Of a stretch of 64,000 nucleotides of DNA, positions 1 to 64,000 are shown one piece after another. Position numbers and translations under genes: made by a program. Origin of the DNA: Campylobacteraceae bacterium (GTDB lineage Bacteria; Campylobacterota; Campylobacteria; Campylobacterales; Sulfurovaceae); the NCBI GenBank assembly GCA_027065385.1, contig JAMOOP010000108.1, positions 28,628 through 92,627 of the forward strand, in the 5' to 3' direction. Under the pieces are notes generated by a model. That model saw only the letters and a list, made by a program, of their open reading frames with translations, was not told the DNA's origin and searched no databases. The stretch's first letter is position 1, and each line of letters opens with the position of its first letter.

Positions 1-1644
1 ACCTTTATTAACTGGTTGAATAAACTCTTTTGGAACAACCCCACCTTTAATTGCATCAACAAACTCATATCCACTACCAGCTTCCATTGGCTCAATTTTA
101 AGGAATACATGTCCATATTGTCCACGACCACCTGACTGTTTAGCATATTTATACTCTTGGTTAACAGCTGTTCTAATAGTCTCACGGTAAGCAACTTGTG
201 GAGCTCCAACTTCAGCTTCTACTTTAAATTCTCTTTTCATTCTATCAACAAGAATTTCTAAGTGAAGTTCACCCATTCCAGAGATAATAGTTTGACCTGA
301 CTCTTCATCAGTTGAAACTCTAAATGATGGGTCTTCTGCAGCTAGTTTACTTAAAGCAATACCCATTTTCTCTTGGTCAGCTTTTGTTTTTGGCTCAACT
401 GCAACAGAGATAACTGGGTCTGGGAAATCCATTCTTTCTAATACTACTTTATCAGAAGCATCGCAAAGAGTATCACCTGTAGTTGTATTTTTAAGACCAA
501 CAACAGCACCAATCTCTCCAGCATAAATCTCTTTTATCTCTTCTCTTTTAATTGCGTGCATTTTCATAATTCTACCAACTCTCTCTTTTTTATCTTTAGT
601 AGAGTTGTGAACATAAGAACCTGATTCAAGAGAACCACGATAAACACGAATAAATGTAAGTTGTCCTACAAATGGGTCAGTCATAATTTTAAATGCTAAA
701 GATGCAAATGCTCCATCATCAGTTGATTCAACTATAACCTCTTTAGTCTCATCGTCCATCATAGTACCCTTAATTGGTGGTGCTTCAACTGGAGATGGTA
801 AATATGCAACAACAGCGTCAAGTAGAGTTTGAACACCTTTGTTTTTAAATGCAGTACCTGGTAACATTGGAACAACATGCATACCAATAGTAGCTGATTT
901 AATTCCTTCCATAATCTCTTCAGTTGTTAGCTCTTCACCTTCAAGGAATTTCTCCATGATTTCATCATTACCATCAGCTTCAGCAATACCTTCAATCATT
1001 TTTTCACGGTACTCTTCTGCCATATCTTGAAGCTCTTCTCTAATATCTTGCTCATGGTAATTTGAACCCATAGCAGCATCAGCGTCCCACACAATCTCTT
1101 TCATTTTTACAAGGTCAACAACACCTTCAAAATTCTCTTCAGCACCAATTGGTAATTGAATAATTAGAGGATTACCTTTTAATCTATCAATAATTTGTCT
1201 TGCAACTTCAAAGAAATCTGCACCTGTTCTATCCATTTTATTAACAAAAACTAAAGATGGTACACCATATCTATTTCTTTGTCTCCATACTGTTTCAGAT
1301 TGAGGTTGAACTCCACCAACAGCACAAAAAACAGATACAGCACCATCAAGAACTCTCATACTTCTCTCAACTTCAATAGTAAAGTCAACATGGCCTGGGG
1401 TGTCTATAATATTAATCTGTTTACCTAACCATTCACAAGTAGTAGCTGCTGAAGTAATTGTAATACCTCTCTCTTTCTCTTGTTCCATCCAATCCATGGT
1501 TGCACCACCATCATGAACTTCACCAATTTTATGTTCAACACCTGTATAGAAAAGAATTCTTTCAGTTGTTGTTGTTTTTCCTGCATCAATATGTGCAGCA
1601 ATTCCAATATTTCTTACATCTTCGAGTTTGTGTGTTCTTGCCAT
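1..1644 (-). CDS. fusA: Elongation factor G (partial, C-terminus beyond window start)
   Basis: Reverse-complement reading from 1644 gives [35 protein letters not shown]...; G1 motif AHIDAGKT; upstream of rpsG/rpsL in the str operon order. Not in the ORF track, probably because it is truncated by the window edge. Confidence 0.97.
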
Positions 1645-1655
1645 AACTTATTCCC

Positions 1656-2138
<483 letters not shown>

Positions 2139-2230
2139 TCAATCTAATATAGTGATTTACTCAATCTGTCTCCCCTAAGGATAAATGAGGCAAACTGGGT
2201 CTTTTTTTATTTCTATCTTTTAATTAAACT

Positions 2231-2602
2231 CTATTTTGGTCTTTTAGTACCATATTTAGAACGAGCAACAGTTCTACCATTAACTCCAGATGCGTCTAAT
2301 GCACCACGAACAATATGATATTTAACCCCTGGTAAATCTTTAATTCTACCACCACGAACAAGTACTATTGAGTGTTCTTGAAGGTTGTGACCCTCTCCAC
2401 CAATATATGAGATAACCTCAAATCCACTTGTTAATCTAACTTTAGCTACTTTTCTAAGAGCTGAGTTAGGTTTTTTTGGAGTAGTAGTATAAACTCTAGT
2501 ACAAACACCTCTTCTTTGAGGACAGCTAACTAATGCTGGTGATTTTGATTTTTTAATCACTTTTTTTCGTTCTTTACGAACTAATTGATTAATTGTAGGC
2601 AA
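2231..2602 (-). CDS. rpsL: 30S ribosomal protein S12
   Basis: [57 protein letters not shown]. Confidence 0.99.
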
Positions 2603-2646
2603 TACAATTCCTTTCTTATGTTTTTTTTGAATTAAAATCTGAACTT

Positions 2647-2691
2647 GAAAGTCCCAAAAAAACGCTTCTCTTACGCTCTTTTGGGATTTTC
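2647..2691 (-). promoter_or_regulatory. Hairpin in rpsL 5' region
   Basis: 13-bp inverted repeat GAAAGTCCCAAAA (2647-2659) / TTTTGGGATTTTC (2679-2691), one G-U pair; lies upstream of rpsL with no minus-strand gene before it in the window. Confidence 0.5.
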
Positions 2692-2937
2692 AAAATATAA
2701 AAATGGTGCATATTATACCCAAATAGAATTTATCTTATATTATTTTTTAGAAATATAAGACAAATTTAAGTATATTGGATTTTTATCTCTCAAAATATAT
2801 AATTATATTTAATGAATGAGAGAATAAGTAACATATATACATATTTTAATCTAGTAAAAACTTTTTTATATTAAAACAGCTATACTCAAATTATATTTAA
2901 TATAATAAAAATAAATAAATATTTTGGAGTACAATAG

Positions 2938-3429
2938 ATGAGTTATAATGTATCAAAGGTAAATAAAGGTGAAGAGGTTCAATTTAAACAACCAGACCCA
3001 GCTTTTTATAAAGCTTTAGGTGGTGAAGAGGGAATGAAAGAGTTAATGTATGATTTTTATGATATTATTTATGAAAGTGATATAGCACACTTCTTTCCAC
3101 AAGATGAAGATGAGTTTCAAGAGGTAAAAGAGAAAAATACAAAATTCTTTATACAAATTTGTGGTGGTCCAAAAGTATATGAAAAAGAAGCTAAAGGTAT
3201 GAACTTAAATGAATATATGATAAGACTTCATGATGATTTCTCAATTACTGAAAAGTCTCGTTATGAGTGGTTAGGTTGTATGGAAGAGGCATTAAGAAAA
3301 GTTAATATTGACCAAAAACTAAAAGATGATTTTTGGGACTATTTAGAAAAATTCTCTAAATTAACAGTTAATAGTTTTGCTGATGGAAGTACCTATTATG
3401 CTGCGTATACACAAGCCTCTGAAAAATAA
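2938..3429 (+). CDS. Truncated hemoglobin-like protein
   Basis: FYKALGGEEGMKELMYDFYDIIYESDIAHFFP...FFIQICGGPKVYEKEAKGMNL...: globin-like pattern. Confidence 0.75.
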   Translation: MSYNVSKVNKGEEVQFKQPDPAFYKALGGEEGMKELMYDFYDIIYESDIAHFFPQDEDEFQEVKEKNTKFFIQICGGPKVYEKEAKGMNLNEYMIRLHDDFSITEKSRYEWLGCMEEALRKVNIDQKLKDDFWDYLEKFSKLTVNSFADGSTYYAAYTQASEK

Positions 3430-3440
3430 GAGGCTTTTAA
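3413..3440 (+). terminator. Rho-independent terminator overlapping the globin stop codon
   Basis: AAGCCTCT...AGAGGCTTTT. Confidence 0.7.
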
Positions 3441-4552
3441 CTTTTAAAGAGTTTTAAAAAAGCACGGATAATTCTTCTTCCTCTAGGTAGTATATAGCCT
3501 TTAAAATTTACTTTATATCTATATAATCTATTATTAAAGTAGTAATCTTGTTCTTCTTTTAACTCTTTTAGAGTCTGTTCTACTTCGCAAAACTTTTCTG
3601 TTTTTGGAGATATATATCTAGGGTAGAGTATAAGAGAGACTGCTACTAGCTCATCTAATGATATTTTTCTTGTTCTTCTTTTGCACTCTCTATAGTCTGT
3701 TGTAAGTCCCCAACCTGCATAAAATGGCATACCGTAAGTAAATACCTTTTTTTCACGAAGCAAGGCATCAAATCCTGCACCTGAAGTTAGAGTATGTACC
3801 TCATCACTAGCCTCTATTGTACTATCTATACTAATATTTGTAACTACTCTATTAACACATTTTTCTATAATATTTTTAGATACAGAGCCAATTCTATTGC
3901 CTGATAGTACATCTGGGTGAGGTTTGTAGATAATAAATGCTTTTGGATTTTTCTCTCTTACAATCTCTAATAAATCACTATTATTAAGTCCAAAAGCTCC
4001 ATATTTAATAGACATATCATCTTCAACTTGACCTGTAACTAATATTACTTTACTATATTTCTCTCTATCTATATCTAAATTGACATGCTCTAAATGGTTA
4101 TATTTAGAAAATTTTGAAGCTATTACCATCTCTCTTACTTTTTTTGCACGAGATATTAACTCTTTTGTAAATTTATGGTTTTGAAGTAAATACTCCAAAT
4201 CAGATACTCTTCTTGGGTCAAAATATACTCCTCTACTATCAATTCCTAAAGAGTAAGGTTTAGCAAATCCAGAACCTAGAGCTACTGAACGAATAAAAGC
4301 ATCTTCTATTCTATATATAATCATTTCTTTATCTTTAGCAAATTTCTGAACTTTTGGAAAATATTTTATTCCATATATAAATATATTAGAGCTACTATCT
4401 AAGCCTTTTTTAATGGCATCATCAAAATCTTTACAGATAAACTTTTTATTATTTGGTGCGTAAAAAAATGGCTCTATCTGCATCATTCTCCATGGTGAGA
4501 AGTTAAAAAAATATAGTTTTCCTTTATTTGAGGGGTATGTTATATTAGACAT
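3437..4552 (-). CDS. Capsule polysaccharide biosynthesis/export protein (KpsC/KpsS/LipB-like)
   Basis: FIIYKPHPDVLSGNR...VHTLTSGAGFDALLREKKVFTYGMPFYAGWGLT...: KpsC/LipB-type signature. Confidence 0.8.
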   Translation of the reverse strand: MSNITYPSNKGKLYFFNFSPWRMMQIEPFFYAPNNKKFICKDFDDAIKKGLDSSSNIFIYGIKYFPKVQKFAKDKEMIIYRIEDAFIRSVALGSGFAKPYSLGIDSRGVYFDPRRVSDLEYLLQNHKFTKELISRAKKVREMVIASKFSKYNHLEHVNLDIDREKYSKVILVTGQVEDDMSIKYGAFGLNNSDLLEIVREKNPKAFIIYKPHPDVLSGNRIGSVSKNIIEKCVNRVVTNISIDSTIEASDEVHTLTSGAGFDALLREKKVFTYGMPFYAGWGLTTDYRECKRRTRKISLDELVAVSLILYPRYISPKTEKFCEVEQTLKELKEEQDYYFNNRLYRYKVNFKGYILPRGRRIIRAFLKLFKS

Positions 4553-4580
4553 TTAATTATAAATCCTTTCTAAATTTTAT

Positions 4581-6674
4581 CTATTTTGGAACTATTAATG
4601 CTTTTTGTCTATTTTGATATGCTTTATATAAAATATAAGCTATTAAAATTAAAAATATAAAAAATAGAACTATAGGCATTAATATAGGTCTATTCCACTC
4701 TTCTATTTTTTCAAATCTAAGTTTAGGGTCAATTTTTCTATATTTTAAACTATTATTTGCCATAGCATTAGGATATATATTTGAGTACCACGAGTGGTGT
4801 AAAAATAGAGATTTAGGATTAATTCCCCAAACCCAGGGAGCATCTGTTTGTACTATTTTTATTATCTCTTCTATCTTTTTTAACCTTTTTGGGGAGTTTT
4901 TCATACTCTTTATCTCTTCAAATAGTTTATCAAATTTCGGATTTTGATAGTTTGAACTATTAATTCCTGCTCCATTGGTATCTACTACAGCATTGCCACC
5001 ATAAAGTAGAAATAAAAAGTTTTCAGGATCAGGATAGTCTGCATTCCAACCCCATGAGAATAGTTGAGCTTTTCCTTTTCTTATTTTATCTTGAAAACGA
5101 TTATAGTCAGTTGCACGAATTACAAGTTCAATGCCCAATTTTTCAAACTGTTTTCTTCTCCAATCCATTAATGCTCTATCATCTGGCCCTCTTGATGTTG
5201 TATCGTAATATAATACTAACTGTTTACCTGTTTTTTTAGAGATACCATTTGGATAACCAGCTTCGGCTAATAGTTTTTTTGCCTCTTCTATTGGTTTTCT
5301 AACTCTTTTTCCATTCATCCAATTATATACTATAAAATTTGTCCCCTCTTTTCCATCTTTATAACCAAAAATTCCTACAGGAATTGGAGATTGTGCAGGA
5401 ACTCCCCTTCCATTCATAAATATAGATATATACTCCTCTTCATTTTGAGCTATACTAATGGCTTGTCTTAATTTTTGTGCCTCTTTACTATATCCTCCAA
5501 CTACCTCATCTCTCATATTAAATGCCAAATAGAATATACTAGGAGAGATAGAGCCAACCATCTCTATTCCCTTTTTTTTCATCTCATCACTAAGTCCCAT
5601 ATCTCCAGAAGTTGATATAGATACAGCTTGGTCAAAAGCTTCTGAACTAACTCCTGATGCGTCATAATATCCTTGTAGAAACTTATTCCACAAAGGAATT
5701 GACTCTTTTTCAAGTGAATATACAACCTCTTTTATAAAAGGTAATCTTTCACCTCTGAAGTGCTCTTTATGAAAATTTGGATTGGCTTTTAGTATCATCT
5801 CTTGATTTGGATTATTTTTTGCTAAATAGTAAGCACCTGTTCCTACTGGATATGTATTTAAAGTTATATTCTTTTTTATTAACCCTTTTTGTTGATAAAA
5901 TAAATCAGCCTCCCAAGGAATTGGAGCAAAGAAGTTCATACTAAGCCAATATAGAAATTGAGGATATTTTCCTTTTATTAAAATAGAGAGTCTATTATTA
6001 TCTATAACTTTAATTCCCTCTATAGAGTAAGGACGCAAATCTAAAATCTCTTCTCCTTTTCTTCTCTCTTTAGCTATTTTAGTTATTTTTTTGGAAAACT
6101 CTTTTAAGCCTACTATATATTCAGCCATATTATCAAGTATTGGTGAATTATACTCTCTTACAGCCATTCTTTTAATACTATAGGCGTAATCTTTAGCTTT
6201 TAATCTTCTAGTTCCTTCTCTTTTAAAATCACTAATTGTAGATATATTTTCTAGTTCTTTATTATTTAAATCTCTATTCTCTTTTATAAAAGATGGGTGA
6301 TTTTGATACTTTATATCTTCTCTTAAATTTAATATATATTTAGAATATGTCACTTTGCTAGAGTTCTCTTCGACTTGATTACCATTACTATCTAAATATA
6401 TAATTTTTGGCATATTTTTTAGTGTAAGTGGTTCTAAAATATAAGGTCGTTTTAGATAATTATACTGAAGAGGTGGTTCATATATTTGAGATATAATCTC
6501 CCACTCATTGGAGCTATATGATACAACAGGGTCAAGATGTTTAGGAGACAAAGAAAAAGATGAATATAGCACCTCTTTTTTATTATCTATATTAGAATGA
6601 GGAGAGTTCCATATATCTCCATATAAATTATTTATTATTAGTAATAGAAGTAAAGTTTTAATAAAAGATTGCAT
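4581..6674 (-). CDS. ABC transporter substrate-binding protein, family 5 (oligopeptide type), with C-terminal TM anchor
   Basis: N-terminal hydrophobic signal; YPVGTGAYYL, LLAEAGYPNGISKKTGKQLVLYY, FSWGWNADYPDPENFLFLLYG; C-terminal hydrophobic helix PILMPIVLFFIFLILIAYILY. Confidence 0.85.
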   Translation of the reverse strand: MQSFIKTLLLLLIINNLYGDIWNSPHSNIDNKKEVLYSSFSLSPKHLDPVVSYSSNEWEIISQIYEPPLQYNYLKRPYILEPLTLKNMPKIIYLDSNGNQVEENSSKVTYSKYILNLREDIKYQNHPSFIKENRDLNNKELENISTISDFKREGTRRLKAKDYAYSIKRMAVREYNSPILDNMAEYIVGLKEFSKKITKIAKERRKGEEILDLRPYSIEGIKVIDNNRLSILIKGKYPQFLYWLSMNFFAPIPWEADLFYQQKGLIKKNITLNTYPVGTGAYYLAKNNPNQEMILKANPNFHKEHFRGERLPFIKEVVYSLEKESIPLWNKFLQGYYDASGVSSEAFDQAVSISTSGDMGLSDEMKKKGIEMVGSISPSIFYLAFNMRDEVVGGYSKEAQKLRQAISIAQNEEEYISIFMNGRGVPAQSPIPVGIFGYKDGKEGTNFIVYNWMNGKRVRKPIEEAKKLLAEAGYPNGISKKTGKQLVLYYDTTSRGPDDRALMDWRRKQFEKLGIELVIRATDYNRFQDKIRKGKAQLFSWGWNADYPDPENFLFLLYGGNAVVDTNGAGINSSNYQNPKFDKLFEEIKSMKNSPKRLKKIEEIIKIVQTDAPWVWGINPKSLFLHHSWYSNIYPNAMANNSLKYRKIDPKLRFEKIEEWNRPILMPIVLFFIFLILIAYILYKAYQNRQKALIVPK

Positions 6675-6934
6675 TTCTTATTATATCCATTATTTATTGA
6701 AAATATACGATTTTTCTCTAAAAAATAAACACAAGAGAACATTTAAAATTAATATCAAACTATATAGAATATAGATGAAAAGATATATTTATAAAAATTA
6801 TAATTATAAATTATTGTTATGTGTGTAATTGTCAATTATTTATCTAAATATTAAACTTTTTGCTATTTTTAATTTTCATTTAAATCTATTCTACCTATAA
6901 TAAAATATAAAAATCAATTTAACAAAGGAAAGCT

Positions 6935-8404
6935 ATGGCAAAAGTAGTAATAATGGGTGGTGGTGTATCTGGACATACAGCAGCATCATTTTTAAAAAAA
7001 TGGCTAGGAAAAAAACATGAAGTAATTGTAATTACTCCTAACTCACAATGGAACTGGATACCATCAAATATCTGGGTAGGTGTTGGTGAGATGAGTAAAG
7101 AAGAGGTTGTATTCCCTTTAGCACCAGTTTATGCAAAAGCTGGAATTGATTATAGACAAGCAAAAGCTGTCTCTATTCACCCTGAAGGTAAAGATGGTGA
7201 TGATACTCCATTTATTACTATTGAATATACAGGACAAGAGAAAGCTGGTCAACAAGATGAAATAGCTTATGATTATCTTATTAATGCAACTGGACCAAAA
7301 CTTAATTTTGATGCAACTCCAGGTCTAGGAAATGGTCAAGGGCAAATGGGAGAACATACAGTATCAGTTTGTACAGCAGACCATGCAATTCATGCAAATC
7401 ATGAGCTTGAAAAATGTATTGAAAAAATGAAATCTGGTGAAAGACAAAGATTTCTTATAGGTACAGGACATGGTATGTGTACTTGTCAAGGTGCTGCATT
7501 TGAGTATATTTTCAATATTGAACATAAACTTAAAGAGGTTGGTGTAAGAGATATGGCTGATATTACATTTATCTCTAATGAGTCTTTCCTTGGTGACTTT
7601 GGTATGGGTGGTATTCACTTTAATATGGGTGGATTTGCAACTTCAAGTAAAGTATTTGCAGAATCACTATATGCTGAAAGAGGTATGGATTGGATTATTG
7701 GGTGTCATGTAAATAAAGTTGAAGCTGGAAAAGTACACTATGAACTTCTTGATGGAAGTATGGGTGAAAAAGAGTTTGATTTTGCAATGCTTATTCCACC
7801 ATTTGCAGGAGTTGGACTAAAAGCTTATGCAAAAGATGGTTCAGATATTACAGATACTATTATTGCTCCAAATGGATTTATGAAAGTTGATGCAAACTAT
7901 AATGCTGGAAGTTATGAAAACTGGAAAGCTAGTGACTGGCCAAGTACTCTTCAAAATCCAATATATAAAAATATGTTTGCTATAGGTATTGCTTTTGCAC
8001 CACCACACACAATTTCTAAACCAATGAGTTCACCAAATGGTACGCCTATTAACCCTACACCTCCAAGAACTGGAATGCCTAGTGCAATGATGGGTAAAGC
8101 AGTAGCTCAAAGTATTGTTGATATGATTAATGGAGCAGATGCACCAACTCATACAGCAAATATGTCTGAAATGGGTGCAGCGTGTGTTGCTTCGGCTGGA
8201 AAAGGTCTATTTAGTGGAACAGCTGCAGCTATGACTGTTTATCCAATTGTACCTGACTTTGAAAAATATCCAGGTGTTGGTAGAGATATGAATGGAACTA
8301 CAGGTGAACTTGGACTTGCAGCACACTGGGTTAAACATATTTTACATCACCTATTCTTGTGGAAAGCAAAACTTAGACCAGGCTGGACTTTAATTCCAGA
8401 ATAA
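6935..8404 (+). CDS. FAD-dependent pyridine-nucleotide-disulfide oxidoreductase, sulfide:quinone oxidoreductase-like
   Basis: MAKVVIMGGGVSGHTAASFLKKWLG (Rossmann GxGxxG); WNWIPSNIWVGVGEM SQR-like segment; adjacent to psr operon. Confidence 0.8.
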   Translation: MAKVVIMGGGVSGHTAASFLKKWLGKKHEVIVITPNSQWNWIPSNIWVGVGEMSKEEVVFPLAPVYAKAGIDYRQAKAVSIHPEGKDGDDTPFITIEYTGQEKAGQQDEIAYDYLINATGPKLNFDATPGLGNGQGQMGEHTVSVCTADHAIHANHELEKCIEKMKSGERQRFLIGTGHGMCTCQGAAFEYIFNIEHKLKEVGVRDMADITFISNESFLGDFGMGGIHFNMGGFATSSKVFAESLYAERGMDWIIGCHVNKVEAGKVHYELLDGSMGEKEFDFAMLIPPFAGVGLKAYAKDGSDITDTIIAPNGFMKVDANYNAGSYENWKASDWPSTLQNPIYKNMFAIGIAFAPPHTISKPMSSPNGTPINPTPPRTGMPSAMMGKAVAQSIVDMINGADAPTHTANMSEMGAACVASAGKGLFSGTAAAMTVYPIVPDFEKYPGVGRDMNGTTGELGLAAHWVKHILHHLFLWKAKLRPGWTLIPE

Positions 8405-8417
8405 GAATATGTTAGAT

Positions 8418-8447
8418 GGTTACTCCTTGTGAGTAACCCTTTTTATA
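8418..8447 (+). terminator. Rho-independent terminator
   Basis: GGTTACTC CTTGT GAGTAACC CTTTTT. Confidence 0.8.
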
Positions 8448-8480
8448 ATCAATCAATAAAAATAATAAAGGAAATTAAAC

Positions 8481-8648
8481 ATGGCAACAGAGCATATTAA
8501 ACATATTAAACCATATAGCCCACAATTTGGAACTATGATACCAATGGGAACACAAAAATTTTTAAGAACTTGTATAATATATCAGCTATATAGATTTATA
8601 GCAATTAATATTAGAATGACTATTCTTATTTTAAAATCACACCACTAA
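8481..8648 (+). CDS. Small (55 aa) basic protein, unknown function, absent from ORF track
   Basis: ATG preceded by AAAGGAAATTAAAC; MATEHIKHIKPYSPQFGTMIPMGTQKFLRTCIIYQLYRFIAINIRMTILILKSHH*; followed by strong terminator. Confidence 0.55.
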   Translation: MATEHIKHIKPYSPQFGTMIPMGTQKFLRTCIIYQLYRFIAINIRMTILILKSHH

Positions 8649-8677
8649 GAGATTATACCTTAGTACTACCTTCTTAA

Positions 8678-8703
8678 AATGATACCCAATCTTGGGTATC
8701 ATT
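8678..8703 (+). terminator. Terminator hairpin after small ORF
   Basis: AATGATACCCAA TC TTGGGTATCATT perfect 12-bp inverted repeat. Confidence 0.7.
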
Positions 8704-8959
8704 AAAAATTCTTTCACAATTTCTAAAGCTAGGAGCTTTACATTAAATTTAGGTAAACCCGAATTAATATTATATATAAAATAAATTGATAATTATCTTT
8801 ATTTAAAGTTATACTGATAAATACAATTTAATATCTACTGTTACTATTGCTTTTAAAATAAGTAACATTTATACGAAAATTCTTTTTTTCTTATACCTTT
8901 TGATAAAAATCAAGCTTTTCTATAAGGGTATCTTCTATACTATATAACATAGCCTTATA

Positions 8960-8980
8960 TTAGGAGTAAATTACTCCTAA
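8960..8980. promoter_or_regulatory. Palindrome upstream of psrA-like gene
   Basis: TTAGGAGTAA A TTACTCCTAA, 10-bp arms, about 30 bp upstream of the ATG. Confidence 0.45.
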
Positions 8981-9011
8981 TTAAACTATAAAAATTAGAG
9001 GAGGATAGCCT

Positions 9012-11435
9012 ATGCAAGTTGAAGTGTCAAGAAGAAAATTTCTTCAGGGTACGGTTGCAATGAGTGTGGTTGGTGGCTCAGCGTTGAGTGTTACCAATCT
9101 TTTGGGTAATGAGCATGAGTCTCATGGTGTAGCCAAATCGGTTACGACAAAAACAGGAACAGGTGAAGCTACAGAGGTAGCAACACTATGTGAAATGTGT
9201 GTAAATAAGTGTGCTGCTGTTGCTAGAGTGGAAGATGGAGTAGTTACTAAACTAAATCCTAATCCAATGTTTCCAAAATCAAAAAATATGTTATGTCCAA
9301 GAGGAAATGCAGGAATTCAAGCTCTGTATGACCCTGATAGACTAAAATCACCTATGATTAGAATTGGGAAAAAAGGTGAAGGTAAATTTAAAAAAGTTAC
9401 ATGGGAAGAAGCTTATAATGCTATTTTAAATGGTACTGATAAATTCCCTGGTATGGCGAAAATTTTAGATGAAGAGAAAGATAATCGTTCATCTTTCTTG
9501 TTCTGTGCTGGTGAGGGTATGGCAGAGCATACATTTAAAACTTTCTATAGTGCATTTGGTTCATCTAACTGGTTAAATCATGCCTCAATTTGTCTGCAAA
9601 CTGTATCATCTGCTTATGGTGTAACTTTAGGTGCATATCCACAAGCTGATTTAGATAATGCAGAGTATATTATTATGGCAGGAGCTAATAGAGCTGAAGC
9701 TATTGTAACACCTGATACAATGGACGCATTTAAAAGAACTAAAGGTAGAGGTGCTAAACTTATTTGTGTTGACCCAAGATTTACAAATACAGCTGCAAAA
9801 TCTGATAAATGGTTAGCAATTAACCCTGGTACTGATTTAGCTTTTGTTTTAGCACTTACTTATGTTGTTTTAAATGAAGAGTTATATAATAAAAAGTATG
9901 TAGAAGAGAACTTTAATGGTTTTGAAGAGTATAAATCTCATGTATTAAGTAGTAAATATACTCCAGAGTGGGCTGAAAAAATTACTGCTATAAAAGCAAA
10001 AGATATTTATAGTGTAGCTAGAGAGTTTATGGCTCATGCTCCTAAAGCTGTTTATTATCCTGGTAGAAGAAGTACATTTGCTAGTAATGATTTCCAACTT
10101 AGAAGAGCTATGGCAATATTTCAAGGCTTAGGTGGTGGACTTGATACTAAAGGTGGTCTTATTTTTGGTAAAAAGTTAAAACTTGGTAAACATAAAGGTT
10201 TAGAGCCTCTATATGCACAAGCTGAAGCTAGAGCTATTAAGAAAATAGAAAATCAAGAAGCAGGTAAAGCTGAATATGAAGATTGTGCTATTGTAACAGG
10301 TAGTGGTTCTTGGCTTGGTTGGAGAAATAGATATATCGAAGATAAAATGCCATATAAAGTTAGAGGTATGTTTATTTATAAACACAACCCTATGATGAAT
10401 ATGCCAAATAGAGCCAAAACTGCTAAAATGTTAGAAAAAATGGAGTTAGTTGTAGCAATTGATACAATGCCTAGTGATACTGTAATGTATGCTGATGTGG
10501 TTTTACCAGAGTGCACATATTTGGAAAGAACTGACCCAGTTAAAACATTTGCAGGAGTTGAGCCATCTATTGCTCAAAGAAATAAAGTAATTGAGCCTAT
10601 GTTTGAAACAAAACCTGTTATGGCAATAATGAAAGGTTTAACTGAAAAAATCTCTAAACCACTATTTGAAATTAGTAAAAAGTATGATGAAGATGTTCAA
10701 GATGAGATAAAAGATAGTAGTGAAGCAGAAGTTTATGAAGGCTTTGATTTAACTAAACCATTTGAACACTCTCAAGAAGAGGTTAATGAACACATGGTAA
10801 AAAGTGTTTATGGTGAAGAGGCTGTAAAAGCTTTAAAAGAGCATGGAGTATTCTATCCAAATATGGATAAATATTATAAAGCTATATCTGTAAATGAACA
10901 TCAATATTATCCTGAAAAAGCAAAATCTTATAGTGTGAATGGTGGAAAACCTAAAACAGCTAGTAAAAAAGTAGAGTGTAATCTTGCTAACTTAGCTAAA
11001 AAAGGTATAGACCCTATGCCAACTTGGAAAGATGAGTATAACTTTAAGGTTGAAGAAGGTAAGTTTAGAATGCTTACAGGAAGACATGCACAATTTACTC
11101 AAAGTGGAACGGCTAATAACTCTGTTCTTAGAGATTTAATTATGGAAAACTACGCATGGATTAATAAACGAGTTGCCAAAGAAAAAGGTATTAGATTTGG
11201 TGATAAGGTAGAAATTAGTAGTCGTATTGGTAAGGTTGTAATTAAAGCATATCCAACAGAAAAGATTGCACCAAATACAGTATTCTTTGTGCATGGATTT
11301 GGAGAAGAGAGTGAAGCCTTAACTTGGGCATATAAAAATGGTGGAAATGATAATGCAATAATAGAAGATATTATAGAGCCAGTTTATGGTGCGGCATCAA
11401 TGCATGAAACCAATGTAGAAATAAGAAAGGTGTAA
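9012..11435 (+). CDS. psrA: Molybdopterin oxidoreductase catalytic subunit, polysulfide/thiosulfate reductase type
   Basis: Tat signal SRRKFLQGT; CEMCVNKCAAVARVEDG ... MLCPRGNAGIQALYDPDRLKSPMIR; followed by psrB/psrC-like genes. Confidence 0.85.
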   Translation: MQVEVSRRKFLQGTVAMSVVGGSALSVTNLLGNEHESHGVAKSVTTKTGTGEATEVATLCEMCVNKCAAVARVEDGVVTKLNPNPMFPKSKNMLCPRGNAGIQALYDPDRLKSPMIRIGKKGEGKFKKVTWEEAYNAILNGTDKFPGMAKILDEEKDNRSSFLFCAGEGMAEHTFKTFYSAFGSSNWLNHASICLQTVSSAYGVTLGAYPQADLDNAEYIIMAGANRAEAIVTPDTMDAFKRTKGRGAKLICVDPRFTNTAAKSDKWLAINPGTDLAFVLALTYVVLNEELYNKKYVEENFNGFEEYKSHVLSSKYTPEWAEKITAIKAKDIYSVAREFMAHAPKAVYYPGRRSTFASNDFQLRRAMAIFQGLGGGLDTKGGLIFGKKLKLGKHKGLEPLYAQAEARAIKKIENQEAGKAEYEDCAIVTGSGSWLGWRNRYIEDKMPYKVRGMFIYKHNPMMNMPNRAKTAKMLEKMELVVAIDTMPSDTVMYADVVLPECTYLERTDPVKTFAGVEPSIAQRNKVIEPMFETKPVMAIMKGLTEKISKPLFEISKKYDEDVQDEIKDSSEAEVYEGFDLTKPFEHSQEEVNEHMVKSVYGEEAVKALKEHGVFYPNMDKYYKAISVNEHQYYPEKAKSYSVNGGKPKTASKKVECNLANLAKKGIDPMPTWKDEYNFKVEEGKFRMLTGRHAQFTQSGTANNSVLRDLIMENYAWINKRVAKEKGIRFGDKVEISSRIGKVVIKAYPTEKIAPNTVFFVHGFGEESEALTWAYKNGGNDNAIIEDIIEPVYGAASMHETNVEIRKV

Positions 11436-11437
11436 TA

Positions 11438-12001
11438 ATGGCTAGATATGGAATGGCTTTAGATTACAAAAATTGTATCAATTGTAAAGCGTGTGAAGTT
11501 GCTTGTAAAGAAGAGAATGGTGTTCTTCTTGGAGCAGATAAACATAGAATTTGGGTTGGAGTTAAAGAGATAGAGGGAGAGTATCCATTACTCGATATTG
11601 TATCAAATACTTTTGTGCCAAGTCAATGTCAACATTGTGATGATGCACCATGTCAAATGGTATGTCCTACTAATGCTACATATTATGATGAAAATCATGT
11701 AGTTAGAGTTGATAGTGATAAGTGTATTTTATGTAGTTACTGTATGAATGCGTGTCCTTACGATGCTAGATATGTAGATGATAGAACTATGACTGTTGAT
11801 AAATGTACTTTCTGTAGTGATACAAGATTAGCAAGAGGTGAAACTACTACTGCTTGTCAAAATACTTGTCCTACAAAAGTTAGAACATTTGGTGACCTTG
11901 ATGATTATGACAGTGAAATTAGTGAGTTGCTTAGAACAAGAGAACACTTCTCTTTAAAAGCTAATCTCGGTACTAAACCAAAACTATTTTATCTAACATA
12001 A
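11438..12001 (+). CDS. psrB: 4Fe-4S ferredoxin-type electron transfer subunit
   Basis: Four Cys clusters: CINCKACEVACKEEN, CQHCDDAPCQMVCP, CILCSYCMNACPYDARY, CTFCSDTRL...CQNTCP. Confidence 0.88.
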   Translation: MARYGMALDYKNCINCKACEVACKEENGVLLGADKHRIWVGVKEIEGEYPLLDIVSNTFVPSQCQHCDDAPCQMVCPTNATYYDENHVVRVDSDKCILCSYCMNACPYDARYVDDRTMTVDKCTFCSDTRLARGETTTACQNTCPTKVRTFGDLDDYDSEISELLRTREHFSLKANLGTKPKLFYLT

Positions 12002-12011
12002 GGAGGTTGAT

Positions 12012-13205
12012 ATGGTAAATAAAGCAAAAGAGTTTGTAGCAACAATTCCTTTCAATAAAGTTAGTATAAAAGAGTTGTTGAGTTTTGAAAAATCGCCACG
12101 AAATATGCTTGTGGCTGTTTTAACAGTGGCATTTATTGCAATGTTTATAATAGGTGTAGCTATCTATTTAACGCATGGACATCATGCTTATAATGTAACA
12201 AGAGAACACCCTTGGGGACTATTAATTGCTGTATATATTTTCTTTGTTGTTAGTTCAACAGGATTATGTATTATTGGTTCTTTGGGTGATGTATTTGGAT
12301 TTAAAGATTATATGTTAATCTCCAAAAGAGCTATTTTTGGTTCTATTGTAACTATTATAGCAGGGTTTGCAGTTATCGCTTTTGAGATAGGTCACCCAGT
12401 TACAATGATGATTTATAATATCTTAAGCCCTGGTTTAACAAGTGCTATTTGGTGGATGGGTACACTTTATGGACTCTATTTAACATTTATGATTATTGAG
12501 TTTGTATTTTTACTTAAAGGTGATATGAAAAAGGCTAAAGTATTTGGTCTAACAGGACTTTTAGTAGGTCTTGCAGCTCACTCAAACTTAGGTTCTGTAT
12601 TTGGTTTCTTAAATGCTAGACCAATTTCAAATGGGGTATTTTATCCAACATACTTTATTTTAACAGCATTTATTACAGGTGTATTTATTGCATTTATAAT
12701 AATGGGCTTTAGATATAATTTAAATTTCCCAGACAAAGTTAAAAAGATGTTAGAGGGTCTTGCAAAAATTCAAGGACTTCTTATATCTATCCTTATTTTC
12801 TTTGTAGCATGGAAACTTTTAACTGATATGTATGGTGGTATGCCTAATCGTGCAGAAGTAGCAGAGCATATTTTAGGTTCAGTTCCTTTCTGGACAGAAG
12901 TAATACTTGCTATGGTTATTCCATTAGTTATTATTTTAAAAACTATGGGTAAAAAACCTGTACTATTCTTTTGGGCATCACTAAGTGGTATGGTTGGTAT
13001 CTTCTTTATGAGATATAATCTTGTTCATGATACACAACTTAAACCTCTTCAAATGTTAAAAGTAAAAGAGTATCAATTAGCACCAGAGTGGATACACTAT
13101 TTCCCAAGTGCAACTGAAATAATGATAAGTCTTGGAGGATTAGGACTTTGTATAGCAATGTACTATGCAGGAACTAAATTCTTTAATTTAGACGAAGACC
13201 ACTAG
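12012..13205 (+). CDS. psrC: NrfD/PsrC-like membrane subunit
   Basis: Multi-TM protein following PsrB; NrfD-type organisation. Confidence 0.82.
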   Translation: MVNKAKEFVATIPFNKVSIKELLSFEKSPRNMLVAVLTVAFIAMFIIGVAIYLTHGHHAYNVTREHPWGLLIAVYIFFVVSSTGLCIIGSLGDVFGFKDYMLISKRAIFGSIVTIIAGFAVIAFEIGHPVTMMIYNILSPGLTSAIWWMGTLYGLYLTFMIIEFVFLLKGDMKKAKVFGLTGLLVGLAAHSNLGSVFGFLNARPISNGVFYPTYFILTAFITGVFIAFIIMGFRYNLNFPDKVKKMLEGLAKIQGLLISILIFFVAWKLLTDMYGGMPNRAEVAEHILGSVPFWTEVILAMVIPLVIILKTMGKKPVLFFWASLSGMVGIFFMRYNLVHDTQLKPLQMLKVKEYQLAPEWIHYFPSATEIMISLGGLGLCIAMYYAGTKFFNLDEDH

Positions 13206-13225
13206 GTCTTTTTTTCTTCTTTCTA

Positions 13226-13251
13226 TGTCAAGTCTAATATTGGACTTGACA
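13226..13251 (+). terminator. Hairpin downstream of psrC-like gene
   Basis: TGTCAAGTC TAATATTG GACTTGACA; no strong U-tract. Confidence 0.45.
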
Positions 13252-13328
13252 TACTTCTATCTTCATATATTTAATTTAAGTTTTTATAGATATTATAACA
13301 ACTATTTAAATAATATGGAGTTATATTT

Positions 13329-14414
13329 ATGATAAAACAGACAAAAATTAAAGAGATATTAGAACAAGTTATCTATCCTAGTTTTAATAAAAGTATTGTT
13401 GATTTTGGTTTTCTAAAAGAGATTGATATTAATGAAAATAGAGTATCTATTACACTAGATATTCCATCATTAGACCCTAAAGTAGAGACTCAACTTAGAG
13501 AAGAGATTACTAAAAGAGTATCTTTTTTAGGAGATTTTAATTTAGAGATTACTATTATTAAACCAAAACCAATAAAAGAGACAAGTTCTCATGGAAAAAA
13601 TGTACTTCCTAATATTCAAAATTTTGTAATGGTAAGCTCTGGTAAAGGTGGAGTAGGAAAATCAACCACAACTGTAAATTTAGCCATAGCCTTAGCACAA
13701 CAAGGTAAAAAGGTTGGATTACTAGATGCTGATATATATGGACCAAATATTCCTAGAATGATGGGAATAGAGGGAGTACAACCTGTTTTTTTAGGTAAGA
13801 CTATTAAACCAATATTAGCTCATAATATAAAAATTATGTCTATAGGCTCACTTGTGGAAAGAGGCTCTTCTTTAATATGGAAAGGGGCAATGGTAACACA
13901 AGCTATTGAACAGATGTTAGAAGATATAGATTGGGGCAGTCTTGATGTACTTCTTTTTGATATGCCTCCTGGAACTGGTGATGCTCAATTAGCCCTAGCT
14001 CAAAGTCTGCCTGTAACTTCAGGGGTTTGTGTTACAACTCCTCAAAAAGTAGCTTTAGACGATACTATAAGAAGTATGGATATGTTTACACAACTTCATA
14101 TTCCTATAGCAGGGATTGTAGAAAATATGAGTGGTTTTATATGTCCAGATAATGGAAAAGAGTATAATATATTTGGAAAAGGTACAACACAACCCTTAGC
14201 AGATGCCTACTCTACAGAGGTTTTAGGTGAGATACCTATTGAACCTGCTATTAGAGAGGGAGGTGATAGTGGATTACCAATAACTATATTAGCTCCAAAC
14301 TGCGAAACCTCCAAACGATATAGTCGTATTGCTACAAAACTTTGGAATACTCTTTTAAAAGTAAATGAAGAGGGTGGTGTAGATAATCAATCAATTCAAC
14401 CTACAATATTTTAA
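13329..14414 (+). CDS. Mrp/ApbC/NBP35-family Fe-S cluster carrier ATPase with N-terminal DUF59/MIP18-type domain
   Basis: VSSGKGGVGKSTTTVNLAIALAQQGKKVGLLDADIYGPNIPRMMG. Confidence 0.93.
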   Translation: MIKQTKIKEILEQVIYPSFNKSIVDFGFLKEIDINENRVSITLDIPSLDPKVETQLREEITKRVSFLGDFNLEITIIKPKPIKETSSHGKNVLPNIQNFVMVSSGKGGVGKSTTTVNLAIALAQQGKKVGLLDADIYGPNIPRMMGIEGVQPVFLGKTIKPILAHNIKIMSIGSLVERGSSLIWKGAMVTQAIEQMLEDIDWGSLDVLLFDMPPGTGDAQLALAQSLPVTSGVCVTTPQKVALDDTIRSMDMFTQLHIPIAGIVENMSGFICPDNGKEYNIFGKGTTQPLADAYSTEVLGEIPIEPAIREGGDSGLPITILAPNCETSKRYSRIATKLWNTLLKVNEEGGVDNQSIQPTIF

Positions 14415-14572
14415 TATTATATAGAAAAAATGAGTATTTTTGAACCATATAGGTCATATAATTAATAGGTATTTATAATGATTATCCATTTTTTTTATAA
14501 AAATGGGTAAAATATCACAATAAATACACAAAAGTGTTTTATACTGCAAAAACAAAAACTAAAAGGATTAAA

Positions 14573-14896
14573 ATGACAAAATTCACAAAATTGGCGTTAA
14601 CAGCACTACTAGGTCTTTCTATAATGACAGTATCAGCTTCAGCAGACTCAGCAAAAGGTCAAAAGATTTATGCTAAAAAACTTAAAAAAGTATGTGGTAT
14701 GAATGGTGGAGAGTTTGCTAAAAAACATACTCAAGATGAGTGGAAAAAAATTAGTGAAGATAAAGCTTTAAAAACTGAAATTAAATCAATCTGTAAAGAT
14801 GCAGATGTAGAGAAAATTAAAGATAAATATATTCCAGACCTTAGTGACTTTGTAGTTGAGTTTGCTAGTGATTCAGGAAATGTTCCTAGTTGTTAA
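14573..14896 (+). CDS. Small periplasmic cytochrome c-like protein lacking CxxCH
   Basis: ATG at 14573 follows AAAAGGATTAAA; MTKFTKLALTALLGLSIMTVSASADSAKGQKIYAKKLKKVCGMNGGEFAKKHTQDEW...; signal peptide plus cyt-c-like helices, no heme motif. Confidence 0.6.
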   Translation: MTKFTKLALTALLGLSIMTVSASADSAKGQKIYAKKLKKVCGMNGGEFAKKHTQDEWKKISEDKALKTEIKSICKDADVEKIKDKYIPDLSDFVVEFASDSGNVPSC

Positions 14897-14901
14897 TCTA
14901 A

Positions 14902-14927
14902 CTGTTCCATTTTATTAAATGGAACAG
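14902..14927 (+). terminator. Rho-independent terminator
   Basis: CTGTTCCATTT TATT AAATGGAACAG ATTTT. Confidence 0.75.
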
Positions 14928-15055
14928 ATTTTCCCCTCTTATTAAACTTTCAATATATTTTATAATTTGTATCTATAGTTATCTCTAAAAAATCTCTAAC
15001 AGTTAAAAATACTAATTTAGGTGGTGTGATATTAAAATCACTCATATAAAATATC

Positions 15056-15622
15056 TCATGATAAATAATCCTTTATAAATTTATCACTTTTTTCTTCAAA
15101 AAATTTCATTCTCTCTTTACCTTTTGGCATACTTTTTCTTAAACTCTTCATCTCTTTTAAAAATTCACCAATATTAGAAGGAATTAATTTTTCAATATAT
15201 ATTCTAATTCTTTTTGCCATAGCAGGAGATGCACCACTTGTTGATATAGATATAGTTAAGTCACCTTGTTTAATATATGAGGGAAAGATAAAATCACAAT
15301 ATGCAGTATTGTCAACTGAATTTACTAAAACTCTACTACTTCTACTCTCTTGATATATCTCTTTATGTAACTCTTTTGTATCTGTAGCTACTATTACTAT
15401 ATTATAACCATCTATATCACCTTTTCTATAAGCTCTCTTTTCAATTTCAATATTATATCTTGTAGCAAACTCTAAAAAATCATCTGATACCTCTTTAGTT
15501 ATAACTTTAATCTCTGTTGTAAAATCAACCAATTTTTCTAATTTCTCTAAAGCTATATATCCACCACCAATAAGTAGTATTTTTTTATCTTTAAGGTTTA
15601 AATATGATGGGAAAAATGACAT
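15056..15622 (-). CDS. Precorrin-2 dehydrogenase/sirohydrochlorin ferrochelatase-like (Met8/CysG N-terminal)
   Basis: LNLKDKKILLIGGGYIALEKLEKL...VLVNSVDNTAYCDFIFPSYIKQGDLTISISTSGASPAMAKRIR. Confidence 0.88.
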   Translation of the reverse strand: MSFFPSYLNLKDKKILLIGGGYIALEKLEKLVDFTTEIKVITKEVSDDFLEFATRYNIEIEKRAYRKGDIDGYNIVIVATDTKELHKEIYQESRSSRVLVNSVDNTAYCDFIFPSYIKQGDLTISISTSGASPAMAKRIRIYIEKLIPSNIGEFLKEMKSLRKSMPKGKERMKFFEEKSDKFIKDYLS

Positions 15623-15625
15623 ATT

Positions 15626-16333
15626 CTACTTCCCCATAAGAGCTAATTTATTTTTAAAATTAGCAATACAGTTACTACACTCTTTTACTGTATTGGTCTC
15701 TACAATAATTTGAAGTGCCTCAGTATTGAGTAGTTTTAACTCATTTTTCTCTACTTTTACAATAGACTCTTTTTTAAATTTAGTAATAATCCGTGAAAAT
15801 GTTTCAGGTGTTAGATTTAAAATACCTGCTATCTCATTATTTTTTAGACGATTAAAAATCGTTGGATTATCAATCATTAAATCAGCAACCTTTGCTTCAG
15901 AAGATAGAATTGTCTCTTTATGTACTAAAGAGGATAGAAGCATAACTTTACTTGTTAGAGACTTTATAAGCCCTAAAGAGAACTGTTTATCATCTAAATA
16001 TTTATACACTTTATTAAAGTGAAGTAAGCCCATTACTCCATCTGTAATGAATTCACAAGTTGCAGGAAAAGGTGCTTTTTCAAAACAAGCATACTCTCCT
16101 ATTGTATCGGGGGCTTTCATTCTTTTTATCTGTACCTGAGAACCTTTTGGAGAGGTTTTATAAAGTTTTACATTTCCTTCAAGTAAAATATAAAAGTAAT
16201 CACTCTCATCACCTTCATAAAATACTATGCTATTTTTTGTAAACTTCTTTAGATACAGACTCTCTTTAAGCTCTTTATGAAATTTTTTATCCAAGTTAGA
16301 AAACATTGGTATATCGTGTATCTCAACCATCAA
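15626..16333 (-). CDS. Crp/Fnr-family transcriptional regulator
   Basis: cNMP-type beta-roll (FYEGDESDYFYILLEGNVKLYK) and HTH (EIAGILNLTPETFSRIITKFKKE). Confidence 0.88.
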   Translation of the reverse strand: MMVEIHDIPMFSNLDKKFHKELKESLYLKKFTKNSIVFYEGDESDYFYILLEGNVKLYKTSPKGSQVQIKRMKAPDTIGEYACFEKAPFPATCEFITDGVMGLLHFNKVYKYLDDKQFSLGLIKSLTSKVMLLSSLVHKETILSSEAKVADLMIDNPTIFNRLKNNEIAGILNLTPETFSRIITKFKKESIVKVEKNELKLLNTEALQIIVETNTVKECSNCIANFKNKLALMGK

Positions 16334-16381
16334 ATCACCTTAAATTCTTTTGGTTGATTATACAATATAATTATTAAATTA

Positions 16382-17113
16382 CTATTCGAACCAACTAAGT
16401 TGTTCTCTTAAGTTTACAACCTCACCTACTACTATTAAAGCAGGTGTTGGTAAATCTTTAGCCTTTTCATATATATTTTCTAAAGTTCCAACAACAGTTT
16501 TTGCATCTTTTGTTGTACCTCTACTAATTACAGCAATAGGGTAATCTTTTGATTTTCCTATCTCAATTAATTTTTTACTAATATGTTTTAGTCTATGAAG
16601 TCCCATTAAAAACACAATTGTATCATCGGTTTTATAGTTATCCCAAGGTATTTGAGAATATTCCTTATTTCGGCTCTCATGACCAGTTACTACTCTAAAA
16701 GACACAGTAATTCCTCTATGAGTTACAGGAATTCCTGCATACTCTGGTACTGCAATAGCCGAGGTAATCCCAGGTATAAACTCAAATTTAATTCCTCTCT
16801 CATTTAGATATATAGCCTCTTCTCCTCCTCTACCAAAAACAAGAGGGTCTCCACCTTTTAATCGTACAACTGTTTCATATTGTAACGCACTTTCATAAAT
16901 TACTTGGTTTATCTCCTCTTGTGGCAGAGTATGATGTGAGTCTTCTTTTCCTACATATATAAACTCACACCCATTTTTTGCCTCTTTTAATATATCTGGA
17001 TTTGCTAATCTATCATATATAATTACATCAGCCTCTTGAACTAAACGCAATGCTTTAACTGTTAGTAGTTCAATATCGCCCGGCCCTGCACCTGTTAAAT
17101 ATACCTTCCCCAT
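16382..17113 (-). CDS. cobA: Uroporphyrinogen-III C-methyltransferase (SUMT)
   Basis: KVYLTGAGPGDIELLTVKALRLVQEADVIIYDRL...RLKGGDPLVFGRGGEE...GITSA. Confidence 0.95.
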   Translation of the reverse strand: MGKVYLTGAGPGDIELLTVKALRLVQEADVIIYDRLANPDILKEAKNGCEFIYVGKEDSHHTLPQEEINQVIYESALQYETVVRLKGGDPLVFGRGGEEAIYLNERGIKFEFIPGITSAIAVPEYAGIPVTHRGITVSFRVVTGHESRNKEYSQIPWDNYKTDDTIVFLMGLHRLKHISKKLIEIGKSKDYPIAVISRGTTKDAKTVVGTLENIYEKAKDLPTPALIVVGEVVNLREQLSWFE

Positions 17114-18210
17114 TATCTCCTCTCCTTTTGATTATAGATAAATATTCCTGATGGGTGTTCTACTTGAAAAATCTCTCTCTCTAAAAACCACTCATTAGTA
17201 TCTATTACATTAACTTGATTGGCATCATTAACTGATACATATAATTTACTATCAAGATTTGACCATCTTACATGTAATATTTTTCCCTTAAAGGTAAACT
17301 CTTTTATAATTTTAAGTGTTTTAGTATCAACTATTTGAATAGTTGGGAAATCTTTTCCTGAAAATGTAACAGCTAAATATTTTTTATTTGGACTAAGTGC
17401 TGTAAATACTGGAAGCCCTTTCATATCTATATTTTTAATAAATGTAAAATTATTATCATAAACCATAACTTTATTATCTCCAACTGCGGGAATAAAAGTT
17501 CTATCTTTACTTAATGACCAAAAACCAAAATGTGGAACTTTTAGAACAGGTTTATTATCTTTTGCAGTTACTTTAATTTCACTATAACTCATTTTATCTA
17601 AATCTATTACTCCGAAAGATTTACTTAAGAAAAAGCCCACTATATAAGTATTATCTTTTATCATAGCATCAAATGGCATTTGACCCACTTTAAACTCTTT
17701 AAATAGTTTAAAATTTGGTTTATCTTTTCCACTGTTTTCATCTTTATAAACAGAGACTTTATCTTTATCCATTTGAGCAAATATTAAATAGTTTTTATAT
17801 ATTTTAATTCCCACATTTTTAGAACCTGTTACTATTTTATGAATTGGTTTTAAATCTCTAGTTAAAATATCTACAGATTTATCATCATAATTAGCAACTG
17901 CTACAAAGTTCTTACCAATTACAAATCCTATAGCACTTTTAGAGGTTTTATATTCAGCCTCTTTTTTTTCGGTTTCTGGATTAAATTTTACAATATATCC
18001 ATCACGGCTAATAAGATAGCCATCACTTCCATCAAATTTAATAACTCCATGGTTCATATTGTGCATATTTTTCATATGAGACTTAGTTAAACCATCTTCA
18101 ATAATAGCTACAGACTCACTCTCTCTTTCCACTACAAAATATTTCTCTTTAGCAGGTGTTACACCATATAAAATAGCTGTTGCCAATAGCCCTAATATTA
18201 TTTTTTTCAC
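17113..18210 (-). CDS. nirF: NirF-like heme d1 biosynthesis beta-propeller protein
   Basis: Signal peptide plus YVSVNDANQVNVIDT, FTALSPNKKYLAVTFSG propeller blades; overlaps nirJ-like gene. Confidence 0.75.
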   Translation of the reverse strand: MKKIILGLLATAILYGVTPAKEKYFVVERESESVAIIEDGLTKSHMKNMHNMNHGVIKFDGSDGYLISRDGYIVKFNPETEKKEAEYKTSKSAIGFVIGKNFVAVANYDDKSVDILTRDLKPIHKIVTGSKNVGIKIYKNYLIFAQMDKDKVSVYKDENSGKDKPNFKLFKEFKVGQMPFDAMIKDNTYIVGFFLSKSFGVIDLDKMSYSEIKVTAKDNKPVLKVPHFGFWSLSKDRTFIPAVGDNKVMVYDNNFTFIKNIDMKGLPVFTALSPNKKYLAVTFSGKDFPTIQIVDTKTLKIIKEFTFKGKILHVRWSNLDSKLYVSVNDANQVNVIDTNEWFLEREIFQVEHPSGIFIYNQKERR

Positions 18211-19331
18211 TTTTTTATCTCCTCGTTAGTTAAATAGCATGATGGGTCTTCTGCCCACATATTACCATATATTGCATAAGCTCTACTTCTTGAACCACCA
18301 TTACATATATTTAAATATCTACAATCCTCACATTTACCCCCCAAAACTCTTGGGTGGAGTCTAAGTTTTTGTAAAAGTTCTGTAGGTCTATTTGACCAAA
18401 TATCAGAAAAGTCTTGATTAAATATATTTCCAATAATAGATGGAAAAAATGGGTCAGGTTTAACATTTCCTTCAGCATCAATATTTAAAAGTTTTCTTCC
18501 TGCTGAATTTCCACCCCAAGCTATAAGTCTTCTGTTCATCTCATTGGCATATTTAGGATATTTTTTTGCAAATCTATTATAGAATAAAATTGCGTCCATC
18601 TCCATATTACCAGTTACTATCTCTATATCACGCTTAGTATCATAATACTCAAATGCTTTATCTAAAATAAACTCTACAGATTTTTTTCTCTGCTCTTTAG
18701 TTAAATCCATTTTTAAGTTATCTAATCCTCTACCACTATATACTAAATGTGATATATAGATTTTTGGAATATTATGTTTTTCTGCCAAATCAAATATAAA
18801 CTCTAAATCATTAAGAGTATCTTTAGTGATAGTAAATCGTATTCCAACTTTAGTTTTATTGTAACTGTTTAATAAATCAACAGCCCTCATAGACTCTATA
18901 AAAGAGCCCTTTAATCCTCTAAATTTATCATGAACCTCTTCGCTTCCATCTATACTAATACCTATATAGTTAAATGTATCTAAGATTTTTTCTGCATTAC
19001 TCTTTTTTACATAAAGCCCATTAGTTGAAAGATATGTAACAATTCCAAGTTCTCTACACTTAGAGGCTATATCATATATATCTTTTCTAGTTAAAGGTTC
19101 ACCACCTGAAAATATAAGAAACTTAACACCATTAGCTTTTAATTTTGGTAAAGTTTCCATTATCTTTTCAGTTGTTAAACTATCAACTGCATTTAAATCA
19201 GCTTTAGAGTAGCAGTGAAGACAGGAGAGATTACATCTATTAGTAAAGTTCCAAATAGCAATACTTCCATTAAGTACCCTTGATGGTTTCTCTTCTAGTA
19301 CAGATTTTAAAAGGTTTGAGAGTCTAAACAT
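18207..19331 (-). CDS. nirJ: Radical SAM protein, NirJ-like (heme d1 biosynthesis)
   Basis: NFTNRCNLSCLHCYSKADL (CxxxCxxC) and C-terminal SPASM-like Cys GGKCEDCRYLNICNGGSRSRAYAIYGNMWAEDPSC. Confidence 0.82.
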   Translation of the reverse strand: MFRLSNLLKSVLEEKPSRVLNGSIAIWNFTNRCNLSCLHCYSKADLNAVDSLTTEKIMETLPKLKANGVKFLIFSGGEPLTRKDIYDIASKCRELGIVTYLSTNGLYVKKSNAEKILDTFNYIGISIDGSEEVHDKFRGLKGSFIESMRAVDLLNSYNKTKVGIRFTITKDTLNDLEFIFDLAEKHNIPKIYISHLVYSGRGLDNLKMDLTKEQRKKSVEFILDKAFEYYDTKRDIEIVTGNMEMDAILFYNRFAKKYPKYANEMNRRLIAWGGNSAGRKLLNIDAEGNVKPDPFFPSIIGNIFNQDFSDIWSNRPTELLQKLRLHPRVLGGKCEDCRYLNICNGGSRSRAYAIYGNMWAEDPSCYLTNEEIKK

Positions 19332-19693
19332 TATTTTCCCTCTTTTTTAAGAGCAATATTTGGATATGGCTTTTGAATTTTAGTTTTATTGGTATCTTTT
19401 TTATATGATAAAATATAGTTTGTAATAGCAGTTAAGTTATCATCAGATAATCTAAAAGATGGCATTGCATTTCTACTATAACCAAACACTTTAGATACAT
19501 CTTTAGGAGATGTAATCATAGCTTTAATCTCACTAGCATTTCGTTTAGATGCTATCTCTTCAAACGGTGGTCCAAAAGCTACAGCTGTTTGATGGTGACA
19601 CCCCCAACAGTATGTTTCAAACACCTCTTTACCATCACTAGCACTAAGTGCTATTGTAAAAATTAGGGAAAAGGTAAATATAACTCTTTTCAT
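19331..19693 (-). CDS. Monoheme cytochrome c
   Basis: Signal peptide, CWGCH heme motif, NAMPSFRLSDDNLTAITNYI Met-ligand region. Confidence 0.88.
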   Translation of the reverse strand: MKRVIFTFSLIFTIALSASDGKEVFETYCWGCHHQTAVAFGPPFEEIASKRNASEIKAMITSPKDVSKVFGYSRNAMPSFRLSDDNLTAITNYILSYKKDTNKTKIQKPYPNIALKKEGK

Positions 19694-19754
19694 AAAATTG
19701 CCTCCTAAAATATTTTTATATAAATAATCATAACACTCTTTGATTTTTTAATCC

Positions 19755-19768
19755 TTGATATAAAACAA
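19755..19768 (-). promoter_or_regulatory. Candidate FNR/DNR-type box upstream of cytochrome c-nirJ-nirF operon
   Basis: TTGATATAAAACAA = TTG-N8-CAA dyad about 62-75 bp upstream of the start codon. Confidence 0.35.
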
Positions 19769-19895
19769 GATACTTTTAGAGCATCTCAAAATAGATACTA
19801 CAATTATAATAATTTATAAAAAATAAGATATTGAACTATTTAAGGATATTAAATATATAATATTTTTTAAATAAATATTTAAGTGATATAAAATA

Positions 19896-20324
19896 ATGAA
19901 AAAATCCATATTCAAACAAGCTATTTCCAAGATATTCTACACTCTATTGATTGTTTTATTATTAAATATAATAATCTCTAAGAATTTAATATGTTTAAAT
20001 GCAAAAGATATAGTATCAGAAACAAAAAAAATAGAAGCTAATTATAAAGAAGAAATAAGTTTTTCAAGAAAAACTTGGATTAAATTCCCTGATTTTGATT
20101 TAATATTTCTTGGAACAGGTGTATATACAGGAGGTGGTAGATATATTCCTATTACTTTTTATTATTTTAGATTAGTAAATGGAAATAAAGATACCATTAT
20201 CTATTGGTCAAGTGGAACAGGTGATATTGCTCCAATTCCTTTTGAATTTAATGGTAATGATTTTTTAATTGAAATTAAACAAAGATATAAATTATATATA
20301 TCTAGGAGAAATAAACTAAAATAA
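19896..20324 (+). CDS. Hypothetical exported/membrane-anchored protein
   Basis: Open ORF with N-terminal hydrophobic helix; no family recognised. Confidence 0.5.
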   Translation: MKKSIFKQAISKIFYTLLIVLLLNIIISKNLICLNAKDIVSETKKIEANYKEEISFSRKTWIKFPDFDLIFLGTGVYTGGGRYIPITFYYFRLVNGNKDTIIYWSSGTGDIAPIPFEFNGNDFLIEIKQRYKLYISRRNKLK

Positions 20325-20490
20325 GAAGTTTTTTTAACAATTCAAATTCATAAAATATAAATTTATAGTATGCCTTTATAGAAAATTAAACTCCAAAGCA
20401 GTATAATCCCAAGATTTTGAAAAATATTATTAAACTTTAAGGTTTAGTAATGTAATATGGGAAAAGTTAATTAGGACTAAGTTTGTCTGA

Positions 20491-21702
<1,212 letters not shown>

Positions 21703-21733
21703 AAATAAAAAATTTTAATATAAAGGAAACAGT

Positions 21734-22705
21734 ATGGGAATGGATAGTTTAATTGGTGGTACTATATGGGACGAGTATAGCCAAAAAGTAACAAATTTAA
21801 TGAATAACCCTCAAAATATGGGTGAAATAACACAAGAACAAGCTGATGCAATGGGTGCTAAACTTATTGTTGCAGATTTTGGAGCAGAGAGTTGTGGAGA
21901 TGCAGTTAGATTATACTGGGCAGTTGACCCAAAAACAGATGTTATTTTAGAGTCAAAATTTAAAAGTTTTGGTTGTGGAACTGCTATAGCATCATCTGAT
22001 ACAATGGCTAGTTTATGTAAAGGAAAAACAGTTGATGAGGCTGTAAAAATTACAAATATTGATGTTGAACATGCAATGAGAGATAATCCAGATACTCCTG
22101 CTGTTCCTCCTCAAAAGATGCATTGTAGCGTTATGGCTTATGATGTAATTAAAAAAGCAGCAGCTGAATATAAGGGTGTTGATATGGAGAGCTTTGAACA
22201 AGAGGTTATTGTTTGTGAGTGTGCAAGAGTATCTTTATCTACTCTTAGAGAGGTAATTAGATTAAATGATTTAACTACTATTGAGCAAATTACAGACTAT
22301 ACAAAAGCTGGGGCTTTCTGTAAATCTTGTATTAGACCTGGAGGTCATGAAGCAAAAGATATATATTTAGTTGATTTACTTGAAGAGTATGAAAAAGAGA
22401 AAATAAGTAAAAATACTAATACAATGGCAGGTGGTGGAGCTGTTGCTTTTGCTGATATGACAGTTGTTCAAAAACTAAAAGCTGTTGATAGAGTAATTGA
22501 TGATAATATTCGTCAAATGCTTATTATGGACGGTGGTGATATGGAGATTTTAGATATTAAAGAGAATGGTCAACATATCGATATTTATATTAGATATTTA
22601 GGTGCTTGTAGTGGTTGTGCTAGTTCTTCTACCGGAACACTTTTTGCTATTGAGAATATTCTTAGAGAAAAACTAGATGAGAATATTCGAGTTCTTCCTA
22701 TATAA
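21734..22705 (+). CDS. nifU: Fe-S scaffold NifU (IscU + BFD-like [2Fe-2S] + NifU C-terminal)
   Basis: KFKSFGCGTAIASSD, CECARVS...CKSCI, YLGACSGCASSSTGTL. Confidence 0.95.
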   Translation: MGMDSLIGGTIWDEYSQKVTNLMNNPQNMGEITQEQADAMGAKLIVADFGAESCGDAVRLYWAVDPKTDVILESKFKSFGCGTAIASSDTMASLCKGKTVDEAVKITNIDVEHAMRDNPDTPAVPPQKMHCSVMAYDVIKKAAAEYKGVDMESFEQEVIVCECARVSLSTLREVIRLNDLTTIEQITDYTKAGAFCKSCIRPGGHEAKDIYLVDLLEEYEKEKISKNTNTMAGGGAVAFADMTVVQKLKAVDRVIDDNIRQMLIMDGGDMEILDIKENGQHIDIYIRYLGACSGCASSSTGTLFAIENILREKLDENIRVLPI

Positions 22706-22708
22706 ATA

Positions 22709-22727
22709 GATACCCATAAAGGGTATC
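22709..22727 (+). terminator. Rho-independent-type hairpin after nifU
   Basis: GATACCC ATAAA GGGTATC. Confidence 0.6.
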
Positions 22728-22802
22728 TCTACTTAATAATTACTTTCTATAACAATATAATTTTAACTTTTTAGTGCTATAATTCAAACTAAAGGTAGTT
22801 TT

Positions 22803-23264
22803 ATGAAATTTTCTTCTCTATTCTTAATACTCTTAGCTTTCTTTATAAGTGGGTGTAGTTCAATTCAAATTAAAAATAAAAAAGATTATGCTACTTACCT
22901 TAGTCCTAAATATATTAGGAGATTGGATTTTAAAGGGCATAATTTAGTTGCTACAAATATTGATAATCAATGGTATTTTGTAAGAAAAGATGGTAAAGCT
23001 ATGCCTGTTATAAGTGATGATAAAGGAAAACCTGATAAGTTTAAAGAGGGTTTAGCTAGAACAAAAATCAATGGTAAAATAGGATTTTTTAATCGAGACC
23101 TAGATATGGTAATAGAGCCTTTTTATGATTTTGCTTTTCCCTTTCATAAAGGTATTTCTGATATTTGTGTAGGTTGTAAAGAGATTAAAGATAAAGGTAT
23201 TAAAATGTTAGATGGTGGAGAGTGGAAAAGAATTAATAGGTCAGGTCTTATTATAGAAGAGTAA
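22803..23264 (+). CDS. Lipoprotein with WG-repeat-like segment
   Basis: Lipobox FFISGCSS; KIGFFNRDLDMVIEPFYDFAFPFHKG. Confidence 0.6.
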   Translation: MKFSSLFLILLAFFISGCSSIQIKNKKDYATYLSPKYIRRLDFKGHNLVATNIDNQWYFVRKDGKAMPVISDDKGKPDKFKEGLARTKINGKIGFFNRDLDMVIEPFYDFAFPFHKGISDICVGCKEIKDKGIKMLDGGEWKRINRSGLIIEE

Positions 23265-23279
23265 AATAGAGGAGTAGTT

Positions 23280-24323
23280 ATGTTTTTAAAATCAATTACG
23301 GTTATTGGTACGGTATTAATTTTTGTAGGTTGTGGTGGAGATACTCCTAAAATAGAAAGTAGTAATAGTGTAGTTAACACTCCAACACCAAAACCAACAA
23401 TAGATACGACAGAGTTAAATAGCGAATTAACACAAACTCAACAAAATATTATACAAGAGCATAATAAAAAAAGAGAAATATATTTTACAGATGCACCTTT
23501 AACTTATAGTTTAAAATTAGAAAATGAGGCACAAATTTATGCTAATATTTTAGCTAATAGTGGAGAATTTGAACACGATACTGAAAATAATCATAAAAAA
23601 AATTATGGTGAAAATCTTTACGCTTCAAGTAAAAATAGACCTTTAACAATATATGATGCAATGCCTAACTGGTTTGAAAAAGAAGAACCACACTATCATT
23701 ATGAAGATGGAAGTTGTGATATTGGATTTCAGTGTGGACACTATACACAAGTTATTTGGCAAAATACAAAAGAGGTAGGTTGTGCTACTGCTAAATATAA
23801 AAGAGGTAACTTTAAAAATGGTTATGTTTATGTGTGTAAATATTATAAAGCAGGAAATATATATTTTAATCAAGAAGCACAAAAACCCTACTGTTTTTAT
23901 GATACAAGTGATATTTATCTAAATAATACTCCATCAAATCTATCTCTTGCTGGTAAAAAATTCTCTATAGAACTTATAGTTGAAGATAGGGTAAATTGTA
24001 CTAGAGATAATATTGATAACTCTGTTATTGAATTTAGTTCAGATTTAAAATCAGCTACTATTCCAGATTTTCAAATCTTTAATAATGGAAAGTATGCTAA
24101 TAGTTTAGAGTTTGATAATATATCCATAGATAATAATATAATTACTCTTATAGGTATAAATAAAAATATATCTGATAGTGAATATAAAGATAAAATTATT
24201 TATATGAAAATTGAGATATTAGGTGAGAGTGAAGATTACTATTCTGCCAATATTGAGTGGAATGGATTAGATAGAGATTTACCTGAATATTCAAGAACTA
24301 TGAAAGCTAAACTTTATAAATAG
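23280..24323 (+). CDS. CAP-domain (SCP/PR-1-like) lipoprotein
   Basis: Lipobox ILIFVGCGG; EHNKKREIYFTDAPLTYSLKLENEAQIYANILANSGEFEHD...NYGENLY...HYTQVIWQNTKEVGCA...YVYVCKYYKAGN. Confidence 0.93.
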   Translation: MFLKSITVIGTVLIFVGCGGDTPKIESSNSVVNTPTPKPTIDTTELNSELTQTQQNIIQEHNKKREIYFTDAPLTYSLKLENEAQIYANILANSGEFEHDTENNHKKNYGENLYASSKNRPLTIYDAMPNWFEKEEPHYHYEDGSCDIGFQCGHYTQVIWQNTKEVGCATAKYKRGNFKNGYVYVCKYYKAGNIYFNQEAQKPYCFYDTSDIYLNNTPSNLSLAGKKFSIELIVEDRVNCTRDNIDNSVIEFSSDLKSATIPDFQIFNNGKYANSLEFDNISIDNNIITLIGINKNISDSEYKDKIIYMKIEILGESEDYYSANIEWNGLDRDLPEYSRTMKAKLYK

Positions 24324-24388
24324 ACTTCTCAACTTTTACACAAAAAATAGATATTCTACAGAAAATAAAAAAGAAAAGGAAATATATT

Positions 24389-24766
24389 ATGAACCATATT
24401 TTTATTATTGCAACACCACTTATTTTAACTATACTATATCTTATAACAGAGAATTTATTAATTATAACTATAATTTTTAGTACAATTTTTCTATTAGGTT
24501 CAATGTATATATATAAAAATTTTGATAGAAAAGAGAGTTTAAATATTATTAAAGATAAAAACAGAATATATTTTAATCTAAGTGATGATGAGCTATTTTC
24601 AGTTAAAATATCTAAAGATGAATTACTATCAGATGTTTTAGTAGATGCCCTATTAAGAGAGTTGGCAACTATAGAAGAGATGGTAGATAGAATAGATTTT
24701 ATAAACTTTAGAGATGATAAACTCCACAAAAGGTTAAATGAGATTATTCAACAAAATATAGACTAG
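24389..24766 (+). CDS. Small membrane protein, unknown
   Basis: N-terminal TM segments, RBS AAAGGAAATATATT. Confidence 0.5.
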   Translation: MNHIFIIATPLILTILYLITENLLIITIIFSTIFLLGSMYIYKNFDRKESLNIIKDKNRIYFNLSDDELFSVKISKDELLSDVLVDALLRELATIEEMVDRIDFINFRDDKLHKRLNEIIQQNID

Positions 24767-24831
24767 CGTTTTTAATATCATTTTAGATAAAATTCTCATT
24801 AACTTATTTGATTAGTGGGAAATATAAACGA

Positions 24832-25464
24832 ATGACATTAGAAATACAACGAATAGAGATGGTAAAAAAAATTGAAAATAAATTTAAACTCTATCCCTAT
24901 ATAAAAAAAGCATTTTTAGAGGTCAATCGAAAATCTTATGTACCAATAGGTTTTGGACATATAGCTTATGAGTTAGATGCCCTACCTATACAACAAAATC
25001 AATGGATTTCCTCCCCACTAACTGTAGCTAAAATGACACAATATCTTGAAATAAAAGGTGTTGACTCTATTTTAGAGATAGGGTGTGGAAGTGGTTACCA
25101 AGCTGCCATTCTTTCAAAACTATGCAGAAGAGTATTTACAATAGAGAGAATAGACTCTTTACTAAAAGAGGCAAAAGATAGATTTAGAAAAGATAAAATA
25201 AATAATATCTTTACCCGTTTTGATGATGGGCAAAGAGGTTGGAAAGAGTTTGCTCCTTTTGAGAGAATACTGTTTTCTGCAACTGCTAAAAAAATTCCTA
25301 AAGCTATATTTGAACAGTTAGCAGAGGGAGGTATTTTATTAGCTCCTATTGAAAAAAATAATAGTCAAATTATTACAAAATTTAGAAAAGTAAATGGTAA
25401 AATTACATCATCTGTTATAGAACCTTGTCTTTTTGTTCCAATTTTAGATGGAAGAATAAAATAG
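24832..25464 (+). CDS. pcm: Protein-L-isoaspartate O-methyltransferase
   Basis: YVPIGFGHIAYELDALPIQQNQWISSPLTVAKMTQYLEIKGVDSILEIGCGSGYQAAILSKL; start moved from TTG 24808 to ATG 24832. Confidence 0.92.
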   Translation: MTLEIQRIEMVKKIENKFKLYPYIKKAFLEVNRKSYVPIGFGHIAYELDALPIQQNQWISSPLTVAKMTQYLEIKGVDSILEIGCGSGYQAAILSKLCRRVFTIERIDSLLKEAKDRFRKDKINNIFTRFDDGQRGWKEFAPFERILFSATAKKIPKAIFEQLAEGGILLAPIEKNNSQIITKFRKVNGKITSSVIEPCLFVPILDGRIK

Positions 25465-25595
25465 AACACTTAACTTAATGTAACAAAATAGAAAATCAAA
25501 ATAGAAAAAATATAAAAAAGTATCACATTTAAACTTTATATTAAGAACTTTTAATTATTATTACAAAATTTTATTTTAAATTGTTAGGTGGTTTA

Positions 25596-26264
25596 ATGGA
25601 TTTATTAAAAAAGGTACTCTCTTTTATTGTTATTTTACAGCTATTAATGGTTCTTACCATATTAACTAAACGCTCATTGAATAAGGTTGATGATATTACA
25701 GACTCTTATAATCTGTTTATGATTAAACAAGAGTTATATCAAAAAGATATAACTCTTGCAAAAATTATTTCAGATAAAGAGATGATTAAAAGAGTTGTAG
25801 CTTCATTTGACTATAAAAAGTATCAACAGAGTAGATACTTACCTCTTGCTTGGCTTATTAAAGATAATCCTGTAATTACGAAAAATATAGAAGATAAAGC
25901 AAAAAAACTTTTAGGTAAACCTTATGTTTGGGGAGCAACAGGACCTGAATGTTTTGACTGTTCAGGATTTACTCAAAAAGTCTATAGAACAGTAGGGATT
26001 AATCTACCAAGAGTATCAAGAAGTCAAGCTAAAGTTGGAAAACTTGTTAGATTTAATGAACTTAAAAGAGGTGATATGGTCTTTTTTGATACAAGTAGAA
26101 AAAGAGTTGGAAAGGTAAATCATGTGGGTATCTATCTTGAAGATGGGAAATTTATACATGCAAGTTCTGGAAAACATAAAGTTGTAATTACTAGCTTTGA
26201 TAAAAAACGATTTTATAAAAACCGTTTTCTTTGGGGACGAAGAATTATAGATAGTAATATCTAA
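25596..26264 (+). CDS. NlpC/P60 family peptidoglycan hydrolase
   Basis: LLGKPYVWGATGPECFDCSGFTQKVYRTVGINLPRVSRSQ ... NHVGIYLEDGKFIHASS; start moved to ATG 25596. Confidence 0.93.
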   Translation: MDLLKKVLSFIVILQLLMVLTILTKRSLNKVDDITDSYNLFMIKQELYQKDITLAKIISDKEMIKRVVASFDYKKYQQSRYLPLAWLIKDNPVITKNIEDKAKKLLGKPYVWGATGPECFDCSGFTQKVYRTVGINLPRVSRSQAKVGKLVRFNELKRGDMVFFDTSRKRVGKVNHVGIYLEDGKFIHASSGKHKVVITSFDKKRFYKNRFLWGRRIIDSNI

Positions 26265-26267
26265 AAA

Positions 26268-27653
26268 TTAGATATTATCTATAGCTCTATTAATTCTATT
26301 AATAGTCTCATCAACTCCTAAAATAGCCATAATCTCATCTAATCCAGAACCAGTCATTGCTCCAAGTAGGCTAACTCTTAGTGGTTGCCCTATTTTTCCA
26401 AATCCTATGCCATTATCTGCTACAAATTTTTCTATAACAGCATGGTACTCTGGTGGAGTGTGTAGAGGTTTATCCCAACTCTTTAACATATTAGCGAAAT
26501 TAGCTAAAATAGTTTTAGCTTCACCTTTAAATGCTTTTTTTGATGCTTTTGGATTATACTCTGTTGGTGCTATTAATATAAGATTTATCTGATTTGCTAA
26601 CTCTACTAAAGTTTTACCTCTCTCTTTTGTTGCATCTAAAACTAACTCTAGTTTATCATGCTCTTCTATATCTACACCATAATCTTTAAGCAAAGATGCT
26701 AGTTTACTATTTGACATATTTTTAATATAGTGTGCATTTAGCCATAAAAGTTTATCTAAATTATAGTTTGATGAACTTCTGTTTATATCTTTTGGGTCAA
26801 ATAGCTCTATCATCTCATCTACACTAAATATCTCTTGGTCTCCATGACTCCAACCAAGTCTTACTAAAAAGTTAAGTAGTGCTTCTGGAAGATAACCTAA
26901 AGCTTTATACTCCATAACATCAGTTGCACCATCTCTTTTTGATAGCTTTTTACCCTGTTCATTATTTATCATTGCTACATGATAGAAGTTTGGTATATTA
27001 AAACCTAACGCATTATATACTACTATCTGTTTAGGTGTATTATATAGATGGTCATCTCCTCTAATTACATCTGTAAGTCCCATTAAAGCATCGTCTATTG
27101 CTACAACAAAATTATATGTTGGAACTCCTCCAGCTCTTGCTATAATAAAATCATCAACCTCTGTAGCAGATATACAGATTTCACCTTTTATTCCATCATT
27201 AAAAATAATATCTCCACTAAGAGGTGCTTTTATACGAATAACAGGCTCAACTCCCTCTGGTGGAATTCCCTTAAAGTCTCTATATCTCCCGTCATATCTA
27301 GTTCTCTCACCCTTTGCCATCTGCTCTTCTCTTAGAGAGGCTAACTCCTCTTTACTCATATAGCACTTATATGCTTTTCCCTCATCTAAAAGTTGGTCTA
27401 TATACTTTTTATAAATATCAAATCTTTTAGATTGATAGATAGCCTCTCCATCATACTCTAGACCTACCCAATTAAAGGCTTGTAAAATAGCCTTTTGGGC
27501 TTCGGTTGAATTTCTTGATAGGTCTGTATCTTCAATTCTAAGTAGAAATTTACCACTATTTTTTCTAGCCCAAAGCCATGAAAAAAGAGCTGTTCTTAAT
27601 CCTCCAATATGTAAATATCCTGTTGGAGATGGTGCAAAACGAGTTATTGTCAT
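26268..27653 (-). CDS. gltX: Glutamyl-tRNA synthetase
   Basis: RFAPSPTGYLHIGGLRTALFSWLWAR; KLSKRDGA. Confidence 0.96.
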   Translation of the reverse strand: MTITRFAPSPTGYLHIGGLRTALFSWLWARKNSGKFLLRIEDTDLSRNSTEAQKAILQAFNWVGLEYDGEAIYQSKRFDIYKKYIDQLLDEGKAYKCYMSKEELASLREEQMAKGERTRYDGRYRDFKGIPPEGVEPVIRIKAPLSGDIIFNDGIKGEICISATEVDDFIIARAGGVPTYNFVVAIDDALMGLTDVIRGDDHLYNTPKQIVVYNALGFNIPNFYHVAMINNEQGKKLSKRDGATDVMEYKALGYLPEALLNFLVRLGWSHGDQEIFSVDEMIELFDPKDINRSSSNYNLDKLLWLNAHYIKNMSNSKLASLLKDYGVDIEEHDKLELVLDATKERGKTLVELANQINLILIAPTEYNPKASKKAFKGEAKTILANFANMLKSWDKPLHTPPEYHAVIEKFVADNGIGFGKIGQPLRVSLLGAMTGSGLDEIMAILGVDETINRINRAIDNI

Positions 27654-27772
27654 TGTTTAACCTTATTTAAAATTATCAAAAATTATAGCCTAAGAGCTAT
27701 TAATTTTTCGTTTATTATCCCTCTTATAGCATACTTAATGTAAAATCATAGAAATATAATAAAAGCGATAAT

Positions 27773-28711
27773 ATGATAATTTTAGGTGATAGATACTCTT
27801 TTACTAAAATAGAAGAAGAAAGATTAGCAAAACAGTTTGATAATATAACTCATATTAGTTATAAAGATATGTCTGTATCTAACTCTATTGAGAGATTAGA
27901 TAATATATTATATAAAAACAGAACAACTGTTATTGTCTTAAATACAAAAGCTATTTTACCATCTAAATTATTAACATATTTAACTAAACTAGAACTTAGA
28001 GGTATTGAGTATATTACTATTGAAGAGTTTTTAGAGAAATATCTACATAAATGTTTAATTAGTGAAGATAGAGGAGATATATCTTCATTAAATAATATTA
28101 GCACATATACCACTTGGCAATATATACAAAAAAGAGTTATTGATTATATTAGTATCTTTTTACTACTTATTCCTACACTTATTGCTATGGTTTACTCTAA
28201 ATATAGAATTAATAAAGAGTCAGCAGGACCTCTTTTTTTTAGGCAGCTTAGAGTTGGAAAAGATGAAAAAGAGTTTGAGTGTATAAAACTTCGCTCTATG
28301 TGTATAGATGCAGAAAAAAATGGAGCTAAATTTGCTTGTGATAATGACCCAAGAACATTTCCATGGGGTAAAACAATTAGACATAAAAAAATAGATGAAC
28401 TTATACAAATATGGAATGTAGCTAAAGGTGAAATGCACTTTGTAGGACCTAGACCAGAGAGAAAAATATGGACAAAAGAGTTTGAAAAAAGTATTCCATT
28501 TTATAAACAGAGACATGTAGTAGCCCCAGGTATTACGGGTTTAGCACAAATAAAATATCAATATGGTTCAGGTAAATTAGATGCACAACAGAAACTTATG
28601 TATGATTTATATTATATAAAAAATTGGTCTATTCTATTAGAGTTAGAAATTATATATAAAACAGCACTATTTGTATTAACTAAAAAGAGAGAAAATCTAT
28701 CCAATTTCTAA
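27773..28711 (+). CDS. Polyprenyl-phosphate sugar phosphotransferase (bacterial sugar transferase)
   Basis: GPLFFRQLRVGKDEKEFECIKLRSM...KKIDELIQIWNVAKGEMHFVGPRPER...GITGLAQIKYQYG. Confidence 0.92.
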   Translation: MIILGDRYSFTKIEEERLAKQFDNITHISYKDMSVSNSIERLDNILYKNRTTVIVLNTKAILPSKLLTYLTKLELRGIEYITIEEFLEKYLHKCLISEDRGDISSLNNISTYTTWQYIQKRVIDYISIFLLLIPTLIAMVYSKYRINKESAGPLFFRQLRVGKDEKEFECIKLRSMCIDAEKNGAKFACDNDPRTFPWGKTIRHKKIDELIQIWNVAKGEMHFVGPRPERKIWTKEFEKSIPFYKQRHVVAPGITGLAQIKYQYGSGKLDAQQKLMYDLYYIKNWSILLELEIIYKTALFVLTKKRENLSNF

Positions 28712-28847
28712 TTTTAAATTAAAATAACAGTTTTAAACTTAAATAAATATTAACTTTTTTACATACATTAATATATATTTTAAAGGTTATATAAAGAAAC
28801 TTATCTTATTATAGTATAAATTTTATATTATAATAAAGGTATGAAAT

Positions 28848-31800
28848 ATGTTTTTAATAAGAATTTTAATAATTATATCTATATTTTTTTCATTCAGTTT
28901 TTCAAAAGGCGAGGTTTCAAGAATTTTTGCACATAAAGAGAGTGCAAATAATACAACATACAGTGTAAATGGAACTAAATATAAATGGGGGAGAGGGGAT
29001 AATCTTGTTATAGATGGATTTGAATATGCTGGACATAGATATAATTATGTAAGTAACTCCTCTATTATTAAGATTAGACGAGTTGATAATAGTTATGCTA
29101 CTGGTGAGCCTTGTGGTCTCTTTGCTGAAAGAAAAGGGAATAAAGGTAATTATACGCTAGAAACAGACTATCCACAAACTAATGGCAGTTGTGATATGGC
29201 AAAAGTTATGGGGGGTAGAGTAATTAATATTGGAGCTTTAGACCTTTTTAAAAATGTATCTAATAATTGGGATACAGCTAAAAATATAGAGAGAGTTGAT
29301 TTTATCTCTCCAAATGGGATTATAGCTCCTGCAAAAAGTAGTGATTTAACAAAAGCAGGTCATATTGTAACTGAAAAATCTGGAAACAATGAGTTACGAA
29401 TTGCTCCTATATTATCTATTGATGCTAATAATAATCCTACATCTTATGGAAATCTTGTAAGAGTAATGCCTCATAGTAGTAGCTCTAGTTATATTCGTTA
29501 TAAAAACTGTAATATTGAACTTCCTGATGGTAACTCTACATATAGAAGAGCATTAGGCTTCTATAGAGACAATAAAAAAAGTACTGAAGGACAACAAGGT
29601 AAAGTATGGCATCTTGGAAATTCAAATGAGCCAATGGGAATGGCTTTTGTATCTCTTAATGAGTTAGGAGTTAATGCAGGGCAGAAATATTATGGATTTT
29701 CATATTTTGGGCGAGATGTTACCTCATCTATGGATTTAACAGATATAAATACTTTTCCCCATGATACAAGTGGAGATACAGCTGACCCTTATGGTGGTGT
29801 TGCTAGTTATTTTGTTGATGCAGAATTAGGATATGGGATATGTTATGGAATGATAGACGATGGTAGAAGTATCTATGAGATGGATTTATCTTCTAGTAGT
29901 ATATTTAAAGAGATTAAAATTGATGCAAAATTTCTAGGAGAAGGTACAGCCTATAGAGCTACAAATCATAAATTATATGCTTTTCAAACCTATACAAATA
30001 GTGGCTCAACTACAGAACATGGAGACTACTCAACTCTATATAGTATAGATTTTAATAGTAAAAATAGCCCAATTAATGTATATAAAGAGAAAGAACATAT
30101 ACTAGATTATGAGGTTGAAGGAGCAGAGTTCTATTATGACCCTAATATAAAAAAAGAGATATTATATATTATAGCCTCAAATAATCAAAAGAAAAACCGA
30201 TATTATCTTCATGCTTTTTATGCAGATAATTGGAATAATGAACTCGAAGGTTATCCTAAAACTATTGCTAAATATAAATTAGATAGTTTAGCTATAGACC
30301 CAAATACAGGAGAGGCTTATGGAATAGATGATGCAGGGAAACATACCGCACCAAAAGTATATAAACTTAATCTTAAAACAGGAGTAGCAACATTTATATT
30401 TAAAGCAAGAGATAATTTTGATGCAGAAGGACTTGCTTTTGCTATTGATGGTAAACTTTATACAGAAGATGATGGGGGATATAGCAAACTACCTAGAAAA
30501 ATATATCGAGTTGATTTAAAACAAAAAAGATTTATAGAGACTCGTAATCTAAGTGGAACAAGAGATATTGAAGGGCTTTCATGTAATGGTGTTCGTTCAG
30601 CACCAAAATTTACTATATCAGGATATATTTTTGATGATAACAATAGTAATGGAATAAAAGATGGTGTAGAGAGTGGATTAAACAAAGATAGTTTTATTAA
30701 AATATGTAGTAGTAATAATAAGTTTCTAAAGAGTGTAAAAGCAGATAATAATACAGGGAAATATATATTAAATAATATAATTTTAGGAGAATATAAACTA
30801 ATAGAAGATGCCTCTAATACTCATGATTGTAATACATCAAAAGATATTGATGGATATATATCAACTAGTCAAAATATTATAGATATAAGTGTGAATACTA
30901 ATATAAATAAAAATTTTGCTAATAGCAAAGATAGTATTAGCATACCTTTTACATGTTCTAATAATGCTTATATATTTAGTAGTAAAGCATTTAATGCCAA
31001 AACAGATGTTAATAGTTTTGATTTAAGTACAGGGGAAAAACTATCAAGTAAATATAATATTAATCGTTACAATATAAACGCTATTGGTTATAATGTTATA
31101 GATAATTATCTTTGGGGTTTTGATAGAGGAAGATACAAAGTAGTTAGAATTGATAGTAACTATACAAAAAGATTTTATAATATAGATAAATTACCAACAT
31201 TTGAACCAGCAGATGATACATCTCCTACATATCATGCAGGAGATGTATCATTAGATGGAATTTTATATCTGTTTACTATATCTAAAAAAGATACTCTATA
31301 TCTTGTTGATGTTAATCACCTATCTATAAATTATCTAAAGACTCTACCCTCTATACATTTAGATAGTGAAGTAGATGTATCAGACTTTGCATTCTCCCCT
31401 ATAGATAATATGATATATACTGTTGATTGGAATGAAAATCTTATTAAAATTGACCAAAATAGTGGTAAAGTTACAAATTTAGGACATCTTGATGCAATAC
31501 CAAGTTCAGGTAATGTTGCATCAATCTTTTTTGATAAAGATGGTAATCTATACGCACACCACTCTTATAAAGCTGATGTATATAAGATAGATATATCTAA
31601 AGTAAAAGCAGAATACTACTCTAATATAGGAACAACTTTGCATGGTGATGGTGCAAGATGTGCCAATGCTAAAATATCTGAAATAAAACCAAAAATATCT
31701 ATAAATAATGTTACTAAACTAGAAGGAGATAGTGGATTTACAGATTTTAATTTTACAATATCTTTAAATAAACCTGCTCCAAAAGGTGGTCTAACTTTTG

Positions 31801-34800
31801 ATTATACTACAAAAGATGGTACAGCAGGAGATGAAGATTTTAGTGATAATAATGATACCAATAATACAACTGTAAATAATAGTGATAACAATGATGATAG
31901 TAATAGTAGTAGTGGTGGTAGTAGTTGGTGGGATATAATTAAAGATTGGCTTAATGGTCAATCCTCACATCATGATAAAAAGAGTTTGACTTCTATAGAA
32001 AAACATAATAGTAAAAAAAATATCTCTTTTCAAAAAGAGGGTGATAGTGAAGATAATAATAATGAAAATAGTAATAATGGTGGTACTACAACTAATATAG
32101 CTGATTATAAAAAAATTGTAGGAAAAGTAACCATAAATGAGGGAGAGACAAATGCTACTATTAGTGTTAAAGTTATTGGGGATAATGAAGTTGAAGATGA
32201 TGAAACATTTTATGTAGTTCTTCTTCCTTCTGAAATGAATTCTTTTATTCCTATTGGAACTGGTACTATTATTACTGATGATGAAAATATTAGTAAAAAA
32301 CTATTAGCAGAGTATCGTTTTGATGAGTGTATTTTAAATGGAACTAATGGGGAAGTAAGAGATAGTAGTGGAAATAATTTTCATGGAGTAGCTATACTAA
32401 AAGATAAAGATGGAAAACTACCAATTACCTCTTCTAAAGAGAAGATAATTAATAGAAGTGCTAAATTTACTATGAGTGATAAAAGCTTTGTTAAGATTAG
32501 TAACTTTAATGATTTTAATAGTAGTAAATTTTCTGTCTCTATGTGGGTAAAAGTACATGAAAATGTTAATGGTTGGCAAACACTACTTCATAAAGGGGCT
32601 AGTAATAATGGAACTAATGGTGTCTTTAGAATTAAATATAACTACAACTATGGAAATGATAAATTAGGACTCTATACAACTTTTTCTGATAAAAGTAGTA
32701 GAAGTTTTTATAAAACTGATATAGGATTAAAAGATAAAGCTTGGCACTATTTAGCAGTTATCTATGAAAATAGAGAATATAAAATATATCTTGATAAACA
32801 ATTAGTAGTCTCTAAAAAATATAATAAAGATTTAATATCCCCAAATAATGAGCTACATATAGGTGGAAAAGCTTATGTATCTAATATGTATATTGATGAG
32901 GTTAAAATTTTTGATACTGCTCTAAAGAGTAAACAGATTAAAGATATTTTTAATAATGAAAGTAGTGGTAAAAATTGGGACGGTAGCAATAGAGATGAAT
33001 GTTTATGTTCTGATAGTATGACTCCATTTGTTTGTAATAACACACTATATATATCAAATAGAACAAAAATGGGAACAGGTAGTGGTGATAGTGGTAAAAC
33101 TTGGCTTCATAGTATTGACCAAAATAGTACACCTTATAGTTTTAATTATATAGGTAATGGTTATAGTAGTAGCTATAATGCTCTAGGATATAATAGTGTA
33201 GATAACTTTATGTATGCACTTTTTGAAACACATCTTTTAAAAATTGATAGAGATGCAAAAGTTATAGATTTAGGAGCAGTTGAAGGGTTAACAACACAGC
33301 TTTATGCAGGAGCATTTGATAGAGATGGAAACTATTTTGTAAGTAGTAATGGTGGTGCTGATGATAAAATATATCAAATTGATATAAAAGAGAAAAAAGT
33401 AGTAAAAACTATAAATCTAAAATATAGCATAAAAGGTAAAAATGAGCCTGTTAAGTTTTGGGATATGACTATTGATAAGAGTGGAGACTACTTTTACGCT
33501 ATGCTTTTAGATAATAGCAATGAAGATATAAATGATAAATTTGTAAAAATAGATAAAAATAGTGGAGTTATGAGCGTTATAAACGATAAACCAAAGGGTT
33601 TAGACTCTGCGATAGATACAATATTTTCAGATATAGATGGTGATATTTTTATAATGGAGCGTAATAATGGATTTTATAAAATAGATAGTGATACAGGAGA
33701 TTTATATAAATTATCTACAACAGATGAATTAAGTTATTATAATGATGGTGCTAATTGTGCAGAAGCAAATATTAGTGAACCTTCAACTATTAGTATAGAA
33801 GAAAAAGTTGTGGATTTTGAGGGAGATAGTGGTAAAAAGATATTTAAATTTAATATCTCATTTAGTAAACCAGCTCCAGAAAATGCTGGTTTTTGGGTTA
33901 AATATAGTGATGGAGTTAATGCTATCTCCCCATTAGGTACAGCTTTTTATAAAGGTGAACACTCAAAAGATTATGATTTTAATGGAGATGCTAGATTTAT
34001 AGATATTCCAAAAGGAACAACCTCTTATGAGTTAAATGCTACTATTTATGGAGATATAGAGATAGAGCCTAATGAGGAATTTTATATTGAAATTTATAAT
34101 GGTAAAAATCTCGCTATAAAAAATGGTAAAGGTATTGGTGTAATTGTTAATGATGATAATGCTATATTTAATATAGAAAGAGTTGGAAGTAATAATATTA
34201 AGCCTACCAATATAGATGAGCAAAGAGAAAAAGAGTCACTATATACACAAATTTCAAATAGAGATTTTAACTACTGTATAGTAAGTTATGATAAAAATGA
34301 GTCAAATTTTAAAGAGTATCCTATTGAAGATATTACACTTAAAATTGAATTAATTGATAACACCTCTACAACTAATAAAGTTATGTATACATGTTATAAA
34401 TATTTAGACCATAAAAGTAGTAGATTTGATATTACAGATAATCATGACCTAGAGTTAAATGCTACAAAAGATGCTATATATAAAATATCATACTTAGAGC
34501 ATAATCAAACTATAGTAAAAGGTGATTTTAGTAATGGAAAAGCTTTTGAAAATAATAGTTCTATAAGAACTATCTATTCCAGAGATGATTTTTCTATTCG
34601 TCCTGCTGGATTTAAACTTATGCTTTGGGCAGATGATGGAACTATAAGAGACCATTTAGCTACAAGCAATCAAAAAGAGTCTTATGGCATAGCTTTAGCT
34701 TCAGGTTATAAGTACGAGTTACAAGTTAAAGCTCTTAACTATAAAGGTTTAATTGATACAAATTATAAACCTAAAATAAGTTATAAAAATAAAGAGTCAA

Positions 34801-36371
34801 ATATATTATCTCCAATTCAAGAGGTTAATGCAACACTTCTATTTGATGGTAATAAGAGTATTTGTAATGATACTACAGATAAAGAGTTGAAATATTATGA
34901 CTTTATAGATGGTATTAATAGTAATAAAGAGTTTTCTCGTGATAATGTTGGTAATTTTATTATTAAAGTAAAAGATGAAAATTGGACAAATCTTGACCAC
35001 TATAATGGAACTAGTCAATTAGGTTGTAATATAAATTCTTCAAGTAATGAACTAGATAGTAGTGGTAAATTTGGGTGTAATATAGATACAACTTTTAGTA
35101 TAAATTCAGACGACCCATTATATAACCACTATTATGACTTAAAGGTATATTTCCAACCATACAGTTTTGATGTTAATTTAGATGTAAAGAGTAAAACCAA
35201 TAGTGGACATAATGACTTTTTATATATGGGTGATTTAACCCAAAGTGATAAAATGGCTATTTTAATAGATGGAAATATTACAGCAAAAGAGAAGGGTGGT
35301 AAGATAACTACTAACTTTACAAAAGATTGTCTAGCTCATAAAGTTCAACTATCATTAGATTATACTATAACAACAGATAGAGGAGTTTTCCATAATCCTA
35401 ACCCTGATACTGTTGTCATTAAAACTACTAAAAAAACAGCTTCTAATGCAGAAGGAGATATTGTTAAAATACAAAAAAAAGAGCAACTTAACAGTAATAT
35501 TAAAGATGATGAAAGTGATGATGATGACGATGATAATGAAGATGAGAATAGTTTACAAATATTTGAAACTAACGCCCTTGATAATAATATAACAATAAAA
35601 GAAGAAGATTTTAAAAATAGTAAAAAAGGTTCAGTAGATATAGCACTTCTATATAATATAAAAAAGAGCTTTAATAAGACTATAAATCCAGTAAAAATAG
35701 ATTTTCATAAAGCAAAAGTATCTTCAATAGAAGCAGGAAGTAATTTAGCAGATAATGAGATTAATGATTTTATTCCAACAGGAGAACAGATTTTAAATAA
35801 ATCTAAAACTCTCTATTATGCTACAGTTATGCCAGATAAAGAGAATTATCCCGATAGCTTTTCTTCATCTATCTCTACCCCTATTGGTGCTTATATATAT
35901 TGTGATTTTAATAGAACACTATGTAATGATATGGTAGGTGATAATGGTTTAAATAGCTTTAAAACGCAAAATGGTTGGTACACATCAGCATTTCATAATA
36001 GTACAATTGATGGAACAGTAAACCCAAAACAATCAGATACACTCTCTACTCGTAATAATAGATTGGAAAGTATATCTATTCAACCAAACTCTATACCAAA
36101 TTTTAATCAAGGAAGAAAAGGAAGATTAGAAAATTTAAAAACAAACTATATAGGTCCTGTTATATCTCTAACTACTCCTGTAGAGGTTGAAGTAAATTTA
36201 AATCCATCTCCATGGTTATCATATCACCCTACTCCTAGTAGAGGTGGAAACCCTTTTTATCATGTAAAATTTAGAGCAGATAATAATGGAACAATGAGTG
36301 GAGTAGGACAAACAGGAAATATTATTGGTGTAAAAGGAAATAGAAAACCTACAAATAAAATGGATTGGTAA
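28848..36371 (+). CDS. 2507-aa secreted multidomain adhesin, MshQ-like (SdrB-like, Calx-beta x2, LamG, C-terminal DUF6701-like region)
   Basis: Signal peptide; SGYIFDDNNSNGIKDGVESGLN (SdrB/Cna-B-like); GDNEVEDDETFYVVLLP and GDIEIEPNEEFYIEIYNGKN (Calx-beta); KFSVSMWVKVHENVNGWQTLLHKG...LHIGGKAYVSNMYIDEVKIFDTALKSKQI (LamG); followed by prepilin-type genes. Confidence 0.75.
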   Translation: MFLIRILIIISIFFSFSFSKGEVSRIFAHKESANNTTYSVNGTKYKWGRGDNLVIDGFEYAGHRYNYVSNSSIIKIRRVDNSYATGEPCGLFAERKGNKGNYTLETDYPQTNGSCDMAKVMGGRVINIGALDLFKNVSNNWDTAKNIERVDFISPNGIIAPAKSSDLTKAGHIVTEKSGNNELRIAPILSIDANNNPTSYGNLVRVMPHSSSSSYIRYKNCNIELPDGNSTYRRALGFYRDNKKSTEGQQGKVWHLGNSNEPMGMAFVSLNELGVNAGQKYYGFSYFGRDVTSSMDLTDINTFPHDTSGDTADPYGGVASYFVDAELGYGICYGMIDDGRSIYEMDLSSSSIFKEIKIDAKFLGEGTAYRATNHKLYAFQTYTNSGSTTEHGDYSTLYSIDFNSKNSPINVYKEKEHILDYEVEGAEFYYDPNIKKEILYIIASNNQKKNRYYLHAFYADNWNNELEGYPKTIAKYKLDSLAIDPNTGEAYGIDDAGKHTAPKVYKLNLKTGVATFIFKARDNFDAEGLAFAIDGKLYTEDDGGYSKLPRKIYRVDLKQKRFIETRNLSGTRDIEGLSCNGVRSAPKFTISGYIFDDNNSNGIKDGVESGLNKDSFIKICSSNNKFLKSVKADNNTGKYILNNIILGEYKLIEDASNTHDCNTSKDIDGYISTSQNIIDISVNTNINKNFANSKDSISIPFTCSNNAYIFSSKAFNAKTDVNSFDLSTGEKLSSKYNINRYNINAIGYNVIDNYLWGFDRGRYKVVRIDSNYTKRFYNIDKLPTFEPADDTSPTYHAGDVSLDGILYLFTISKKDTLYLVDVNHLSINYLKTLPSIHLDSEVDVSDFAFSPIDNMIYTVDWNENLIKIDQNSGKVTNLGHLDAIPSSGNVASIFFDKDGNLYAHHSYKADVYKIDISKVKAEYYSNIGTTLHGDGARCANAKISEIKPKISINNVTKLEGDSGFTDFNFTISLNKPAPKGGLTFDYTTKDGTAGDEDFSDNNDTNNTTVNNSDNNDDSNSSSGGSSWWDIIKDWLNGQSSHHDKKSLTSIEKHNSKKNISFQKEGDSEDNNNENSNNGGTTTNIADYKKIVGKVTINEGETNATISVKVIGDNEVEDDETFYVVLLPSEMNSFIPIGTGTIITDDENISKKLLAEYRFDECILNGTNGEVRDSSGNNFHGVAILKDKDGKLPITSSKEKIINRSAKFTMSDKSFVKISNFNDFNSSKFSVSMWVKVHENVNGWQTLLHKGASNNGTNGVFRIKYNYNYGNDKLGLYTTFSDKSSRSFYKTDIGLKDKAWHYLAVIYENREYKIYLDKQLVVSKKYNKDLISPNNELHIGGKAYVSNMYIDEVKIFDTALKSKQIKDIFNNESSGKNWDGSNRDECLCSDSMTPFVCNNTLYISNRTKMGTGSGDSGKTWLHSIDQNSTPYSFNYIGNGYSSSYNALGYNSVDNFMYALFETHLLKIDRDAKVIDLGAVEGLTTQLYAGAFDRDGNYFVSSNGGADDKIYQIDIKEKKVVKTINLKYSIKGKNEPVKFWDMTIDKSGDYFYAMLLDNSNEDINDKFVKIDKNSGVMSVINDKPKGLDSAIDTIFSDIDGDIFIMERNNGFYKIDSDTGDLYKLSTTDELSYYNDGANCAEANISEPSTISIEEKVVDFEGDSGKKIFKFNISFSKPAPENAGFWVKYSDGVNAISPLGTAFYKGEHSKDYDFNGDARFIDIPKGTTSYELNATIYGDIEIEPNEEFYIEIYNGKNLAIKNGKGIGVIVNDDNAIFNIERVGSNNIKPTNIDEQREKESLYTQISNRDFNYCIVSYDKNESNFKEYPIEDITLKIELIDNTSTTNKVMYTCYKYLDHKSSRFDITDNHDLELNATKDAIYKISYLEHNQTIVKGDFSNGKAFENNSSIRTIYSRDDFSIRPAGFKLMLWADDGTIRDHLATSNQKESYGIALASGYKYELQVKALNYKGLIDTNYKPKISYKNKESNILSPIQEVNATLLFDGNKSICNDTTDKELKYYDFIDGINSNKEFSRDNVGNFIIKVKDENWTNLDHYNGTSQLGCNINSSSNELDSSGKFGCNIDTTFSINSDDPLYNHYYDLKVYFQPYSFDVNLDVKSKTNSGHNDFLYMGDLTQSDKMAILIDGNITAKEKGGKITTNFTKDCLAHKVQLSLDYTITTDRGVFHNPNPDTVVIKTTKKTASNAEGDIVKIQKKEQLNSNIKDDESDDDDDDNEDENSLQIFETNALDNNITIKEEDFKNSKKGSVDIALLYNIKKSFNKTINPVKIDFHKAKVSSIEAGSNLADNEINDFIPTGEQILNKSKTLYYATVMPDKENYPDSFSSSISTPIGAYIYCDFNRTLCNDMVGDNGLNSFKTQNGWYTSAFHNSTIDGTVNPKQSDTLSTRNNRLESISIQPNSIPNFNQGRKGRLENLKTNYIGPVISLTTPVEVEVNLNPSPWLSYHPTPSRGGNPFYHVKFRADNNGTMSGVGQTGNIIGVKGNRKPTNKMDW

Positions 36372-37114
36372 AAGATATGATAAATAAAAGATTTAAAAAA
36401 GGTATAGCAATGATAGAACTTATCTTTGCTATAGTTATTATTGGTATTGTGCTACTTTCTACTCCAATGTTAATTCAACAATCAGTAAATAGTGGATTTG
36501 TAGCACTTCAACAAGAGGCAATAGCTGCATTATCTTCTCACTCTGGAATACTTCTTAGTAAACATTGGGACGAGGGAGATGCTAATAATACAACTGGTGT
36601 TGCTCCTATTATACAATTAACAAGTCCAAAAGCAAATTCACCTTTTAAATTGGCTGGAATAATTGATATAAATCTCTCAAGTAGAACAACAGCTGTTGGA
36701 GATGATAACTTAACTATTACACCTATTGGAACTGATGGAAATGAGACTTTTGATATATTTGATGATATTGATGATTATAATAATGTAGAGTTAAACTTAA
36801 CTATCTTTAATAATGAGACAACAACGGCTAGTTCTGGAGATTATGTTGACCAAAATATTACAATAAAGACTATAGTCAGTTTTGCAAATGATAGACCAAA
36901 TGGAAATAATAGTGATTTAAATGATACTGTTATTAATGCAGGAAATACTATATTTACTAATCAAAATGTATATCCCAATAATAGCAATATAAAATTTATA
37001 AAAACAAATCTAGTAAGTAATAATACGGCAGTACCAGAATTGGAAAAAAATATTACGCTAGAGGCTTTTTCATGTAATATAGGAACATATAGTTTAGGGG
37101 AGGCACAATATTGA
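36365..37114 (+). CDS. Type II/IV pseudopilin-like protein
   Basis: KKGIAMIELIFAIVIIGIVLLSTPMLI prepilin N-terminal methylation motif. Confidence 0.82.
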   Translation: MVKDMINKRFKKGIAMIELIFAIVIIGIVLLSTPMLIQQSVNSGFVALQQEAIAALSSHSGILLSKHWDEGDANNTTGVAPIIQLTSPKANSPFKLAGIIDINLSSRTTAVGDDNLTITPIGTDGNETFDIFDDIDDYNNVELNLTIFNNETTTASSGDYVDQNITIKTIVSFANDRPNGNNSDLNDTVINAGNTIFTNQNVYPNNSNIKFIKTNLVSNNTAVPELEKNITLEAFSCNIGTYSLGEAQY

Positions 37115-38088
37115 AAAATAGAAAAGCATTTTCACTTATAGAGGTTGTATTTGTACTTGTAATACTTGGAATTGTAGCATCTATTGTATCACAAATTATT
37201 GTTCAAGTTTATGAGAATTATATTTTACAAAGAGCTATTTATAATGTGAGTACAAAGACTGAACTTGTAGCAAATCAAATAGTTAACCGTTTAACATATA
37301 GAATTCAAGGAACTACTATATCAAAAGACCATAAAGCATTTCTTGATTATAAAAATCTTGGTACAGCTATTGCAGATACGGATTGGTTAGCCATAGAAGA
37401 TTTACCTATTGCTGGTACTAAATATACAACTATTGAGTGGATAGGATATGATAATGATAGTTTTTCATCTCATACTAATCCAAATTGGAGTGGAGTAGCT
37501 AATTATGAGACTGCTTCTATAAATAAATTTACAACTCCTGCTTCAACATTAGAAAATGTGGCTACTATTATAAATAATCTATCAAATGGAAAAGTTGATT
37601 TAACTTCCAATAAACCAGCTTCTGTTCTGTTTATGCAAAATGATAACTACTATACAGGAAGTAGTGAATATAGCCCCTTATGTATGGGATTAATACCAGA
37701 GTTAGCCACAAGTTCTACAGATTGTATATTTCCTGTTTGGGCAGATAGTAATACATCATTAACTTTTACTAGAAGCCAAGACCCAAATAGTGCTACTATT
37801 CGACCCAAAATTATTACAGAGAGATATAAATTAGCATGGAGTGCTTATGCTATTGCACCAGAGGCTGATGGAAAAGGGCTTTTTAATTTAGTTCTATACT
37901 CAAACTATCAACCATGGAATGGAGAGAGCTATATAGACAATAATATAACAAAACATACCCTAATGAAAAATGTATCTGTTTTTAAATTTTCAGAAAATGG
38001 TGGTGTTATACACTTTAAACTTTGTGCAACAGAGTTATTGGGTGATACTAATATTAGTACTTGTAAAGAGAAAGCGATAATACGATGA
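37111..38088 (+). CDS. Type II/IV pseudopilin-like protein
   Basis: KNRKAFSLIEVVFVLVILGIVASIVSQIIVQ prepilin motif. Confidence 0.88.
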   Translation: MKNRKAFSLIEVVFVLVILGIVASIVSQIIVQVYENYILQRAIYNVSTKTELVANQIVNRLTYRIQGTTISKDHKAFLDYKNLGTAIADTDWLAIEDLPIAGTKYTTIEWIGYDNDSFSSHTNPNWSGVANYETASINKFTTPASTLENVATIINNLSNGKVDLTSNKPASVLFMQNDNYYTGSSEYSPLCMGLIPELATSSTDCIFPVWADSNTSLTFTRSQDPNSATIRPKIITERYKLAWSAYAIAPEADGKGLFNLVLYSNYQPWNGESYIDNNITKHTLMKNVSVFKFSENGGVIHFKLCATELLGDTNISTCKEKAIIR

Positions 38089-38567
38089 TAGATAAGAATA
38101 TAAGACATAAAAAAGCCTTTTCAATAGTAACAGCTATATTTGTTATTTTTATAATGAGTTCTTTAACAGCACTTATTATGGGAGTTAGTAGTAAAACTGT
38201 AAAATCAACAACCAAACAGTATCAAAAAGAACAAGCTTCACTTCTAGCTAGAAGTTATACCGAACTTGCAATGCTTTATATAATCAATTATGATAGAAGT
38301 GGTGGTAACTGTTTAGAGACCATTAATGCCTCTTTTGGAGAGCCTAATAACCTTTATACTATAAAGACTAATATTAAATATATTGGAAATAAACAGCTCT
38401 TATTAGACTGTCCTCCAAATATAACTCAAGATTGGAATGTATCAAATCCTACAGGTTTTGACTCTTCTATATCTCTTATTATTGATGTTTTTGTAAACTA
38501 TAAAGATTTTGATGACCCAATTGATAGAAACATAACATTTCATAGAAGAACAATTCAGAAACTATAA
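38085..38567 (+). CDS. Minor pseudopilin-like protein (degenerate prepilin motif)
   Basis: HKKAFSIVTAIFVIFIMSSLTALIMGVSSKTV hydrophobic N-terminus; overlaps the preceding gene. Confidence 0.65.
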   Translation: MIDKNIRHKKAFSIVTAIFVIFIMSSLTALIMGVSSKTVKSTTKQYQKEQASLLARSYTELAMLYIINYDRSGGNCLETINASFGEPNNLYTIKTNIKYIGNKQLLLDCPPNITQDWNVSNPTGFDSSISLIIDVFVNYKDFDDPIDRNITFHRRTIQKL

Positions 38568-38692
38568 TTTGTTTACTTTTTGTTTATATAAATTGGGTAT
38601 AATTAAAAACTTAAAATAATAGTAAAAAAGAGTTATTAATTTATAATAACTTGTTTTAACTAATTAAGTAAAAACAACAAAAAGGATTTATC

Positions 38693-39223
38693 ATGAGTAA
38701 AAATATAGTGGGAAGACATTTTGACCTATCAGATTCTATTAGAAATCATATTTCAGATAGTATTGATGAATTGGACAAATATAACTTAAATATTATTTCA
38801 ACTAGCACTATTATCTCAGGTGATAATAAAAATAAAGAAGGTGTATTACTAGAGCTTGTTATTAATCTAAAAGATAAAAATACAATAGTTATTACACAAA
38901 GAGATAAAGATGTATATGCTGCATCTGATACTGCAATGAATAGAGCTCAAAAAGCACTTAGAAGATATGCTGATAAGGTTAAAGACCATAAAGTAATGTC
39001 ATTTAAAGATATGGGTGTAGATGCTGAAGCAGTACTTGATTTAGAACCTGAAGAGGTAGAGATAGTTCCTATGGATTTAGAACTTCATAAACCACTAGAT
39101 TTCGACGAAGCCATTGAAGCATTAAAGGCAGAGAAAAAACGACAATTTATTGTATTTAATGACTACGACGGACTCATGAGAGTTATGTATAAAAGAGCTG
39201 ATGGTAAATTTGGTTTATATTAA
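38693..39223 (+). CDS. hpf: Ribosome hibernation promoting factor, long form
   Basis: NIVGRHFDLSDSIRNHISDSIDELDKY; C-terminal EEVEIVPMDLELHKPLDFDEAIEAL...FIVFNDYDGLMRVMYKRADGKFGLY. Confidence 0.88.
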   Translation: MSKNIVGRHFDLSDSIRNHISDSIDELDKYNLNIISTSTIISGDNKNKEGVLLELVINLKDKNTIVITQRDKDVYAASDTAMNRAQKALRRYADKVKDHKVMSFKDMGVDAEAVLDLEPEEVEIVPMDLELHKPLDFDEAIEALKAEKKRQFIVFNDYDGLMRVMYKRADGKFGLY

Positions 39224-39236
39224 GCCATAATTTTAA

Positions 39237-39275
39237 AAGACATTATTAATACTGTTTTAATAGTGTCTTTTTTTC
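39237..39275 (+). terminator. Rho-independent terminator
   Basis: AGACATTATTAA TACTGT... TTAATAGTGTCT TTTTTT. Confidence 0.75.
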
Positions 39276-39433
39276 AAATATAATAACTATTCATATAACA
39301 CATTTTTTTTATTAATTTCCTTAAAAATCACGCTTATATCACATTTTTCTGACATTATATAGCATTGATTATATTATAATAGGTAAGAATATCCCTAAAA
39401 TAATATAAAAGATATTGATAAGAGGGAGAATGT

Positions 39434-40111
39434 TTGAGAATATTAAAAAAACTAATAATTTTGTATATTGAAAATAAAAAACAAATATTAGACAGATACT
39501 CACCACTTCTAAAATCTAACTGTGACATTTTATATATTACTAATAGTGCAGAGGAGGCTTATAGAGTATATAAAGAGAAAAGACCACATATTATAGTTAT
39601 GGATTTATATGTTGCAAGGTTAGGTGGTGAGACGATTGCTAAAAAGATTAGAGAAGAGGATGAGAATACAGCATTTATAGCTTTAACCGATTATGCTAAT
39701 AGGGAGATATTACTAGAGATTGTTAATTTAAATTTTTCAAGCTACCTAGTTAAACCTGTAGATGATTTTAAGCTCCTAAATGCTCTTCTTAAAATATCTA
39801 ACAAAATAAATAAAGAGAAGATAACATATTTAACAAAAAATTGCTCTTGGAATAGTAGTAGTAAAACACTCTTTTTTAAAGATGAAGCACTATTTTTAAC
39901 AAAAAGAGAGCAGAAACTTCTTGAACTACTTATAGAAAAAAATGGTACAGCATGTAATGATGATGAGATCTTTTTTTATGTTTGGGAAAATGATTTTGAT
40001 AAAACAGTTACAAATGCTTCAATAAGAACACTTATAAAAAATTTAAGAAAAAAAATACCTAGAGGTTTAATTGAAAATCAATATGGAGTTGGCTATAAAA
40101 TAAACATATAA
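39434..40111 (+). CDS. OmpR/PhoB-type response regulator (TTG start)
   Basis: Receiver IIVMDLYV, ALTDYA, KPVDD; winged helix FLTKREQKLLELLIEKNG...SIRTLIKNLRKKIPRGLIENQYGVGYKI. Confidence 0.88.
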   Translation: MRILKKLIILYIENKKQILDRYSPLLKSNCDILYITNSAEEAYRVYKEKRPHIIVMDLYVARLGGETIAKKIREEDENTAFIALTDYANREILLEIVNLNFSSYLVKPVDDFKLLNALLKISNKINKEKITYLTKNCSWNSSSKTLFFKDEALFLTKREQKLLELLIEKNGTACNDDEIFFYVWENDFDKTVTNASIRTLIKNLRKKIPRGLIENQYGVGYKINI

Positions 40112-40202
40112 GTTTATCTTTTACACAATTATTGTACTTTTTCCACACATTTCTTCTACTTTTTTTTGAGACTATTATCATCTCGGAATAAAGGGAAATA
40201 AA

Positions 40203-40256
40203 ATGAGAAAAGTAAAACAGTTAAAAATATGCAAAAACAGCTATTATATAGTTTAG
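40203..40256 (+). CDS. Possible 17-aa leader peptide/sORF
   Basis: AAAGGGAAATAAA ATG ... MRKVKQLKICKNSYYIV*; between two paralogous regulators. Confidence 0.25.
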   Translation: MRKVKQLKICKNSYYIV

Positions 40257-40266
40257 GGAGAAAAGT

Positions 40267-40932
40267 ATGAAAAATTTGGAAAACCTAACTTTATTATATA
40301 TAGACTTTGATGATTTTCAAAGAAAGAGATATTTATCTCTATTTAAAAACTACTTTAGAGATATATTTGTTACATATAAAGACCCATTGGATTTTTATTA
40401 TGACTATAGTCCAAATGTCATTATAGTTGAACTATTAGTACCTACTGCTATAGAGTTTGTTCAAAAGGTGAGGAAGATTGATGAAAAAGTTTTAATAATA
40501 GCATTAACAAGAGACTCTAGTGTTAAGACTTTAATGAGCGTCGTTGAGTTATCTTTTTCTAGTTATATTATAAAACCAATTAGTGATAAATTACTAAGAG
40601 ATGAGCTAATAAAAATCTCTAAAAAAGTTGAAAACCGAGATAAAATTTATCTACCTCAATTTTGTCAATGGGATATAAAAAGCAAAACTCTGCTATATAA
40701 AGATACAATAATCTTTTTAACAAAAAGAGAGTCAAAATTATTTGAACTACTTATTGAAAAAAAAGGTGAATTTTGTAGTGATGATGATATTCTATTTTTT
40801 GTATGGGGTGATGATTTTGATAAATCCATAACAAAATCATCTGTAAGAACACTAATAAAAAATCTAAGAAAAAAGTTACCAAACGGTTTAATTGAAAACC
40901 AATATGGTGTAGGATATAAGATAATAGCCTAA
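40267..40932 (+). CDS. OmpR/PhoB-type response regulator, atypical receiver (Glu at phospho-acceptor)
   Basis: NVIIVELLV aligns with HIIVMDLYV of the neighbour; winged helix nearly identical. Confidence 0.85.
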   Translation: MKNLENLTLLYIDFDDFQRKRYLSLFKNYFRDIFVTYKDPLDFYYDYSPNVIIVELLVPTAIEFVQKVRKIDEKVLIIALTRDSSVKTLMSVVELSFSSYIIKPISDKLLRDELIKISKKVENRDKIYLPQFCQWDIKSKTLLYKDTIIFLTKRESKLFELLIEKKGEFCSDDDILFFVWGDDFDKSITKSSVRTLIKNLRKKLPNGLIENQYGVGYKIIA

Positions 40933-40955
40933 TATTTACTTATAGAAAAGAGTTA

Positions 40956-41483
40956 TTAAAGAGTATTCCTATATCTCTTTTTCCACTCTTTTTCAAATTT
41001 CTTTCGTTTAATAAAAGATAGTTTTTCTATAAAAACTCTACCTTCAAGATGGTCTATTTCATGTTGAAGTGCAACTGCTAAAAAATTATCATCTTCTATA
41101 GAGTGTTTTTCTCCATAACGGTCTTGATACTCAATAGAGACATATTTTGCTCTTTCAATATCTTCGTAAATACCAGGAATACTTAAACAACCCTCTTGAT
41201 GTTTTTCTACACCACTTTTTTCTATAAAAATAGGATTAATAATCTCTAAAGTATTCTCTTTTAGCTGTTTAGCTTCACCATTTTCATCTTCTGGAGGAAT
41301 ATTTATTATTAATGCTCTTTTAGCAACTCCTACTTGAATAGCTGCTAAACCTACACCATTTTTACTTACCATTGTTTCATACATATCATCTAAAAGAGTA
41401 TGAAGTTCATTATCAAAAGAGGTTACCTCTTTTGATATAAGTTTTAGTCGTTTATCAGGATAGATAACTATATCACGAACCAT
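40956..41483 (-). CDS. def: Peptide deformylase
   Basis: GVGLAAIQVGV, EGCLSIPGIY, QHEIDHLEG. Confidence 0.96.
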   Translation of the reverse strand: MVRDIVIYPDKRLKLISKEVTSFDNELHTLLDDMYETMVSKNGVGLAAIQVGVAKRALIINIPPEDENGEAKQLKENTLEIINPIFIEKSGVEKHQEGCLSIPGIYEDIERAKYVSIEYQDRYGEKHSIEDDNFLAVALQHEIDHLEGRVFIEKLSFIKRKKFEKEWKKRYRNTL

Positions 41484-41492
41484 TATAAAACC

Positions 41493-42080
41493 TTAACTAA
41501 AACTTTTTGTAAGAACTTTATCAATAAGACCATACTCTAAAGCCTCTTGTGAAGACATAAAGTTATCTCTTTCTGTATCTCTTTCAAGTTCTTTAGCTGT
41601 TTTATCGCAATTTTTAGCCATTATCTCATTTAGAGTATCTTTAAGTCTTTGTATCTCTTGGGCTTGAATTTGAATATCTGTTGATTGCCCTTGTGCGCCA
41701 CCTGATGGTTGGTGTATCATAATTCTAGCATTTGGAAGAGCATATCTTTTTCCCTTAGTTCCAGAAGAGAGCAAAAAAGCACCCATAGATGCAGCTTGAC
41801 CAATACAGATAGTTACAACATCGGGTTTAATATAGTTCATAGTATCAAACATAGATAGCCCTGAAGTTATAACTCCACCTGGAGAGTTTATGTAAAAATA
41901 TATATCTTTATCAGGGTCTTGTGCCTCTAAAAAGAGAAGTTGAGCTACAATAGTAGATGCTACTTGGTCATTAACTTCACCACTTAACATAATAATTCTA
42001 TCTTTTAATAGTCGTGAGTAGATGTCATAACTTCTCTCTCCACGACCTGTCTGTTCTACTACATAAGGGATATAGCTCAT
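41493..42080 (-). CDS. clpP: ATP-dependent Clp protease proteolytic subunit
   Basis: [33 protein letters not shown]...[11 protein letters not shown]...MIHQPSGG. Confidence 0.98.
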
Positions 42081-42081
42081 C

Positions 42082-43374
42082 TTATTTATCTAACCCTAAA
42101 ATTTTAGAGAATAGTTTATCTTCAATCATTCCCATTTTAATAGCAGGAAGAAGATTATTCTCTTTGTAGTAGTCAACAACTTGTTGTGGCTCTTGTCCAC
42201 TCATTATCGCTTCATAATAAATAGTTTGAGTTACCTCTTGGTCTTCTACTATAATTTTCTCTTTTCTAGCAATAGCATCAACTAAGAAAGTAGCTTTTAC
42301 AGAGTTTCTTGCGTCTTCTCTTAAAGACTCTCTAAGCTCATCAATCTTTTCATTATTATCTTTATATTCAGCTAACTCCTCTTCACTCATTGTTTGAGCT
42401 TTTTGATTAACTTGTGCATCAATCTCTTGCTCTACAATATTATTAGGAAGGTCAAACTCATACTCTGCAACTAATGCTTCAATAAGTTTTGGTTTAAGCT
42501 CTTCATTATATAATTTTGCAACTTTTTCAGATTTAATCTGCTCTTTTACTTGCTCTTTTACAGTATCAACTGTAGCATCATCTTTACCAGGAAGAAGTCT
42601 TTTTACCATATCTTCATCAAGTTTAGCTTCACCTTTAGCTTTAATGCTATTTAGTGTTACAGTAAACACTGCCTCTTTTCCTGCTAAATCTTTAGATTGA
42701 TAATCTTCTGGAAATGTAACAATTATATCTTTAGTCTCACCTGCATTCATTCCTATCATTTTATCTTCAAATCCACCAATGAATTGACCTGAACCGATAA
42801 CAAGCTCAAACTCTTCAGCACTTCCACCATCAAACTCTACACCATCAATTTTACCTACAAAATCAAAATTTGCTTGGTCATCTTTAGCTAAAGGTCTATC
42901 TTCTTGAAGCTTTTTATATGGAGTATTATTCTCTAGTAGTTCATCTATTCTCTCTTGAAGCTCTTTCTCTTCAACAGTTGGTTCATCAAAACTAGGAGCT
43001 AATTTTTCATAACCTTCAGCTTCAATAGTTGGTTTAAGAGAAATCTCTAATTCAATATCAATTCCATTATCAGTTTTTTCATATTTTTTAAAAATTGGCT
43101 CACCTACAATATCTTCTGATTTAATATTAAGCTCATCTTGTGCTTTTTTCATAATTTCAGATACAACATCACTTTCAGCCTCTTGTTGAAGTTTTTCACC
43201 ATACATCTTTTTTATAATAGCTACAGGAACTTTACCTTTTCTAAAACCATCTACACTTTGAGTTTTAGCAAGTTGTTTAGCTATTTTATTTATATTTTTT
43301 TCAATGTCAGCATTCTCAATCTTTGCCGTTACTAAGACATTTGCTGTATCACTCTTTACTGCTGTAATGTTCAT
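42082..43374 (-). CDS. tig: Trigger factor
   Basis: [22 protein letters not shown]...[39 protein letters not shown]. Confidence 0.97.
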
Positions 43375-43492
43375 TACAATCCTTTTTTACATAATAATCT
43401 TGGAATTCTAGCAAAAATAGGCTAAAGGCTTAATTCAATTCAAACTAAACTAAGTAAAATTTTAGATAACCTAAAAAAGGTTATCTAACTTA

Positions 43493-44656
43493 TTAAACTA
43501 CTCTAACAGCAATAACTCCATCTATACTTTTTAATTCATCTATTAAACTATCAGTTATATCACCATTAACATCTATAATATTATAAGCAATATCACCACG
43601 GCTTTTATTTAGCATATCACAAATATTTATACTATTATTTGCTAAGACTTTAGTTAGTTCACTAATTATATTTGGTACATTTCTATTAGATACTGTAATT
43701 CTTTTTCCATCTTCTTTTTTCTTAAGATAACATTTTGGAAAGTTTACAGAGTTTCTAATATTTCCATTTTCTAAATAGTCTTTTAACTCTTTTGTCGCCA
43801 TAATTGCACAATTCTCTTCAGACTCGGCTGTTGATGCACCTAAATGTGGAATAGGAATAATGCCTTTTACACCTAAAATATCAGCTGTTGGAAAATCAGT
43901 TACATAACAAGATACTTTTCCATTACTAATAGCCTCTTTTATATTATCATTATGAACTAATCCACCTCTAGCGAAATTCATAATTTTTACACCATCTTTC
44001 ATCATAGCAAAAGTTTTACTATTAAACATATCTTTTGTACTATCTAATAGTGGTACATGAATTGAGATATAATCAACTTGAGATAAAAGAGTCTCTAAAC
44101 CTGTAGCTTTTTGAATATCACTAGATAACTCCCATGCGGCTTCAACTGAAAGATAAGGATCATAACCAATAACACTCATACCAAGTTCAAGTGCTGTATT
44201 AGCAACCATTGCACCAATAGCCCCAAGTCCTATAACACCTAAAGTTTTACCTTTTAACTCATTTCCTGCAAAGTTTGATTTACCCTTTTCTACAAGTTTT
44301 GCTACATCTTCTTTATCTTTAATACTCTGAACCCACTCTACACCACCAACTATATCTCTTGATGCAATTAACATACCTGTTAAAACTAGCTCCTTTACGG
44401 CATTTGCATTTGCCCCAGGGGTATTAAAAACTACTATTCCTTTTTCGCTACATCTATCTATTGGAATATTATTAACTCCTGCCCCTGCTCTTGCTATTGC
44501 TTTTAGGCTAGATGGAAACTCCATATCGTGCATTTTAAAGCTTCTTAAAATAATACCATCAGGAGAGGTAAATTCACTTGCTACTTCATATTTATCTCTT
44601 GGAAAAAGGTCTAAACCTTTTGGTGAGATTTGATTTAATGTTTGAATTTTTAACAT
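43493..44656 (-). CDS. serA: D-3-phosphoglycerate dehydrogenase
   Basis: GKTLGVIGLGAIGAMVAN; ARAGAGVNNIP; C-terminal ACT-like domain; start set at MLKIQTLNQ. Confidence 0.9.
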   Translation of the reverse strand: MLKIQTLNQISPKGLDLFPRDKYEVASEFTSPDGIILRSFKMHDMEFPSSLKAIARAGAGVNNIPIDRCSEKGIVVFNTPGANANAVKELVLTGMLIASRDIVGGVEWVQSIKDKEDVAKLVEKGKSNFAGNELKGKTLGVIGLGAIGAMVANTALELGMSVIGYDPYLSVEAAWELSSDIQKATGLETLLSQVDYISIHVPLLDSTKDMFNSKTFAMMKDGVKIMNFARGGLVHNDNIKEAISNGKVSCYVTDFPTADILGVKGIIPIPHLGASTAESEENCAIMATKELKDYLENGNIRNSVNFPKCYLKKKEDGKRITVSNRNVPNIISELTKVLANNSINICDMLNKSRGDIAYNIIDVNGDITDSLIDELKSIDGVIAVRVV

Positions 44657-44657
44657 C

Positions 44658-45752
44658 TTAACTATTCTCTTTTTGGAATTTTTCCATAAAATCAACTAAG
44701 GCTTCAACACCCTCAATAGTCATAGCATTATAGATAGATGCTCTAAGTCCACCAATAGAACGGTGTCCTTTTAATCCAATCATTCTAGCTTCAGTTGCCT
44801 CTTTTGCAAATTTAGCCTCTAGTTCAGAGTTATTTGTTCCATCACTATTTTTAATATTATATGATACATTCATTAAAGAACGAGACTCTTTGGTTGCATG
44901 TCCTTTATAAAAACCATTGCTATTATCTATTGCATTATATAAAAGTTCAGCCTTTTCTATATTTTTCTTTTGTATAGCTTCAATTCCACCATTTTTCTTT
45001 AACCAATGTAAAATAAGATTTAAGATATATATTCCAAATGTTGGAGGTGTATTAAATAGAGAATCTTTATCTGCATGAGTTTTATATTTTAGCATTGTAG
45101 GAATATTATCTCCTCCTCTTGCTACTAACTCTTTTTTAATAATAACTATAGTTAAACCAGATGGTCCTGCATTTTTTTGAGCTCCTGCAAAAAGCATATC
45201 AACTTTATTCCAATCAATAGGATATGAGAAAATATCACTTGAAGCATCAACTATTAGTGGTGCTTTAGTTGTTGGGAAGTTATGATACTCTGTTCCATAA
45301 ATAGTATTATTTGAAGTGATATAAGCATAATCTGCACTATCATCAAACTCTATATTTTCAGGAATTCTATCATAAGTTGTATCTTTTGAACTAGCTACTA
45401 CTTCATAATTAATCCCTTGAATTTTTGCCTCTTTAATAGCTTTTGAAGACCAACTACCACTATCAACATATTGTGCTTTTCCTCCAAGAGATAGGTTCAT
45501 AGGTATCATAGCAAACTGTAAAGATGCACCACCTTGAAGAAATAACACATCATAATCTTCAGGCACTTTATAAAGCTCTCTTATTAGAGACATAGCTTCA
45601 CTATGAACCTCATCATACATTTTTGAACGGTGAGACGCTTCCATAATTGAAAGCCCTTCACCTTTATAATCTACTAATTCTCTTTGTGCCTCTTCTAAAA
45701 CCTCTAAAGGTATTGCTGAAGGTCCTGCACCAAAATTAAATATTCTATTCAT
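44658..45752 (-). CDS. serC: Phosphoserine aminotransferase
   Basis: MNRIFNFGAGPSAIPLEVLEEAQREL...MEASHRSKMYDEVH...FAGAQKNAGPSGLTIVI; start reassigned from 45821. Confidence 0.95.
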   Translation of the reverse strand: MNRIFNFGAGPSAIPLEVLEEAQRELVDYKGEGLSIMEASHRSKMYDEVHSEAMSLIRELYKVPEDYDVLFLQGGASLQFAMIPMNLSLGGKAQYVDSGSWSSKAIKEAKIQGINYEVVASSKDTTYDRIPENIEFDDSADYAYITSNNTIYGTEYHNFPTTKAPLIVDASSDIFSYPIDWNKVDMLFAGAQKNAGPSGLTIVIIKKELVARGGDNIPTMLKYKTHADKDSLFNTPPTFGIYILNLILHWLKKNGGIEAIQKKNIEKAELLYNAIDNSNGFYKGHATKESRSLMNVSYNIKNSDGTNNSELEAKFAKEATEARMIGLKGHRSIGGLRASIYNAMTIEGVEALVDFMEKFQKENS

Positions 45753-45831
45753 TATTGCTCCTATTTTTTTAAGTTTGATATTATCTCTAAAAAAGTTTAA
45801 AAAGAATATAGAAATAAACATATAGAAACAA

Positions 45832-46311
45832 TTATTTTAATATATTATCAGCTACTATAACTCCATCTTTATCTACATATATATAATCTCCCTCTTTAAA
45901 AATAACTCCTCCAAATTCTAAATCAACTCCTCTTAAAGCTTTATTCTCCTCAAAACTTTTTCTAGGACAAGTTCCAACTGCTAAAAGCCCTACAGGTATT
46001 GTTTTTGTAACTTTAGTATCACGAACAAAACCATTAATAACTATACCAGCCCAGCCATTTTTATAAGCAAAACCCATAAGAGTATCACCAACAACTGCGT
46101 AAAAATCTTTCCCATTATCCACAACGGCAACTTTTCCCCTACCTTTCTCATCTCTTAGCATTTTAACTAACTCATGATTATTTTTATTTAATTTAATTGT
46201 AACTATCTTTCCACTGAATTCTCTAACCTCTCCATAAGATATTAGAGGTTTCTCTAATACTTGAATTTTATCTTTATACCTATCACATAAATCTGCTGTT
46301 GAAACGGTCAT
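45832..46311 (-). CDS. rraA: RraA family protein
   Basis: MTVSTADLCDRYKDKIQVLEKP...GRGKVAVVDNG...GWAGIVINGFVRDT. Confidence 0.9.
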   Translation of the reverse strand: MTVSTADLCDRYKDKIQVLEKPLISYGEVREFSGKIVTIKLNKNNHELVKMLRDEKGRGKVAVVDNGKDFYAVVGDTLMGFAYKNGWAGIVINGFVRDTKVTKTIPVGLLAVGTCPRKSFEENKALRGVDLEFGGVIFKEGDYIYVDKDGVIVADNILK

Positions 46312-46350
46312 ATCTGCTCCTATTTTTATGTAATTATACAAAAATAAACA

Positions 46351-47301
46351 CTAAATATCACCACAATTAACAGTATGTTTTGATAGATTATCATCTATAC
46401 TACTGATATTTAAATCATTAGCATAATAAAAACACTCCTCATACCCTTTATCTTGATTATAGAGTATTTTGTAGTAACCATCAGAGATAGCAATTTTATC
46501 TTCTCCTATATATTTAGGTTTACTACTAAATTTAACTACATTTACAATATCTAACTCTCCCAACTCCACAGCTTTATCTCTAGCATACTGTTCAACGTTA
46601 ACCCACATCTCTTGATTTACAATAGGAGCTTGTGGAATGATATTTGCTAAAGAGTATGTAGCTTCTAAACTCTCAATACTCCAATCAAATGAGGCATCTG
46701 GTGCTAAATGTCCTCTATTATATCCAGAACCAATATAATCACTATATTTTACTCTATATGGTTTATCAATAAGTTCTTCTTCATAAAATAGTGGTCTATC
46801 TTCAATATCTAACTTATTAACTAAATCACCCTCTAGTGTGTAAGCTACACTTTTAGCTGATTTTAACTTAAAGTCATAACATATTACAAAAAACTCTTTA
46901 TCTATAATCTGATTACATCTACTACTATTTATAAATTTCTCTCTAAATCCTACTGTAACTATAGTAGTATTATTTTCTATAATAGTCTCTTCAATAGTGC
47001 TACTAATATTACCATTTTCTACTATTGGAGTACTATTTAATATATTGTCTATTGATGAGGATTGAGATGAATTAGAGTTAATATTACTATCTAAATCACT
47101 ATTATCAACTATAGGTTCTAAGGGTTTTTTTGATGGTATAGGAGAAGGTGTAGATGTATCTAATGGTTCTTGTGCCACTTCTATAAGAGTTGTTTGTTCT
47201 GTATTTAAATTCTGATTACTCTCATTATTATAACTCTCAACCGTTCCACACCCTATAAAACATAGTATATAGATACCAATAGATAATCTTTTAAAAAACA
47301 T
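46351..47301 (-). CDS. DNA/RNA non-specific endonuclease (NUC1 family) lipoprotein
   Basis: Lipobox ILCFIGCG; YNRGHLAPDASFDWSIESLEATYSLANIIPQAPIVNQEMWVNVE (betabeta-alpha-Me motif). Confidence 0.88.
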   Translation of the reverse strand: MFFKRLSIGIYILCFIGCGTVESYNNESNQNLNTEQTTLIEVAQEPLDTSTPSPIPSKKPLEPIVDNSDLDSNINSNSSQSSSIDNILNSTPIVENGNISSTIEETIIENNTTIVTVGFREKFINSSRCNQIIDKEFFVICYDFKLKSAKSVAYTLEGDLVNKLDIEDRPLFYEEELIDKPYRVKYSDYIGSGYNRGHLAPDASFDWSIESLEATYSLANIIPQAPIVNQEMWVNVEQYARDKAVELGELDIVNVVKFSSKPKYIGEDKIAISDGYYKILYNQDKGYEECFYYANDLNISSIDDNLSKHTVNCGDI

Positions 47302-47372
47302 AAACAACTCCAAATCTAATATTTATCTTAAGATATAATATTAGATTTTTACTTAAATAAAACTTTTAAATT

Positions 47373-48368
47373 CTATATTAAGTCAACTCCTTTATCACCT
47401 TTTACTATTTCACCAATAATATAACCATCTGTATTAGCTAAGATACTCTCTACATCTTCTTTATCTACTACAAGTATCATACCAACACCCATATTAAATG
47501 TTCTAAACATCTCATTACTATCTACATATTGACTCATAAATTCAAATATAGGCAATACTCTAATATTATCTTTTTTAATTTTAGCTCTCATTCCATTGGG
47601 TAAAACTCTAGGTAGATTTTCAATAATACCACCACCTGTAATGTGTGCTAGGGCTTTGATTTTATCTCTATTTGCTTTAAACTCTTTTACATATATTCTA
47701 GTAGGAGTTAATAGTGTATCAATAAGTGGTTTACCATTAAAATCATCTTCTAAATTCATATTTAATTTTTCAAAAAATAGTTTTCTAACTAATGAAAAAC
47801 CATTTGAGTGAATACCTGAACTTGGAAGTGCTATAATAGTTTGACCCTCTTTTACATTAGATAGAGTATCAAGCTCACTTCTCTCTGCTACACCCACAGC
47901 AAATCCTGCCAAATCAAAATCGTCATTAGAATACATTCCAGGCATTTCAGCAGTCTCACCACCAACTAAAGCACACTCCCCTCTTCTACACCCTTCAGCA
48001 ATTCCTGCAACTACTGTTTTTGCATTTTGGGGTACAAGATGACCTGTTGCATAGTAGTCTAAAAAGAACATTGGAGTTCCAAAATTACATATAAGGTCAT
48101 TTACACACATAGCTACTAAATCAATTCCAACTGTATCAAATCTATTACTATCAATTGCTAGTTTTAACTTAGTTCCAACTCCATCAGTTGCAGATAAAAT
48201 TACAGGTTCTTTATAACCAGAAGGCATAGCATAAGCTCCTGCAAAAGAGCCAATTCCACCAATTACATTTTTATCGAATGTTGATTTTACATCAGATTTA
48301 ATAGCCTCTACAAAATTGTTACCTGCATTTATATCAACTCCAGCATCTTTATATGAAATATTTTCCAT
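47373..48368 (-). CDS. purM: Phosphoribosylformylglycinamidine cyclo-ligase
   Basis: SYKDAGVDINAGNNFVE...LSATDGVGTKLKLA...GGETAEMPGMY...HITGGGIIENLPRVLP. Confidence 0.97.
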   Translation of the reverse strand: MENISYKDAGVDINAGNNFVEAIKSDVKSTFDKNVIGGIGSFAGAYAMPSGYKEPVILSATDGVGTKLKLAIDSNRFDTVGIDLVAMCVNDLICNFGTPMFFLDYYATGHLVPQNAKTVVAGIAEGCRRGECALVGGETAEMPGMYSNDDFDLAGFAVGVAERSELDTLSNVKEGQTIIALPSSGIHSNGFSLVRKLFFEKLNMNLEDDFNGKPLIDTLLTPTRIYVKEFKANRDKIKALAHITGGGIIENLPRVLPNGMRAKIKKDNIRVLPIFEFMSQYVDSNEMFRTFNMGVGMILVVDKEDVESILANTDGYIIGEIVKGDKGVDLI

Positions 48369-48574
48369 TACTCTTTATCCTTATTACATAATGGAAAGGC
48401 ATTTTTAAGCAGTTGTGTAATGTAACAAAAATTAGTAAATCCACTAACTATTAAAATAACCATAGTTCCAAATTGTAACAAAAATCCAGCCTTAAGTGAA
48501 CCAGTTGCGGCTAACATCATTGCCATACCCATTACCATAGCTAAAAGAATTTTTTGTAGTCTCTCAACACACAT
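48368..48574 (-). CDS. DUF2892-type (YgaP TM-like) membrane protein
   Basis: MCVERLQKILLAMVMGMAMMLAATGSLKAGFLLQFGTMVILIVSGFTNFCYI. Confidence 0.7.
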   Translation of the reverse strand: MCVERLQKILLAMVMGMAMMLAATGSLKAGFLLQFGTMVILIVSGFTNFCYITQLLKNAFPLCNKDKE

Positions 48575-48620
48575 AATACCCTCCAATTTTTTTTGCGATA
48601 TTATATCGTAAGTTAGCTTT

Positions 48621-49076
48621 TTAACTTTCTTTTTGAAATCTGTTCTCATATATAGAAAGTATAATTATAATTGCCACTCCTAAATCTATCATAACATCAG
48701 CATAGTTAAAGACAGCAAAGTTAAATCCACAATGCCAAGCTACATAATCCACTACACCCTCGTGAATAAATCTATCATATAGATTACTAATAGCACCTCC
48801 TACTATTAAGCCTATGGCAAAAGCATACTTTTTTAAATAACCATCATATATAACAAATATAATTATTGCTATAATTAAAGCTAACTGTATCCATTTAAGA
48901 TACCCTCCTAAAAAAGCAAACATCGAAAAAGCCACACCTGTATTATAGTGTAGCTCTAAATTTATACATGAACCTTCTAAATAGTAGCCTCCATTAACAA
49001 AAAGCATTTTTATATTTTGGTCTATAACAATAGTACCTACTACTGCTAATAGAAAAATAGTTATATATCTAATCAT
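48621..49076 (-). CDS. lspA: Signal peptidase II
   Basis: VGGAISNLYDRFIHEGVVDYVAW...FAVFNYADVMIDLGVAIII. Confidence 0.95.
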   Translation of the reverse strand: MIRYITIFLLAVVGTIVIDQNIKMLFVNGGYYLEGSCINLELHYNTGVAFSMFAFLGGYLKWIQLALIIAIIIFVIYDGYLKKYAFAIGLIVGGAISNLYDRFIHEGVVDYVAWHCGFNFAVFNYADVMIDLGVAIIIILSIYENRFQKES

Positions 49077-50413
49077 TATGTTAATGCCTTAGTAAAGAAC
49101 TCCACACTCTTTTTCATTATCTTCTCTAGTGCCTCTTTATCTTTTCCTTCTATAAGTATTCTCATTAAATTTTCAGTTCCAGAGTATCTAATAACATGAC
49201 GCATACCTAAAGACTCTACCTCTTTAAATAATTCATCTGAACCATCTATTTCATCAATAGGTTTTTTATAAGATATTTTAATATTCTCTTGAAGTTGTGG
49301 AGATAGTTCAAATATATCAAAAGCTTCACTTGTTTTTTTACGGCTATATAAAATATATGCTAATACTTGAAGTGCAGTTAAAAGTCCATCTCCTGTTTTT
49401 GCATAATCTGAAAATATAATATGTCCACTCTGTTCACCACCAAAATTTGAACTAATATCTTTCATAACCTCTAAAACATGCTTATCTCCTACATCACTTC
49501 TAACTAAAGATATACTATTATCAGCTAAATACTCCTCTAAAGCTAAATTACTCATAATTGTAGCTACAACTCTATCTTCTATAAGTTTACCTTCTCTTTT
49601 TAGATAAACAGCCAAAGCTCCAATTAATTTATCGCCATCAATAATCTTTCCATTCTCATCAACAACTACAATTCTATCAGCATCTCCATCAAGTGCAATT
49701 CCAATATCAGCTTTTTTTTCAACGACTTTTTGGGCTAAATAATTTGGATGCATAGCTCCACAATTTGTATTAATATTAAATCCATTAGGATTTACACAGA
49801 GAGGAATAACATCAGCACCTAACTCTTCAAATATAGTTGGGGCAACGCTATATGATGCACCATTTGCACAATCAACTACTATTTTAACTCCTGCTAATGT
49901 TAACTCTCTAGGAAATGAGTTTTTAATAAGAACTATATATCTACCAATTACATCATCTATTCTTTTTGAACGACCAATATTATCTTTTATAGCAAAATTA
50001 TTTTCAATTTTTTCTATATTATCAAATATTCTCTCAATAGCCTTTTCATCAATCTGATTTAGTTTATTACCATCACAATTAAAAAACTTAATTCCATTAT
50101 CATAATAAGGGTTATGAGAGGCTGTTATCATAATACCTGCATCACATCTCATATTTTCAGTTAAAAATGCAATAGCAGGAGTTGGCATTGGACCTATTTG
50201 GACTACATTATATCCAACAGCAGTTAAGCCTGATACTAAAGCATTTTCTATCATATATCCACTTCTTCTTGTATCTTTTCCGACTAAAATTTTATTGGTT
50301 TTTGCTTTTTTTCTAAAATATATTCCAGCAGCCATAGCAAGTCTCATTACTGTAAAGGCATTAAGCTTCTCTCCTGCTAATCCTCTTACACCATCAGTTC
50401 CAAATAGTTCCAT
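49076..50413 (-). CDS. glmM: Phosphoglucosamine mutase
   Basis: [14 protein letters not shown]...[17 protein letters not shown]...DGDADR. Confidence 0.97.
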
Positions 50414-50511
50414 CTATATTCCTTAAGATAAATTTAATGAAATTTTATCATAATCTCATAAAATCAACCTCTTAAGAGAAATCAAGATATAATACGCCCA
50501 TTTAATTTATA

Positions 50512-50523
50512 GCGATATATCGC
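50512..50523. repeat. 12-nt perfect palindrome in thrS 5' leader
   Basis: GCGATATATCGC, 15 nt upstream of the TTG start. Confidence 0.5.
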
Positions 50524-50538
50524 ATCTAAAGGTTAGTT

Positions 50539-52353
50539 TTGAACGAGAATTTAATAGGTTATATTAATAACCAAGGAGAAATTATTGATACCCAGAGTGC
50601 TAAAGATAGCTCTGAATATAGAGAGATTGAGTATAGTAATTCAGATAAAGCATTAGAGATAATAAGACACTCAACAGCACACCTTATGGCACAAGCTATT
50701 AAGGAGTTATATACAAATGCTAAATTTTTTGTAGGACCTGTAGTTGATGAGGGGTTCTATTATGATTTTAAAGTTGATGAGAAAATTGGTGAAGATGATT
50801 TAAAGAAAATCGAAAAAACCATGAAAAATCTTATTAAGAAGAAGTATAAAATAGAAAAATATGAGATTTCAAAAGAAAAAGCTTTAAAAAAATTTAAAGG
50901 TGATGAGTTAAAACAGGCTGTTTTATCTAAAATTCCTGATGAAGTAGTATCTATATATAAGCAAGGAGAGTTTGAAGATTTATGTCGAGGTCCTCATGTT
51001 CCAGCGTTAAGGTTTTTAAATAATTTTAAACTTACTCGTGTAGCTGGAGCATATCTTGGTGGAGATGAGAATGCTGAAATGTTAACTCGAATTTATGGTA
51101 TTGCTTTTGCCGATAAAGAGTCTTTGAAAAGTTATATAAAGATGATGGAAGAGGCTAAAAAAAGAGACCATAGAAAGATAGGTAGCGAGATGGAGCTATT
51201 TATGTTTAATGAAGAGAGTGGTGCAGGGTTACCTTTTTGGATGCCAAAAGGTGCGAAGCTTAGATATAAGCTAGAGAATATTTTACATAAAGCTCATATT
51301 AGAAGAGGTTACCTTCCAGTTAGAGGTCCAGAGATTTTAAAAGCTGATATGTGGCGAACAAGTGGGCATTATGCTTGTTATGGTGAAAATATGTATCTAA
51401 CTGAAATTGATGGTCAAGAGTATGGAATTAAGCCTATGAACTGTATTGGGCATATTCAAGTATTTAAACAGACTGGTAAAAGTTATAGAAATTTACCACT
51501 AAAATATTATGAGTATGGAGTAGTTCACAGACATGAAAAATCGGGAGTTTTACATGGACTTTTAAGAGTTAGAGAGTTTACACAAGATGATGCTCATATT
51601 TTCTGTACTCCTGAACAGATAGCCAATGAAGTTATTGGAGTTGTTGAGTTTGTTGATAGTGTTATGAAACTATTTGAGTTTGAATATACTATGGAGATTT
51701 CTACTAAACCTGAAAAGGCGATTGGCGATGATGCTGTTTGGGATATGGCAACAGATGGACTTAAAAAAGCTTTAGATGAAAATAATCTATCTTATACCAT
51801 TGATGAGGGTGGTGGAGCATTTTATGGTCCTAAAATTGATATAAAAATTACCGATGCAATTGGAAGAAAGTGGCAGTGTGGAACTATTCAAGTTGATTTT
51901 AACTTGCCTGAAAGATTTGAAGTTGAGTATGTAGCAGAAGATAATACAAGAAAACAGCCTGTTATGATACATAGAGCAATCTTAGGCTCATTTGAGAGAT
52001 TTATAGGGATTTTAACAGAGCATTACGCAGGAGAGTTCCCACTATTTTTAGCTCCAACACAAGTTATTATTGTTCCTATTTCGGAGTCTCATAATAAGTA
52101 TGCAAAAGAGCTTCAAAGTAAGTTAATTGATATAGATATAGATTGTGAAGTTTATGATAAAAATGAGAGTTTAAATAAGAGAATTAGAACAGCAGAGAAG
52201 CAAAGAGTCCCTTTTGTGGCTATTGTTGGAGATGAAGAGGTAGAGAAAAATAGTATCGCTTTAAGAGATAGAAGAAAAAAAGAGAGATATAATCTCAAAT
52301 TTGAGGATTTTATGGTAGAATTAAGCAAACAACTTAATGAAGGTAAAATTTGA
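50539..52353 (+). CDS. thrS: Threonyl-tRNA synthetase (TTG start)
   Basis: IIRHSTAHLMAQAIKELY...GYLPVRGPEILKADMWRTSGHYACYGENMY...RVREFTQDDAHIFC...AILGSFERFIGILTEHYAG. Confidence 0.97.
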   Translation: MNENLIGYINNQGEIIDTQSAKDSSEYREIEYSNSDKALEIIRHSTAHLMAQAIKELYTNAKFFVGPVVDEGFYYDFKVDEKIGEDDLKKIEKTMKNLIKKKYKIEKYEISKEKALKKFKGDELKQAVLSKIPDEVVSIYKQGEFEDLCRGPHVPALRFLNNFKLTRVAGAYLGGDENAEMLTRIYGIAFADKESLKSYIKMMEEAKKRDHRKIGSEMELFMFNEESGAGLPFWMPKGAKLRYKLENILHKAHIRRGYLPVRGPEILKADMWRTSGHYACYGENMYLTEIDGQEYGIKPMNCIGHIQVFKQTGKSYRNLPLKYYEYGVVHRHEKSGVLHGLLRVREFTQDDAHIFCTPEQIANEVIGVVEFVDSVMKLFEFEYTMEISTKPEKAIGDDAVWDMATDGLKKALDENNLSYTIDEGGGAFYGPKIDIKITDAIGRKWQCGTIQVDFNLPERFEVEYVAEDNTRKQPVMIHRAILGSFERFIGILTEHYAGEFPLFLAPTQVIIVPISESHNKYAKELQSKLIDIDIDCEVYDKNESLNKRIRTAEKQRVPFVAIVGDEEVEKNSIALRDRRKKERYNLKFEDFMVELSKQLNEGKI

Positions 52354-52901
52354 GTAAACAAAACAACAGAAATAATAGAGGAAGAAAGAGACCAGATGAG
52401 ACTATCATGAATGATAACATCAGAGCTAAAGAACTTAGAGTTCTTAGCGATGATGGTGAACAGTTTGGTATTATTTCAAGAAATGAGGCACTAAATATCG
52501 CTGAAGATAGAGGTTTAGATTTAGTACTTGTATCCCCAAATGCAAAACCACCTGTTGCAAAAATTATGGACTATGGTAAACATAAATATCAGCTAGAAAA
52601 GAAGAAAAAAGAGGCAAGAAAAAATCAAAAAATTATTGATGTCAAAGAGGTTAAATTTTCATGTAAAATAGCCGAAAATGATATTGCATATAAAGTAAAA
52701 CATGCTAGAGAGTTTCTTGAAGCTGGAAAACATGTAAAACTTAGAGTCTTTTTAAGAGGTAGAGAGATGGCAAATCCTGAATGGGGAATTGATGTTCTAA
52801 ACCGTGTATGGCCAAGACTTGAAGATGTAGGAAACCTAGAACAACCTGCAAAAAGAGATGGTCGATATGTTAATATGTATGTGACACCTATTAAAAAATA
52901 G
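52350..52901 (+). CDS. infC: Translation initiation factor IF-3 (TTG start)
   Basis: NDNIRAKELRVLSDDGEQFGIISRNEAL...PPVAKIMDYGKHKYQ. Confidence 0.97.
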   Translation: MSKQNNRNNRGRKRPDETIMNDNIRAKELRVLSDDGEQFGIISRNEALNIAEDRGLDLVLVSPNAKPPVAKIMDYGKHKYQLEKKKKEARKNQKIIDVKEVKFSCKIAENDIAYKVKHAREFLEAGKHVKLRVFLRGREMANPEWGIDVLNRVWPRLEDVGNLEQPAKRDGRYVNMYVTPIKK

Positions 52902-52910
52902 TCTATTTTT

Positions 52911-52940
52911 AAGAAGAGCTAATTTAAGCTCTTCTTTTAT
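52911..52940 (+). terminator. Rho-independent terminator
   Basis: AAGAAGAGCT AATTTA AGCTCTTCTTTTATT. Confidence 0.8.
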
Positions 52941-53027
52941 TAATGATACTTCTAAAATAGAATAAATTAATCTCTTTAAATCAAACAATAATAATATTAT
53001 AGATTTGTATAATTTTAAATAAGAAAG

Positions 53028-53104
53028 TGGTAGTAAGAGGGGGACTCGAACCCCCGACCTCCGGCTTATGAGACCAGCGCTCTAACCAGCTGAGCTACCT
53101 TACC
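53028..53104 (-). tRNA. tRNA-Met (anticodon CAT), CCA encoded
   Basis: Reverse complement GGTAAGGTAGCTCAGCTGGTTAGAGCGCTGGTCTCATAAGCCGGAGGTCGGGGGTTCGAGTCCCCCTCTTACTACCA folds as cloverleaf. Confidence 0.95.
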
Positions 53105-53306
53105 ACTTGTTTTGAAGAGATGGAATTTTATCTAAAAATTACTTATATGTCAATAGTTTTTTTATTTTTTTTAGGTTAATTTTATTATTAAAAATAGTTT
53201 AGCTTAATAGACTAAAGTTTATTGAATTTTTTTATATATACTATTGACTTTTTAGAAAAAATATACTAATATTCTCAAAAAATTATAAACTATAAGGAGA
53301 AACCAA

Positions 53307-55210
<1,904 letters not shown>

Positions 55211-55226
55211 ATCATTTTCCCCTTAT

Positions 55227-55254
55227 GGTGTAGAGTTCTTTCTACACCTTTTTC
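55227..55254 (+). terminator. Rho-independent terminator after groEL
   Basis: GGTGTAGA GTTCTT TCTACACC TTTTTC. Confidence 0.85.
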
Positions 55255-55356
55255 TTAAATTAAACTTTATATATATCTTTATCTTTTTTTAAAAACCTAT
55301 ATTAACTTATTATATTAATATGATATAATATATAAAAAATAAGGTGACAATAAGAT

Positions 55357-57024
55357 ATGCAAAAAAAGATAATTGAAATTTCAAACAAATATAACCTAGC
55401 AACTATCAAAGAAAATATTGAAGCTTTAGATAAAAATTTAGATTTAAAAATAGGATTTTTAGGAGAGTTTAGTTCTGGAAAATCTACTTTAATTAATGCC
55501 CTACTAGATAAAAAAGTTCTTCCATCTATGGATAAACCTACAAGTAAAAGTGTTATTGAACTTATCTCTAAAGATAATTTAAAAGAGTTAGAGTTTTATG
55601 AGTTAAAAGATGAGAGAAAAGAGAAAATATCAGCTACTAGATTTTCAGAAATTGCACTAACAAGTAGCGACTCTAAAGCTATGGTTTATGTTCCATCAAA
55701 TGACTTTTTTCAAGATGGTTATATGATGATAGACACCCCTGGTATATCATCTTTAGATAATAGTGATATAGATATTACTTATGGCTATTTGCCTTTTTTG
55801 GATTGTGCTATTATCTGTAACCATATTCAAAAAGGGAGTCTTACTCAATCTATTATTAATTTTATTTTAAAAGATGAGATACGACCTATTATTAATAATC
55901 TACTATTTGTAATTACAAACTCATATACTAAAGCACCAAAATCTCAAATAAAGATAAGAAAAAAGATTATCTCTCAACTATCTGCTCTGAATGAAAAATA
56001 CTCTTTAGGTATGAATGATATAGCCTCTAAAGTTGTTAATGTTTCAGCACTTGAAGCTATGGAAGGGAAAGGTGGTTTTACTCTTGATGCTTTAAAGAAC
56101 AGTTTTAATCAAAATTTTATTAGAAAAAAGGTCACTCTTCAAGAGCAGAAAAAGGCTAAAGAGATAGATAAGATTACAAATCAACTTTTAAATACACTAC
56201 TATATAAAAAGAAAAGTAGTAGTTTAGATTTATCTACTCTAAAAGAGAAAGAGGAAACACTCAACAATGAAATATTAGCCTTAGAGCAAAAAAGAGCTAA
56301 AATTCTTAAATCACTTCAAACCATTGATAGTAAAATTGGAGATAGAATATATACTATTTTTAATAAAAATCTTCCTAAAATAAAAACACTTAAAAATGAA
56401 GATGAGGCTTCTATTTTTATGGAGCAGTTACAAGAGACTATAGGTAGGGAGGTATCTAATATTATATCTTTACACTTTAAAGAGCTTTCTAGTTCGAGTG
56501 ATAATATTATAGAGTTTAGAGAGTTAGAGAGCATTATCTATAATCTATTAGAACAGATAAATATGGGAAAAGATATTGGAATGGTTATCTTAATTGAAAT
56601 CTTAACTCTTGGAACTGCTGGAATTGGTGGCTTTTTTGGGTTCTTTTTAAGAAGTGCCTCTAATATGATAATGAAGCAAGAGGGAAATAGTCACCTAAAA
56701 AATACAGCAGAATTTATTAGTAAAGTTAACCCTTTAGAGAGAGTTGGAGGTATGATTAGTGCTAAAGTTATAGAGAGTCAAATTATGCCTAAGTTAGAGG
56801 AGTTATCAAAAGAGATTGCTATTGATATAAAAGAGGAGTTGGGTGTAAAGGTGGAGAGTGAAGTTTTTGTACCATTAGAAGAGAAACTCTATTTAAATCA
56901 AAAGATGCTCAATCAACTATATAAAGAAAAATCTGATAAACTAGAAGAGTTTACAATTTTTAATAAAGAGATAGATAATGACATTTTAGAGTTACAATCT
57001 ATCAAAAGAGTATACGATGTCTAG
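55357..57024 (+). CDS. Dynamin-like GTPase 1 (with hydrophobic membrane segment)
   Basis: G1 GEFSSGKSTLINALL, G2 PTSKS, G3 DTPGISS; GMVILIEILTLGTAGIGGFFGFFL; long coiled coils. Confidence 0.85.
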   Translation: MQKKIIEISNKYNLATIKENIEALDKNLDLKIGFLGEFSSGKSTLINALLDKKVLPSMDKPTSKSVIELISKDNLKELEFYELKDERKEKISATRFSEIALTSSDSKAMVYVPSNDFFQDGYMMIDTPGISSLDNSDIDITYGYLPFLDCAIICNHIQKGSLTQSIINFILKDEIRPIINNLLFVITNSYTKAPKSQIKIRKKIISQLSALNEKYSLGMNDIASKVVNVSALEAMEGKGGFTLDALKNSFNQNFIRKKVTLQEQKKAKEIDKITNQLLNTLLYKKKSSSLDLSTLKEKEETLNNEILALEQKRAKILKSLQTIDSKIGDRIYTIFNKNLPKIKTLKNEDEASIFMEQLQETIGREVSNIISLHFKELSSSSDNIIEFRELESIIYNLLEQINMGKDIGMVILIEILTLGTAGIGGFFGFFLRSASNMIMKQEGNSHLKNTAEFISKVNPLERVGGMISAKVIESQIMPKLEELSKEIAIDIKEELGVKVESEVFVPLEEKLYLNQKMLNQLYKEKSDKLEEFTIFNKEIDNDILELQSIKRVYDV

Positions 57025-58252
57025 TTTTTTTAAAGAGATAGGTGATAAAGTTAAACAGATTTTTACGAAACAGGAGAGACTCTATTTTTCAAATAGTACA
57101 GATATTAATAACTTCTCTGAAACTATGATTAGAGACTTAACCTCTTTTAAAGCTATTAAAGAGTTTTTATCAGAAAATAGTGTATCTTATAGAGAGGTAG
57201 AAAATTTAGAGTATAATGCATTTAATCTACTTATTAATCAAATTGAATTAGAAAAAGGCAATAGTAAAGTAGAGGTTGGAGTAATTGGTAGTTTTAGTAG
57301 TGGAAAATCAACCTTTATTAACTCTCTTTTTGGAAAACCTATCTGTCCTATGGCTGTTAGACCTACTACATCATCTATTACTAAATTCTACTATGGTTAT
57401 AATGAGAAGATAACTATGAATAGTATAGAGATTACCAAAGAAGAGTACTCTAATTACGCTCAACATAAGACAAAAGATACCGAAAATTCAGAGACACACT
57501 ATATAGAGTATGCTTATCCATTTGATAAACTAAATTCGATTATACTATATGATACACCTGGGTTTAATAATAATCTAAATTTTAATGATACTAAAGTAAC
57601 TATGAAAACACTAGAGTCTGTTGATGTTATATTCTTTATTGTAGATATATCTAAAGGTTCAATAGATATGAGTTCTATTGATAGACTTAAAAAACTAAAA
57701 GATAAAAGAATGTACTGTATTTTAAATAAATCAGACCTAAAATCATCACAAGCAATAGAGAAAATAAAAGATGAAATAGTATCTAAAAAAATATTTTTAG
57801 AGGTTGTTGAGTATTCAGCATCAAAGGTTTTAGAGTTTGGAGAGGTAAACTATTTAAGAGACTATTTTCAAGATATTGAAAAAGAGTTAATTTCTCAAGA
57901 AATAGATTTTAGTAGTACAATAAGAGGCGTTTTAAGTGAAAAGAGAAGTAGATTAAAGAGTAAACTAGAGTACAATTTATATATTGATGATAATGAGTTT
58001 ACTATTGATGAGTTCTATATTAAAGCAAAAGAGCAAAAAAGTAGAGTAGAAAAGATGTTAAATAGATTATCAGAGAGTAAACAGTTTACACTTAAACATA
58101 AATTAAAGAAAGATATATATAACTACCATAAAAAGACTCTTTCTATTTTAGAAGATTTAAAATCTACACAAGATAGCATAAATATAAAAAAACTAAAAGA
58201 AGAGTTAGAGAACTTTATAAAAGAGAAAAAAGAAGATGTTACAAGAGTATAA
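57017..58252 (+). CDS. Dynamin-like GTPase 2
   Basis: G1 GSFSSGKSTFINSLFG, RPTTSSITK, DTPGFNN, NKSD; overlaps gene 1 by 8 nt. Confidence 0.85.
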   Translation: MSSFFKEIGDKVKQIFTKQERLYFSNSTDINNFSETMIRDLTSFKAIKEFLSENSVSYREVENLEYNAFNLLINQIELEKGNSKVEVGVIGSFSSGKSTFINSLFGKPICPMAVRPTTSSITKFYYGYNEKITMNSIEITKEEYSNYAQHKTKDTENSETHYIEYAYPFDKLNSIILYDTPGFNNNLNFNDTKVTMKTLESVDVIFFIVDISKGSIDMSSIDRLKKLKDKRMYCILNKSDLKSSQAIEKIKDEIVSKKIFLEVVEYSASKVLEFGEVNYLRDYFQDIEKELISQEIDFSSTIRGVLSEKRSRLKSKLEYNLYIDDNEFTIDEFYIKAKEQKSRVEKMLNRLSESKQFTLKHKLKKDIYNYHKKTLSILEDLKSTQDSINIKKLKEELENFIKEKKEDVTRV

Positions 58253-60185
58253 AAATGAGAAAGATAGAATAGTAAATAGATACAATAGACTTTTAGATTT
58301 ATCCAATATTTTCCCAAGAGATATTAGAGTAGAAGATATAATAAATAAAAAAAAACAACTAGAAGATGAACACTTTTTTGTAAGCTTTACAGGACAGATA
58401 AAAGCAGGAAAATCAACACTTATAAACGCTTTACTATTTGGTGATGAGGTCATTCCAGCCGATGATACACCTCATACTGCTAAAATTACTATTATTAAAT
58501 ATGGAGATAAGCCAAAAATAGAGGCTACTTTTTACAATAAAAAAGAGTGGAAATCTCTTCAAGCAAACAGTAATTTCTATAATGAGTATCTAAAAGCTGA
58601 TGTAGAAAAGGCTATTAAAGATGGTATATTTATTGATGAGATTATATTTGCTAATGCTAAAGTTCAAAAAGATAATAGTTTAGATAATTTAAAAGAGTAT
58701 GTAGCAAGAGATGGGAAATATACACCTTTTATTAATTTTGTTACACTCTACTATCCAAATAGTATTTTAAAAGATATAACTATTGTTGACACACCTGGTA
58801 CAAATGACCCAAATAAGCTAAGAGATAGAGTAGCTAAAGAGTGGATACATAAAACCAATGCCAATATATATATAACCTATGCCAATCAAGCAATGGATAA
58901 GGTAGATACAGAGTTTATAGATAAATTTTTACTATCTGTTCCAAAAGAGCAAAAATTAACTGTAATTAATAAAATAGATAGTGTAAATGATACAGACGGA
59001 TTAGAAGAGTATATTGAAGAGCTTTTAGCCAATGAGTCTCTTAGACGAAGAGAGATAATAAGTAGTAGAGATGGTTTAGTTTTGGTTAGTGGGCTTGGTG
59101 CATTAATTGATAAGATGCTTATAAAAGAGATACCTCTAAATGAAGATTTAAGTTACTATGCAGAACAGCTTGAAGATAAAGGATTTTTAGAGCCTGAAAA
59201 CCATAAACTATCAACGCTAGAGAAGATGATAGAGAAAAAACTTATAGAAAATAAGGGAAAAAATATTTTAGATACTCACTCTAAATTTATAGACTCTATT
59301 TTTGAAAAAAAGGTTCAGGAGTTAAAGCAAGAGTTAAAAACTAAAAGAAGTAGCTTATCAGACCTATTTAAAAGTAAATCTCAATTAGAAAAAACTAAAA
59401 ATAGTATTATTAAAATAATAGATTTTCTATCATTAGAAGAGAAAAAGATAGATAAAAACCTTAATAATTTAGTTCATAAAAGCATGGACGATTTTTATGC
59501 TATAGAGATTAATCAAAATAAAATAAGTATATCTAATATAAAAAAAGAGATAGAAAAAATTAGAAATATCTCAAACTATAAAAATGAGATACTTTGGATA
59601 GTAAAACAGAGTTTAGATAGTAATTTTGATAATTTAAGAGAAAATCTTAAAGTTATAACCGATAATTTAACAAACCATATAGAAGAGGATATAAATAGAC
59701 TTCAAGAGGATTTAACTAAAATGGATAGAGATATATCTATAAACCTCACATATCAAGCATTTACTATCTATTCACTTAAACTAACTTCAGGAGTTAGAGA
59801 GTTAGCAGAAACACAATTTAAAAAGAAAAACATTAATAAAATTATAAAAGAGAATACCAATATACTGCAACAGATATTTAATACTAAAGGTGCAATGGAA
59901 AAAATAAACTCAAAAATTATGAGTGAAATTCAAGCATTTTTTGAACAGAGTTCTAAAAATATGCAGACTCAATTTGAAAAGATACTAAATCAATATATTA
60001 GTGAAAATATCCTAAAAGAGATAACAGGTGAATTTACTAAAATTATGGAGAGAAAAAAGAGAGAGATAGAGAGCTTTATTAAAAATGAGAAAAATAAAGA
60101 GAGCTTAATAAAAACTGCAAAAGTGGATATTCTACTACTTGAAAAAGAGTTAAAATCTATAGAAAATATTAAACAGAGCTTTTAA
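58236..60185 (+). CDS. Dynamin-like GTPase 3
   Basis: G1 GQIKAGKSTLINALLFG, DTPGTNDP, NKIDS; overlaps gene 2 by 17 nt; long coiled-coil C-terminus. Confidence 0.85.
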   Translation: MLQEYKNEKDRIVNRYNRLLDLSNIFPRDIRVEDIINKKKQLEDEHFFVSFTGQIKAGKSTLINALLFGDEVIPADDTPHTAKITIIKYGDKPKIEATFYNKKEWKSLQANSNFYNEYLKADVEKAIKDGIFIDEIIFANAKVQKDNSLDNLKEYVARDGKYTPFINFVTLYYPNSILKDITIVDTPGTNDPNKLRDRVAKEWIHKTNANIYITYANQAMDKVDTEFIDKFLLSVPKEQKLTVINKIDSVNDTDGLEEYIEELLANESLRRREIISSRDGLVLVSGLGALIDKMLIKEIPLNEDLSYYAEQLEDKGFLEPENHKLSTLEKMIEKKLIENKGKNILDTHSKFIDSIFEKKVQELKQELKTKRSSLSDLFKSKSQLEKTKNSIIKIIDFLSLEEKKIDKNLNNLVHKSMDDFYAIEINQNKISISNIKKEIEKIRNISNYKNEILWIVKQSLDSNFDNLRENLKVITDNLTNHIEEDINRLQEDLTKMDRDISINLTYQAFTIYSLKLTSGVRELAETQFKKKNINKIIKENTNILQQIFNTKGAMEKINSKIMSEIQAFFEQSSKNMQTQFEKILNQYISENILKEITGEFTKIMERKKREIESFIKNEKNKESLIKTAKVDILLLEKELKSIENIKQSF

Positions 60186-60192
60186 TAGCTCT

Positions 60193-61083
60193 TTATTTTA
60201 ATCTCTTTATCTCATTAACACTTAATCCTGTTTTGAGTGAAATGGTCTCAATATCCAAAATATCAAGTAGATTTTTAGCTATGTCTATCTTTTCCTCTTT
60301 TTTACCTTTCTCTATTCCTTTTTTTATCCCCTTTTTTATTCCTCTTTTCTCACCCTTAATTTCTGCTGTATAAAATAATGACTCTTTATATCTTTTATTC
60401 TCTTCTCGTCTCTCATATTTGGCTCTTTCTGTCTCATCTAATTTTAGCACTCTTAGAACCTCTTTTGCTTTATCTAATCCTTTTGCTTTAAAGTTTGTTT
60501 TTATCTCTTCATTTTTTAGAAAATATATCCACTCATCTAAACTATTTTTTGCAATATCATTAAATTGATTTACTCTTAAGATATAGTATTGAGGATATAT
60601 CTCGCTAATACTATTTATATGAAATCTCTCTTGTTGGTCATCTGATGGGATTAATTTATCTTTATTATGCAGACCTATAAATTCTGTTTTTCCGTAATAT
60701 ACATAATCATCACCTTGACCTATTTCAAAATAGACAATATTTACAGAATAAACCTTTTTAACTTTTGTATAACCTTTTCCTTTAGATATATATTCGGTAA
60801 TAAGTTTTGAAGTACCATAGAGTATTCTTTGAAAATAGTCAATCTCATCATTATATTGAACTTCTATTAAAATAAGTTCTCCATTTTCATTTTTAGCTAA
60901 TAAATCAACTCTATTAAACTTATCATCTCTAGTCTCTTGGTTAGCTTCACTCTCTAAAATTTCTTCAATTTTTACATTAAATTTTAAAAGCTCTGTTAAA
61001 AACCCTTCTAAAATTCCAAAGTTCGCCTTTTGTCTTAGGATTTTTTTCATTGCCCAATCAAAACTTACTAATTTTCGTGACAT
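60193..61083 (-). CDS. Rpn-family recombination-promoting nuclease / PD-(D/E)XK nuclease family transposase
   Basis: FDWAMKKILRQKANFGILEGFLTELL...DKFNRVDLLAKNENGELILIEVQYNDEIDYFQRILYGTSKLITEYISKG; EVQ core; C-terminal KG-rich helix. Confidence 0.88.
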   Translation of the reverse strand: MSRKLVSFDWAMKKILRQKANFGILEGFLTELLKFNVKIEEILESEANQETRDDKFNRVDLLAKNENGELILIEVQYNDEIDYFQRILYGTSKLITEYISKGKGYTKVKKVYSVNIVYFEIGQGDDYVYYGKTEFIGLHNKDKLIPSDDQQERFHINSISEIYPQYYILRVNQFNDIAKNSLDEWIYFLKNEEIKTNFKAKGLDKAKEVLRVLKLDETERAKYERREENKRYKESLFYTAEIKGEKRGIKKGIKKGIEKGKKEEKIDIAKNLLDILDIETISLKTGLSVNEIKRLK

Positions 61084-61175
61084 TTTTTATCCTTTTTTGG
61101 GAGGATTATAACATAAATATTACACCAAATATTTTTACTTCCATTTTGTAAAATTAAATTATTATTAGTAGAGTT

Positions 61176-63212
61176 ATTTCAAATCCCATAGGGACAAAGT
61201 TCAAATTACAAATCCAAACAAGCAATATATTGATTTTAGTAGTTTCAAATCCCATAGGGACAAAGTTCAAATTTAATTATAGGGAATTTATCAGATGATG
61301 CACAATTATGTTTCAAATCCCATAGGGACAAAGTTCAAATACCCATAATGAACCTCCTGCATCAATCACATTGATGTTTCAAATCCCATAGGGACAAAGT
61401 TCAAATGGACTCCTTGAGGAAGAGAAAGAGGAAGAGGAGAACAGTTTCAAATCCCATAGGGACAAAGTTCAAATTTACTAAATTAGATGATTTATTTTTA
61501 GCTAAAGATTGTTTCAAATCCCATAGGGACAAAGTTCAAATTATATCGATGACCCTAAAGACGATTATAATACTAGTTTCAAATCCCATAGGGACAAAGT
61601 TCAAATATATGAAGCAAGAAGTCGGAGGGAAAATTATTAAGTTTCAAATCCCATAGGGACAAAGTTCAAATTTTTATACAGGATGATGACCTTACAAAGC
61701 TAGAGTTTCAAATCCCATAGGGACAAAGTTCAAATGAACTTGAAAATGACGCTGATGACATAGAAAAGGAAGTGTTTCAAATCCCATAGGGACAAAGTTC
61801 AAATTTACTATCCAATATGGGCGATTGTTGTAATTGTGAAGTTTCAAATCCCATAGGGACAAAGTTCAAATTTACTATCCAATATGGGCGATTGTTGTAA
61901 TTGTGAAGTTTCAAATCCCATAGGGACAAAGTTCAAATAAAATAATATTACTGTTCAAGAAATATACAAGTAGGTTTCAAATCCCATAGGGACAAAGTTC
62001 AAATAATTATCTCCACATTATTATGTTGTATCTTCTTACAGTTTCAAATCCCATAGGGACAAAGTTCAAATAGACGATGAGGTTAAGAGGTTACAAGCAG
62101 AACTATCGTTTCAAATCCCATAGGGACAAAGTTCAAATAACAACCCTTAAAACTCAAAGGGGTAAAGTCATGTTTCAAATCCCATAGGGACAAAGTTCAA
62201 ATAGTAACAGGGAAAGTAAATGTATTAGATGTAATGTCGTTTCAAATCCCATAGGGACAAAGTTCAAATCGGTATAGCTCAAACTATCTAATCTTTCAAA
62301 ATCGTTTCAAATCCCATAGGGACAAAGTTCAAATAGATATGAAAAATAAAAAAAACACTAAAGGAATTTGCATGTTTCAAATCCCATAGGGACAAAGTTC
62401 AAATCTTGGCGGTAACATACTATACCTTTATAGGTATATTGTTTCAAATCCCATAGGGACAAAGTTCAAATGTTGGTCTAGGAGCTGATAGGGCTTTAGA
62501 GACGATGTTTCAAATCCCATAGGGACAAAGTTCAAATGTAAGCATAAAGATTTTGACCAGCTGATAGGATTGTTTCAAATCCCATAGGGACAAAGTTCAA
62601 ATGGTCAAACTATCAGGTATAGGTTCAGGTTTCAACAAAGTTTCAAATCCCATAGGGACAAAGTTCAAATTTACTATAGATGAGATACGCCCCACCTGCA
62701 ATAGCAGGTTTCAAATCCCATAGGGACAAAGTTCAAATCTGTATTCCCTACGGCATACTGTTTTCCTATTCCAGCGTTTCAAATCCCATAGGGACAAAGT
62801 TCAAATATCCCTTTTGCTACATCTAAGGCTGTTCTTTTTTTTGGTTTCAAATCCCATAGGGACAAAGTTCAAATGAGGTCTGAACGAGCCTCTAAGTCAT
62901 CTACTCTCAGTTTCAAATCCCATAGGGACAAAGTTCAAATTTCTCTTTTACCATCAATAGTAAGATTTGCTTTTCGGTTTCAAATCCCATAGGGACAAAG
63001 TTCAAATATTTCCAGGTTGGGAAAATCTTAAGATGAAAGAGTGGTGTTTCAAATCCCATAGGGACAAAGTTCAAATAGAGTTCGAAATTTAAAAAAGAAG
63101 GGGAAACTGCCGGTTTCAAATCCCATAGGGACAAAGTTCAAATATAAGTCTGTTTTTTCACTAAAAATAGAAACAACTCCAGTTTCAAATCCCATAGGGA
63201 CAAAGTTCAAAT
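61176..63212 (-). CRISPR. CRISPR array, 31 repeats / 30 spacers; + strand repeat GTTTCAAATCCCATAGGGACAAAGTTCAAAT (31 nt), spacers roughly 34-38 nt
   Basis: Repeat starts read by eye at 61176 (first base A instead of G), 61242, 61310, 61376, 61444, 61511 ... 63113, 63182. Reverse complement ATTTGAACTTTGTCCCTATGGGATTTGAAAC ends in the GAAAC-type 3' tag usual for I/III-type crRNA repeats, and the degenerate repeat is at the low-coordinate end, so minus-strand transcription with the leader at the right is favoured. Confidence 0.97.
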
Positions 63213-63540
63213 AGCAACCAAATTGCTATTTTTCGGACTCTTTTTCTTATTTGAACGAAATAATTATACTTTTATTTAGCTTAAATTAACAAGTGCTAAA
63301 TTTAAAAAGACCGAAAAATAGGTGTTTTAGAAAACTTAAACTAAGCTTTGAAAGACCTCTATATATATATTAATGATACCCCTCAAAAAATAGTACCAAT
63401 AATATATTATTAAAAATAGTAAATTACTATAAAAGAGATTTATAAAATCTCTTTTTATAATAAATTATATTAACAATAGACACACAAAATAAAACAAAAA
63501 ATAACATATAACATTATTAAATTTTTTCCAAATTTTATTT
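63213..63540 (-). promoter_or_regulatory. Putative CRISPR leader (AT-rich)
   Basis: Non-coding AT-rich DNA beside the non-degenerate end of the array; contains inverted repeat CTATTTTTCGG (63226-63236) / CCGAAAAATAG (63311-63321). Confidence 0.5.
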
Positions 63541-63576
63541 TTTTTTAAGCAAGTTTGTTATATGATAGTGAAATAA

Positions 63577-63744
63577 AAAGTCAGATAGAAGAAGTGAAGC
63601 CCTCAGGACCTGAAAAACCAACAAACTTCACTTCTAAAAGAGATTTTACTAACTTTTATATTAAAATCTACTTTAATCTATCTGATTTTCTCAAGAGATG
63701 TTGGTATCTGGACTCTTGAAAATTAAATTACAATTTTCAAGGAG
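63577..63744 (+). ncRNA. Structured RNA element / candidate translational switch upstream of the 63751 ORF
   Basis: P1 63577-63589/63677-63689 (13 bp), P2 63590-63599/63626-63635 (10 bp), P3 63641-63648/63662-63669 (8 bp); P4 63691-63697/63713-63719 competes with P5 63713-63724/63732-63744, which masks SD AAGGAG. Confidence 0.5.
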
Positions 63745-63750
63745 TCTATT

Positions 63751-63873
63751 ATGTCTGCAATGCCACAAAGAACACGAGTTTTAATTAAAGATTTACTTTT
63801 TCAAGAAAAATATAAATTAACCAATACCCAAATTGATATTATGTCATATATATTTAATTCTCAAACTTGGGCT
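63751..63873 (+). pseudogene. 5' fragment of an unknown gene, apparently interrupted by an IS200/IS605-like element
   Basis: AAGGAGTCTATT ATG; MSAMPQRTRVLIKDLLFQEKYKLTNTQIDIMSYIFNSQTWA then reads into the IS-like hairpin. Confidence 0.5.
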
Positions 63874-64000
63874 GTGAACCTCCCCACCCTTCTAGTAAAA
63901 CTAGATAGGGTGGGGCTTCCTTTATGGAAAGTTTTATAAGAGTCAGATATATACTCTTAAGGGTTGGAACACAAACCCTCTACCTGCTATCTCTAAAATT
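63874..64000 (-). mobile_element. Terminus of an IS200/IS605-like (TnpB-type) element, partial; right-end/omegaRNA-like hairpins on minus strand
   Basis: CCCCACCCT TCTAG TAAAA CTAGA(T) AGGGTGGGG (63882-63915) imperfect terminal hairpin, plus TAAGAGT/ACTCTTA (63937-63943/63953-63959) and GGGTT/AACCC hairpins; subterminal stacked hairpins without terminal inverted repeats. Confidence 0.5.

Follow-up and report, generated by a model that had tools for sequence, protein, structure and literature searches.

The window analysed here, 64,000 nt long, reaches the terminus of C108, a contig in a draft genome of 2.66 Mb and 175 contigs, and close to that end it holds a structured RNA set between a CRISPR array and a broken gene. 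The last repeat of the array ends at 63212, and between it and the RNA element, at 63213..63377, lies a segment that is also conserved next to the arrays of G149, G161 and G167 and which we take from the repeat orientation to be the leader end of the array. The left end of a dispersed element follows on the plus strand at 63378..63540; it starts with CCCCTCAAAAAATAGTACCAATAATATATTATT, continues into a terminator-like hairpin, and marks how far to the left independent copies remain similar. Behind the RNA, the 62-aa ORF at 63751 had been taken by an earlier, sequence-only reading as the downstream gene. It is indeed the start of a gene, but only 41 codons (63751..63873, plus strand) remain of what is a 5' remnant of a winged-helix, replication-initiator-like gene, cut near 63873 by a dispersed repeat whose end is found elsewhere in the source genome. 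This IS200/IS605-type element end (63874..64000) interrupts the ORF and coincides with the contig end; the repeat recurs in the source genome, where the query had 12 matches in total, and on contig C20 a TnpB-like ORF adjoins it. The window copy is a relic, and a second copy in the source genome, 86% identical and located on contig C172, has its gene intact (345 aa). Upstream of the CRISPR array, three large dynamin-like GTPase ORFs stand in a row (55357-60185), and within the array two adjacent spacers (61800-61950) are identical (TTACTATCCAATATGGGCGATTGTTGTAATTGTGAA).

The RNA has a minimum free energy of -51.4 kcal/mol, whereas 200 dinucleotide-shuffled sequences average -31.0 +/- 4.0 kcal/mol and none of them folds equally well (z = -5.12). 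All pairings of the sequence-only reading, P1 to P5 together with CCAAC, GTTGG and the Shine-Dalgarno (SD) sequence, lie in the sequence where that reading had placed them. On the plus strand, the P1 stem (63577-63589/63677-63689) encloses the P2 hairpin (63590..63635, arms 63590-63599/63626-63635), our proposed antisense target, and the P3 hairpin (63641..63669; AGATTTTA/TAAAATCT, 63641-63648/63662-63669). Farther downstream lie the P4 hairpin or anti-sequestor (63691-63697/63713-63719) and the P5 hairpin or sequestor (63713-63724/63732-63744), which covers the SD AAGGAG at 63739-63744. A cmscan comparison of the window and five other copies with Rfam found no family at gathering scores on the element, and near it only sub-threshold miRNA and CRISPR-repeat matches, in keeping with the earlier reading, which did not recognise the RNA as a known class. 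An Rfam match and homologues lacking covariation were the outcomes which that reading had named as refuting it, and neither was observed.

Covariance-model searches returned 30 matches, among them two poor rows, L131 (which lacks P2) and L133 (a chimera), leaving 28 usable copies. The covariation among homologues that had been proposed as a check is present: across the 30 rows 94.8% of pair cells are standard and 109 cells show double changes, compared with 30.5 in shuffled controls (0/500) and 10-20 in slid controls, counts that are biased towards the model structure by the model-fitted alignment and that come from related copies which are not independent. In 20 aligned leaders, 93% of the cells of P1, P2, P4 and the pseudoknot are paired and 64 cells are changed on both sides, while shuffling gives 21.8 such cells and sliding 3-16. 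Since double changes far exceed both kinds of control, the pairings are not due to chance, and the RNA is a structured family with 28 usable copies in Sulfurovaceae. All 13 pairs of P1 have double changes (13/13; 92.8% of cells paired), as do 9/10 pairs of P2 in the 30 rows, with 29 double changes and 0 one-sided changes for P2 in the 20 aligned copies; P4 is paired in 98.1% of cells and includes one compensatory pair. P1 and P2 covary strongly, but the P3 helix of the suggested three-way junction, present in the window sequence, is not conserved across copies. Among the searched genomes the RNA is restricted to three genera of one family, and a phylum-wide search of 397 genomes matched only its own genome and G149. 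Two local departures from the fold were seen: at L144:16523-16657 (G161:C82) a deletion flanked by short AGA repeats has removed all of the P2 hairpin, which makes this copy, with its intact ~900-aa gene downstream, a natural variant without the proposed antisense target, and in L143 and L135, both from G143, one P2-stem pair is broken.

The P2 loop carries CCAAC (63618-63622), which pairs with GTTGG (63700-63704) in the P4 loop, so that the predicted pseudoknot spans 63618..63704 of the plus strand. It is kept in 28/28 usable copies, and its prediction from a single sequence is strengthened by three copies (L050, L053 and L137) in which a C-G pair has become U-A (CCAAC/GTTGG to CTAAC/GTTAG). 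As had also been proposed, P4 and P5 exclude each other: every copy has the two hairpins vying for a single strand, and the SD is paired within P5 in 25/25 copies folded. In these 25 copies P5 is always the stronger hairpin (mean -8.7 kcal/mol, compared with -5.4 for P4 alone). P4 (-5.4) and the isolated pseudoknot duplex (-4.2) together average -9.5 kcal/mol against the -8.7 of P5, in energies that ignore loop entropy; this average exceeds P5, and therefore the pseudoknot can tip the balance, so that in these estimates the leader can act as a balanced switch between P5 and P4 plus pseudoknot. Across copies, the correlation between the strength of P5 and that of P4 plus pseudoknot is not significant (rho 0.29, p 0.16). 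The spacing from AGGA to ATG is 5-7 nt, ordinary for an SD and its start codon. The P4 loop also contains a conserved ATG that opens a short frame, and translational coupling through a leader peptide was considered. The frame of this ATG lies in phase 0, 1 and 2 with the gene in 4, 10 and 15 rows, its stop is placed between -37 and +160 relative to the start codon, and no spaced SD for it was found; because neither phase nor stop is conserved and an SD is lacking, such coupling is not supported, though it is possible in some copies.

The hypervariable part of the P2 loop (63600..63617, plus strand) has 27 distinct sequences in 28 copies and a GC content of 0.61, compared with 0.30 for the rest of the RNA. 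Where the remaining RNA is at least 90% identical (22 pairs; mean of the rest 93%), the loop core is only 62% identical. In four whole-element pairwise alignments, 18/1381, 46/1328, 145/1329 and 43/494 alignment windows were at least as divergent as the loop; since it ranks merely among the more divergent windows, we regard it as a fast stretch and not always the single fastest. The only copies with an identical hypervariable loop are L143 and L135, both in G143, and other copies that share a genome differ. Within a genome, a loop and the antisense sequence of another copy pair with a mean of -18 kcal/mol, against -46 kcal/mol for cognate pairs. One might think here of a mobile element whose RNA serves as a guide or bridge and whose variable loop directs insertion or targeting, since the element is dispersed in many copies, its loop differs in nearly every one, and several copies lie near CRISPR leaders. 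This is highly improbable in our judgment: the mean longest match of a loop to its own flanks is 7.4 nt, compared with 7.0 nt for the loops of other copies, no recombinase, nuclease or reverse transcriptase was recognised in the element, and both the SD switch and the antisense promoter described below would be left without explanation. The IS110-type bridge RNA was rejected on the same comparison (7.4 vs 7.0 nt), as complementarity of the loop to target or donor ends was not found. A retron- or DRT-type noncoding RNA, which the sequence-only reading had named as its main alternative, did not hold up either, as inspection by eye of the ORFs surrounding the copies looked at showed no reverse transcriptase.

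Both strands of the leader carry promoter-like motifs. On the plus strand (63544..63566), TTTAAG (63544-63549) and TATGAT (63561-63566) are separated by an 11-nt spacer, and a TTTAA box with at most one mismatch occurs at this spacing in 23/27 copies scored. The predicted antisense promoter (63643..63665, minus strand) has the same layout, with TTTAAT (63665-63660), an 11-nt spacer and TAAAAT (63648-63643). Its -10 hexamer, ATTTTA in the sense strand, is the most conserved block between P2 and P1, reading TAAAAT in 25/28 copies and TACAAT, TAGAAT or TGAAAT in the others; its position is fixed in 28/28 copies, and a TTTAA box with at most one mismatch stands exactly 11 nt upstream in 26/28. In the window group the hexamer lies in the P3 stem, while in the groups of UBA1140 and BB41 another hairpin carries it in its loop, outside any P3 stem. 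We read it as a putative -10 box because the RNA structure there varies while the hexamer stays conserved. The motifs on both strands resemble the Campylobacter jejuni promoter consensus, a TTTAAGTnTT -35 element with TATAAT, but the spacer is 11 nt here and is quoted as 15-19-bp there (PMC3824568). Transcription from the antisense promoter would begin at or just before the P2 3' arm, which in the window group means 7-9 nt beyond the -10 box and at the arm itself, and would yield an RNA of ~60 nt complementary to P2 (63575..63636, minus strand, with inferred ends). This predicted RNA folds into a hairpin of -15.5 to -22.4 kcal/mol in every copy, and a clean terminator was not found on it. The opposite strand of the leader is thus predicted, from its sequence, to carry a conserved promoter that points to RNA-RNA control.

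The genes behind the leader offer a further clue. Relatives of the winged-helix protein occur in 14/175 genomes of the family, often several per genome and many of them broken; the named ones belong to Sulfurovum, Sulfurovaceae or Campylobacteraceae, and almost all come from metagenome assemblies. Matches to PHROG families are weak but recurrent (E from 1e-4 to 0.02; L068 1e-4, L059 0.003, and L072 5e-4, the last O-like), and several members match the categories 'replication initiation protein' and 'O-like'. An AF2 model (pLDDT 78) shows a winged helix, a coiled coil and a C-terminal part; a fold search with it matched the winged helix only, with no convincing full-length match and none for the C-terminal half, and viral structure matches, weak in score, include replication initiators. 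Relatives of this protein were not found by tblastn among plasmids and phages, viral contigs searched by protein and by RNA motif gave no match, and weak phylum matches in G400 and G533 are short, low-scoring and overlap the coiled-coil part. A second, unrelated gene stands behind the leader in G160 (C289) and G161 (C82) and encodes a ~900-aa protein that contains a DnaG zinc ribbon (Pfam E 8e-8 and 9e-9); inspection by eye adds a Walker A motif and a helicase region of the DEAH type. Two further leader copies in G161 reach the contig end where this gene begins, fragments of the gene also occur in G149, G169, G061 and G054, and the only match of the DnaG-type protein by tblastn among plasmids and phages is a weak plasmid one over the zinc-finger region. 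We infer that both leader-linked genes are replication genes.

Two other explanations have to be set against these gene identities. The leader might be an antisense-controlled leader of a regulator, toxin or other selfish gene, with the antisense RNA limiting dosage or transposition in the manner of type I toxin-antitoxin systems or IS10/IS200. The winged helix resembles HxlR/MarR regulators and the scattered copies recall a transposable element, but the leader also precedes the DnaG-zinc-finger, helicase-like protein, the proteins are large (~330-900 aa) and unlike type I toxins, and the matches to replication-initiation PHROGs recur; we consider this explanation unlikely. The sequence-only reading had favoured a translational riboswitch, in which a ligand at the three-way junction or pseudoknot would tip P4 against P5 and so set downstream translation. 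The layout of junction, pseudoknot and mutually exclusive SD hairpins is that of such a riboswitch and is conserved, and what survives of the proposal is a structured cis-regulatory leader with a pseudoknot and an SD switch. The ligand does not fare as well: P3 is not conserved, the loop that would contribute to the pocket is hypervariable, two unrelated replication-type genes stand downstream, and the predicted antisense promoter crosses the sensor. Given these genes, the hypervariable P2 loop and the opposite-strand promoter, the leader is probably not a riboswitch, and we hold that explanation to be very unlikely.

Similarity between copies of the winged-helix type begins at CCCCTAAAAA..TACCAATAATA, ~380-410 bp upstream of the ATG, and breaks off at the stop codon or shortly after it; in G173, two copies that are 92% identical over 1344 bp occupy different intergenic sites. 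Because these limits coincide across copies at different sites, we describe the winged-helix type as a dispersed one-gene unit of ~1.35 kb. The copies sit in contigs among ordinary chromosomal genes. The left ends of L043, L044 and L009 open with a run of C that varies between 4 and 9 residues, and TAAAA or TCAAA comes next. A CRISPR array is close to 5/30 RNA matches (window 61177-63753, L051, L146, L049 and L133), at 0-451 bp from the element in four copies and ~400 bp beyond the element end in G167C64. The upstream side of the element faces the array at 263-451 bp in the window, G149 and G161C10 copies, and the downstream side faces it in the G167C64 copy. A truncated copy, L133:430-540 (G169:C190), begins within P4, immediately 3' of a partial CRISPR repeat equal to the window's repeat, which occurs in only two arrays of the source genome. 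When the spacers of five CRISPR arrays were compared with the elements, the matches listed included only short, mostly low-complexity, chance-level ones. Despite this recurrent adjacency, the neighbouring array is no part of the mechanism we propose. A bolder and rather doubtful thought is that the element represents a new class, a one-gene chromosomal mobile element that would spread by a replication protein and not a transposase, hold a private antisense/pseudoknot lock for each copy and settle preferentially beside CRISPR leaders.

Our results lead us to propose, with a probability of roughly three in four, that the RNA is a copy-control leader of a replication gene, similar to those of IncIalpha and REx-C, in which an antisense RNA acting at the P2 loop closes the SD in a copy-specific manner. 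What speaks for copy control is the covarying structure, the pseudoknot, the competition for the SD, the promoter motifs on both strands, the diversity of the loop and the replicative look of two unrelated genes. During transcription P4 would fold first and be held by the pseudoknot, and as long as it is held the SD would stay open and the replication protein would be made. The short antisense RNA from the opposite strand, bearing the complement of the P2 loop, would kiss that loop and block the pseudoknot, whereupon P5 would win, the SD would close and translation would stop. A rise in copies would raise the antisense RNA and lower initiator synthesis, and divergence of the loop between copies would give each its separate control, as in plasmid incompatibility.

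If this is true, the leader would represent a new family of structured RNAs and, as far as our search showed, the first pseudoknot/antisense copy-control module to be described from Campylobacterota. It suggests that unrelated replication genes can share such control modules beyond Enterobacteriaceae and Pseudomonas too, with the modules being portable, and it raises the question why replicon-type control circuits exist in multiple chromosomal copies, several of them beside CRISPR leaders. The ~28 natural loop variants and the natural covariation are material for testing specificity.

Several known systems share parts of this design. In the SAM-II and preQ1 translational riboswitches a pseudoknot controls access to the SD, and this link is common to our leader, whereas a conserved ligand pocket or aptamer core is missing here and a variable loop and a predicted antisense promoter take part. 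IS10 and IS200 are dispersed elements with a structured 5' leader that hides the SD and an antisense RNA that controls transposase translation; dispersal, the SD-hiding leader and a (here predicted) antisense RNA are shared, but our element has no known transposase and differs in its hypervariable loop and replication-type genes. Closer to copy control are the IncIalpha/I-complex and IncL/M systems (ColIb-P9 repZ; Inc RNA or RNAI), in which, as in this leader, a UUGG motif takes part; it lies in the target loop there and in the downstream loop and the antisense RNA here. An antisense hairpin of ~60 nt, predicted in our case, is common to both. Translation of IncIalpha repZ requires a pseudoknot and is blocked by antisense RNA (PMC8383071), and a pseudoknot upstream of the ribosome-binding site is likewise shared, its antisense block being known there (PMC10724649, PMC8383071) and proposed here. 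The compatibility of IncK plasmids is set by changes in the loop and interior loop (PMC10724649), and loop changes set incompatibility in these systems (PMC10724649, PMC8383071; Asano & Mizobuchi 1998 as cited there), while in our case the loops vary between copies of the same genome. Our leader differs in having no conserved leader peptide (repY/repB there), in its additional enclosing P1 stem, in the lack of sequence similarity (no Rfam match) and of related proteins, and in the location of its copies in chromosomal contigs of Campylobacterota. As several defining features are present and the leader peptide is not, and as the antisense RNA and plasmid replication are a proposal, we do not class the RNA as an IncI-type replicon.

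REx-C of Pseudomonas plasmids is, like our leader, a short and conserved control module whose stem-loops covary and for which an antisense RNA is putative; it is found on non-homologous rep genes, loop differences relieve incompatibility, and a rep homologue from a chromosome became able to replicate when the module was supplied (PMC5304414). Its authors argue against a pseudoknot with the rep-proximal sequence (PMC5304414), whereas the pseudoknot and a direct SD switch are central to our leader, and sequence and host differ as well. What the two have in common is one module placed on non-homologous genes, in our case a winged-helix gene and a DnaG-zinc-finger gene with a probable role in replication.
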